This document shows positions 1 to 40,212 of a DNA stretch of 40,212 nucleotides, piece by piece (the first letter of the stretch is position 1; each line of letters opens with the position of its first letter). The DNA lies in NCBI GenBank assembly GCA_946628545.1, contig CAMOWU010000020.1, positions 1 to 40,212 of the forward strand, read 5' to 3'. The notes beneath the pieces are model-generated. The model was not told the DNA's origin. It searched no databases and saw only the letters and a program-made list of their open reading frames with translations. The translations under genes and the position numbers were made by a program. This stretch comes from an uncultured Bacteroides sp. GTDB taxonomy: Bacteria > Bacteroidota > Bacteroidia > Bacteroidales > Bacteroidaceae.

Positions 1-100
1 AATCCTCCCTAAAAGAATCATTCTCGTTCATAGTGGTTCTTTTGTCTTAATAAATTGGTTATAATGATGTTTGTAACTATGGTTCGCTGTTATCCGTATG

Positions 101-1447
101 TTATAGTCCTGTGTAGGTGTGGGGGGTGATGGCCCTGAGTTCTGCCTTTACGCGTTCATCCACGTCGAGTTGTTCGATGAAGTCTTTGATGCTCTGTTCG
201 TTGATGGTGTTGTTGGTGCGTGTGAGTGCCTTGAGTGCCTCGTAGGGGTTGGGGTAGGCCTCACGCCTCAGCACTGTTTGGATACCTTCGGCGCAAACAG
301 CCCAGGTGTTGTCGAGATCGCGGTTGATGGCATCGACGTTGAGTAGCAGTTTCCTCAGTCCCTTAAGGGTGGATGCCACAGCGATGAGGGAGTGTCCCAT
401 CGGTACTCCGATGTTTCTCAGTACTGTGGAGTCGGTGAGGTCTCTTTGCAGTCGCGACACAGGCAGTTTCTGGCTCAGGTGCGACAGGATGGCATTGGCG
501 ATGCCCAGGTTGCCTTCGGAGTTCTCGAAGTCGATGGGGTTGACCTTGTGGGGCATGGCGCTCGATCCCACCTCGCCTGCCTTGATCTTCTGCTTGAAGT
601 ATTCCATGGAGACGTACATCCAGAAATCGCGGTCGAGGTCGATGATAATGGTGTTGATGCGGCGCATGGCGTCGAAGATGGCGCCGAGATGGTCGTAGTT
701 GCTGATCTGAGTGGTCCATTCCTCTCTCTGAAGACCCAGTTTGTCGGCCACAAACTGGTTGGCGAAGGCCTTCCAGTCGTATTGGGGATAAGCCACGTGG
801 TGGGCGTTGAAGTTGCCGGTGGCGCCGCCGAACTTGGCTGTGATTTTGCACGCTTTGAGTGTGTTCAGCTGTTCGATGAGTCGATAGACATAGACCATCA
901 CTTCCTTGCCCAGTCGGGTGGGGCTTGCGGGTTGTCCGTGGGTCTTGGCCAGCATGGGCACGTCCTTCCACTCTTCGGCATAGGTCTGCAGTTGGGCGAT
1001 GAGCTCTTCCACTGCTGGATAATACGTCTCAAGCAGTGCGTCCTTGATGGATAGTGGCACGCTGGTGTTGTTGATGTCCTGGCTGGTGAGACCGAAGTGG
1101 ATGAACTCCTTGTAGGCGGAGAAGTCGCCCATCTTGTCGAGTTGTTCCTTGATGAAATACTCCACGGCCTTGACGTCGTGGTTGGTGGTTTTCTCTATCT
1201 CCTTGACTCTTTCTGCGTCGTTGATGGAGAAGTTGTTGTAGATGTCTCTGAGCGAGCTGAAGAACTTCTTGTCGAAGTCCTTGAGTTGAGGAAGTGGCAT
1301 CTCGCACAAGGCGATGAAATATTCGATTTCCACCTTCATTCTGTATTTGATCAATGCGTATTCCGAGAAATATCCGGATAGTTTCTCTGTCTTGTTTCTA
1401 TAGCGACCGTCAATGGGCGAGATCGCTGTGAGCGTGTTCAGATCCAT
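101..1447 (-). CDS. purB: Adenylosuccinate lyase
   Basis: Cytoplasmic lyase of purine synthesis. It cleaves SAICAR to AICAR plus fumarate and adenylosuccinate to AMP plus fumarate. The 448-residue product has the fumarase/aspartase superfamily layout: TTNHDVKAVEYF near residues 87-98, TSQDINNTS at 121-129, THGQPASPT at 169-177, and the signature loop GSSAMPHKVNP at 294-304 that carries the catalytic serine. Length is normal for the Bacteroidota form and nothing is missing. The ATG opens on MDLNTLTAISPIDGRY, the usual start of this family. It is a single gene with a leader of about 240 bases; a TAATTTTG promoter box lies at 1697-1704 on the minus strand. Very confident. Confidence 0.97.
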   Translation of the reverse strand: MDLNTLTAISPIDGRYRNKTEKLSGYFSEYALIKYRMKVEIEYFIALCEMPLPQLKDFDKKFFSSLRDIYNNFSINDAERVKEIEKTTNHDVKAVEYFIKEQLDKMGDFSAYKEFIHFGLTSQDINNTSVPLSIKDALLETYYPAVEELIAQLQTYAEEWKDVPMLAKTHGQPASPTRLGKEVMVYVYRLIEQLNTLKACKITAKFGGATGNFNAHHVAYPQYDWKAFANQFVADKLGLQREEWTTQISNYDHLGAIFDAMRRINTIIIDLDRDFWMYVSMEYFKQKIKAGEVGSSAMPHKVNPIDFENSEGNLGIANAILSHLSQKLPVSRLQRDLTDSTVLRNIGVPMGHSLIAVASTLKGLRKLLLNVDAINRDLDNTWAVCAEGIQTVLRREAYPNPYEALKALTRTNNTINEQSIKDFIEQLDVDERVKAELRAITPHTYTGL

Positions 1448-1747
1448 TTCTAATAATCGTTGTGTATATTAAAATAAATAAGTTTCGTCAACTTAATATA
1501 AGGCCAGTCTGCGGTGGACAGCTGAATTAATTTATAATGCTGAATTTATTTAAATAAGGTGTGGGATTGTTCTTTTGATAGGGTGACTCTGATGTACGGT
1601 CTGATTGCTGTCATTGGGGGTTGCTCGTTGCGTCATCCCTGTTCTTTTTATCCTAAATGATGCGTTCTATAAAAGGGCTTTTTCTTTTTCCGAGTGCAAA
1701 ATTACAACATTTTTCTGATGCTAAGCAAATAATATGCGCTGAAAATG
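1448..1747. other. Intergenic leader of purB
   Basis: This 300-base gap lies between the small membrane protein gene and purB, both on the minus strand. A minus-strand TAATTTTG box sits at 1697-1704 with TTTG about 22 bases further upstream (1727-1730), giving purB a leader of roughly 240 bases. A 28-codon minus-strand reading frame in this leader (starting MTQRATPND, ending near 1550) has no visible support. I recognise no riboswitch consensus here. Confidence 0.5.
1697..1704 (-). promoter_or_regulatory. Promoter -7 box for purB
   Basis: Minus-strand TAATTTTGC matches the Bacteroidota -7 consensus TAnnTTTG. TTTG at 1727-1730 is in the right place for the -33 element. Confidence 0.6.
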
Positions 1748-2122
1748 TCATTTTTGTTGGTGATTGTCAATATAAGCCAACCTGAAAGTGGTATAGACTT
1801 CGATGACAACGAAAATCAGGAAGGGTATGAACCATGCTGACTTGGTGAGGTAATAGCCAAGAAACCACATGGGGGTGGCAATCATGGTGATGGCTGAGAG
1901 GAGCAGGATCAAGGCTCCTGCCTTTTGTTGGGTCATGAGTCTTTTGACGTTGAGGTTGTCGCTGTCGGTGGGTGTGAACATTCTGCCTGCGAAGAACATG
2001 CAGGTGCCGATGACAAACACATAGACAGCCCAACCGGCCATCCACGACCACATCAGGGCGCCGACCAGTACCAAGGTCTCGCCTGCCAGTGTCAGAAAGG
2101 CCAATGATTTTTTTCGGTCCAT
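1748..2122 (-). CDS. Small four-helix membrane protein, unknown function
   Basis: A 124-residue protein with four hydrophobic segments, roughly at residues 7-22, 27-44, 68-90 and 93-115. They are separated by a charged loop containing TPTDSDNLNVKRL. No catalytic motif is visible and I do not recognise a named family. The ATG lies 4 bases after the stop of the FtsB-like gene, so the two are almost certainly co-transcribed and perhaps translationally coupled. Its place beside a division protein suggests an envelope role, but that is inference from position only. Confidence 0.8.
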   Translation of the reverse strand: MDRKKSLAFLTLAGETLVLVGALMWSWMAGWAVYVFVIGTCMFFAGRMFTPTDSDNLNVKRLMTQQKAGALILLLSAITMIATPMWFLGYYLTKSAWFIPFLIFVVIEVYTTFRLAYIDNHQQK

Positions 2123-2126
2123 GTTC

Positions 2127-2423
2127 TTATTCTTGGTCTTCGATGACGAAGATGTCTTCGTTTTCAGTCTTCATGTAGTATTTCTCACGGGCCACCTCCT
2201 TGATGGCCTCGGGGTCGTGCTTCAGGCGTTCGAGGGTGGCTTTGTCCTCGTCAAATTTCTTTTGGTATTTGTCGATTTCAGCTTGCAGTGCCTGTATTTC
2301 TTTCTTCTGCTTGCTGCGGTTGATCAGACTTCCCTCACCCACGAACACTACTGCTATGGCAAAGATCAGAATGGCCAGTGGGTATTTGAATTTGAGGAAA
2401 TAATGACGGATTGCATGTTTCAT
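2127..2423 (-). CDS. FtsB/DivIC-family septum formation initiator
   Basis: A 98-residue bitopic protein with a short basic cytoplasmic N-terminus, one membrane helix at about residues 13-30 (YPLAILIFAIAVVFVGEG), and a heptad-like coiled coil rich in Lys, Glu and Leu at about 36-72. It ends with the family-typical segment DPEAIKEVAREKYYMKTENEDIFVI. Proteins of this family (FtsB, DivIC) link FtsL and FtsQ in the divisome on the periplasmic side. Length and layout fit well. It is the first gene of a two-gene minus-strand unit. A variant promoter box, TAATTTCG, lies at 2449-2456. Confidence 0.88.
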   Translation of the reverse strand: MKHAIRHYFLKFKYPLAILIFAIAVVFVGEGSLINRSKQKKEIQALQAEIDKYQKKFDEDKATLERLKHDPEAIKEVAREKYYMKTENEDIFVIEDQE

Positions 2424-2448
2424 AATTTCATTCTTACATTTGGATGTG

Positions 2449-2456
2449 CGAAATTA
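2449..2456 (-). promoter_or_regulatory. Probable promoter -7 box for the ftsB-like gene
   Basis: Minus-strand TAATTTCGC differs from TAnnTTTG by one base. It lies 26 bases upstream of the ATG. Confidence 0.4.
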
Positions 2457-2494
2457 CACTTTTTGTCGGATATAATCAAAATTATTAGGTTTTT

Positions 2495-2525
2495 TTTGAA
2501 TTTCCCCGCAAAAGTTGTAACTTTG
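2495..2525 (+). promoter_or_regulatory. Promoter of the thiamine uptake operon
   Basis: TTTG at 2495-2498 and TAACTTTG at 2518-2525 are spaced 19 bases apart, as expected for the Bacteroidota -33/-7 promoter. Transcription would start near 2530, about 65 bases before the TPP riboswitch. Confidence 0.7.
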
Positions 2526-2593
2526 CACCGCCAAGTAGGAGGTGTGGCGTTTCTGCCCCACATCAGTACTGGGCTTTATAAGTGCAATTATCA

Positions 2594-2668
2594 AGGAGGG
2601 GTGCCTATTTTGTTTTGGCTGAGATTATACCCATTGACCTGATCGGGATAATGCCCGCGTAGGGATTT
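2594..2668 (+). promoter_or_regulatory. TPP riboswitch (THI element)
   Basis: The conserved core of the thiamine pyrophosphate aptamer is readable in order: GGGGTGCC at 2598-2605, GGCTGAGATTATACCC at 2617-2632, then GACCTGATCGGGATAATGCC with GCGTAGGGA up to 2665. The CTGAGA and ACCTGATC elements match the family consensus. It lies between a TAACTTTG promoter and a TonB-dependent receptor gene, so TPP should repress thiamine uptake. A short GACGA/TCGTC hairpin with a T-rich loop (2685-2703) follows. I cannot decide whether control is by termination or by blocking translation. Confidence 0.95.
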
Positions 2669-2753
2669 ATTTTGGATAATGCCTGACGATCTTTTTTTCG
2701 TCCGTTGCTTTCAGTATGCAAGCAGTCCACTTCTCCTCATTTAATATTTTAAT

Positions 2754-5030
2754 ATGAGAAAAATGACATGTATGGCTGCTGTTGCAGTCCTTGGTGCTTG
2801 GGTGCCTACATTGGGCCAAGCGCAGAATTCAGAAGACAGTTTGAGAATCGTTGACCTCCAGAGTGTGGAGGTGGTGGCTACCAGGGCCACTAAGACCACG
2901 CCTGTGGCGTTTCGCGACATCAGTAAGAAAGAACTTCAAGAGGTCAATTTCGGTAAGGACATCCCTTCCATCCTCCAGTTCACTCCGTCCGTGGTGGTGA
3001 GTAGCGACGCAGGAACAGGCATAGGATACACGGGCATACATATCCGCGGCACCGACCCTACGCGTATCAACATCACGGCCAATGGCATTCCACTCAACGA
3101 CTCAGAGTCGCAATATCTCTACTTTGTCGATGTGCCCGACTTCACTTCCTCTGTTGACAACATTCAGGTGCAGCGCGGTGTGGGTACATCCACCAACGGA
3201 GCAGGTGCTTTCGGTGCGTCTATCAACATGCAGACCCAGAACTTCTCTGCCACTCCGTTTTTCAGCCTGGATGCCTCAGGTGGTTCCTATGGCACCCACA
3301 AGGAGACACTGAGTTTCGGAACCGGCTTGCTGGGTGGTCACTGGTTTGTGGAGGGAAGGCTCTCCAACATCGGAAGTGATGGATATATCGACCGTGCTTC
3401 AGCCGAACTCAACTCCTACTTCGTGCAGGCTGGGTATTGTGATGGCAACACCACCCTCAAGTTCATCACCACCAACGGCACCGAGCGCACCTACCATGCT
3501 TGGGACTACTCGTCGAAGCAGCAGTGGGCGACCTACGGCAGACGCTACAACCCCTCCGGCGCTTATACAGCAGCCGACGGCACTCAGGCATATTACGATG
3601 ACCAGATAGACTACTTCCATCAGCAGCACTACCAGTTCCTCTGGAACCAGATTTTCACCGATGAACTCAAACTGAACGTCGGGCTTCACTACACCAACAA
3701 CTTCGGCTATTATGAGCAGTATAAGGAGAGCCAGAAACTCTATAAATACCTGCTCAGTTCGGAATTGGGCTCCAAGAGCGACTTGGTGCGACGCAAGAAC
3801 ATCGACGGCGATTTCTATGGTGCTGTCGCATCGCTCAACTACCGCAAGAACCGCATCGACGCCTATCTCGGCGGTGGCTGGAACAAGCACGATGCCGACC
3901 ACTACGGCACATTGCACTGGGTGCGCGAGTTCCAGGGAAACATCAACCCCGACCACACCTACTACGACAACAACGGACGTAAGATCGACGGTAATATCTA
4001 CGGTAAGCTCAACTACCGCTTCTTGGAGGGACTGGTGGGCTATGTGGATTTGCAGTACCGCCATGTCAACTACAAGATGACCGGCACTTCGCAGGAGTTC
4101 TCTGACGATAAGCAGCAGCGCCCCTTCGACATCGACGTCAACTACAATTTCTTCAATCCCAAGTTCGGTCTGTCCTATCAGTTCGCTGGTGGTCATCAGG
4201 TTTATGCCTCCTACGGACTTGCTCATAAGGAGCCTACGCGCAATGATTTCGAGGACCAGATGGCTGAGTCACAGGAGGTGAAGCCCCGCTCGGAGCGTCT
4301 CAACGACTTCGAGTTAGGCTACCGTTTCAACTCGCGCTATGTGGATTTCGGGCTCAACCTCTACCACATGAGCTACGACAACCAGTATGTGCTGACGGGT
4401 GCTCAGGATGCCAATGGAGAGATGATTGCCCGCAACATCAAGGACAGCTACCGCATGGGTCTGGAGGCTGAGCTGCAGGTGCGTCCCTTCGATGGATTCG
4501 TCTGGAACCTCAATGGTACACTCAGTCGCAACCGCGCGCAGAACATGCACCTCAACGTGATGGACGACGACTGGAACGAGACCCCTGTGAATGTGGGCTC
4601 CACCCATCTGGCTTATTCGCCCGACCTCATACTCAACAACATCTTCAGTTATGAGTACAAGGGATGGAAGGCATCGTTGATGAGCCAGTATGTGAGCAAG
4701 CAGTACATGACCAACTCGGGTTTCCAGTCTTATGTGGATGAGGCGACAGGCGAGCAGGTCAGTGCTATGATCGATGCGTTCTTCGTCTCCAACCTCGACC
4801 TCTCCTACAGTTTCAAGTTGAAGGGCGTGAAGCGCATCACCTTAGGTGCCACCGTTTATAATATCTTCGACGAGAAGTACGAGAGCAACGGCAGTTGCTC
4901 CATGTACTTCAAGCAGGATGGCGGTAAGGTGAAGGCCTTCCACAATGCCGATGCAGGCTTCTGGTCGTGGTCCACTTATTCTTGCCAGGCACCTATTCAT
5001 TTTCTGGCCCATGTGTCGGTCAACTTCTGA
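2754..5030 (+). CDS. TonB-dependent outer membrane receptor, probable thiamine uptake
   Basis: A 758-residue outer membrane receptor. A signal peptide covers residues 1-23 (ends LGQAQ). The plug domain runs from about 37 to 150 and includes the TonB-box-like SVEVVATRATKT and the plug motif GYTGIHIRGTDPTRINITANGIPLND. The remainder is a beta-barrel ending in the usual terminal phenylalanine (HVSVNF). There is no N-terminal carboxypeptidase-like extension, so it is a classical siderophore/vitamin type rather than a SusC type. The thiamine assignment rests on the TPP riboswitch directly upstream and the PnuT-type transporter directly downstream, an arrangement known from Bacteroides thiamine loci. 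Energy would come from a TonB-ExbBD complex such as the one encoded at 7.5-9.5 kb. Confidence 0.93.
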   Translation: MRKMTCMAAVAVLGAWVPTLGQAQNSEDSLRIVDLQSVEVVATRATKTTPVAFRDISKKELQEVNFGKDIPSILQFTPSVVVSSDAGTGIGYTGIHIRGTDPTRINITANGIPLNDSESQYLYFVDVPDFTSSVDNIQVQRGVGTSTNGAGAFGASINMQTQNFSATPFFSLDASGGSYGTHKETLSFGTGLLGGHWFVEGRLSNIGSDGYIDRASAELNSYFVQAGYCDGNTTLKFITTNGTERTYHAWDYSSKQQWATYGRRYNPSGAYTAADGTQAYYDDQIDYFHQQHYQFLWNQIFTDELKLNVGLHYTNNFGYYEQYKESQKLYKYLLSSELGSKSDLVRRKNIDGDFYGAVASLNYRKNRIDAYLGGGWNKHDADHYGTLHWVREFQGNINPDHTYYDNNGRKIDGNIYGKLNYRFLEGLVGYVDLQYRHVNYKMTGTSQEFSDDKQQRPFDIDVNYNFFNPKFGLSYQFAGGHQVYASYGLAHKEPTRNDFEDQMAESQEVKPRSERLNDFELGYRFNSRYVDFGLNLYHMSYDNQYVLTGAQDANGEMIARNIKDSYRMGLEAELQVRPFDGFVWNLNGTLSRNRAQNMHLNVMDDDWNETPVNVGSTHLAYSPDLILNNIFSYEYKGWKASLMSQYVSKQYMTNSGFQSYVDEATGEQVSAMIDAFFVSNLDLSYSFKLKGVKRITLGATVYNIFDEKYESNGSCSMYFKQDGGKVKAFHNADAGFWSWSTYSCQAPIHFLAHVSVNF

Positions 5031-5060
5031 TGACAGCAATAATCTATGGATTGGAATATA

Positions 5061-5097
5061 GAGACCACCGCCCAAGGCTGCCTTGGGCGGTGGTCTC
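5061..5097. repeat. Perfect 17-bp inverted repeat between receptor and pnuT
   Basis: Positions 5061-5077 pair perfectly with 5081-5097 around a CTG loop. No T-run follows on either strand, so it is not a canonical terminator although it would form a very stable RNA hairpin. It lies inside the thiamine operon, 22 bases before the pnuT ATG. The 10-bp word ATGGATTGGA occurs on both sides (5045-5054 and at the pnuT start, 5119-5128). Confidence 0.85.
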
Positions 5098-5118
5098 TCA
5101 ATCGTGAAAAAATTGACA

Positions 5119-5733
5119 ATGGATTGGACTTTTCTTGAAATCTTCGGAACCCTGGTAGGCTTGATCTATCTGTGGCTGGAGTACAAGGCAAATATTTATT
5201 TATGGATAGCGAGCATCGTCATGCCCGCTATCAACCTTTTCGTCTATTTCAACGCTGGGCTGTACGCCGACTTTGCCATGGACATCTATTATCTGCTCAT
5301 GGCGGTGTATGGCTGGATTGCATGGCGCTATGGCTTGAAGAAGAAAGGCGATGGTCAGGCTCGTCCTTTGGCCATCACCCACCTGCCTTTCAGGTCGCTG
5401 CCTCTCTTGGCCATGGTCTGGGTCGTGTTGTTCGTGGCCATCGCACAGGGGTTGATCCATTTCACCAACAGCACTGTGCCTTGGCTCGACTCTTTCACCA
5501 CTTCGCTCAGCATCATCGGCACGTGGATGTTGGCGCGCAAGTATGTGGAGCAGTGGCTGGTATGGATTGTGGTAGATGTCGTCAGCGCATACCTGTACGC
5601 CTATAAGGACCTTTATTTCTACTGTGGACTGTACTCCCTCTACGTCGTCGTCGCTGTTCTTGGCTATTACAAGTGGAAGGCCATGATGACCACTGACTTT
5701 GACTCTAATCCTCACAGAATGGCTGGCTACTAA
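5119..5733 (+). CDS. pnuT: PnuT-type thiamine transporter (PnuC family)
   Basis: Inner-membrane vitamin transporter of the PnuC/SWEET-like fold, about seven membrane helices in 204 residues. Family features are visible: NIYLWIASIVMPAINLFVYF, GLYADFAMDIYYLLMAVYGWIAWR and the C-terminal VVDVVSAYLYAYKDLYFYCGLY. Members under TPP riboswitches are thiamine-specific (PnuT); the shared operon with the riboswitch and receptor supports that here. I chose the ATG at 5119 (MDWTF). The frame is open back to 5083, but that would place the start inside the hairpin at 5061-5097; a GTG at 5104 is also possible. The thiamine pyrophosphokinase gene that often follows is absent. Confidence 0.9.
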   Translation: MDWTFLEIFGTLVGLIYLWLEYKANIYLWIASIVMPAINLFVYFNAGLYADFAMDIYYLLMAVYGWIAWRYGLKKKGDGQARPLAITHLPFRSLPLLAMVWVVLFVAIAQGLIHFTNSTVPWLDSFTTSLSIIGTWMLARKYVEQWLVWIVVDVVSAYLYAYKDLYFYCGLYSLYVVVAVLGYYKWKAMMTTDFDSNPHRMAGY

Positions 5734-5794
5734 AGATGACGAGGACGATTGAGGCAAAAGAAGGAAATTATTCGCTTTATTTTAGGAAAATGTG

Positions 5795-5803
5795 TAGCTT
5801 TGC
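5795..5803 (+). promoter_or_regulatory. Orphan promoter -7 box
   Basis: TAGCTTTGC fits TAnnTTTG(C). It points toward the gene remnant at 5828-6028 and no intact gene. The -33 element is poor. Confidence 0.35.
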
Positions 5804-5827
5804 ATATACATAATAGAGTTCATTTGA

Positions 5828-6028
5828 AAAAGTATATTTACCGAAAATTGCTATTTGGTTATCACTATCAGTGAGATCGTCAAGGCCGGTACTATTCCTA
5901 CTGACATCCATACCTTCTCTCTCTCCGCTGATGACAAATGGTACACTCTTGACGGTCGCCGTCTCAGCGGCAAACCCACAGCGAAAGGACTGTATATAAA
6001 TGCGGGAAAAAGGGTGATGATAAAATAA
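5828..6028 (+). pseudogene. Remnant: C-terminal tail of a large surface protein
   Basis: A stop at 5825-5827 precedes an open frame without any usable start that ends TAA at 6026-6028. It reads ITISEIVKAGTIPTD... then KWYTLDGRRLSGKPT and AKGLYINAGKRVMIK. Tails of the form YDLxGRR...KGLYIxxGKKVxIK close many large secreted or surface proteins in Prevotella and related Bacteroidales. Only this tail survives; there is no upstream body. A plausible promoter box lies at 5795-5803, which suggests that an internal deletion joined an upstream region to the 3' end of a lost gene. Which protein it came from cannot be told. Confidence 0.7.
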
Positions 6029-6082
6029 CGGGGTTCAACGAATGCCCGTGGCAGGCCGTCACCGTCTGAATACTTTCGCCAT

Positions 6083-6790
6083 CTATTGCTGTCCTATCTT
6101 GCTTTTTATGATAGCTTCTCCGACGATGAGGTCGAATAGGGTGGTGACCTTGATGTTCTGGCGGTTGCCGGCTACTAAGGCCACCTCGTGACCCATGGCC
6201 TCGACGACAGAGGCGTCGTCTGTGAAAGCATTCGTGTATTCCTGCGAATAAGCTTTACGGAGAAGTCCCGAACAGAATACTTGGGGAGTTTGCACCAACT
6301 TGTAGTGGCTGCGGGGGACGGTGGCGGAATGGAGCGTGGCGCCGTCAGGTGTTTCTTGTTCCGGCACGTGCCTCAAGGTATCCACCAAGTCTATCACAGG
6401 CAACGCCGCACCGAAAACCTCCGCTGCCCTGTAGCACTTTTCTATGACCTCGTCCGAGACAAACGGACGCACCCCGTCGTGCACGCCTATCAGTTCTACA
6501 TCTGCATCCACCTTGGCCAGTCCGTTCTTCACGGAGTGAAAACGTGTCTCGCCACCATTGGCGATGGTCAAAGGTATGCGGAAGTCATATTGTGTGCAGA
6601 GATTCTTCCAGTAGTCTTGATGCGCCAAAGGCAATACCACCACGATCTGCATGTCGGGGTCGTGGTGATAGAATGCCTCTATGGTGTGCATCAGGATGGG
6701 TTTTCCGCCGATGGGAATGAACTGTTTGGGAAGGTCACTTCCCATCCGCAGTCCTTTGCCTCCGGCGACGATGATGACCGCCTTCTTCAT
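6083..6790 (-). CDS. ispD: 2-C-methyl-D-erythritol 4-phosphate cytidylyltransferase
   Basis: Third step of the MEP isoprenoid pathway: MEP plus CTP gives CDP-ME and pyrophosphate. The protein opens with the nucleotide-binding motif [21 protein letters not shown] and has [14 protein letters not shown] and [20 protein letters not shown] followed by NIKVTT, all typical of IspD. I chose the ATG at 6790 (MKKAV, 235 residues), which forms a TGATG overlap with the end of the DJ-1 gene. An ATG two codons upstream (6796, MLMKK) is equally possible. It is the last gene of the exbB-exbD-tonB-DJ-1-ispD series on the minus strand. Confidence 0.95.
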
Positions 6791-7338
6791 CAGCATCCCT
6801 CCACGAGCATGCCCTCAGCCACCTGGCGGGCCACATCTTGTCCTTTGAAATGACTGATGATGGCATAGCCCAGGTAGTAGGCAGCAGCAGGTCCTTTACC
6901 CGTGAGGATGTTGCCATCCACCTCCACCAACTTGCCAGTGGTCGTTGCACCTGTCAACTCACCCTCGAAGCCAGGGTAGCAGGTGGCTTTCTTACCGGCG
7001 AGCAGTCCGAGGCGACCCAGCACCAAAGGTGCGGCGCAGATGGCAGCCAGTGCTTTGCCAGCCTTGGCATGCTCCACCAGCAGCTGGCGCAGCGGAGCGT
7101 AAGCATAGAGGTTGGTGGCACCAGGCATGCCGCCAGGCAGTGCCAGCATGGTGGCGTTGCTGTAGTCGTTGTCCTCGAAGAGACTGTCGGCGGCGATGCC
7201 TACACCATGTGCGCTCCTCACTACAGCCTCTCCCGTGGTGGAGACGATATTCACTTCCAGACCTGCCCTACGGCAAGTGTCAACCATTCCGAGTGCCTCG
7301 CACTCCTCAAAACCTGTTGCTAAAAATACGTATATCAT
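6790..7338 (-). CDS. DJ-1/PfpI family protein
   Basis: A 182-residue DJ-1/ThiJ/YajL-type protein of the glutamine-amidotransferase-like fold. The nucleophile-elbow motif AAICAAP puts the reactive cysteine at residue 101. The acidic partner is in FEECEAL (Glu11/12) and the family element VNIVSTTG is at about 29-36. Proteins of this group are linked to protection against oxidative or carbonyl damage, but the exact activity is disputed. The full length is present. The stop overlaps the ispD start, so the two are probably translationally coupled. A gap of 135 bases separates it from tonB upstream, with no clear promoter box in it. Confidence 0.9.
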
Positions 7339-7473
7339 AAGTTGGTTGTTGTATTGATATGTGTAAAAATGATTGCAATGATTATGTCATTCTCGCTGAC
7401 TGGTACGCGGGGTACGAGGCGTCTTGCCTGCGAGGATAAGTCGCGGGATGGAAGCGCACGTCACCCATTCTGG

Positions 7474-8439
7474 TTAGTTCAGCTTGAATTTATACGTGAT
7501 GGTTCCGTTTTCGGCATTGTTGCTGCCTGCGGAGAAACGCGACTGACGGGCGGCAGCCAAGGCTGCATTGCGCAGTGCTGCCGAAGTGGTGCCAGACTTC
7601 ACGGTTGCGCTGGTCACACGGCCTTCCTTGTTGACCACGATATTGACCACGACCGTGCCCGAACTTGTGTTGTCGGGGTAGGCTGGTTTTGCGAGATAAA
7701 CAGCAGTGCGGTTGCCCACATGAGCCTCTGTGCCTGTACCGCCCACGCCCGATTTGGCTCCGTGGTCGGCATTGCCGGTTGCCACACCTTGCACGCCCTC
7801 GCCTGTGGTCTCGCCACGGTTGCCATTGCCGCGAGCCTTGCCAAAGGCACCTCCCACCTTGTCGGCGGCCTTGGCTGCCGCCTCAGCCTCCGCTTTCTTG
7901 CGGGCCTCCTCTTGCTTGCGCTTGGCCTCAGCCTCGGCTTTCTGCCTTTCCAACTCCGCTTTGCGTTTGGCTTCAGCCTCGGCTTTTTTCTTGGCTTCCA
8001 CTTCTGCTTTCTTCTTGGCTTCTGCTTCCGCTTCAGCCTTGCGTTTTGCCTCTTCCTTCTTCTTGGCTTCCTCAGCCGCTATCGACTTCTCGTTGGTTTT
8101 GGAGGTGATGAGCGGTTCTTTAGTGGCTGGAGTTTTCGTGTCTTTGGAAGTGGTGGGTTCGGAGGCGGCGGGTGGAGTGGTGGCTTCCTGACTGGGAACG
8201 GACTCTTCCTCCTGCGGTGTCTCCTCGTTGCTGTTGGTGCCAGGCTGCATGCTGCTTCCCGCATCCTCTCCACCAGCCTCTGGCACATAGCCCAGCATCA
8301 CTGGCACTCCATCCTCTTCGGGTCGCTGGGCGAGGTTGTAGTTCATCGTCGCGAAGAAGAGGAGGAGCAGGAGACCGAGGTGGATGGCGATGGTCAGTCC
8401 TGCGGCCTTGAGTTTGTCTTTTTTATTGTCGCTGCTCAT
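7474..8439 (-). CDS. tonB: Energy transducer TonB, TolA-like linker
   Basis: A 321-residue protein with one N-terminal membrane anchor (about residues 13-32, TIAIHLGLLLLLFFATMNY). A variable Thr/Ser/Pro region follows, then a long Lys/Glu/Ala-rich helix (roughly 105-195, repeats such as KKKAEAEAKRKAE). The C-terminal TonB domain contains AKPAYPDNTSSGTVVVNIVVNKEGRV and ends YKFKLN. The Ala/Lys/Glu helix resembles TolA more than the Pro-rich linker of enterobacterial TonB. I chose the ATG at 8439 (MSSDNKKDKLK). The longer frame to 8514 would overlap exbD by 92 bases with an uncharacteristic N-terminus. Its start overlaps the exbD stop by 17 bases. It likely powers outer membrane receptors or trans-envelope constriction. 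Confidence 0.92.
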   Translation of the reverse strand: MSSDNKKDKLKAAGLTIAIHLGLLLLLFFATMNYNLAQRPEEDGVPVMLGYVPEAGGEDAGSSMQPGTNSNEETPQEEESVPSQEATTPPAASEPTTSKDTKTPATKEPLITSKTNEKSIAAEEAKKKEEAKRKAEAEAEAKKKAEVEAKKKAEAEAKRKAELERQKAEAEAKRKQEEARKKAEAEAAAKAADKVGGAFGKARGNGNRGETTGEGVQGVATGNADHGAKSGVGGTGTEAHVGNRTAVYLAKPAYPDNTSSGTVVVNIVVNKEGRVTSATVKSGTTSAALRNAALAAARQSRFSAGSNNAENGTITYKFKLN

Positions 8440-8854
8440 ATTGTGTGCGGTCGGGTTGTCGGGTGGCGAGGACCATTTTGAGATGGAGCTCATTGGCGAC
8501 GTTGAGTACCTCAACGATGTTCTTATAGGGCACTACCTCGTCGGCATAGAGTGAGACATAGAGCTCGGTAGAGTCGTTCTGTTCTTGCCGTAGGAAGTCA
8601 GACAGTTGGTCGAGGGTGATGGGTTGTTCTGTCTCATTGCCCACTGCGGCGTACATGTTCAGCTGGTTGTCGATGACCACTCTTGCCGATGCCTTGGCCT
8701 GCGTCTGCTTGTTGCCTTGTGGCAGCAAGACCTTGATGGCGTTGGGCGACACCATCGTGCTGGTGATCATGAAGAAGATGAGCAGCAGGAAGATGATGTC
8801 GGTCATGGACGACATGCTGAACAGCGGGTTGGTTTTAGTCCTTCGTTTAAGCAT
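8423..8854 (-). CDS. exbD: ExbD/TolR biopolymer transport protein
   Basis: A 143-residue bitopic inner-membrane protein. The membrane helix follows a basic N-terminus (MLKRRTKTNPLFSMSSMTDIIFLLLIFFMITSTMV). Its Asp in SMTDIIF at about residue 18 is the proton-carrying residue of the ExbD/TolR family. The periplasmic part continues with IKVLLPQGNKQ and a C-terminal LYVSLYADEVVPYKNIVEVLNVANE domain. Complexed with ExbB it forms the proton-driven motor for TonB. It lies between exbB (3-base gap) and tonB (17-base overlap). Confidence 0.95.
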   Translation of the reverse strand: MLKRRTKTNPLFSMSSMTDIIFLLLIFFMITSTMVSPNAIKVLLPQGNKQTQAKASARVVIDNQLNMYAAVGNETEQPITLDQLSDFLRQEQNDSTELYVSLYADEVVPYKNIVEVLNVANELHLKMVLATRQPDRTQYEQRQ

Positions 8855-8857
8855 ATC

Positions 8858-9502
8858 TTAGGCTTTGTGGTGGTCGTTTTCGTTCTCGTTCATCAGGTCC
8901 ATGAATGCCAGTGACTTCTGCTCCAGCTCATTGACCGTACCGTCGATCTTGGCTACGAGGTAGTTGTAGGCGAAGAGGGCAACGATACCCACAATGAGTC
9001 CACCCACCGTGGTCACCATGGCCTCATAGATGCCTCCTGCGAGCATACTGATATCGATGTTGTTGCCAGCATTGCTCATCTGCCAGAAGGCCTTGACCAT
9101 ACCAGTGACGGTGCCGAGGAATCCGAGCATGGGCGCACCGCTGGCGATGGTCGAAAGCACGGGCAGTCGGCGTTCCAGGTTGGCCACTTCCACGTTGCCA
9201 GTGTTCTCGATGGCGGTCTGTATGTCCTGCGCGGGTCGGCCTATACGGCTGATGCCTCTCTCCACCATGCGTGCGGCAGGTGAGTTGGTCACGCGGCAGA
9301 AGTTGACTGCCGACTTGATGTCGTTGTCCTTCATGTAGTCGCGTATGCGGTCCATGAACAGTGGGTCGCTTTTGCTTGCCTTCCTGATGGCGATGAAACG
9401 TTCGAAAAAGATGTAGATGGCCAGGATAGACATGATGCCCAGCACAACCATGATCCAACCGCCTTTGCTGGCGAGTTCCAGTAAACTCATTGATGATTCC
9501 AT
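8858..9502 (-). CDS. exbB: MotA/TolQ/ExbB proton channel protein
   Basis: A 214-residue inner-membrane protein with three membrane helices: about residues 13-35 (GGWIMVVLGIMSILAIYIFFERF), 115-138 (ASGAPMLGFLGTVTGMVKAFWQM) and 150-175 (GGIYEAMVTTVGGLIVGIVALFAYNYL). The MLGFLGTVTGM and GIYEAMVTTVGGL segments are diagnostic of the ExbB/TolQ proton channel. It is the first gene of the five-gene minus-strand series. Its promoter, TACATTTG at 9599-9606, overlaps head-to-head with that of nadK. An internal ATG at residue 5 (MSLLELASK) is an alternative start. Confidence 0.95.
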   Translation of the reverse strand: MESSMSLLELASKGGWIMVVLGIMSILAIYIFFERFIAIRKASKSDPLFMDRIRDYMKDNDIKSAVNFCRVTNSPAARMVERGISRIGRPAQDIQTAIENTGNVEVANLERRLPVLSTIASGAPMLGFLGTVTGMVKAFWQMSNAGNNIDISMLAGGIYEAMVTTVGGLIVGIVALFAYNYLVAKIDGTVNELEQKSLAFMDLMNENENDHHKA

Positions 9503-9586
9503 TTCTTTTGTCGTTGTAAATTCGTTTTTTTATGGCTGATGCCACATTTTTCAGTGATAAAATGCCCGTTAAAGATGAAAATAACG

Positions 9587-9595
9587 TAAATTTGC
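9587..9595 (+). promoter_or_regulatory. Promoter -7 box for nadK
   Basis: TAAATTTGC fits TAnnTTTG(C). It gives nadK a leader of about 190 bases. Confidence 0.55.
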
Positions 9596-9598
9596 GCA

Positions 9599-9606
9599 CA
9601 AATGTA
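9599..9606 (-). promoter_or_regulatory. Promoter -7 box for exbB operon
   Basis: Minus-strand TACATTTG fits TAnnTTTG. It lies only 3 bases from the opposing nadK box, so the two RNA polymerase footprints must overlap. The leader of exbB would be about 90 bases. Confidence 0.55.
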
Positions 9607-9747
9607 TATCATTTGATTCAAATAGGAGTGATTTCAAAGCTTAAAGTTGCTTTCAGAATCCTTAAAGATTCTTTAAATCAGATTCAAACGTCTGATAGAG
9701 CCGACTTTTTGCGACGTTTGCGGGAATTCTCCTTGTCGGAAACCAAC

Positions 9748-9767
9748 GGACGCGACACGTCGCGTCC
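9748..9767. repeat. GC-rich palindrome, REP-like
   Basis: GGACGCGA and TCGCGTCC are separated by CACG, an 8-bp perfect stem in the otherwise AT-rich nadK leader, 23 bases before its ATG. The ends ACGCGA...TCGCGT recur in the hairpin at 13330-13377. Confidence 0.6.
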
Positions 9768-9790
9768 CTACAAGCAATCAATTATAAAGG

Positions 9791-10672
9791 ATGGAGAAGA
9801 AGAGATTTGCCATATTCGGTAATGTGTATCAAGAGAAGAAGTCAATGGCCGTTCAGAAGATGTTCAACGTGCTGCTGGCGCATGATGCGGAGTTGTCGGT
9901 GGAGCGTGGTTTCTACACTTTCCTCACCGAGGGTCATAAGATCGATGTGCCTACATGCCGCATCATCGATGGCAGCGACTTTGATGCCGACATCGTCATC
10001 AGCATGGGCGGTGACGGCACTTTCCTCAATGTAGCGAGCAGGGTAGGGGAGAAGGAAATACCCATTTTGGGTGTCAACACAGGTCGTCTGGGTTTCCTTT
10101 CCTGCATCAGCGCAGAGGACATCGAACCGATGATCGACGAGATCTATACCGGCGACTATCTGGTCGCCAACCACTCTGTGCTGCAAGTCTGTTGCGACGA
10201 ACAACCCCTGGCGGGTTATCCCTTCGCCCTGAACGAGGTGTCGATCCTCAAGCACGACAGCAGCTCGATGATCAGCATCAACACCTCCATCAATGAAGAA
10301 TATCTGACCACTTACCAAGCCGATGGCCTGCTTGTCAGCACCCCCACTGGATCTACTGCCTACTCGCTCAGCGTAGGCGGTCCCATCATTTATCCCGAGA
10401 GTGCCAACATCCTCCTGACACCCGTCGCCCCTCACAGTCTGAACATGCGCCCTCTGGTGCTCAACGACAATGTGGAGGTGGAACTGAAGGTGGGCAGCCG
10501 CAGCCATAGTTTCCTCATCTCCATCGATGGCAGGAGCCAGAGCTGCAGGGAAAACGTGCACATCAGGGTGCGCAAGGCTCCCTTTGTGGTGAAGGTGATC
10601 TCACGCAGAGGACAGAGTTTCTTCTCTACCATCCGGCATAAAATGATGTGGGGGGCCGACAACCGAAATTAA
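9791..10672 (+). CDS. nadK: NAD kinase
   Basis: A 293-residue ATP-dependent NAD kinase, which makes NADP+ in the cytoplasm. The GGDGTF motif is at residues 73-78, followed by NTGRLGFLSCIS, NEVSILKHDSSSMI, the second signature DGLLVSTPTGSTAYSLSVGGPI and a C-terminal domain with SISIDGRSQ-like ISIDGRSQSC. All parts are intact. The ATG follows AAAGG by one base. The promoter overlaps that of divergent exbB; a palindrome at 9748-9767 in the leader could affect translation. Confidence 0.97.
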   Translation: MEKKRFAIFGNVYQEKKSMAVQKMFNVLLAHDAELSVERGFYTFLTEGHKIDVPTCRIIDGSDFDADIVISMGGDGTFLNVASRVGEKEIPILGVNTGRLGFLSCISAEDIEPMIDEIYTGDYLVANHSVLQVCCDEQPLAGYPFALNEVSILKHDSSSMISINTSINEEYLTTYQADGLLVSTPTGSTAYSLSVGGPIIYPESANILLTPVAPHSLNMRPLVLNDNVEVELKVGSRSHSFLISIDGRSQSCRENVHIRVRKAPFVVKVISRRGQSFFSTIRHKMMWGADNRN

Positions 10673-10731
10673 AAAAGCCATAAAAAAGGCAAAAAATGTC
10701 ATTTATTTTTCTGTATTTCTCAACAATTGCA

Positions 10732-10740
10732 TACATTTGC
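10732..10740 (+). promoter_or_regulatory. Promoter -7 box
   Basis: TACATTTGC fits TAnnTTTG(C). It lies 36 bases upstream of the small gene at 10776 and would also serve the S41-like gene behind it. Confidence 0.55.
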
Positions 10741-10775
10741 CAAGTATTTAGTAACAAACACATACCAATCATTCA

Positions 10776-11174
10776 ATGAAAACAACTGATCCATTTGAGG
10801 ATTTAGCGTTGGAGGTGACTCCCAAAGCCCTTTTGCAGGGTGAAAGCACAGATGCGAAGAAATTAGGGGCGCAAGAGGCCCTGGCTGTTCTCAAGACGAT
10901 TGTCAGCAACGACTACGACGTGTTGAAAATGGTGAGAAAGTATCTACGAGAGAAGAATGCACAGAAAGACACTGGTCGTATCACTGAAATCGTCAACACA
11001 TTCAACTCCTACAGCAAAGCGGTACTTCAAGAGAAGCTCGATGCCTTCAAGGCTGGCAAGGGCGAACTCTCACCTCTGTCGGTCGATATGGTGAAGAAGT
11101 TCTTCAAGACCAACAATGCGCCCGCAAAACTTGAAGATGCGGTCAATGCCTTTGTGAGCATTGTCAAAGACTGA
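10776..11174 (+). CDS. Small helical protein, unknown function
   Basis: A 132-residue soluble, charged protein, predicted mostly helical by its residue pattern. It has no signal peptide, membrane segment or cysteine. Visible segments are LGAQEALAVLKTIVSNDYDVLKMVRKYLREK and VDMVKKFFKTNN. I do not recognise a family. It has its own promoter box at 10732-10740. The S41-like lipoprotein gene starts 35 bases after its stop on the same strand, so they probably share a transcript. The frame is supported by the promoter, the spacing and normal composition. Confidence 0.8.
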   Translation: MKTTDPFEDLALEVTPKALLQGESTDAKKLGAQEALAVLKTIVSNDYDVLKMVRKYLREKNAQKDTGRITEIVNTFNSYSKAVLQEKLDAFKAGKGELSPLSVDMVKKFFKTNNAPAKLEDAVNAFVSIVKD

Positions 11175-11209
11175 GGGCTGCGACTTTCGGGAAGTGAGGA
11201 GGATAGCAT

Positions 11210-12520
11210 TTGAGGCGATATATAGTCATATTATGTTTGTCGGCTTTGGGGCTGACGGGATTGATGGTTTCCTGTGGTGAGGACCGTACTTATCAGTACG
11301 ATGAACTCACCAAAGGCAATCATAGTATGGTGGGGATTCTGCAAGAGTCTTACCTCTGGGCTGACCAGATGAAGACCGACATCGACTGGAAAGGCTACTT
11401 CGGTAGTGGAGAGACGTTTTTCAAGAAGTTGCTCTATCCCAAAGACAGTTGGTCGTACTGCACCATCGACACCGTTCAGGCCGACAAGTTCGCACGTGGT
11501 TACTTCAACCATCTCAACTCCTATGGCATGGACTTCGACGTGATGACCGATCCTACGGGTGGTACCAACCGCTCGTACGCCCGTGTGCTTTATGTCGCGA
11601 CTGGCTCCGAGGCCGACAAGGCGGGGGTGCAGCGTGGGGATTTCATCTCGTTTATCAACGGCAACAGGGTTGCCACATCCAATGCCAGTAAGATGGTCAG
11701 TGGCGACAGCATCACATTGACCATCAATCATATCGAATACAATATTGAGGAGGAACTGCTCTATTGGGCTGACACCACCGAGGTGGTGCTTGGCAAGTCG
11801 TCCTACGTGGAAGACTATCCTTATTTCGTGACCGCCGCTTTCAGTTATCAGTCGAGAACCATAGGCTACATGATGGACACACGCTTGATAGCAGGTCCTT
11901 ATGAGAAAGATCCGCAGAGCGTGGAGTATCGAGATGACATGGATAGCATTTTCGCTACTTTCAAGTCGTTGGGCGTCAATGAACTGATTGTCGATCTCCG
12001 CTACTGCAACCGAGGCGAGATGAGTATGGTGGAGCGTCTGGCTTCATATATCGCCGCTTATCACCATGATGGAGAAGCGTTTCTCACCTCTCACTGGCGC
12101 GATGACCTCAGCAGCCACAACGCTGAGTATAACTATGACCTTTCGCTGACCAATGGCAACGCGCTCGACCTGAGCCGAGTCACTTTCATCACCAGCCGTT
12201 ATACCACAGGGCCAGCTGAGTGGCTGATTCATGGCCTGCAGCATACTTTGGGGGCGGACAACGTGCATATCATCGGTCTGACCACGGCTGGTCAGAATGT
12301 GATGACCAGTGCCGTCAGCACCGATTTCTCCATGACGCTCTATCCGGTGGTGGCATACGTGGGTGACGCTACGGGCGACTATGACTATTCTGCAGGCATC
12401 GCCCCTACTTTTGAGGTTGATGAAGCCAGTTATGTCCACATGTACAATTTTGGCGGTTTTGAAGAGATTTTGTTCTTCGATGCGGTCTATTCGTTGTTTC
12501 ACAGCAATCAGGAGGAGTGA
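11210..12520 (+). CDS. Lipoprotein with S41/C-terminal-processing-peptidase fold, probably inactive
   Basis: A 436-residue lipoprotein with lipobox LMVSC at Cys22 and, at the N-terminus, the segment CGEDRTYQYDELT that is typical of Bacteroidales S41 lipoproteins. A PDZ domain spans about 123-172 and an S41 (tail-specific protease) domain about 215-430. In active members the catalytic Ser sits in SASAE/SASE and the Lys in GK near the end of that domain. Here the aligned block is TSRYTTGPAEWLIHGL (328-343) and TTAGQN (358-363): Gly334 is at the Ser position and Gln362 at the Lys position. It may be a pseudo-protease that binds rather than cuts. The start is TTG at 11210, eight bases after GAGGAGG; there is no in-frame ATG nearby. 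Confidence 0.85.
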   Translation: MRRYIVILCLSALGLTGLMVSCGEDRTYQYDELTKGNHSMVGILQESYLWADQMKTDIDWKGYFGSGETFFKKLLYPKDSWSYCTIDTVQADKFARGYFNHLNSYGMDFDVMTDPTGGTNRSYARVLYVATGSEADKAGVQRGDFISFINGNRVATSNASKMVSGDSITLTINHIEYNIEEELLYWADTTEVVLGKSSYVEDYPYFVTAAFSYQSRTIGYMMDTRLIAGPYEKDPQSVEYRDDMDSIFATFKSLGVNELIVDLRYCNRGEMSMVERLASYIAAYHHDGEAFLTSHWRDDLSSHNAEYNYDLSLTNGNALDLSRVTFITSRYTTGPAEWLIHGLQHTLGADNVHIIGLTTAGQNVMTSAVSTDFSMTLYPVVAYVGDATGDYDYSAGIAPTFEVDEASYVHMYNFGGFEEILFFDAVYSLFHSNQEE

Positions 12521-12553
12521 AAACCAGAAAAACGAATAAAATCGCAATAAAAA

Positions 12554-12585
12554 TTGGTGTTTCGGCGTAAATGTTGTAATTTTGC
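12554..12585 (+). promoter_or_regulatory. Promoter of the queuosine operon
   Basis: TTGG at 12554-12557 and TAATTTTGC at 12577-12585, with 20 bases between TTG and TAA. Transcription would begin near 12592, only a few bases before the riboswitch stem. Confidence 0.7.
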
Positions 12586-12597
12586 ACCCCGAAACAC

Positions 12598-12630
12598 GCG
12601 AGTCCTTGATAACCTCGCCAAAAAAACAAG
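12598..12630 (+). promoter_or_regulatory. preQ1-I riboswitch-like aptamer
   Basis: A 33-base H-type pseudoknot can be drawn. P1 is GCGAG (12598-12602) with CTCGC (12614-12618). The 11-base loop begins with T and ends TAAC, so the base before the 3' P1 strand is a C (12613), where class I aptamers pair with preQ1. The 3' tail is C, seven A, then CAAG. P2 forms between CTT in the loop (12605-12607) and AAG at the end of the tail (12628-12630). This closely resembles the Thermoanaerobacter class I aptamer, including GTAAC and ACAAAACAAG. It ends 4 bases before the ATG of a queuosine-precursor transporter, which is followed by queF. Translation control is likely. Confidence 0.85.
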
Positions 12631-12634
12631 AATT

Positions 12635-13318
12635 ATGCAAAATAAAAATGTGTCGGTATCCTTTATGATTTGTGGGATACTTTTCTGTGTCTGCCTGATA
12701 TGTTCAAACATGCTGGTAGTCAAGTCTTTTGAGTTCGGACCTCTGAATTTCACTGGTGCCTTGTTCGTTTTCCCCATCAGCTACATCCTCAACGACTGCA
12801 TTTCCGAGGTGTGGGGCTTCAAGAAAGCCCGACTGATCATTTGGATGGGATTTCTGATGAACTTTCTCGTTGCGCTCTTTGGAGCCTTGGTTGATGCCAT
12901 CCCCGGTGCGCCTTACTTCGAGATGAACGATGCTTTCCATGCCATCTTCGGTCTGGTGCCGCGTGTGGCAGCCGCATCCTTCCTGGCTTTCCTTGTGGGC
13001 TCTTTCCTCAATGCCTACGTGATGTCGAAGATGAAGGTGGCAAGTCAGGGACGTCATTTCTCTGCTCGCGCCGTTCTGTCGTCGTTGGCGGGTGAATTGT
13101 CCGACTCAGTCATTTTCTTCCCTCTGGCTCTGGGTGGCATTGTGCCTTGGGACAAGATGGGGCTGATGGTGATCACTCAAGCAGTGCTGAAGACCGCCTA
13201 TGAGATCGTGATTCTTCCACTCACCATCAAGATTGTCAACTGGTTGAAGAAACGTGAAGGAACAGATGTCTATGACCATGACATCTCTTATAACGTGTTC
13301 CGCGTGCGGGAGATTTAA
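12635..13318 (+). CDS. yhhQ: Queuosine precursor transporter (YhhQ/QPTR family)
   Basis: A 227-residue membrane protein of the vitamin-uptake-like QPTR family (DUF165), which imports 7-deazaguanine queuosine precursors such as preQ0/preQ1. About six helices are seen. Family landmarks are CLICSNMLVVKSFEFG, ALFVFPISYILNDCISEVWGFKKARLIIWMGF and FLVGSFLNAYVMSKMKVASQG, with a C-terminal AVLKTAYEIVILPLTIKIVNWLKK. The start is the ATG at 12635; the open frame extends to 12554 but that part holds the promoter and riboswitch. It is the first gene of a riboswitch-controlled pair with queF. Confidence 0.95.
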   Translation: MQNKNVSVSFMICGILFCVCLICSNMLVVKSFEFGPLNFTGALFVFPISYILNDCISEVWGFKKARLIIWMGFLMNFLVALFGALVDAIPGAPYFEMNDAFHAIFGLVPRVAAASFLAFLVGSFLNAYVMSKMKVASQGRHFSARAVLSSLAGELSDSVIFFPLALGGIVPWDKMGLMVITQAVLKTAYEIVILPLTIKIVNWLKKREGTDVYDHDISYNVFRVREI

Positions 13319-13329
13319 TTCACTGTACA

Positions 13330-13377
13330 GACGCGAGTTGCCGCATCCTGCATGAAACGGATGCAGCAACTCGCGTC
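13330..13377. repeat. Long hairpin between yhhQ and queF
   Basis: GACGCGAGTTGC then GCATCC pairs with GGATGC then GCAACTCGCGTC, with a single C/A mismatch and a 10-base loop (about 18 paired bases). No T-run follows, so readthrough into queF is expected. The terminal GACGCGA/TCGCGTC matches the palindrome at 9748-9767. Confidence 0.75.
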
Positions 13378-13408
13378 GCTTTGCTAAAGGTATATTCGTT
13401 GTTTTATT

Positions 13409-13867
13409 ATGAGTAGAGAGAAAGAAAACCTTGTCCTTTTGGGCAACAAGTCGGAATACAGGTCGGACTACGACCCCAGTGTGCTGGAGACGTTCGAGAA
13501 CCTTCATCAAGAGAATGATTATTGGGTGCGCTTCAACTGTCCTGAGTTCACCAGTTTATGCCCGATTACAGGTCAGCCCGATTTCGCTGAGATCGTCATC
13601 GAGTACATACCCGATGTCAGAATGGTGGAGAGCAAGAGCTTGAAACTGTATCTTTTCAGTTTCCGCAATCATGGCGATTTCCATGAGGATTGTGTCAATA
13701 TCATCATGAAGGACTTGATTCGTCTGATGGATCCCCGATATATCGAGGTGACAGGATTGTTTGTGCCGCGCGGTGGCATATCCATTCATCCTTATGCCAA
13801 TTATGGACGCCCAGGCACCAAGTACGAGAAATTGGCGGAGCTGAGGCTCAGCCATCATGATCTGTAA
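13409..13867 (+). CDS. queF: NADPH-dependent 7-cyano-7-deazaguanine reductase
   Basis: A 152-residue type I (short, unimodular) QueF, which reduces the nitrile of preQ0 to the aminomethyl group of preQ1 for queuosine in tRNA. The catalytic Cys51 and Asp58 are in [10 protein letters not shown]. The substrate/NADPH-binding segment is [22 protein letters not shown] (Glu74, His88). The product preQ1 is the ligand of the leader riboswitch, so the operon has a clear feedback loop. It starts at ATG 13409, 90 bases after yhhQ, without its own promoter box. It ends before a strong terminator at 13897. queC, queD and queE are not in the window. Confidence 0.96.
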
Positions 13868-13896
13868 TAACGTTTATGGGTTAATCCCCACCCCTG

Positions 13897-13926
13897 CCCC
13901 TCCCCTGATAGGGGAGGGGAGTTTTT
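13897..13926 (+). terminator. Rho-independent terminator after queF
   Basis: CCCCTCCCC (13897-13905) pairs with GGGGAGGGG (13911-13919) around TGATA and is followed by AGTTTTT. The T-run is on the plus strand only, so it serves the queuosine operon; dnaX ends from the other side at 13925. Confidence 0.85.
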
Positions 13927-15697
13927 ATGATAGGTCGAGGTTGAGGCGTTCGCGCAGTTTGAGCAGACAGGGGTTCATGCTGCACATGTTTTTGAACTGT
14001 TCTTGTCTGGAATAGGCTCGAGGCCTTTCTTTGACTTCCCTGAGTCTCACCGACATGTTAATGCTGTTGTTGTCCAACTTTTGGCGCAGGTATTGTTCGA
14101 TGGCACTTCTGCTGTTTTTGAGTTGTTCCTCTACCGACGGATTGTTGGCCAGCACTTCGAAGTTGTTGCTGCTGGTGATGTTGAGGTTGCTTTCCAGGTC
14201 GAGCAGTCTTTGTGCCAATGCCGTTTCTTGTTGTGGCAAGGTCTTGGCAAAACTGATCCATGCCATGGACAGTTGTTGGCTGTCCAGCGGTTTGTCGATG
14301 TGTGATGGTTCAACTGGAGTCGATCCCTTAGTCTGATCTGTAGTTTTTTTTGTGCCGTCTTCCCTTGTCAGCCTGATTGAAGCGGTGATGGAAAAGCCTG
14401 ATGTCTTTGTGTTGGATATGCTCGAGGCTACTGGCGCTTTGTTGGTCATGGTTGAGGCCGATGTGGCTTGAGACCTCGTGGGCGCAGACGCAGTGGCCAC
14501 ATGTTGGGTTGCGGCCGTAGCTGGAGCGCTGTTCTTCACGCTCAGCTTGAATATGGGTTTAAGTATCTTCGCAGGGCGACGCCCCGCGCTTTCACCGTCG
14601 TCTTGTGCGGCCTGAGCCACTTCTATCAGCGTCAGTTCCACCAGCAGTCGTTTGTTCTTGCTTTGCTTGTAGTTGATGTCGCAGTTGTTGAGCAGTTTCA
14701 TGGCCTTGACGATGAAATTGCTCTTGCAGCGTTGAGCTTGAGTGTTGTATTGCTGCTGGATTTCCTTGCTGGCCTCGATGAGCGATATGGTTTGCGGGTC
14801 GCGAGCCACGAGCAAGTTGCGGAAGTGCTGTGCCAGTCCGGTGACGAAATAACTCATGTCGAACCCTCTGTTCACGATGTCGTTGAGTGTGAGCAGCGTT
14901 TCCGTGATGTCGTTGCCAAGGAAATAGTCTGTGATGCGGAAATAGTAGTTGTAGTCGAGGACGTTGAGGTTGGCGATTGTGGTGGCGTAGGTGATATTGC
15001 CCTGGGAAAAACTGGCCACCTGGTCGAAGATGGACAGGGCATCGCGCATACCTCCGTCGGCCTTTTCGGCGATGACGTTGAGTGCTGCTGGTTCTGCGGT
15101 GTATCCTTCTCGCTGTGCCACACTTTGAAGGTGAGACACAATATCTTGTATCTCCATGCGCTTGAAGTCATAGACCTGGCATCGGGAGAGAATGGTGGGC
15201 AGGATCTTCTGCTTCTCGGTGGTGGCGAGGATGAAGACAACGTGTGCTGGTGGTTCCTCCAGTGTCTTGAGGAAGGCGTTGAAGGCTGCTTGCGAGAGCA
15301 TGTGCACCTCGTCGATGATGAACACCTTGTACTTGCCCACCTGAGGCGGTATGCGGGTTTGTTCCATCAGTGTCTTGATGTCCTCCACACCGTTGTTGGA
15401 GGCGGCGTCGAGTTCGATGATGTTGTAGGAGCGTTGTTCGTTGAACGACTTGCACGACTCGCACTCATTGCATGCCTCGCCATCGGGCTGTCGGTTCATG
15501 CAGTTGATGGTTTTGGCGAAGATGCGTGCACAAGTGGTCTTACCCACTCCTCTGGGACCGCAAAAGAGGTAAGCGTGTGCCAGATGACCTGATGCGATGG
15601 CGTTCTTGAGTGTGGTGGTGAGCGCTTGCTGACCTACGACACTGTCGAAACTCATCGGCCTGTATTTTCGTGCTGATACGATGTAGTTGTTGTCCAT
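13925..15697 (-). CDS. dnaX: DNA polymerase III subunits tau/gamma
   Basis: Clamp-loader ATPase, 590 residues. N-terminal AAA+ domain with Walker A GPRGVGKTT (about 48-56), zinc-binding cysteines in CMNRQPDGEACNECESC, Walker B DEVHMLS and sensor I ATTEKQKILPTILSRC. Domain III follows to about residue 370. A low-complexity Ala/Thr/Ser linker (about 385-470) then leads to the C-terminal tau part. Codons 449-451 read ACA AAA AAA with eight consecutive A (14344-14351), giving an A_AAA_AAA heptamer. A -1 shift meets TAA five codons later and would yield a gamma form of about 456 residues. The promoter box is at 15759-15766. Confidence 0.95.
   Translation of the reverse strand: MDNNYIVSARKYRPMSFDSVVGQQALTTTLKNAIASGHLAHAYLFCGPRGVGKTTCARIFAKTINCMNRQPDGEACNECESCKSFNEQRSYNIIELDAASNNGVEDIKTLMEQTRIPPQVGKYKVFIIDEVHMLSQAAFNAFLKTLEEPPAHVVFILATTEKQKILPTILSRCQVYDFKRMEIQDIVSHLQSVAQREGYTAEPAALNVIAEKADGGMRDALSIFDQVASFSQGNITYATTIANLNVLDYNYYFRITDYFLGNDITETLLTLNDIVNRGFDMSYFVTGLAQHFRNLLVARDPQTISLIEASKEIQQQYNTQAQRCKSNFIVKAMKLLNNCDINYKQSKNKRLLVELTLIEVAQAAQDDGESAGRRPAKILKPIFKLSVKNSAPATAATQHVATASAPTRSQATSASTMTNKAPVASSISNTKTSGFSITASIRLTREDGTKKTTDQTKGSTPVEPSHIDKPLDSQQLSMAWISFAKTLPQQETALAQRLLDLESNLNITSSNNFEVLANNPSVEEQLKNSRSAIEQYLRQKLDNNSINMSVRLREVKERPRAYSRQEQFKNMCSMNPCLLKLRERLNLDLS
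14328..14363 (-). promoter_or_regulatory. Candidate -1 frameshift site within dnaX
   Basis: On the minus strand AGGGA precedes A_AAA_AAA by about 9 bases, and a -1 stop TAA is at 14330-14328. The arrangement mirrors the Escherichia coli dnaX signal (AGGGAG, then A_AAA_AAG). Eight A in a row could also cause polymerase slippage, as known for Thermus dnaX. A downstream stem is not obvious to me. Confidence 0.6.
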
Positions 15698-15758
15698 GAT
15701 TCTTTTTGGTGTGACAAGCTGGGTGTGGTATTTTATAGAAGTCCTTTATAGTTATTGG

Positions 15759-15788
15759 CAAAGTTAACCATATTTTTTGAGAAAACAA
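15759..15788 (-). promoter_or_regulatory. Promoter of dnaX
   Basis: Minus-strand TAACTTTG at 15759-15766 and TTG at 15786-15788, with about 20 bases between them. The leader would be about 55 bases. Confidence 0.6.
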
Positions 15789-15810
15789 TGACGAAGGTAC
15801 GAAAATGCTT

Positions 15811-15852
15811 AAAAAAAGGTATGCGGCCGATTCACACCGACCGCATACCTTT
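15811..15852 (-). terminator. Terminator hairpin with T-run on minus strand
   Basis: A 12-bp stem pairs 15815-15826 with 15841-15852. Its minus-strand 3' side continues as an uninterrupted T-run (seven T over 15811-15817). No annotated gene runs into it from the right, which is the main reason to suspect an RNA gene there. Confidence 0.75.
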
Positions 15853-15970
15853 ACAAATGAGAACATTTGTGAGACTTGGTGTAGATGATGAGAAAAAACA
15901 CCGTCATCTCTGGTTGCTATAAACTAACTAACTTAACTAATTATTTCCACAAGTAAAACTTTTTCTTTCG
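15811..15970 (-). ncRNA. Candidate small RNA upstream of dnaX
   Basis: On the minus strand a TAATTTTG box (15975-15982) is followed by about 160 bases without a reading frame, ending at a strong terminator. Stems seen are AGATGA with TCATCT (15883-15888/15904-15909), ACAAATG with CATTTGT around a 4-base loop (15853-15859/15864-15870), and the final 12-bp stem AAAGGTATGCGG/CCGCATACCTTT (15815-15826/15841-15852) that runs into seven T on this strand. The dnaX promoter lies beyond the terminator, so this would be an independent transcript. I do not recognise an Rfam family. The -33 element is weak. Confidence 0.5.
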
Positions 15971-15974
15971 CTTG

Positions 15975-15982
15975 CAAAATTA
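15975..15982 (-). promoter_or_regulatory. Promoter -7 box of the candidate small RNA
   Basis: Minus-strand TAATTTTGC fits TAnnTTTG(C). No good -33 element is visible. Confidence 0.4.
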
Positions 15983-16319
15983 GCACAATCATTGCAATCA
16001 TATACTATATATTTGTTTCAAAAGTTTGCGTATTTTTATCATATCGCGACATTTTGAAAAATTGATTCAGAATTGATATTTTTTGGTTGAAGTATGGAAT
16101 GAAACAACTGTTTATTCGAATATTTTCTCAACTATAGCTGCTGGTAAACCCTTTTTTCACCCTAATCATCAGGTGCTTTTTATTTCCTTTTTTCTCTTGA
16201 AACGGCCATTCAGTATCCGCTGGTTTTCGGATGATGTTTTTTTTTAGGGTTAATTCTAACTTTTTGTTGATGAAATATGTCTTTTTTCTGTTGTTTCAAG
16301 ATAATAATTTGATTATTAC

Positions 16320-16350
16320 TTGGGTAAAAGTGTAAAAAAACTAAATTTGC
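16320..16350 (+). promoter_or_regulatory. Promoter of the LruC-domain gene
   Basis: TTG at 16320-16322 and TAAATTTGC at 16342-16350, 19 bases apart. The leader is about 205 bases and contains a bulged hairpin (16391-16417). Confidence 0.65.
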
Positions 16351-16562
16351 AGCGTGAAAGCTACTCAATCACTCTGTAATCTATGAATATTGGTTGTGCC
16401 TCTTTGTTTGGCAACCACAACTTTGAAAAGATGAAATACGAGTTTCTGATTGAATGTTCAATGAAGAGCTAAACATCCTCGTTGACTCAATCCGAACAGA
16501 TGAAAAACGTGTTTAAACGATTAAGGATTTATAGTGTTATTAATTATTAAAACGAGTTGATT

Positions 16563-18419
16563 ATGAGGAAAAGAAATGTTTTGTTGACGGTTTTTGCGAT
16601 GACCGCCTTTGTTTCCTGTCGGGACAGTAGCCGTGAGAGCGGCAATTTGCCCTATTCACAGGATGAACTTGAGTTTTTGATGCGTTACACACAAAAGTTC
16701 GAATCTAAGTTTGGTGAGGTCAATACATCTCACAACTGGGGGTTTGGACTACAACCCATTGCCGGTGCGGAGAAAAGTTCTCGAGTCGCTGTGGTGAATT
16801 CCAATGAATGGGTTGATGTCTATCATTTCGATGTACCCGGTGGTTTGTCTGCCAACCAGAACCTGCCCTGGGGATGGGCACACGGCGATGTGACAAACTA
16901 TGAGCGTGCATACGTCTATTGGTGGTTCTCCACACACCGTTGGCCTGTGACGACAGAAGTGAACTGGAGCGACTATTTCATTCAGTATGTCTGGGGACAA
17001 CCCGAGCATTCCGACTTGAATGGTGATGGCACACGCTACAATGACGGCATTCCAGACTATGGTATGGACAATATCAAGGCCATCTTGCCTGGCAAGGAGT
17101 CAGCCAATCCCGCTTCCAACATCACTTCCGAGAATGCCAATACTCATATCTTCAGTGATTTATTGAGTGACTATGAGCATGTGAGTGATTTCAATGCCGG
17201 TGGGCGTGCCAGAGAACAGGTGATGTATGAGGCCAACTCCAGCACCAAGGATTTTCTCTATGAATCGTCTTTCGGGAGTGAGTTTCACAACAACTGGACT
17301 CTGCAATATATCAACGGCAACTATTATCTGGCCTTTGATTACTGGCATGAGAAGAAAGATGCCAATGGGAACATTGTCTATGATAATTGCAATCCCGTTC
17401 CTGCCGATGGATATTACAACGACTGGATTCTGAAGTTGGGAAGTGGCACCCACACTGTTGACAACTACACCCGTCGTGTGATGTGCGAGGACCTGGGCAA
17501 CACGTTCGACTGGGATTTTAATGATGTGGTGTTTGATGTGACTACATTCATGGAGAACCAGGAATACTATGCCATGATCACACTTCAGGCAGCAGGTGGT
17601 ACAAAACCCATCTTTGTGGGCGATTTTGAGCATGAGGCTCATGCCATGTTTGGTGTGCCACATACTCAACCCGTGAATGTGGCGGCTGGCGTGATGCGCC
17701 CTGCGGTGGTCTGGCGGTTGAAATTGACTGACGACCAGTTGGAAACGATTGACGGCGTGGTGTATGCCAAGACTGAGTCCATACCTATTTATGTTGAGGT
17801 TGATGGTATTGTGGCAGGAGAGGCAGTGCCTTACGAGATTCAGAATGAGAAGGGTTTGGCCCCACAGAAGATTTGCTGTCCTGTCAACACCTATTGGTTG
17901 AAAGAGTTGACAGGTATAGAGAAAGGGCATCCCCGTTTCACGTCCTGGGCCAAGGGTGGCAGCAAAGCCACCGATGAAACTCTTCCTGTGGATGATGAGT
18001 TCTTTGTGACCACCACCAATGGCACACCCAACTTCTCCTATCTGTATGCAGATCTTGGCAAGCCCTATGCCGTGACTTATGCTCCTGGAAAGGAGAACGG
18101 TTGGCAACAGACCACTTTCACTCCTTGGAAGGAACTGTGGGAACGCAGAGACAAGATTGACACCCAGTTCACCCAAGATTGGACTTATACAAAGAGCTGG
18201 AAAGAGGTGCGTGAGAATGGTGTTTTGGTAGGGCATGCACCCAACGAGACTTATTCTCGTAGTTTCATCCAGGAGGCACCCTATATCTTCAGTGGCACTG
18301 GTACGGATGACCCGATAGCCTTGTCGCCCGATAAAATGCAAGTCATTATCAATAGTGCTGCCACTTATAGCGAATTCTACAATGGTGTGGTATGGCAGCC
18401 CAGCGATGGCAACCAATAG
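16563..18419 (+). CDS. LruC-domain (DUF4842) lipoprotein
   Basis: A 618-residue cell-surface lipoprotein with lipobox AFVSC near Cys19. A Ca-binding-like DLNGDGTRYNDGIPD lies near residue 151. The LruC hallmark GNTFDWDFNDVVFDV follows near residues 311-325, and a DUF4842-type C-terminal region contains KLTDDQLETIDG and KGHPRFTSW. LruC proteins are found across Bacteroidota and other phyla; their function is unknown and surface or adhesion roles have been proposed. I chose the ATG at 16563; a TTG two codons earlier is less likely. It is a single gene with its own promoter and long leader, convergent with the GH115 gene behind a 19-bp hairpin. Confidence 0.9.
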   Translation: MRKRNVLLTVFAMTAFVSCRDSSRESGNLPYSQDELEFLMRYTQKFESKFGEVNTSHNWGFGLQPIAGAEKSSRVAVVNSNEWVDVYHFDVPGGLSANQNLPWGWAHGDVTNYERAYVYWWFSTHRWPVTTEVNWSDYFIQYVWGQPEHSDLNGDGTRYNDGIPDYGMDNIKAILPGKESANPASNITSENANTHIFSDLLSDYEHVSDFNAGGRAREQVMYEANSSTKDFLYESSFGSEFHNNWTLQYINGNYYLAFDYWHEKKDANGNIVYDNCNPVPADGYYNDWILKLGSGTHTVDNYTRRVMCEDLGNTFDWDFNDVVFDVTTFMENQEYYAMITLQAAGGTKPIFVGDFEHEAHAMFGVPHTQPVNVAAGVMRPAVVWRLKLTDDQLETIDGVVYAKTESIPIYVEVDGIVAGEAVPYEIQNEKGLAPQKICCPVNTYWLKELTGIEKGHPRFTSWAKGGSKATDETLPVDDEFFVTTTNGTPNFSYLYADLGKPYAVTYAPGKENGWQQTTFTPWKELWERRDKIDTQFTQDWTYTKSWKEVRENGVLVGHAPNETYSRSFIQEAPYIFSGTGTDDPIALSPDKMQVIINSAATYSEFYNGVVWQPSDGNQ

Positions 18420-18437
18420 ATAAGACCATAACCTGAC

Positions 18438-18480
18438 TATAGAAAGGGGCTGAACCAAGACGGTTCAGCCCCTTTCTATA
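18438..18480. terminator. Bidirectional hairpin between convergent genes
   Basis: Positions 18438-18456 pair perfectly with 18462-18480 (19 bp, loop AAGAC). It sits between the stop codons of the LruC gene and the GH115 gene and is symmetrical. There is no T-run on either side, only TATA ends, so it would stall or protect transcripts from both directions. Confidence 0.7.
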
Positions 18481-18501
18481 CTTATGGTGGTTGTGTTGAT
18501 G

Positions 18502-21072
18502 CTATCGTTTATATGGTGACTCTTCCATGAAGAGGAAGGATGGCTTGTAGCCTCCGCAGTCGAGCACCAGTTTCTCAAACACTGTGCCAGGCTCTATGGG
18601 CTGGAGAGTGATGGTGTGGTAGCCATCGGCAGAAGGTGTGAGTGAGAATTTTTCCTTGCAGTCGATGATCCTTCTTGCCACAGTGGGATACATGCGTGTG
18701 TAAGCGTTGTTCTGGTCCTCGTTGAGGTCGTGGTTGTAGTTCACCTCGCGAGGAGTGCCACCATCTAAGGCAATGGTGAAACGGTGCCCTTTGGCATTGG
18801 CGAACGCCAGTGTGGATTTGATGACGACATGCAGTTCCACCTCCTTCACATCCTTGGGTACCAATACCTTGTAGGAGAGCGAGGCATTGTCGGTGGGTTG
18901 CGAATAAGGCTGGAGAGATATGCCGCTGAGGGTGCGTCCCATATAAGGAATGACAGTCCATTTGGCATTGGCTGCGTCTGTTTTGGCGAAATAGTGTTCT
19001 GCCTCGATAGCGGCCACACCGTTGTTGACGCTGAACACATAACCACCATCGGTGAGGTTGGCTGTATCGATACGCTCCACCTTGGGCATGATGTCTGCTG
19101 GGAAGTTGTCGTTCCAGGATGTGTAGCCGATATGTTTCTGAATCATCATGTTCTTCCACTTGCCGTTCGACATGACGTTGTTGTAGTCGTCCATCAATTC
19201 CTTGTCGCGCTTGAAGTCAGCCTCCACACGGTCTGCCCACTCGTTGGCGCGGGGATCACCCAGTCGGAAGAGATGCCTGTTCATGGCCTGAGCGTAGTAC
19301 ATGTCATAGACGTTGGCCATCGCTTGTACGGGGAAGAGCACGAGTTGCTTGTAGGCGTCGCGGTATTTGGGGTCGAGTGTCAGGTATTGTCTGAGTGCTT
19401 CGGCTTCCAGACGTGCGAAGTCGTCGGTCACTTGCTTCCATTCTCCTGTCTGCAGGTTGTAGGTGTTGGCGTCGAGCATCTCTGCCGTGCATCGTCCGGC
19501 ATACTTGCAGTAGAGGTTGAGTATGCGTGTGGCCTCGTCTGCCTGCGCCTTGCCGAGTTGCTGTGTGAAGAAGTCGCGTGTGTGGTCGAGGATATTGTCC
19601 ACGGTGAATGCCTTGGGATTCCATGCCATGTTGAGGAAATAGGTGATGGGGTACTCCATAGGTTTGAGGTCGCCCACGTTGAGAATCCACAGTTTATCGA
19701 CTCCGTAGTCGTAGGTGGCTTGAAGTTGTTCCCACATATTCTGTATGGGTGTGACATTCAACCATTTGGAGTTACGAGGAGCCCCCACATAGTCCACATG
19801 GTAGTAGATGCCCCATCCACCCTTGTGGAGACGTTCCTTGGCGTCAGGCAGGTGGCGCACGTCGCCCCAGTTGTCGTCGCTCAGAAGCATGATGACATCA
19901 TCGGGCACGCGCAGTCCCATGTCGTAATAGCGTTGCACCTCTTTATATAGTGCCCATACTTGTGGACGTTTCTCAGCGGGTTGTCCCGTCACTTCCTTGA
20001 TGATCTGTCTCTGGTTCTTCACGATGGTGCGGAGCAAGTCCATGTTGGCTTTATCCTGACCTTCGTATTCATCGTCGTGTCCTTCCTTGCCTCCCATGGC
20101 AGTGTCGCCGTCGCCACGCATACCGATGGTGATAAGGTCCTCAGTGTCTTTGGCTCGTTCCATACCCAGGCGGAAGAAGTCGTCGATGACCTTCTGGTTG
20201 GTGGCGTAGTTCCATTCACCGTACTCACGACGATGGCGTGCCCATTCCTGGTGGTTGCGGGCCATAGGTTCATGATGCGACGTACCCATGATGACGCCCA
20301 TGTCGTTGGCGGTAGGACTGTTGAGAGGGTCGTCGGCATAGAAACTCCATCCCCACATGGCAGGCCAGAGGTAGTTGCCACGCAGTCGCAAGATGAGTTC
20401 GAATACACGCGCATAAAAGCGGTGGTCGCCGTATTTGGTCCCGTAGGTATGTTCCACCCATCCCGTGAGGCAGGGAGCCTCGTCGTTGAGGAAGATGCCG
20501 CGATAGCGCACAGCCGGTTCGCCAGCGGTGTAGGTGCCTCGTTGGATGGCGGCGTAGTCGTGATGCTCCACAGGCACGTCTGCCCAGTCGTACCAAGGCG
20601 ATACACCTATTTGCTCCGACAGTTCATAGATTCCGTAGATGGCACCCCGTCGGTCGCTTCCTGCAATGACCAATGCTTCCTCTATGCCGGGGAAGGGGTT
20701 AGCCACGGTGGTCATGATGTACTTCTCCACCTTGCCTTTTAATTCCTTGGCGTTGATGTGTTTGGCTTTCACCAGTTTGCTGATGTACTTGCTGTCGATT
20801 GTTCCAGCAATGACCAACCGCTTGTCTCCAGCGATGTCTTCTTTCAGTGCGGGTTTGTTGCCGCAGACCCTCTCGAAGTCGGCTTGAAGGTTGCCGGCGG
20901 CGATGAGCACTCCTTTGTTGTCGGCCGGGTCGATGAGGATGTTGACGGGTTGGTTGTTGTTGATGAGTTGGAATCCCTCACTTGAAGGGCTGTAGGAAGT
21001 GATGCCCTTGTGATCGATAGCGGCAATGGCCTGCGCCGTTATCAGCATGAGAATCAATAAGAACTGTTTCAT
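18502..21072 (-). CDS. Glycoside hydrolase family 115 (alpha-glucuronidase type)
   Basis: An 856-residue exported enzyme with a signal peptide at 1-18 (ends AIAA). GH115 enzymes release glucuronic acid or 4-O-methylglucuronic acid side chains from glucuronoxylan. The family core is clear: an N-terminal domain with NNNQPVNILIDPADNKGVLIAAGNLQ, the central barrel with YRGIFLNDEAPCLTGW, RLRGNYLWPAMWG, TSHHEPMARNHQEWARHR and DDVIMLLSDDNWGDVRHLP, and the C-terminal GH115 domain starting near AIEAEHYFAKTDAANAKW. The length is normal. No other xylan genes, SusCD pair or regulator lie beside it. The promoter box is at 21136-21143. Confidence 0.93.
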   Translation of the reverse strand: MKQFLLILMLITAQAIAAIDHKGITSYSPSSEGFQLINNNQPVNILIDPADNKGVLIAAGNLQADFERVCGNKPALKEDIAGDKRLVIAGTIDSKYISKLVKAKHINAKELKGKVEKYIMTTVANPFPGIEEALVIAGSDRRGAIYGIYELSEQIGVSPWYDWADVPVEHHDYAAIQRGTYTAGEPAVRYRGIFLNDEAPCLTGWVEHTYGTKYGDHRFYARVFELILRLRGNYLWPAMWGWSFYADDPLNSPTANDMGVIMGTSHHEPMARNHQEWARHRREYGEWNYATNQKVIDDFFRLGMERAKDTEDLITIGMRGDGDTAMGGKEGHDDEYEGQDKANMDLLRTIVKNQRQIIKEVTGQPAEKRPQVWALYKEVQRYYDMGLRVPDDVIMLLSDDNWGDVRHLPDAKERLHKGGWGIYYHVDYVGAPRNSKWLNVTPIQNMWEQLQATYDYGVDKLWILNVGDLKPMEYPITYFLNMAWNPKAFTVDNILDHTRDFFTQQLGKAQADEATRILNLYCKYAGRCTAEMLDANTYNLQTGEWKQVTDDFARLEAEALRQYLTLDPKYRDAYKQLVLFPVQAMANVYDMYYAQAMNRHLFRLGDPRANEWADRVEADFKRDKELMDDYNNVMSNGKWKNMMIQKHIGYTSWNDNFPADIMPKVERIDTANLTDGGYVFSVNNGVAAIEAEHYFAKTDAANAKWTVIPYMGRTLSGISLQPYSQPTDNASLSYKVLVPKDVKEVELHVVIKSTLAFANAKGHRFTIALDGGTPREVNYNHDLNEDQNNAYTRMYPTVARRIIDCKEKFSLTPSADGYHTITLQPIEPGTVFEKLVLDCGGYKPSFLFMEESPYKR

Positions 21073-21135
21073 ATCTTTGTGTTACTTTTTAATTGCTTTG
21101 ACTTCTGAATAGAAGTGGTTCGCTCTTCTATAAGG

Positions 21136-21143
21136 CAAAGTTA
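21136..21143 (-). promoter_or_regulatory. Promoter -7 box for the GH115 gene
   Basis: Minus-strand TAACTTTGC fits TAnnTTTG(C), 63 bases upstream of the ATG. Confidence 0.55.
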
Positions 21144-21229
21144 TCATTTTAAGATATGAACAACCTGCAATCCTTGTAACAAGAATTGCGTGAAAAGTAA
21201 CATAAAGAATTTAGACGCTGAAAAAGGAT

Positions 21230-21922
21230 TTATTTGCCGTGGTCGTTGACCAGTTGGATATACCGTGCCACGTCGGGGTGGTCGCGGAAGGACTGGGGTG
21301 CGCGTCCGTAGATTTCATCGATTTGCGGTGTGGTGGTGGGGTAGCCGTAGTGCTTGTAGGCGTCGTTGCAGAGCTGCATGAAGAAGGTGACGCCAAGCAC
21401 ATTGTCGAAGTTGCGGGTGATGAAACTGGTCTCCAGCCGGTCGAGCTGCATGGTCACTGCATTAGCTTTTCCACGGATCTCATCCACAATCTGGTCCTCG
21501 GAATATCCCTCAAGAATCATGAGGCTTTCGCGATGGGGCAGGTCGTTGAGGATGAGCACGAGCGAGTCGCGTTGGTTGAGGAAGGTGTAGAGCGAGTCGT
21601 TGAGTGGCGTGCCTGAGATGCGTATGCGTGCGTTGACAATGTCGATGTTGATGTCGCCTTGCTCCAACACTACGGGGATGACATTCTCGTTGTCCATGAA
21701 CAATGTGACGCAACGTATGGAATCGAGGATGCCAGTCATGTTGAACTTGCCATGCACCACCTCGCATGAGTCGATGGCCTTAAGAGCATCGTTGTTGTAT
21801 TCTTTCAGATATGCCATTTTGCCATTGAGTACACTTTGCGAGGTGTTTCCTGCGATATTGTATTTGTCACTGCACGAAACGACCAATGGTAGGCTCAATA
21901 ATAATAAAAGTAATCTTCTCAT
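21230..21922 (-). CDS. DUF4369-type lipoprotein
   Basis: A 230-residue lipoprotein with lipobox LVVSC at Cys17. The N-terminal half has the DUF4369 pattern, AYLKEYNNDALKAIDSCEVVHGKFNMTG followed by VTLFMDNENVIPVVLEQGDINIDI. In many Bacteroidales this domain precedes a thioredoxin-like TlpA domain. Here the protein ends after a helical part (QIVDEIRGKANAVTMQLDRLETSF) without a CxxC motif, so it is the short, thioredoxin-less form. Function is unknown. It is transcribed from a TAATTTTG box at 21945-21952; the GH115 gene behind it has its own promoter box. Confidence 0.85.
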   Translation of the reverse strand: MRRLLLLLLSLPLVVSCSDKYNIAGNTSQSVLNGKMAYLKEYNNDALKAIDSCEVVHGKFNMTGILDSIRCVTLFMDNENVIPVVLEQGDINIDIVNARIRISGTPLNDSLYTFLNQRDSLVLILNDLPHRESLMILEGYSEDQIVDEIRGKANAVTMQLDRLETSFITRNFDNVLGVTFFMQLCNDAYKHYGYPTTTPQIDEIYGRAPQSFRDHPDVARYIQLVNDHGK

Positions 21923-21944
21923 ATCTTTTTTGAATTCAACAGCA

Positions 21945-21952
21945 CAAAATTA
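21945..21952 (-). promoter_or_regulatory. Promoter -7 box for the DUF4369 gene
   Basis: Minus-strand TAATTTTG fits TAnnTTTG, 22 bases upstream of the ATG. Confidence 0.5.
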
Positions 21953-22060
21953 CAATGCTTCTGTCAACTGGCAAAATCATTTATTTCTATTTGACAAAGA
22001 ATTAACCTTATTTTTCAGTATGAGTGGGATTATTTATGACTTTTTATCATTTCTGGGGTA

Positions 22061-23386
22061 TCAAAAACTCAGTTCGGCACCTTTGTAGAAGGCGATGAGC
22101 TTGCAGGCATAGAGGTACTCGTAGCGGGCACGGATGAGGTTGCTGACGCTTGACAGCCAGTTGTTGCGCGACTCGTTGAACTCAGTGATGTTGGCCTTTC
22201 CGTTCTCATATTTCGCCGTGACGAGTGTGAAAGCGTCTTTGGCGCTGGCTTCAGCCACCTTGCTGCTCTCGTATTTCTTGTAGGCATTGATGCCGTTGCT
22301 ATAAGCCTGTTGTATCTCCTTGTAGAGCGTCTTCTTCGTGTTGTCGAGTTTGTATTGCTGGTTGAGCCTGTTCAGTTTTGCAGAGCGGATTTGATTGCGC
22401 GTGCTGAATCGGTTGAATATGGGTATGCTGAGCGAGAGTCCAATGTACTGGCTGAAGTTGTTGTCCAACTGCTTGCTGAAACTGTCGGCCTTGAAACCTG
22501 ATGTACGGTAGTAGTTGGTACCCATTCCAGCAGAGAAGGATAATTGAGGATAGTAGCCGCTTTGAGCGATCTTGATACTTCGGTCCGTTCCCTCATAGCG
22601 AATCTCTTCAGCCTCGATTTCCGGACGTGTCTGCACTGCCAGGGCGTAGATCTCATCGGGTGTAGTGATCAATTCTGCGCTGAGGGATTCCTCCAGCATC
22701 TTCTCGTCGGGTCGCGCAATGCTGAATCCATCGGGTGAAGGCAATTCGAGCAACTGGCTGAGCGTGAGCAAAGCCATATTGAGGTTGTTGTCGGCTTGTG
22801 TGGCAGACAAAGCGCTCTGTGCCATGGTGGATTGTTGCTGCGACACTTCCACGGCACTCACCTTGCCGTTTTCCAGCAGTTTGGTAAGCCTGACCACTTG
22901 GAAGGAGTCGATGCTGACCTGCCTGTGGGCCGCTTCACTGATTTCCATGTCATAGAGGATTTCTACGTAGGCTTGTGCCACGTTCACACGCAAACTGTTC
23001 TTGGCTGTTTCGAGATCGGCAGTAGCCGCCTTGAGGTTGAGCCGCTCCAGTTTGATGGTATTGGGTATCTGGAAACCCGTGAAGATGGGCACGTCCGTTC
23101 CGAGGGAGAAAGAGGTGCTGGAAGTGTTGGTATTGGTGTAGGTGTTGTCGGCAGTAAGACCACGTCCGAAGGAGAAGTTTTGCGACATGCCAGCCGACAG
23201 ACTGGGCAACCTGCTGCTTCGGGCCGTGCTCAGTTGTATCTCCTGCTGCTGGTTGGCCAGTTCCTGTTGTTTGATGGATATGTTGTGTTCGAGTGCGTAG
23301 TCGATACATTGACGCAGCGTCCAGGGGTGCTGGGCACTGAGGCTTGCTGAGGCCATTAAGGCAATGGCGGTGATCAGGTGTCGCAT
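22061..23386 (-). CDS. TolC-family outer membrane efflux protein
   Basis: A 441-residue outer membrane channel subunit. The signal peptide covers about 1-18 (ALMASASLSAQ), followed by the opening TLRQCIDYALEHNISIKQQELANQQQEIQLSTARSSRLPSL typical of the OEP family. Two OEP repeats with long coiled-coil helices follow. The start is ATG at 23386 (MRHLITAIALMA); the frame is open to 23479, but that would overlap the adaptor gene. It is the last gene of the efflux operon, 34 bases after the adaptor stop. It would complete a tripartite pump with the adaptor and the MacB-type ABC proteins. Confidence 0.95.
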   Translation of the reverse strand: MRHLITAIALMASASLSAQHPWTLRQCIDYALEHNISIKQQELANQQQEIQLSTARSSRLPSLSAGMSQNFSFGRGLTADNTYTNTNTSSTSFSLGTDVPIFTGFQIPNTIKLERLNLKAATADLETAKNSLRVNVAQAYVEILYDMEISEAAHRQVSIDSFQVVRLTKLLENGKVSAVEVSQQQSTMAQSALSATQADNNLNMALLTLSQLLELPSPDGFSIARPDEKMLEESLSAELITTPDEIYALAVQTRPEIEAEEIRYEGTDRSIKIAQSGYYPQLSFSAGMGTNYYRTSGFKADSFSKQLDNNFSQYIGLSLSIPIFNRFSTRNQIRSAKLNRLNQQYKLDNTKKTLYKEIQQAYSNGINAYKKYESSKVAEASAKDAFTLVTAKYENGKANITEFNESRNNWLSSVSNLIRARYEYLYACKLIAFYKGAELSF

Positions 23387-23420
23387 GTGGATAAATGTGA
23401 GTTTGGGAATAGATGGAAGT

Positions 23421-24527
23421 TTATTTCTTTTCGGTGATGATGCGTGGTCCGCGGATTTTGTCGTCGGTGGTGATGCCACTCTTGATTTCTATCATCAGTC
23501 CGTCGCTGATGCCAGTGACCACAGGTTTGCGCGTGTAGGTTTTGTTTTCTCCTTCGCCCTTGATGACGTACACAAAGGTGGAGTCGCCACTGAACTCAAT
23601 AGCGCTTTCGGGGATGCACAATACTTTTTCGGCTTTTTCCAACACGATTTCCGCATTGGCACTGTAGCCGGAACGGATGCGCTCCGCACCAATTTTATTG
23701 ACCGCAGCTTTGATCTCAAACTGGTTGGCACCATTGCTTTCTATGGCCTTTGGAGAGATATATTCAAGTGTGGCCTCGAACTGGTAGTTCTGGATGGCTC
23801 CGATAGTGATGTTCATGGGCATGCCCTCAGTGATACGTCCCACCTCCGTCTCATCGATGTTCCCGCGGAAGATGAGGTCGTTCATGTTGGCTACAGTGGC
23901 GATGGTTGTACCGTCGTTGAAGGTGTTGCTGAGGATGACGCTGTTTCCCACCTTGACAGGAATGTCGAGAATGACTCCCGTGATGGTCGATCGGATGAGT
24001 GTGCTGCTGGCCTTGGCGTTGCTGCGTGAGATACCGTCGCGCACCACCTGCAGGTTGTCTTCTGCGGCGTTTCGCTCTTCCTTGGCTTGTTGCAGAGCCT
24101 GGCTGACTTTGTCGAATTCATCTGCACTGACCAACTTCTGCTCGTAGAGGTTTTTCTCGCGGTTGTAGTTCACCTGAGCTTGTTTCAGGTTGATCTCCGC
24201 CAAGCGTACTCGGCTCTCTGCCCCGCTGAGTTGGTTCATGTCGGGAATGACCTTCACCTTGGCTATGACCTCACCCTGGGCGATGTGATCGCCCGCCTGA
24301 TGTGTGAGCTCGGAGATGATTCCACTGATCTGGGGCTTTACGTTCACCTCGTTTCTGGGTTCTATCTTGCCCGTGATGACGGTGGTCTTCTCTATGTCCG
24401 ACATTTTGGGGGTGAATTCCTCATAACGTATGACTTCGGGTAGTGACCGTTGATATAGATACACGAAAGTTCCGATAAAAACCAGAAGTATGAGAGCCAC
24501 AAGGGCGAAACGGAAAAATTTTTTCAT
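23421..24527 (-). CDS. MacA/HlyD-family periplasmic adaptor
   Basis: A 368-residue membrane-fusion protein with an N-terminal membrane anchor (about residues 6-25, FALVALILLVFIGTFVYLYQ). The biotinyl-lipoyl-like domain begins KIEPRNEVNVKPQISGIISELTHQAGDHIAQGEVIAKV. An alpha-hairpin coiled coil (about 100-170, AEINLKQAQVNYNREKNLYEQKLVSADEFDKV) follows, then a beta-barrel domain and a C-terminal YTRKPVVTGISDGLMIEIKSGI segment. It should bridge the ABC permeases and the TolC-type channel. It is placed between permease 2 (38-base gap) and tolC. Confidence 0.95.
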   Translation of the reverse strand: MKKFFRFALVALILLVFIGTFVYLYQRSLPEVIRYEEFTPKMSDIEKTTVITGKIEPRNEVNVKPQISGIISELTHQAGDHIAQGEVIAKVKVIPDMNQLSGAESRVRLAEINLKQAQVNYNREKNLYEQKLVSADEFDKVSQALQQAKEERNAAEDNLQVVRDGISRSNAKASSTLIRSTITGVILDIPVKVGNSVILSNTFNDGTTIATVANMNDLIFRGNIDETEVGRITEGMPMNITIGAIQNYQFEATLEYISPKAIESNGANQFEIKAAVNKIGAERIRSGYSANAEIVLEKAEKVLCIPESAIEFSGDSTFVYVIKGEGENKTYTRKPVVTGISDGLMIEIKSGITTDDKIRGPRIITEKK

Positions 24528-24565
24528 ATTGTGATATTGTTTTATTGACGATAAGGTTTGATAGG

Positions 24566-25810
24566 TTATTCATCTCGCATGGCATCGACGGGTTTGATGC
24601 CCATGGCTCTGCTTGCCGGTGCGAGTCCTGCCAGTATGCCCAGCACAATCAAGAGGATGAGGGCGAGTATGGCAGTCCAGAATCCTACTTGGAAGTGTGC
24701 GTCGAGGATACCGTCGGTGGTGTTGCCCAGTTCTATCATATTGAGGATGAGCACTCCGAAGAGGATGCCCAGTGTGCCGGCAGCTGTCGTGAGTATGACA
24801 CTCTCAGCCATGATTTGTGAGAGAATATCCGCAGGTGTGGCACCTATGGCCCTTCGGATGCCAATCTCGGTGGTTCGTTCCCTGACGGTGACCATCATGA
24901 TGTTCGACACGCCTATGGCTCCAGCCAGTAAGGTGCCTATACCCACCAGCCAAATGAGGAAATTGACACCGGTGAAGAGGTTGTCGATCATCTTGAACAT
25001 CACTTCGGTGTTCATGATCATCACAGCCTGTTCGTCGTTGGGACTGACCTGATGGGCGCGTGCCACCACAGCCCGCATCTTGTTCATGATCTCGCTCATG
25101 GTGATGCCATTCTTACCTGTGACGAAAATCATATCCACGTTGTTGCCGCGATTGTAGGCCTGCTGGGCGATGGAAATGGGGATGAGCACACTTTCCTCTG
25201 CCGAACCGTTGATGCTGATACCGCCCTCATTGTAGTCCACACCTACCACCTTGTAGTAGATGGAGTCGATGCGGATCATTTTCCCACAGGGATCTTGCTT
25301 TCCTGGGAAGAGTGTTTCATATATTTTCTTCCCGATGACACAAACCTTGCGTCCTTGCTGCATGTCGATGTCGTTGAGGAACCGCCCGTAGCGTATTTCG
25401 GGTGCTTCAATCTTCTGGTAGTCGGCCTTGATGCCTTTGAGACTGCAAGAGACAGTGTGGTCGTCCCTGACGGCATTGCGTCCCCAAAGCGATATCAGCG
25501 GAGATATGGCATCGAGTTCAGGTACCTGATGTCGGAGTCTGTCCACGTCTTTGTATTCCATTGCCCAGGAACGTCCCTTTCGGAATCCCTTGTATGACTT
25601 GGTGGTGGGTTGTGCCCATAGCATGGCCGAGTTGGAAGCGAAACCAGAGAAGTTGTTCTGCAGTTTCTCTTTCAATCCTTGTCCACCGCCAATCATGGTG
25701 ATGAGCATGAAGATACCCCAAAACACCCCGAAGCCAGTGAGAAAACTGCGGCTGCGGTTGCGTGTGATGGTGTCGAGGATTTCGGAGAATGTCTCAGTGA
25801 TGCTCAGCAT
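24566..25810 (-). CDS. MacB-type ABC transporter permease (second copy)
   Basis: A 414-residue permease with the MacB_PCD/FtsX layout. A first helix near residues 21-40 (RSFLTGFGVFWGIFMLITMIGG), a large periplasmic domain (about 45-285), and three C-terminal helices with FLIWLVGIGTLLAGAIGVSNIMMVTVRERTTEIGIRRAIGATP follow. It ends with the typical LAPASRAMGIKPVDAMRDE. The EIGIRRAIGA coupling segment contacts the ATPase. It has no ATPase domain and relies on the separate ATPase at 27201-27920. It is distinct in sequence from permease 1, so the pair may form a heterodimer. A 95-base repeat-filled spacer precedes it. Confidence 0.95.
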   Translation of the reverse strand: MLSITETFSEILDTITRNRSRSFLTGFGVFWGIFMLITMIGGGQGLKEKLQNNFSGFASNSAMLWAQPTTKSYKGFRKGRSWAMEYKDVDRLRHQVPELDAISPLISLWGRNAVRDDHTVSCSLKGIKADYQKIEAPEIRYGRFLNDIDMQQGRKVCVIGKKIYETLFPGKQDPCGKMIRIDSIYYKVVGVDYNEGGISINGSAEESVLIPISIAQQAYNRGNNVDMIFVTGKNGITMSEIMNKMRAVVARAHQVSPNDEQAVMIMNTEVMFKMIDNLFTGVNFLIWLVGIGTLLAGAIGVSNIMMVTVRERTTEIGIRRAIGATPADILSQIMAESVILTTAAGTLGILFGVLILNMIELGNTTDGILDAHFQVGFWTAILALILLIVLGILAGLAPASRAMGIKPVDAMRDE

Positions 25811-25820
25811 TTTTTTATAA

Positions 25821-25902
25821 TATGTCTATATATGTCTATGTGTGTCTATATATGTCTATATCTAAAGTCTAAAGTCTAACATCTAACGTCTAAAGTCTAA
25901 AC
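25821..25902. repeat. Two adjoining tandem arrays: 4 x 10 bp and 6 x 7 bp
   Basis: Positions 25821-25860 hold four 10-base units (TATGTCTATA, TATGTCTATG, TGTGTCTATA, TATGTCTATA). Positions 25861-25902 hold six 7-base units (TCTAAAG, TCTAAAG, TCTAACA, TCTAACG, TCTAAAG, TCTAAAC). They fill nearly the whole 95-base spacer between the two permease genes. Both units share TCTA, so one may have arisen from the other. Confidence 0.92.
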
Positions 25903-25905
25903 ATC

Positions 25906-27189
25906 TCATTCAGCCCTTAGTGCTTCGATGGGTCTGATGTTGGCGGCTTTGCGTGCAGGTATGAGCCCCGCCAGTGTGCCAGCGATGATGAGAGTGAGTG
26001 TGGCCTCGATACAGACATCAATGCCCACAGTGGGATTGACGAAAACGCTCATCTCGAAGAGGCCGGTGTCCATGCTTTGATTGCCAATAGTGGCGTCCAT
26101 GTACTGGTTGACACCGATGCCCAGCAGCATGCCGATGTATCCGAAGAAGGTGGTGATGACGATGCTCTCTACCAGAATGAGCTGGATGATGGAGAAAGGC
26201 TTGGCTCCGATGGCTTTCCTGATGCCGAATTCATGAGTGCGTTCTTTGACGGCGATGAGCATGATGTTCGATACGCCCACGATGCCGCTGATGAGGGTGA
26301 GTATGCCGACGATCCATAGTGCTGTGCGAATGATGCCCATACCCTTGTTCATCTCCAAGTTGTTGGTGAATCGGTTCCATATCCACAGTGCCTCGTCGTC
26401 GTCGGGTGCAGCGTCGTGGCGTGGGTTGAGTCCTGCCTTGTAGCTTTTCTCAAATTCTTCGTTGGCCTCTTCGCTTTCCAGTCCGTGGAATGAGAAATAG
26501 ATCTGGTGAATGCGGTCGGTCTGGTTGTAGATGATGCTCATGGTGGTGAAAGGCATGAAGCTCTCGTTTCCCATGCCGCTTTCATCGGTCTTATAGACCC
26601 CTACCACTTGATAGGCTATGTTGCTGACATTGACAAATTTGCCCAAAATTCGTTTGTAGTCGGTGTTGTTGCTTTGCTGTCCGTCGGCTGTGGAAAGCAA
26701 CTCCTTGGCTTGTGAGGTGCCAATGACCAGCACTTTTCGTTTGTCTCTGAGATCCAGTTCATTGATGAACCTTCCGCACATCATCTGGCGCTTGTTGATG
26801 ATCATGTCGGATGGACCTACACCATTGATGCGGCTGCTGATGTATTGTGCCCCCAGGGTGATAGTTCCTGATTGTTCCAGACGTCCGCTGGCGTTCTCTA
26901 CGTGGTTGCCGAAGTTTTTCTGTGTGTAGTCGATATCATCGTTTGTCAGTCGGATGCGCCTGCCTTCCTTCATGCCATTGTAGGGCTTGGATGTCTCGCC
27001 AGGGAAGATGACCATGGAATTGGATAGGAAGTTGTCGGTGCTTTGGGTGATGGCGTTGATGACGCCGTTTCCAGCCCCCAAGAGCACGATGAGGATGAGG
27101 ATTCCCCAAGCCACGGCGAATCCTGTCAGAGAAGTGCGGAGTTTGTTGCGTCGCACCGTTCCCCATATTTCCTGGAATATGTCGATCAT
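25906..27189 (-). CDS. MacB-type ABC transporter permease (first copy)
   Basis: A 427-residue permease with the same fold as the gene at 24566. The first helix spans residues 22-45 (SLTGFAVAWGILILIVLLGAGNG), the periplasmic MacB domain about 50-300. C-terminal helices follow with GIRKAIGAKPFSIIQLILVESIVITTFFGYIGMLLGIG and the closing LAGLIPARKAANIRPIEALRAE. The segment ERTHEFGIRKAIGA is the usual coupling region. It starts 11 bases after the ATPase stop and forms part of the tripartite export operon. The substrate is unknown; MacB relatives export peptides, macrolides, lipoproteins or siderophores. Confidence 0.95.
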   Translation of the reverse strand: MIDIFQEIWGTVRRNKLRTSLTGFAVAWGILILIVLLGAGNGVINAITQSTDNFLSNSMVIFPGETSKPYNGMKEGRRIRLTNDDIDYTQKNFGNHVENASGRLEQSGTITLGAQYISSRINGVGPSDMIINKRQMMCGRFINELDLRDKRKVLVIGTSQAKELLSTADGQQSNNTDYKRILGKFVNVSNIAYQVVGVYKTDESGMGNESFMPFTTMSIIYNQTDRIHQIYFSFHGLESEEANEEFEKSYKAGLNPRHDAAPDDDEALWIWNRFTNNLEMNKGMGIIRTALWIVGILTLISGIVGVSNIMLIAVKERTHEFGIRKAIGAKPFSIIQLILVESIVITTFFGYIGMLLGIGVNQYMDATIGNQSMDTGLFEMSVFVNPTVGIDVCIEATLTLIIAGTLAGLIPARKAANIRPIEALRAE

Positions 27190-27200
27190 CTTGTTGTGTC

Positions 27201-27920
27201 TTATTTCATTCTGGTGCCAGCGCCAAAAGGCGAGGCATTATGATCGTTGTTGACATTGATCTCACCAATCACACCGTCCTTGATGTGGATGATCTTGTTG
27301 GTTTCATTGGCCACTCCACTTTCGTGGGTCACCACTACGATGGTCATGCCATCTTCCTTGTTGAGGGTCTTGAGCAGTTCCATCACCTCATAACTGGTTT
27401 TGGAGTCGAGTGCTCCCGTAGGCTCGTCTGCCAGGATGATTTGCGGGTGGGTGATCAGTGCGCGTGCAATGGCCACTCTCTGCTTCTGTCCTCCCGACAT
27501 CTCGTTAGGATAGTGCGTGGCCCAGTCCTTCAGCCCCAGGCGGTCGAGATACTCCATGGCGAGAGTGTGACGCTTGCGGCGCCCCACACCTTGGTAATAG
27601 AGCGGCAGTTCCACGTTTTCCACCGCCGTCTTGAACTGAATGAGGTTGAACGACTGGAAGATGAAGCCAATCATACGGTTTCGGTATTCAGCTGCCTTCC
27701 GTTCGCTCAGGTTCTTGATGAGCACATTGTTGAGGTGATACTCTCCTGAGTCGTAGTTGTCGAGAATGCCGAGGATGTTGAGCAAGGTGGACTTGCCTGA
27801 TCCCGACGCTCCCATGATGGAGACGAACTCACCCTTCTCGATGTTGAGGTTCACTCCCTTGAGTACGTGGAGAGGCTGTGCGCCGAAATACGTCTTGTTG
27901 ATGTCTTGCAGATGGATCAT
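27201..27920 (-). CDS. ABC transporter ATPase, MacB/LolD type
   Basis: A 239-residue ATP-binding subunit. Walker A GASGSGKST is at residues 37-45, Q-loop GFIFQSFNL near 85-93, signature MSGGQKQR at 141-148, Walker B IILADEPTGALD at 161-172, and the H-loop is in VVVTHES. The TGALD ending places it in the MacB/LolD/FtsE group that drives mechanotransmission rather than substrate transport through the membrane. Its ATG overlaps the TGA of the CPBP gene by 4 bases (ATGA), indicating tight coupling of these two. It must serve both downstream permeases, which lack ATPase domains. Confidence 0.97.
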   Translation of the reverse strand: MIHLQDINKTYFGAQPLHVLKGVNLNIEKGEFVSIMGASGSGKSTLLNILGILDNYDSGEYHLNNVLIKNLSERKAAEYRNRMIGFIFQSFNLIQFKTAVENVELPLYYQGVGRRKRHTLAMEYLDRLGLKDWATHYPNEMSGGQKQRVAIARALITHPQIILADEPTGALDSKTSYEVMELLKTLNKEDGMTIVVVTHESGVANETNKIIHIKDGVIGEINVNNDHNASPFGAGTRMK

Positions 27921-28963
27921 ATCAAGTCTTGTGGGATAGGGGGTGGAGTCGTGTTGATGGTATTGTCTTCCTCTTCCACTTCACTCCAAAGTTGTTCTGC
28001 AGGCTTGCATTTCTTGTGGAGCATGTACAAGATGGCTCCGCATGCGATAAATGCCACCGCCATCAGTGTCCAAGCGACGGCTTGTGAACCGAAGAGTTCC
28101 TTGAACGTTATTTCTTTGGCTTCTTCCTGGTAGATGGCCAAGAGGATGACGGACACCGTGTTGTTGAGTATATGTGCGATAATAGAGGGAACCAGACTGC
28201 CAGTCCGACAATAAAGATAGCCGAAGACCAGTCCCAGCAGGAATGCGAAGGGAATCTGGGCTGGATTGAAATGGACGAGCCCGAAGATGGTGGCTGAGAT
28301 GAAAATCGTCAGTCCTGTAGGTACTCCTTTCTTCAGCAGGGAGTTGCAGACAGCTCCTCTGAAGACCACCTCTTCAGCGATGGGGCCGATAATGGCAATG
28401 GCCAGCATGCCGGCGATGTTGAGGCTCAAGTCGTTGAATTGCTCTTCCATGATGTTCTGCAAGTCAAGCGACTCGTTGAGGATGTTGCCACCAAAAGCCG
28501 CCAGTATAGCCGCTCCGACAGCCGCCATGGTGAGCGGAAGGCTAAGGGATGGCTTGAATGTCAGTTTGACATTGTAGAACCTCATGCCATGCACGAGTAG
28601 AATCATTGCGATGCTGGCTATGATGAGGCATAGTGCCATAGCCGTGGTGGTCCATTCGGGTTTGAACCTCACAGCAAGAGCGATGGGGATGGATGCGGCC
28701 GACTGCGTGAAGAAATAGATGAGTACGATGACGATGGGGATGTACTTCTTGATGCCGATGAGTCCGGCAAGCAATCCGATAGCACATCCAGTCATGATTG
28801 ACACACTCCAGGTGGCAAACGACTCGAACGACATTCCTGCCCCCATCCCCGGAGGGGTTTGGGGCATGTTGCCCACCATGGTGTTGATGAGCGCATGATA
28901 GACGAAGGTGGCTATGATGGCCACGGGAATGAAAAACAAGAGAAATTTAACGCTGGTTTTCAT
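27917..28963 (-). CDS. CPBP-family intramembrane metalloprotease
   Basis: A 348-residue membrane protein with about eight helices. The CPBP (CAAX protease and bacteriocin-processing, formerly Abi) motifs are present: IAEEVVFRGAVCNSLLKKG (EExxxR), FGLVHFNP and IIAHILNNT, which provide the Glu and His residues of the active site. An N-terminal pair of helices and a C-terminal tail with KCKPAEQLWSEVEEEDN lie outside the core. Members cleave prenylated or peptide substrates or act in bacteriocin immunity. Translational coupling to an exporter ATPase suggests a role in handling the exported substrate, which is inference. Confidence 0.92.
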   Translation of the reverse strand: MKTSVKFLLFFIPVAIIATFVYHALINTMVGNMPQTPPGMGAGMSFESFATWSVSIMTGCAIGLLAGLIGIKKYIPIVIVLIYFFTQSAASIPIALAVRFKPEWTTTAMALCLIIASIAMILLVHGMRFYNVKLTFKPSLSLPLTMAAVGAAILAAFGGNILNESLDLQNIMEEQFNDLSLNIAGMLAIAIIGPIAEEVVFRGAVCNSLLKKGVPTGLTIFISATIFGLVHFNPAQIPFAFLLGLVFGYLYCRTGSLVPSIIAHILNNTVSVILLAIYQEEAKEITFKELFGSQAVAWTLMAVAFIACGAILYMLHKKCKPAEQLWSEVEEEDNTINTTPPPIPQDLI

Positions 28964-28964
28964 T

Positions 28965-29012
28965 GTTGACGGGATTTATTGGAGTTGACGGGATTTATTG
29001 GAGTTGATGGAA
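28965..29012. repeat. 19-bp tandem repeat, 2.5 copies
   Basis: GTTGACGGGATTTATTGGA occurs at 28965-28983 and 28984-29002, and a degraded third start (GTTGATGGAAT) follows to about 29013. It fills the spacer between the receiver/PEP-synthase gene and the CPBP gene. Confidence 0.9.
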
Positions 29013-29015
29013 TGG

Positions 29016-31964
29016 TCATTCGGGTAGGGGGTATTCGATGACACCCTCCTTCTTCATGCCGTCGATCTTGATGGTCATGGGTTGAGGCAGGCTGACATGT
29101 CGGATGTGGGCAGTCTCGCTGACGGCTGGCAAGGAGTTGAGATATTCTTGACGATAGATGCCGTCGTCCTGATCGGCGTTGATGGTGAAATAGCCCACGC
29201 CCAGGCTGGTGAGATTCTGGAAGAAGTGTGTGCCTTGGCTGGGATCCACATTGAATCCTTTGACACTGGCCTCGACGATGACTTTTGCCGCACTGATGTT
29301 GGGCCATTTCACCGGCACACCCAGCCATGGGTCGCTACTTCCCCATCGTCCGGGGCCTACCAATACGTAGTTGCGGCTTTCCTTGAGGAATTGACTGTTC
29401 ACTTGGGTCACTTCGTCGGCAATCTCAGGATTGCTGGCCGCTGTGTAGTTGTCGGTCTTGACATAGACGATGTCGGTGATGTCGGTGATGATGCCGTGTC
29501 CGATGGCGCAGTGCGAGCGGATCAGGCACTTGCTGTCAGCAACCTTGACGAGGTCTTCGTCGAGATTCAGTTTGTTGTCCACCATCGGGCGAATCTGAAG
29601 CATGTAGAAGGTGGCGGTCTTGTTGTCGTTCACCTTTACTGCAAATTCGATTTCCACGGGGCGTCGCATGTCGGCCTGGCCGTAGTACATCACTTTCTGA
29701 AGCACCTCTGGCAGCGGTATGACATTGTGTTGGAGCACACCGGCGAAGGTCATCACCTTCCTCCCTCCCTCATAGATGCCGTCGCGTATGATTTGGTCGT
29801 AAGGGTCGAAGGTGGAGGCAATATAGGTCAGCGCTCCGTCTTTTGCCGCCTCTTTGACAGGTAGCCGCAAGAGGTTGAAGCCGTCGTTGACGTCGAAGTT
29901 CTCCACGTTGTTCGACATGTCGAGCGCCAGAAAACGTGTCTGCGTGTCTTTGAGGGCGATGTCCATCTCGCTGGTCTGCAGAATCTGATGCGGATGGTAG
30001 GGGGAGAACCTGAGTGTCAGCCCGCCATCCACGATGTATTTGCCCAGTCCGAGCGCAAGGCTGACGATACCCTCTTCAGCTTTTTCATCCCCGATGGGGT
30101 AGTAGTTGATGGAGCGCGCCACACCTGAGATGTTGGGGTAGAACCGTGAGCCGTATTGTGTGCCAGCCACTTCTTGCAGAATCACCGCCATTTTCTCTTG
30201 GTCGATGACGTTGCTGGTGGCCGTCATGTAGTCCTTGCTGTCGCGATAGAACACAGAGGCATAAACGCCTTTGATGGCGTCGCTGAGCATCCTCAGTCTC
30301 GCATATTTGTCCTCTACGTAGGGAATCATGTAGGTGGCGTAGATGCCGGCGAAAGGCTGGTAGTGGGAGTCCTCGAGCAGCGACGACGAACGTATGGCTA
30401 TGGGGTGCTTCACCACGTCGAGGAAGGTCATCAGGTCTTCAGCCAACCGTTCGGGCAGTCGGGCATGGAGAAAGGCCTTGAGGATGTCTTGGTCGGGGGT
30501 GTCGCTGAGTGCCAGCTGATAGAGTTCGTTGGTGTCCATGAACTCGTCGAAGATATCGGTGCAAAGCACCACTGTCTTTGGAATCACCACTTCCAGGTTG
30601 TCGTACTGGTTGATGTCCTCGTGTTTGGTGATGATGTTGTCGATGAAGGCCAGTCCACGTCCCTTTCCTCCAAGTGAACCATCGCCGATGCGGGCGAAGT
30701 TGCTGTATTGGTCGAATCTGTCGCGGTGGAACACGGCCACAACGCCTCTGTTCCTCATCTTTCGGTAGGAAACGATGGCATCGAAGATAATCTGGCGGTG
30801 GGCATCGACGTCCTCAAGGGTCTTGTAAGTGATGCGCTTGAGAAATTCGGATATGGGGAAAAGCGCCCGTGAGCAGAGCCAGCGGGATACGTTGTTGCGA
30901 CGGATATGGTAGAGCAGCGACTCCCTGGGCACGGTGAAGATGCAGTCTTGGAGGTCTTTGAGGTTGTGGACGGTTGCCACGGGCTCCAATGTCTTTGGGT
31001 CGCGGAAGATGAAGTCGCCGAAACCGAATTTCTTGGTGATGATCTTGCGCAAATCCACTGCCATCTTCTTCGAGTTCTTGTCGATGAAGTCGGCGCTCAG
31101 TTGCGGAGTGAGTTCTTTGCGCTCGATTTCGGCGGACTGAAGTACCAGCGGAACGAACTCGTCCTTATCGCGTATGGCTCTGAGCAGCTCGAATCCTGCC
31201 AGTTCTTCTTTCTTCCCGTTTTTGGGGAAACGGCAGTCGCTGATGACTCCCAGCGTGTTGTCGTGGTATTTGTTGTAGAGTTCCCAGGCTTCTTCGTAGT
31301 TTCTGGCCAGCACGATTTTGGGGCGTCCTCTCATCCTCAGTTTTTCTTGCTGTGCATTGAGCGCCTCAGTGGAGAAGATGAGGCTTTGCTGCAAGACGAA
31401 AGTGTAGAGGTTGGGCAGTATGGACGAATAGAAGCGTATGGAGTCTTCCACGAGCAGGATCATCTGCACACCGCCTACCTTGATGTCGTGGTCGAGGTTC
31501 ATCTTGTCCTCGATCAACTTGATGATGGAGAGCAACAGGTCGGTGTTGCCGAGCCAGCAGAAGACATATTCGAAGATGGACAGGTCCTCGTTCTCCATTC
31601 TCTTGGTGATGCCATGTGAGAAAGGAGTGAGTACCACGATAGGCACTGCTGGGTATTCGGTCTTGATATTGCGTGCGATATCGAACACATCGTTGTTGTC
31701 GGTGCCAGGCATGCAGATGACGAGGTTGAACGAGGTGGTTGCCATCACTCGCTCAGCCTCTTCTTGCGATGCCACCTGGGTGAATCGGGGAGGGGAGGTC
31801 AGTCCAAGGTTGGAGTATTCCTTGAAGATTTTCTCATCCACCCTTCCGTCGTCTTCCAACATGAAAGCGTCATAAGGGTTGGCAATCAACAGCACGTTGA
31901 AAATGCGGCGTGTCATCAAGTCAACGAATGATACGTCGCGCAGTGTCAGCTTCTTGTTGTCCAT
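29016..31964 (-). CDS. Receiver-domain protein with PEP synthase-like ATP-binding domain
   Basis: A 982-residue cytoplasmic protein. Residues about 20-150 resemble a degenerate response-regulator receiver (LVICMPGTDNN, no acceptor Asp). Residues about 165-305 form a second receiver that looks intact: acid pocket Glu173/Asp174 (LLVEDS), acceptor Asp243 (VISDCRF), Ser277 and Lys296. From about 425 a pyruvate-phosphate-dikinase N-terminal (ATP-grasp) domain begins with DGSLGGKGRGLAF (428-440), continues with AIRSSSLLEDSHYQPFAGIYATY, and ends in a conserved GPGRWGSSDPWLGVPVKW block. The swivelling phosphohistidine domain and PEP-binding barrel of true PEP synthase are absent, so the common label 'PEP synthase' is doubtful. 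It heads the CPBP-ABC-adaptor-TolC gene run, 52 bases before CPBP. Confidence 0.88.
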   Translation of the reverse strand: MDNKKLTLRDVSFVDLMTRRIFNVLLIANPYDAFMLEDDGRVDEKIFKEYSNLGLTSPPRFTQVASQEEAERVMATTSFNLVICMPGTDNNDVFDIARNIKTEYPAVPIVVLTPFSHGITKRMENEDLSIFEYVFCWLGNTDLLLSIIKLIEDKMNLDHDIKVGGVQMILLVEDSIRFYSSILPNLYTFVLQQSLIFSTEALNAQQEKLRMRGRPKIVLARNYEEAWELYNKYHDNTLGVISDCRFPKNGKKEELAGFELLRAIRDKDEFVPLVLQSAEIERKELTPQLSADFIDKNSKKMAVDLRKIITKKFGFGDFIFRDPKTLEPVATVHNLKDLQDCIFTVPRESLLYHIRRNNVSRWLCSRALFPISEFLKRITYKTLEDVDAHRQIIFDAIVSYRKMRNRGVVAVFHRDRFDQYSNFARIGDGSLGGKGRGLAFIDNIITKHEDINQYDNLEVVIPKTVVLCTDIFDEFMDTNELYQLALSDTPDQDILKAFLHARLPERLAEDLMTFLDVVKHPIAIRSSSLLEDSHYQPFAGIYATYMIPYVEDKYARLRMLSDAIKGVYASVFYRDSKDYMTATSNVIDQEKMAVILQEVAGTQYGSRFYPNISGVARSINYYPIGDEKAEEGIVSLALGLGKYIVDGGLTLRFSPYHPHQILQTSEMDIALKDTQTRFLALDMSNNVENFDVNDGFNLLRLPVKEAAKDGALTYIASTFDPYDQIIRDGIYEGGRKVMTFAGVLQHNVIPLPEVLQKVMYYGQADMRRPVEIEFAVKVNDNKTATFYMLQIRPMVDNKLNLDEDLVKVADSKCLIRSHCAIGHGIITDITDIVYVKTDNYTAASNPEIADEVTQVNSQFLKESRNYVLVGPGRWGSSDPWLGVPVKWPNISAAKVIVEASVKGFNVDPSQGTHFFQNLTSLGVGYFTINADQDDGIYRQEYLNSLPAVSETAHIRHVSLPQPMTIKIDGMKKEGVIEYPLPE

Positions 31965-31993
31965 GTCTATCTGGCCATTTTCGTATATGGGTG

Positions 31994-32001
31994 CAAATTT
32001 A
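31994..32001 (-). promoter_or_regulatory. Promoter -7 box of the long efflux operon
   Basis: Minus-strand TAAATTTGC fits TAnnTTTG(C), 29 bases upstream of the first ATG. I see no other good promoter box in the spacers down to tolC, so up to seven genes may share it. Confidence 0.6.
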
Positions 32002-32080
32002 TATAAAAACTATTATTATCGTGTCAGTGCTACACTTTTTTATAATCGATTTAACGATTGTTATCATTCTATGTCACAAA

Positions 32081-32114
32081 AAGAAAGACGGGCAGTAGCC
32101 TGTCCGTCCTTCTT
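32081..32114 (-). terminator. Terminator after gdhA
   Basis: GACGGGCA pairs with TGTCCGTC (one G-T pair), and the stem extends by AAGAA/TTCTT across one mismatch, about 14 pairs. On the minus strand it is followed by a T-rich run (TTTCTTTTTG). Confidence 0.7.
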
Positions 32115-32156
32115 CCCTCTTGGGGAGTTGTGTTATTGATGTGTTTGTGTTGCTGA

Positions 32157-33494
32157 TTAATAGATACCCTGAGCCATCATAGCCTTGGCAACTTTCATGA
32201 AACCAGCCACATTAGCACCCTTCACGTAGTTCACGTAACCGTCGGGCTCAGTGCCGTACTTCACGCAGTTTTCGTGGATGTTGACCATGATGTCGTGCAG
32301 CTTCTTGTCAACCTCTTCGGAGGTCCAGCTCAGACGCTCGGAGTTCTGGCTCATCTCAAGACCAGACACAGCCACGCCACCAGCGTTGGATGCCTTGCCT
32401 GGAGAGTAGAGGATCTTGGCGTCTTGGAAAGTCTTCACTGCCTCAGGAGTAGAAGGCATGTTGGCACCCTCTGCCACAGCAATGACTCCGTTGGCTACGA
32501 GAGCCTTGGCTGCCTCACCGTTGATTTCGTTCTGAGTGGCGCATGGGAGGGCGATGTCGGCCTTCTCGTTCCATGGCTTCTCACCAGCGTGGTAAACGGC
32601 TGTTGGATACTCCTCCACGTATTCCTTGATACGTCCGCGCTCCACATTCTTCAGTTCCATGATGTAGTCGAGCTTGGTGCGGTCGATACCGTCTGGGTCA
32701 TAGATGTAACCGTCGGAATCCGACATGGTGAGCACCTTGGCGCCCAACTGGATGCACTTTTCGCAAGCATACTGAGCCACGTTGCCGGCACCAGAAATCA
32801 GCACGGTCTTACCTGCCACAGTGTCGTTCTTCGTCTTAAGCATCTCCTGGAGGAAATATACGTCGCCATATCCAGTTGCCTCAGGGCGAATCAGTGAACC
32901 ACCGAACTCGCGGCCCTTGCCTGTGAACACTCCGCTCCACTCGTGAGTGAGTTTCTTGTACTGACCGAACATGTAAGCCACCTCGCGTCCACCTACACCG
33001 ATGTCGCCTGCTGGAACGTCCACGTCAGGTCCGATATGGCGGTAAAGCTCGTTCATGAAGGCCTGGCAGAAACGCATCACCTCACCGTCGCTCTTACCGC
33101 GGGGAGAGAAGTCTGAACCACCCTTTGCACCACCCATTGGCAGTGTAGTCAATGAGTTCTTGAAAGTCTGCTCGAAAGCGAGGAACTTCAGAATGCCGAG
33201 GTTCACGGAGCTGTGGAAACGGATACCTCCCTTGTACGGGCCAATCACGTTGTTGTGCTGGATGCGGTAGCCGAAATTGGTCTTCACCTCACCCTTGTCG
33301 TTCACCCATGTGACACGGAAAGAAATCACTCTGTCGGGTATGCACAGGCGCTCTACCAAATTGGTCTTCTCAAATTCGGGGTGCTTGTTGTACTCCTCTT
33401 CGATGGTGCCAAGAACTTGGCTCACTGCCTGAATGTACTCAGGCTCATTAGGGAAGCGTCTCTGAAGATCTTCCACAACTTTTGCTGCATTCAT
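32157..33494 (-). CDS. gdhA: NADP-specific glutamate dehydrogenase
   Basis: A 445-residue hexameric-type glutamate dehydrogenase, which makes glutamate from 2-oxoglutarate, ammonium and NADPH in the cytoplasm. Substrate-binding GPYKGGIRFH (residues 85-94, Lys88), catalytic-region LPMGGAKGGSDFSP (118-131, Lys125), DVPAGDIGVGGREVAYMFGQY, and the Rossmann motif ISGAGNVAQYACEK are all present. Length and order are normal for the small NADP-type family. It is a single gene with promoter box TAATTTTG at 33553-33560 and a terminator at 32081-32114. It is likely a main route of ammonia assimilation here. Confidence 0.98.
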   Translation of the reverse strand: MNAAKVVEDLQRRFPNEPEYIQAVSQVLGTIEEEYNKHPEFEKTNLVERLCIPDRVISFRVTWVNDKGEVKTNFGYRIQHNNVIGPYKGGIRFHSSVNLGILKFLAFEQTFKNSLTTLPMGGAKGGSDFSPRGKSDGEVMRFCQAFMNELYRHIGPDVDVPAGDIGVGGREVAYMFGQYKKLTHEWSGVFTGKGREFGGSLIRPEATGYGDVYFLQEMLKTKNDTVAGKTVLISGAGNVAQYACEKCIQLGAKVLTMSDSDGYIYDPDGIDRTKLDYIMELKNVERGRIKEYVEEYPTAVYHAGEKPWNEKADIALPCATQNEINGEAAKALVANGVIAVAEGANMPSTPEAVKTFQDAKILYSPGKASNAGGVAVSGLEMSQNSERLSWTSEEVDKKLHDIMVNIHENCVKYGTEPDGYVNYVKGANVAGFMKVAKAMMAQGIY

Positions 33495-33552
33495 AATAGT
33501 TGTCTGATTATTGTTGTTATAAAACTTTTTACCTTTTTCTTGTTTTACGATG

Positions 33553-33560
33553 CAAAATTA
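33553..33560 (-). promoter_or_regulatory. Promoter -7 box for gdhA
   Basis: Minus-strand TAATTTTGC fits TAnnTTTG(C), about 58 bases upstream of the ATG. Confidence 0.6.
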
Positions 33561-33747
33561 TGGAAAAATGTTTTAACAACAAAGAAAATCATGAAAAAAT
33601 GTTATGATTTTTGCGAAAAATTAAGATTTTTGTAAGAATAATACATATTTATGGGGATTTTTGTCTTTCTCAGGCTCTTTTTCTCTTGGTTCTTGTCGTG
33701 ATGATGGTCAATGAGGGTTATTTAGCATTGTTTTTCGCAGTTTAGGG

Positions 33748-33778
33748 TTGTTAAGCCAAATAAAAATGTTATTTTTGC
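33748..33778 (+). promoter_or_regulatory. Promoter of recG
   Basis: TTG at 33748-33750 and TATTTTTGC at 33770-33778 are 19 bases apart, which fits the Bacteroidota -33/-7 pattern. Confidence 0.6.
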
Positions 33779-33820
33779 ATTGTTTTTCTGATTCCACCCT
33801 ACCATATTTCAAACGAATCC

Positions 33821-35986
33821 ATGATCAAGCAGCTCGACCAAGACATCAAATACCTGAAGGGCGTAGGTCCCGTGAGAGCAGAAGTGCTCAGGAAAGAACT
33901 GGGCATTGTTTCTTTCCGCGACCTTCTATATTATTATCCTTATAAGTATGTTGATCGAAGCCGCATATATTATATATGTGAAATCAATGGCTCTATGCCC
34001 TACGTGCAGCTTAAGGGGCAGATCCTTTCCTTCGAAACGGTTGGAGCAGGCAGGAAGACGCGACTGATAGCCCATTTCGCCGACCGCACGGGGGTGGTTG
34101 ACTTGGTGTGGTTCCAGGGAGTCAAGTATGCGCAGAAAAACTATGATTGCCGAACAACCTATATCGTCTTCGGCCGCCCTTCGGTTTTCAACGGACGCAT
34201 CCAAATAGCCCATCCTGATATCGACAAGGTGAAAGACGATGCCGCACCCATGGATGAGATTGTTTTCGATGGTGGAATGATGGTGCCCTACAACCTCACC
34301 TCTCCCTCCGATAGTCCATACGGTAAGTTTGTCCCCAGCTACAACACCACGGAGAAGATGAAGAACTGCGGGCTTAATTCCGACGGTATGGCCAAGTTGG
34401 CGGAGAAGATGTTGGAGTTGCTGAAAGAACCGTTGGAGGAGACCTTGCCTGCCTATCTTATTGCCAGGAATCACCTCATCTCGCATGATGAGGCTGTGCG
34501 CAACATCCATTTCCCAGAATCAGCGCAGATGCTTGAGAGGGCACAAACGAGGCTCAAGTTCGAAGAACTCTTCTACGTGCAAGTCAATATCCTGCGTTAT
34601 GCCCGCGACCGTATTCGAAAGTTCCGCGGTATCATGTTTTCGAGGGTGGGCGATGCCTTCAACACATTTTATCATCAGCACCTCCCTTTCCCCTTGACGG
34701 GTGCTCAGAAGCGGGTAATCAAGGAAATTCGTGAGGATATGCGTTCTGGGCGCCAGATGAACAGGTTGCTCCAAGGCGATGTGGGCAGTGGCAAGACCCT
34801 GGTGGCGCTCTTGTGCTCGCTCATTGCTGTCGATAATGGCTATCAGACCTGTATTATGGCTCCTACGGAGATTTTGGCTGAACAGCATCTGGAGACCATC
34901 CGCTCCATGCTCAGAGGAATGGATCTCAGGGTGGAACTGCTGACTGGCATGGTCAAGGGCAAGCGGCGCGAGGCTTTGCTGGCCGACTTGGTCACAGGGC
35001 AGATTCATATCCTGATCGGCACGCACGCCGTGATTGAGGACAACGTTTTGTTCTCGCATTTGGGGTTTGTGATTATCGACGAGCAGCACCGTTTCGGTGT
35101 GGCTCAGCGAGCCAAACTGTGGCAGAAGAACGCTGTGCCACCACATGTCTTGGTCATGACGGCAACCCCCATACCCCGTACCCTGGCCATGACCCTTTAT
35201 GGCGACCTCGACGTCTCTGTCATCGACGAGTTGCCTCCGGGACGCAAGCCTGTGCAGACGGTTCACCAGTTTGACAATAGGCGCGACAACCTCAACGCCT
35301 TCATCCTTCAGCAGTTGAAGAAAGGACGGCAGATTTATATCGTCTATCCGCTGATTGAGGAAAGCGAGAAAATTGATTTGAAGAACCTGGAGGACGGTTA
35401 TGAGCAGGTATGCCGCGACTTCAGCCAGTACAAAGTCAGCAAGGTGCATGGTCGGTTGAAGCCTGCGGAGAAGGATGCAGAGATGCAGCGGTTTGCTTCG
35501 GGCGAGACACAAATCCTGGTGGCGACGACGGTAATAGAAGTAGGTGTGAACGTGCCCAATGCGTCGGTCATGGTGATTGAGAATGCCGAGCGATTCGGGC
35601 TCTCGCAGTTGCATCAGTTGCGAGGAAGAGTCGGGCGTGGCGCCGAACAGTCTTACTGTGTGCTGGTGACTAAGTTCAAGTTGAGCGACGAGAGTCGAAA
35701 GCGCATCAAGATCATGGTCGATTCGAGCGATGGTTTCGAGATTGCAGAGATGGACCTGAAATTGCGTGGCCCTGGGGATTTGGAGGGAACCCAGCAGAGC
35801 GGAATGGCTTTCGACCTCAAGATTGCCAACATTGCACGCGACGGTCAGTTGCTGATGAAGGCGCGTGAGGAGGCACAGCTGGTCATCGACTCCGACGAGG
35901 ACGAAACCAACCCCGCCAACGAAATCATCTGGCGAAGGTTGCGCGAGTTGCGCAAAACGAATATCAATTGGGGAGCGATATCGTGA
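33821..35986 (+). CDS. recG: ATP-dependent DNA helicase RecG
   Basis: A 721-residue SF2 helicase that remodels stalled replication forks and Holliday junctions. N-terminal helical segment with LKGVGPVRAEVLRKELGI; wedge OB-fold domain about 60-170; helicase core with Walker A QGDVGSGKT (about 317-325), APTEILAEQH, DEQH box IIDEQHRFGVAQR (about 416-428), TATPIPRTLAMTLYGDLDVSVIDELPPGR and the C-terminal LHQLRGRVGRG followed by DLKLRGPGDLEGTQQSG. All motifs are intact. It converges with the Wza-like gene, with only 6 bases between stops. In many relatives recG follows ispD; here ispD is 27 kb away. Confidence 0.97.
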   Translation: MIKQLDQDIKYLKGVGPVRAEVLRKELGIVSFRDLLYYYPYKYVDRSRIYYICEINGSMPYVQLKGQILSFETVGAGRKTRLIAHFADRTGVVDLVWFQGVKYAQKNYDCRTTYIVFGRPSVFNGRIQIAHPDIDKVKDDAAPMDEIVFDGGMMVPYNLTSPSDSPYGKFVPSYNTTEKMKNCGLNSDGMAKLAEKMLELLKEPLEETLPAYLIARNHLISHDEAVRNIHFPESAQMLERAQTRLKFEELFYVQVNILRYARDRIRKFRGIMFSRVGDAFNTFYHQHLPFPLTGAQKRVIKEIREDMRSGRQMNRLLQGDVGSGKTLVALLCSLIAVDNGYQTCIMAPTEILAEQHLETIRSMLRGMDLRVELLTGMVKGKRREALLADLVTGQIHILIGTHAVIEDNVLFSHLGFVIIDEQHRFGVAQRAKLWQKNAVPPHVLVMTATPIPRTLAMTLYGDLDVSVIDELPPGRKPVQTVHQFDNRRDNLNAFILQQLKKGRQIYIVYPLIEESEKIDLKNLEDGYEQVCRDFSQYKVSKVHGRLKPAEKDAEMQRFASGETQILVATTVIEVGVNVPNASVMVIENAERFGLSQLHQLRGRVGRGAEQSYCVLVTKFKLSDESRKRIKIMVDSSDGFEIAEMDLKLRGPGDLEGTQQSGMAFDLKIANIARDGQLLMKAREEAQLVIDSDEDETNPANEIIWRRLRELRKTNINWGAIS

Positions 35987-35992
35987 AACCTG

Positions 35993-36790
35993 TTATTTCA
36001 CGATCGAATAGACGAGAGATGCTATGGAAATACCGATACTGGCACCTCTGATCCAGAACCTGGCTGTGGAGCCGATATCGGAGTTCTTGCTCTTGGCCTG
36101 GTTGGGCTGCACATAAAGGATGTCCCGTTGTTGCATGTAAAAATAAGGAGAGTTGATCATCTCGGCATCGGTGAAGTCGAGTGTGTGCACTTCCTTGCGT
36201 CCGTCGGCTTTTTCGCGGATGAGTTTCACGTCGGTGCGTACGCCGTAGATGGTCATGTCGCCAGCACGTGCAAGAGCTTCAAGGACAGATATTTTGTTGT
36301 TGGTGATGGTGAACATGCCTGGACGATTTACTTCTCCAACCACGGCAACGTTGTAGCTGGGCAATTCGATATAGACATCGTATTGAATGCCTGATTTGAA
36401 ATAGTCCTTGATCTTGTCTTTGATGGTTTGTTGGGCCTGGTCGATGGTCAAGTCGTTGATCTTCACTTTCCCGATCAATGGAAAATCAACATATCCGTCG
36501 TTGTCAACGGTATAAAGCTTTATGTTTTGGTAGCCCGTGATGTCTTTGGCATTGTTCGCATTGCTCATTGGCTCAGTCGGGTTGAAGACGGCTGCGGCCT
36601 CTGGGGACGTGGGGCAATTCACCAGTATGAAGACTTCGTCTTTGGGCTTGATGGTGGCATCGTAAAGATATTGTGACTCGGAAAGGTCGGTGCTTTGCGA
36701 GTTGTCGATGTAGCCAATATCCTTGGAAGAACCACACGAGCACAGTATGGTCGCAACCAGGAGTATGTAGAGTAAATGCTTCATTCTCAT
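35993..36790 (-). CDS. Polysaccharide export lipoprotein (Wza-like, SLBB)
   Basis: A 265-residue lipoprotein with lipobox TILCSC near Cys18. The polysaccharide export (Poly_export) domain contains IKPKDEVFILVNCPTSPEAAAVFN and YTVDNDGYVDFPLIGKVKINDLTIDQAQQTIKDKI. The SLBB-type part is YNVAVVGEVNRPGMFTITNNKISVLEALARAGDMTIYG, and a hydrophobic C-terminal segment WIRGASIGISIASLVYSIV may form the outer membrane helix. The start is ATG 36790 (MRMKHLLYI) or 36784 (MKHLLYI). No Wzc kinase, Wzx/Wzy or glycosyltransferases lie nearby, so its partner locus is elsewhere. The promoter box is at 36894-36901. Confidence 0.92.
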   Translation of the reverse strand: MRMKHLLYILLVATILCSCGSSKDIGYIDNSQSTDLSESQYLYDATIKPKDEVFILVNCPTSPEAAAVFNPTEPMSNANNAKDITGYQNIKLYTVDNDGYVDFPLIGKVKINDLTIDQAQQTIKDKIKDYFKSGIQYDVYIELPSYNVAVVGEVNRPGMFTITNNKISVLEALARAGDMTIYGVRTDVKLIREKADGRKEVHTLDFTDAEMINSPYFYMQQRDILYVQPNQAKSKNSDIGSTARFWIRGASIGISIASLVYSIVK

Positions 36791-36893
36791 TGTGATGGAA
36801 AGTTCTCTTTTTGTGGTGTTTGCATCAGCATAAAAGAGCATTCTCGCAGATCGGTAGGCTGATGATGGTCTTTGCGCTGTTGCTATTAAAGTG

Positions 36894-36901
36894 CAAAATT
36901 A
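36894..36901 (-). promoter_or_regulatory. Promoter -7 box for the Wza-like gene
   Basis: Minus-strand TAATTTTGC fits TAnnTTTG(C), about 100 bases upstream of the ATG. Confidence 0.5.
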
Positions 36902-37002
36902 GACAATAATTTTCACTTCTGAGGAATCTTTGCCAAGAAAAATGATTGCTTGTCGTTTTTGCCCGCAATGATACGCCTTTATCATGCCATTGTAAAACAC
37001 TG

Positions 37003-37836
37003 TCAGTCTTTGGTGTGGACGGTGATTTGGGGGAATGGGAAGCTGATACCGGCTCGGTTGAAAGCCTCATAGACCGACTTGTTCATGCCGAAGCGGACGG
37101 GCCAGTAGTCGTCGTTCTTCACCCAAGCGCGGATAATCACGTTCACGCTGCTCGAATCGAGGGCGTTGACAGCGAAGAAAGGCTCAGGAGTGTTGAGGAT
37201 GCGCTGGTCAGCCTTGATGGCGCTCCTGACAGCTTCTTCCACCGCACCCAGTTCCTGTCCATATTCCACGCTGAAGATCCATTCCACTCTGCGGATGGGA
37301 TTCTGGCTGTAGTTGGTGATGGTGCCGCTGCTGAGGCTGCCGTTGGGTACATACACCTGTTTGTTGTCGGGGGTGGTGAGGATGGTGTGGAAGATCTGGA
37401 TTTCCTTCACGGTGCCAGAGATGGACTGGGTCTCTACGAAGTCGCCCACTTTGAAAGGACGGAGAACGAGCAAGATGATGCCTCCGGCGAAGTTCTGCAG
37501 GTTGCCTGAGAAGGCCATGCCTATAGCCACGCCGACAGAGGCGAGTAGGGCGGCGAAGGATGTGGTCTCGATGCCTAATCGGTTGATGATGGCGATAGCG
37601 AGGAGAATGTTGAGCGTGATGCCCAGGAGGCTTTTGACGAATCCTGTGATGCTGGGGTCTGTCTTTCTCTTCTCCATGAACGAGAACACTACTCGTTTGA
37701 TCAACGAGATGATGAAGCGTCCGATGAAGAAAATGAGCAGCGCACCTATGATGTTGCCGCCAGCGTTGACACACCAATCGAAAATATGCTTGAAGATGGT
37801 CCCAAAGTCAGTGAATTTCGCAATAGTTTCTTTCAT
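37003..37836 (-). CDS. Small-conductance mechanosensitive channel (MscS family)
   Basis: A 277-residue channel that releases solutes on osmotic downshock. Three membrane helices come first: about residues 17-40, 65-85 and the pore helix about 88-115 (SFAALLASVGVAIGMAFSGNLQNFAGGIILL, with the Gly/Ala packing of TM3). They are followed by the beta domain RPFKVGDFVETQSISGTVKEIQIFHTILTTPDNKQVYVPNGSLSSGTITNYSQNP and a C-terminal alpha/beta domain. The ATG at 37836 (MKETIAKF) is chosen. The frame continues to a TTG at 37860, but the promoter box at 37865-37872 would then leave no leader. Confidence 0.95.
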   Translation of the reverse strand: MKETIAKFTDFGTIFKHIFDWCVNAGGNIIGALLIFFIGRFIISLIKRVVFSFMEKRKTDPSITGFVKSLLGITLNILLAIAIINRLGIETTSFAALLASVGVAIGMAFSGNLQNFAGGIILLVLRPFKVGDFVETQSISGTVKEIQIFHTILTTPDNKQVYVPNGSLSSGTITNYSQNPIRRVEWIFSVEYGQELGAVEEAVRSAIKADQRILNTPEPFFAVNALDSSSVNVIIRAWVKNDDYWPVRFGMNKSVYEAFNRAGISFPFPQITVHTKD

Positions 37837-37864
37837 GAATTTCCAGTAAGTTGATTTCAAAGTG

Positions 37865-37872
37865 CAAAGTTA
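37865..37872 (-). promoter_or_regulatory. Promoter -7 box for mscS
   Basis: Minus-strand TAACTTTGC fits TAnnTTTG(C), 28 bases upstream of the chosen ATG. Confidence 0.6.
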
Positions 37873-38091
37873 GCCTTTTTTCTTGTTTTTCGACTGATTC
37901 TACGGGTGAAAGTTTTTTTTTTGATGGCTGTTGATTCCTCAAAATGTGATGGGGTGGCGCGAAAATCCGTGTGGCAGCTTGTGACAATCGAAAATGAATA
38001 GATATAAAATTTATATGCCTTTTGAATCCTTTTTTTTGCTGTTTTCCGTCATCTTTTGCACCGAAATGCACGAAAATTCGCGGAAAAAGTG

Positions 38092-38100
38092 TAATTTTGC
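38092..38100 (+). promoter_or_regulatory. Promoter -7 box for carB
   Basis: TAATTTTGC fits TAnnTTTG(C), 65 bases upstream of the ATG. The -33 element is poor. Confidence 0.5.
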
Positions 38101-38165
38101 AAGATTTTTATCGGAAGCAGTTGAAAATCGCGCCAAAAAGGAAAAGGTAACAAACTATTAATAAT

Positions 38166-40212
38166 ATGAACGAGAAGCTCAAAAAAGTCATCGTGCTCGG
38201 TTCTGGCGCATTGAAGATAGGCCAGGCAGGGGAGTTCGACTATTCAGGTTCCCAGGCGCTTAAAGCCCTGAGGGAAGAAGGTATCAGTTCGGTGCTTGTG
38301 AATCCGAACATTGCTACAATCCAAACGTCGGAGGGAATAGCCGACAAGGTCTATTTCCAACCCATCACCACTCATTTCGTCACTGAAATCATCAAGAAAG
38401 AGCGCCCTGACGGCATTCTGCTTGCTTTTGGAGGTCAGACTGCTTTGAACTGCGGTACACAACTTTATCTCAACGGCACACTGGAAAAATACGGCGTGAA
38501 GGTGTTGGGCACAAGTGTGGAAGCCATCATGGACACCGAGGACAGAGACTTGTTTGTGAAGAAACTCACCGAGGTGGATCTCAAAGTGCCTCAGAGCCAT
38601 GCCGTGGAAAACATGGACGATGCTTTGAAGGCTGCCCACAGCCTCGGCTATCCTGTGATGATCCGTTCAGCCTACGCACTTGGCGGTCTGGGCAGCGGTA
38701 TCTGCCCCGACGAAGAGACTTTCTGCCGCATTGCTGAGAGCGCATTCACTTTCGCACCCCAGATTCTTGTGGAAGAGTCGCTCAAGGGCTGGAAGGAGAT
38801 AGAGTTTGAGGTGATACGCGATGCCAACGACCACTGCTTCACCGTAGCATCCATGGAAAATTTCGATCCACTCGGCATCCATACTGGTGAGTCCATCGTG
38901 GTGGCTCCTACCTGCTCCTTGACTCCTGAGCAAGTGACCATGCTTCAAGAGCTGTCTGTCAAGTGCGTTCGCCACCTCAACATCGTAGGCGAGTGCAACA
39001 TCCAGTTCGCATTCAACGCTGTTACCAACGACTATCGTATCATAGAAATCAACGCGCGTCTGAGCCGCAGCTCAGCACTCGCTTCCAAAGCCACTGGTTA
39101 TCCTCTGGCTTTTGTTGCCGCCAAGATTGCGTTGGGATACACACTCGACCAGATTGGCGAGATGGGCACTCCCAACTCTGCCTATGTGGCACCCCAACTC
39201 GACTACATGATCTGCAAGATTCCTCGCTGGGACCTCACCAAGTTCGCGGGCGTGAGCCGACTGATTGGCTCATCCATGAAGTCGGTGGGCGAAATCATGT
39301 CCATAGGACGTTCGTTCGAGGAGATGATCCAGAAGGGCCTCCGTATGGTAGGTCAGGGTATGCACGGATTCGTGGGCAACGACCACACCCGTTTCGACAA
39401 CCTCGACGAGGAACTGAGCAATCCAACAGACCTGCGCATTTTCGCCATCGCTCAGGCCCTGGAAGAGGGCTACAGCGTGGAGCGAATTGAGGAACTGACC
39501 AAGATCGACCGCTGGTTCATCGAACGACTCAACAATATCGTGCTGCTCAAGGGCAAACTGATGGCCATGAACAGCCTGGAGGAAATCTCCGCCGACTTCA
39601 TGCGCGAGGTCAAGGCAGCTGGCTTCTCCGACTTCCAAATCGCACGCTTCGTGCTCCAGGACGAGAAGAACATGGAAAAAGGCAACCTCGAAGTGCGCGA
39701 GTACCGCAAGAAACTCGATGTGCAGCCTGCTGTGAAACGCATCAACACCGTGGCCAGCGAGCATCCCGAACTGACCAATTACCTCTATATGACATACGCC
39801 GTCACCGGACACGACATTCCTTACTACAAGAACGACAAGTCGGTGGTGGTGCTGGGTTCTGGTGCTTACCGCATCGGATCGTCCGTGGAGTTTGACTGGT
39901 GCTCAGTCAACGCCATCAACACCGCGCGCAAACTGGGCTACAAGTCCATCATGATCAACTACAATCCAGAGACCGTCTCCACCGACTACGACATGTGCGA
40001 CCGCCTCTATTTCGACGAGCTGACCTTGGAGCGTGTGCTCGACGTCATAGAGCTGGAGCTGCCACGTGGCGTGATTGTCTCCATGGGTGGACAGATTCCC
40101 AACAACCTGGCACTGAAACTCTATCGCAGGGGTGTGCCTGTACTCGGTACATCACCAGTGGATATCGACCGTGCCGAGAACCGCGACAAGTTCTCTGCCA
40201 TGCTCGATAAAC
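38166..40212 (+). CDS. carB: Carbamoyl-phosphate synthase large subunit, 5' part
   Basis: The gene starts at ATG 38166 and is still open at the window end (682 codons seen). It makes carbamoyl phosphate from ammonia, bicarbonate and two ATP for arginine and pyrimidine synthesis. The first synthetase half is complete: KVIVLGSGALKIGQAGEFDYSGSQALKAL, GGQTALNCG, the ATP-grasp domain with PVMIRSAYALGGLGSG and ECNIQFAFN...YRIIEINARLSRSSALASKATGYPLAFVAAKIALG. The oligomerisation domain and the start of the second half (VVVLGSGAYRIGSSVEFDWC, YNPETVSTDYD, SMGGQIPNNLA) follow. It has its own promoter; carA is not directly upstream, where mscS lies divergently. Confidence 0.97.
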   Translation, partial: MNEKLKKVIVLGSGALKIGQAGEFDYSGSQALKALREEGISSVLVNPNIATIQTSEGIADKVYFQPITTHFVTEIIKKERPDGILLAFGGQTALNCGTQLYLNGTLEKYGVKVLGTSVEAIMDTEDRDLFVKKLTEVDLKVPQSHAVENMDDALKAAHSLGYPVMIRSAYALGGLGSGICPDEETFCRIAESAFTFAPQILVEESLKGWKEIEFEVIRDANDHCFTVASMENFDPLGIHTGESIVVAPTCSLTPEQVTMLQELSVKCVRHLNIVGECNIQFAFNAVTNDYRIIEINARLSRSSALASKATGYPLAFVAAKIALGYTLDQIGEMGTPNSAYVAPQLDYMICKIPRWDLTKFAGVSRLIGSSMKSVGEIMSIGRSFEEMIQKGLRMVGQGMHGFVGNDHTRFDNLDEELSNPTDLRIFAIAQALEEGYSVERIEELTKIDRWFIERLNNIVLLKGKLMAMNSLEEISADFMREVKAAGFSDFQIARFVLQDEKNMEKGNLEVREYRKKLDVQPAVKRINTVASEHPELTNYLYMTYAVTGHDIPYYKNDKSVVVLGSGAYRIGSSVEFDWCSVNAINTARKLGYKSIMINYNPETVSTDYDMCDRLYFDELTLERVLDVIELELPRGVIVSMGGQIPNNLALKLYRRGVPVLGTSPVDIDRAENRDKFSAMLDK

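Follow-up and report, generated by a model that had tools for sequence, protein, structure and literature searches.

The yhhQ-queF leader contains a compact pseudoknot

The window analyzed here, a 40,212-nucleotide stretch of DNA from an uncultured Bacteroides sp., carries a small structured element that almost touches the start codon of a queuosine precursor transporter gene. This arrangement raises the question of whether the element is a preQ1 riboswitch and, if so, how ligand binding would be passed on to the genes that follow. Direct reading of the sequence identified CACGCGAGTCCTTGATAACCTCGCCAAAAAAACAAGAATT-ATG as the leader of the gene starting at position 12635 (the promoter, the parts of the element, and both genes are on the forward strand). 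The initial annotation had drawn a 5-bp P1 stem correctly, with GCGAG (12598 to 12602) as its 5' strand and CTCGC (12614 to 12618) as its 3' strand. P1 encloses an 11-nt loop, TCCTTGATAAC (12603 to 12613), whose first base is T and whose last bases are TAAC; these loop ends and the A-rich tail downstream of P1 also match the earlier description. The loop comprises L1 (TC, 12603 to 12604), the 5' strand of P2 (CTTG, 12605 to 12608), and L2 (ATAAC, 12609 to 12613), while the tail comprises L3 (CAAAAAAA, 12619 to 12626) and the 3' strand of P2 (CAAG, 12627 to 12630). P2 had been given as CTT with AAG, in which the three pairs are right but a fourth was overlooked; the true stem is 4 bp, CTTG with CAAG. 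The last base of the element lies 4 nt (AATT) before the ATG at 12635, and the element sits just downstream of a promoter, as had been claimed. The observation of a structured element at this position is therefore confirmed as real.

The promoter (12554 to 12584) consists of TTG at 12554 to 12556, a 20-nt spacer, and TAATTTTG at 12577 to 12584, an arrangement of the Bacteroidetes type. The sister species retains the TAATTTTG box, and both same-genus relatives have TAACTTTG. Of 105 related loci, 66 had TAnnTTTG within the 120 nt preceding P1, compared with 7% of control windows. Since the promoter lies so close upstream, the aptamer makes up most of the leader. The -7 box of the promoter is flanked by a 12-nt inverted repeat (12557 to 12568 with 12586 to 12597), which was considered as an operator or anti-aptamer stem and dropped, as the sister species is without it; the repeat is probably due to chance.

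The downstream genes import and process queuosine precursors

The gene behind the element, yhhQ (12635 to 13318), encodes a queuosine precursor transporter of 227 amino acids that scored 108.5 bits against TIGR00697 (cut-off, 50.95) and was also above the cut-off of PF02592. It is followed by queF (13409 to 13867), encoding a preQ1 synthase of 152 amino acids that scored 171.4 bits against TIGR03139 (cut-off, 86.9) and likewise exceeded the cut-off of PF14489. The target genes had thus been named correctly as those for a queuosine-precursor importer and QueF. A queF gene lies downstream of yhhQ on the same strand at 98 of 111 yhhQ loci.

The genome of the window also contains tgt. No queC match exceeded the cut-off either there (90% complete) or in the genome of the sister species (G017, 87% complete). 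In two other genomes of the genus, G044 and G065, queC adjoins yhhQ, and yhhQ and queF are 677 nt apart where same-genus relatives hold queC between them, an assignment that rests on positions. In the window the gap between yhhQ and queF is about 90 nt (13319 to 13408) and holds no queC; in the sister species the two genes are nearly adjacent. These data suggest that queC has probably been lost from both species and that the operon salvages preQ0, which QueF reduces to preQ1. The incomplete assemblies leave some doubt about this loss, and the yhhQ-queF junction in both genomes supports it. With queC apparently lost, QueF probably works on imported preQ0.

Between yhhQ and queF we also observed a strong 19-bp hairpin (13330 to 13377) with 95% complementarity; the folding energy of the intergenic region is -36 kcal/mol. 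Its candidacy as a second riboswitch was rejected, as it had no Rfam match and the sister species is without it. Elsewhere in the window, a TPP riboswitch (RF00059, 2587 to 2682, 63.8 bits) was the only Rfam match above cut-off.

The element exceeds chance and covaries but escapes the Rfam model

A search with the Rfam preQ1 model RF00522, which the initial annotation had put forward as a check, gave a negative outcome: the site scored 17.5 bits against a gathering cut-off of 39, with the full model matched (1 to 45 of 45). Across the whole genome the site ranked 2nd of 12 weak matches, with an E value of about 0.9, and we set this search aside as proof by itself on account of those dozen weak matches and that E value. 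The same model reached its gathering cut-off in none of the loci of 18 relatives, and on 20 further related loci the best score was 29.6 bits, with none at 39. Because the relatives also fall below the cut-off, the low score in the window reflects the Rfam model. We read the exclusion of the clade by the curated cut-off as a limit of library sensitivity, which is no defining biological feature. The novelty lies in the failure of the Rfam model to recover, at its cut-off, any of the clade members that were tried.

Searches independent of that model distinguished the site clearly. Scanning the sequence ahead of every ATG for this architecture returned a single site in the window, and 60 shuffled versions of the window gave no hit. 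The covariance model R2, from which the genus of the window was left out, gave the site an E value of 4.8e-6 (39.9 bits), compared with 3.8 for the next match in the window. Another model, R1, had been trained on the window sequence too, so that its 48 bits at the site are no test, and R2 was used instead. Across the genome of the window, the sole strong R1 match was at yhhQ.

Comparison of related yhhQ leaders for covariation, also suggested beforehand, was positive. In 41 distinct leaders, 92% of cells were paired, a percentage inflated by a leader parser that demanded at least three P1 pairs; the variety of pairs is unaffected by this. Changes on both sides of a pair were seen in 42 cells, compared with 9.9 in shuffles, and the covariation score was 0.264, compared with 0.087 when shuffled and at most 0.097 with the partners slid. 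Both strands of P1 carry compensatory changes among relatives: pair 2 is variously A-U, U-A, or G-C, and at pair 4 we found C-G, G-C, A-U, and U-A. P2 is nearly invariant, being mostly CTTG/CAAG, with ATTG/CAAT in two leaders and TTCYAG/CAGGA in the Bacteroides group, and is backed by few independent compensatory changes. The A-run of L3 is conserved in all aligned relatives, and the AC that ends L2 is kept among them. The leading U of L1 is also kept; it was demanded by the parser, yet it is visible in the alignment as well.

The element is widespread before yhhQ in Bacteroidales

We analyzed 111 Bacteroidales yhhQ loci, two of which are the window's own and some of which come from genomes represented twice. 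In 105 of the 111 leaders, an automatic parse located the motif beside the start codon; this parse accepted only a leading T, a loop ending in AC, and three or more P1 pairs, and the conservation of these features is partly built in. The parser chose the wrong stem in a few leaders (e.g., L016, L021, L022, and L036) in which the motif is still there. By eye, the motif was also present in L019, which has an upstream start, and in L045 and L050, which have inserts, bringing the number to about 108 of 111. The element was absent from three leaders (L047, L073, and L108), and P2 pairing was poor in L043, L059, L065, and L222.

Covariance-model searches of further leaders carried no requirement for a leading T, an AC end, or P1 pairs. 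R1 was applied to another 60 yhhQ leaders from Bacteroidaceae, retrieved by their genomic position, and 50 were positive at the ATG, including 41 with sequences outside the R1 training rows (35 distinct). The weakest matches were of the Bacteroides/Phocaeicola form, for which R1 was not built. In other families of the order 7 of 30 loci were positive, and in the rest of the phylum 0 of 30. A phylum-wide whole-genome search with R1, in which 23 candidates were scored per genome, can lose true sites and is no measure of distribution.

The element fits class I, type II preQ1 riboswitches

The 33-base element almost certainly belongs to a known class of RNA switches that sense preQ1. It is an H-type pseudoknot in which a P1 hairpin is combined with a P2 stem joining the loop to the 3' tail, an A-rich L3 (CAAAAAAA) lies between P1 and P2, and it precedes the queuosine transport and synthesis genes yhhQ and queF, all of which are features of class I. 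The types of this class are told apart by the bases before the 3' strand of P1, AC marking type II and UC marking type I (PMC11625349). In the window A12612 and C12613 stand directly before the 3' P1 strand, and AC is likewise found in the aligned relatives; C12613, in this AC, is the predicted ligand-specificity cytosine. The type I combination of UC before the 3' P1 strand and UU atop the 5' strand was not found, the window having AC and UC at these places. Type III riboswitches carry an AAGG Shine-Dalgarno sequence and UU beside P1 and are nearly restricted to Pseudomonadota (PMC11625349, PMC10622847); their AAGG, pyrimidine-rich loop, and UU beside P1 were not found in the tail ACAAGAATT and the loop TCCTTGATAAC. 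The presence of AC and the absence of AAGG in the window and its relatives therefore fit type II. According to a review, Bacteroidota is one of the phyla in which type I occurs, and type II is similarly distributed (PMC11625349), so the combination of class and phylum is already known. The class I assignment of the initial annotation thus holds, refined to a best fit with type II and with Bacteroidota members already in the literature.

Comparison with characterized systems gave the same picture. The element shares with the type II riboswitches of Thermoanaerobacter tengcongensis (Tte) and B. subtilis the H-type pseudoknot, the short P1, the AC before the 3' P1 strand, the A-rich L3, a P2 formed by the 3' tail, and queuosine-related targets. 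It differs from both in its target, yhhQ-queF, in a tail without a Shine-Dalgarno motif, and in an RF00522 score below the cut-off, and it differs from the Tte aptamer in having four Watson-Crick P2 pairs (CTTG/CAAG) where Tte has two canonical steps of four. The type III riboswitch of E. coli yhhQ also controls yhhQ, has AC at the specificity position, and pairs fully in P2, directly with the ribosome-binding region; however, it buries a true AAGG Shine-Dalgarno sequence and has UU beside P1 and a pyrimidine-rich loop, whereas the loop in the window begins U-N-CUUG and its tail is without GG. The type I riboswitch of Carnobacterium antarcticum is similar in overall pseudoknot, A-rich tail, and translational control but has UC before the 3' P1 strand, where the window element has AC, and binds two ligands. 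Class II and class III preQ1 riboswitches (RF01054 and RF02680) are alike in ligand and target genes, but their HLout folds differ, and neither Rfam model matched at the window element.

Predicted translational control without a Shine-Dalgarno site

The analysis shows a structure that is conserved and covaries, where it lies, and which genes it accompanies. From this we infer a ligand, a switch, and a mode of action: very probably, the element is a preQ1 riboswitch of class I (type II-like), forming most of the short yhhQ-queF 5' leader and turning translation off. In the ligand-free state, only the small P1 hairpin would form, and the A-rich tail with CAAGAATT would be open to the ribosome. 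preQ1, and possibly preQ0 too, would pair with C12613 between P1 and P2; in the bound state the tail would dock in the P1 groove and CAAG would pair with CTTG, giving a pseudoknot that would lock the bases from -5 to about -15 upstream of the ATG. Where Shine-Dalgarno sites are lacking, as in this phylum, what the switch would hide are the upstream adenines that promote initiation. The outcome would be lower output of the importer and of QueF, closing a feedback loop.

The leaders themselves are consistent with this mode of action. Bacteroidetes mRNAs are without Shine-Dalgarno sites, and initiation in Flavobacterium is favored by A at -3, -6, -12, and -13 and by low structure (PMC6847099). 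Adenine was found in 75% of leaders at -3, in 92 to 96% at -10 to -12 (96% at -12), and in 80% at -13, and those at -3 and -12 coincide with positions that favor initiation in Flavobacterium. Many of these initiation-type adenines double as L3 and part of P2, so ligand binding would be expected to lock up bases that the ribosome needs. The spacer between P2 and the ATG was 2 to 7 nt, with a mode of 4, in 105 leaders, which makes the translation start a natural direct expression platform and leaves no room for a terminator.

The identity of the ligand bears on a second reading, in which the RNA senses chiefly preQ0, the imported substrate of YhhQ, rather than preQ1. The lack of an above-cut-off queC match in the genomes of the window and its sister, where queF stays, points to import as the likely origin of preQ0; preQ0 is also the preferred substrate of YhhQ, and the Tte type II aptamer retains binding to it, at 35 nM (PMC10622847). 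However, that aptamer prefers preQ1 17-fold (PMC10622847), and product feedback from QueF fits preQ1, so that we regard preQ0 as an unlikely principal ligand. The short spacer bears on another reading, which keeps the same aptamer but has it act mainly via transcription or mRNA stability, e.g., by Rho-dependent termination after a translation block. The B. subtilis type II riboswitch does act on transcription (PMC11625349), and Rho could attack an mRNA whose ligand-bound leader goes untranslated; against this, the 4 nt between P2 and the ATG, like the 2 to 7 nt in relatives, give an intrinsic terminator no room, and no terminator-like site was found near the leader, making this mode quite unlikely. 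That the leader is instead conserved as an element for translation initiation, or as a hairpin bound by a protein, rather than as a ligand-binding RNA is very improbable, since the Bacteroidetes preference for A-rich open leaders (PMC6847099) would conserve the tail alone but leaves unexplained the compensatory P1 and P2 changes, the conserved AC before P1, the sole strong genome match at yhhQ, and the fit to the type II consensus.

Relatives carry variant and tandem aptamers

The preQ1 riboswitch proposed here varies among relatives. Inserts of about 11 to 35 bases in L2 were found in sixteen leaders, mostly of the Prevotella group (L048, L049, L055, L056, L058, L066, L071, L075, L079, L081, L087, L095, L100, L104, L109, and L113), and L050 has a longer one. 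These inserts, several of which fold as a hairpin, sit between the 5' strand of P2 and the AC before P1 and leave the remaining aptamer intact. In L045 and L021, inserts lie between P1 and the A-rich tail. A Bacteroides/Phocaeicola variant (L017, L018, L020, L060, L105, L110, L112, and others) has the loop TATTCYAG and, in most cases, the tail CAGGA(G), and its P2 may hide a Shine-Dalgarno-like AGGA, a sequence that the tails of other relatives lack. The loop of this group, TATTCTAGAACAC, appears to resemble the B. subtilis loop, UUCUAGCUACAC.

Three preQ1-I-like aptamers in succession precede yhhQ in Segatella baroniae DSM 16972 (L099:2893-2990) and in Prevotella illustrans A2931 (L107:2895-2993), and a third triple array was found before yhhQ in a further family member (L285:1478-1574). 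The L285 array has different P1 sequences and is possibly of separate origin. The weaker tandem copies scored 10.6 to 31 bits, and P1, CTTG, and CAAG were present in all of them. A strict pattern, adopted in place of a looser one that gave chance matches everywhere, detected one tandem genome among 399; copies without CTTG escape this pattern. To our knowledge, there is no earlier tandem preQ1-I system. A 2022 survey resting on known models placed preQ1-I among the classes never found in tandem (PMC9481103, Table 3).

Taken together, these observations tip us modestly toward regarding the Bacteroidales yhhQ leaders as an unrecognized branch of preQ1-I, characterized by a U-N-CUUG/ACAAG pseudoknot, a Shine-Dalgarno-free off-switch, optional L2 hairpins, and some triple arrays. 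If this branch is real, preQ1-I would no longer be a class without tandem arrangements. Should the triple arrays prove functional, they would have no known precedent among preQ1-I riboswitches and would allow one to ask whether translational aptamers placed in tandem give a sharper response. Together with these arrays, the chief points of interest are the clade-wide blind spot of the Rfam model and the Shine-Dalgarno-free expression platform, which would offer a compact natural system for riboswitch control of translation without Shine-Dalgarno pairing. For the organisms themselves, the finding means that a group of gut and rumen bacteria very probably carries preQ1 riboswitches on its queuosine-precursor salvage genes that the standard library does not report.
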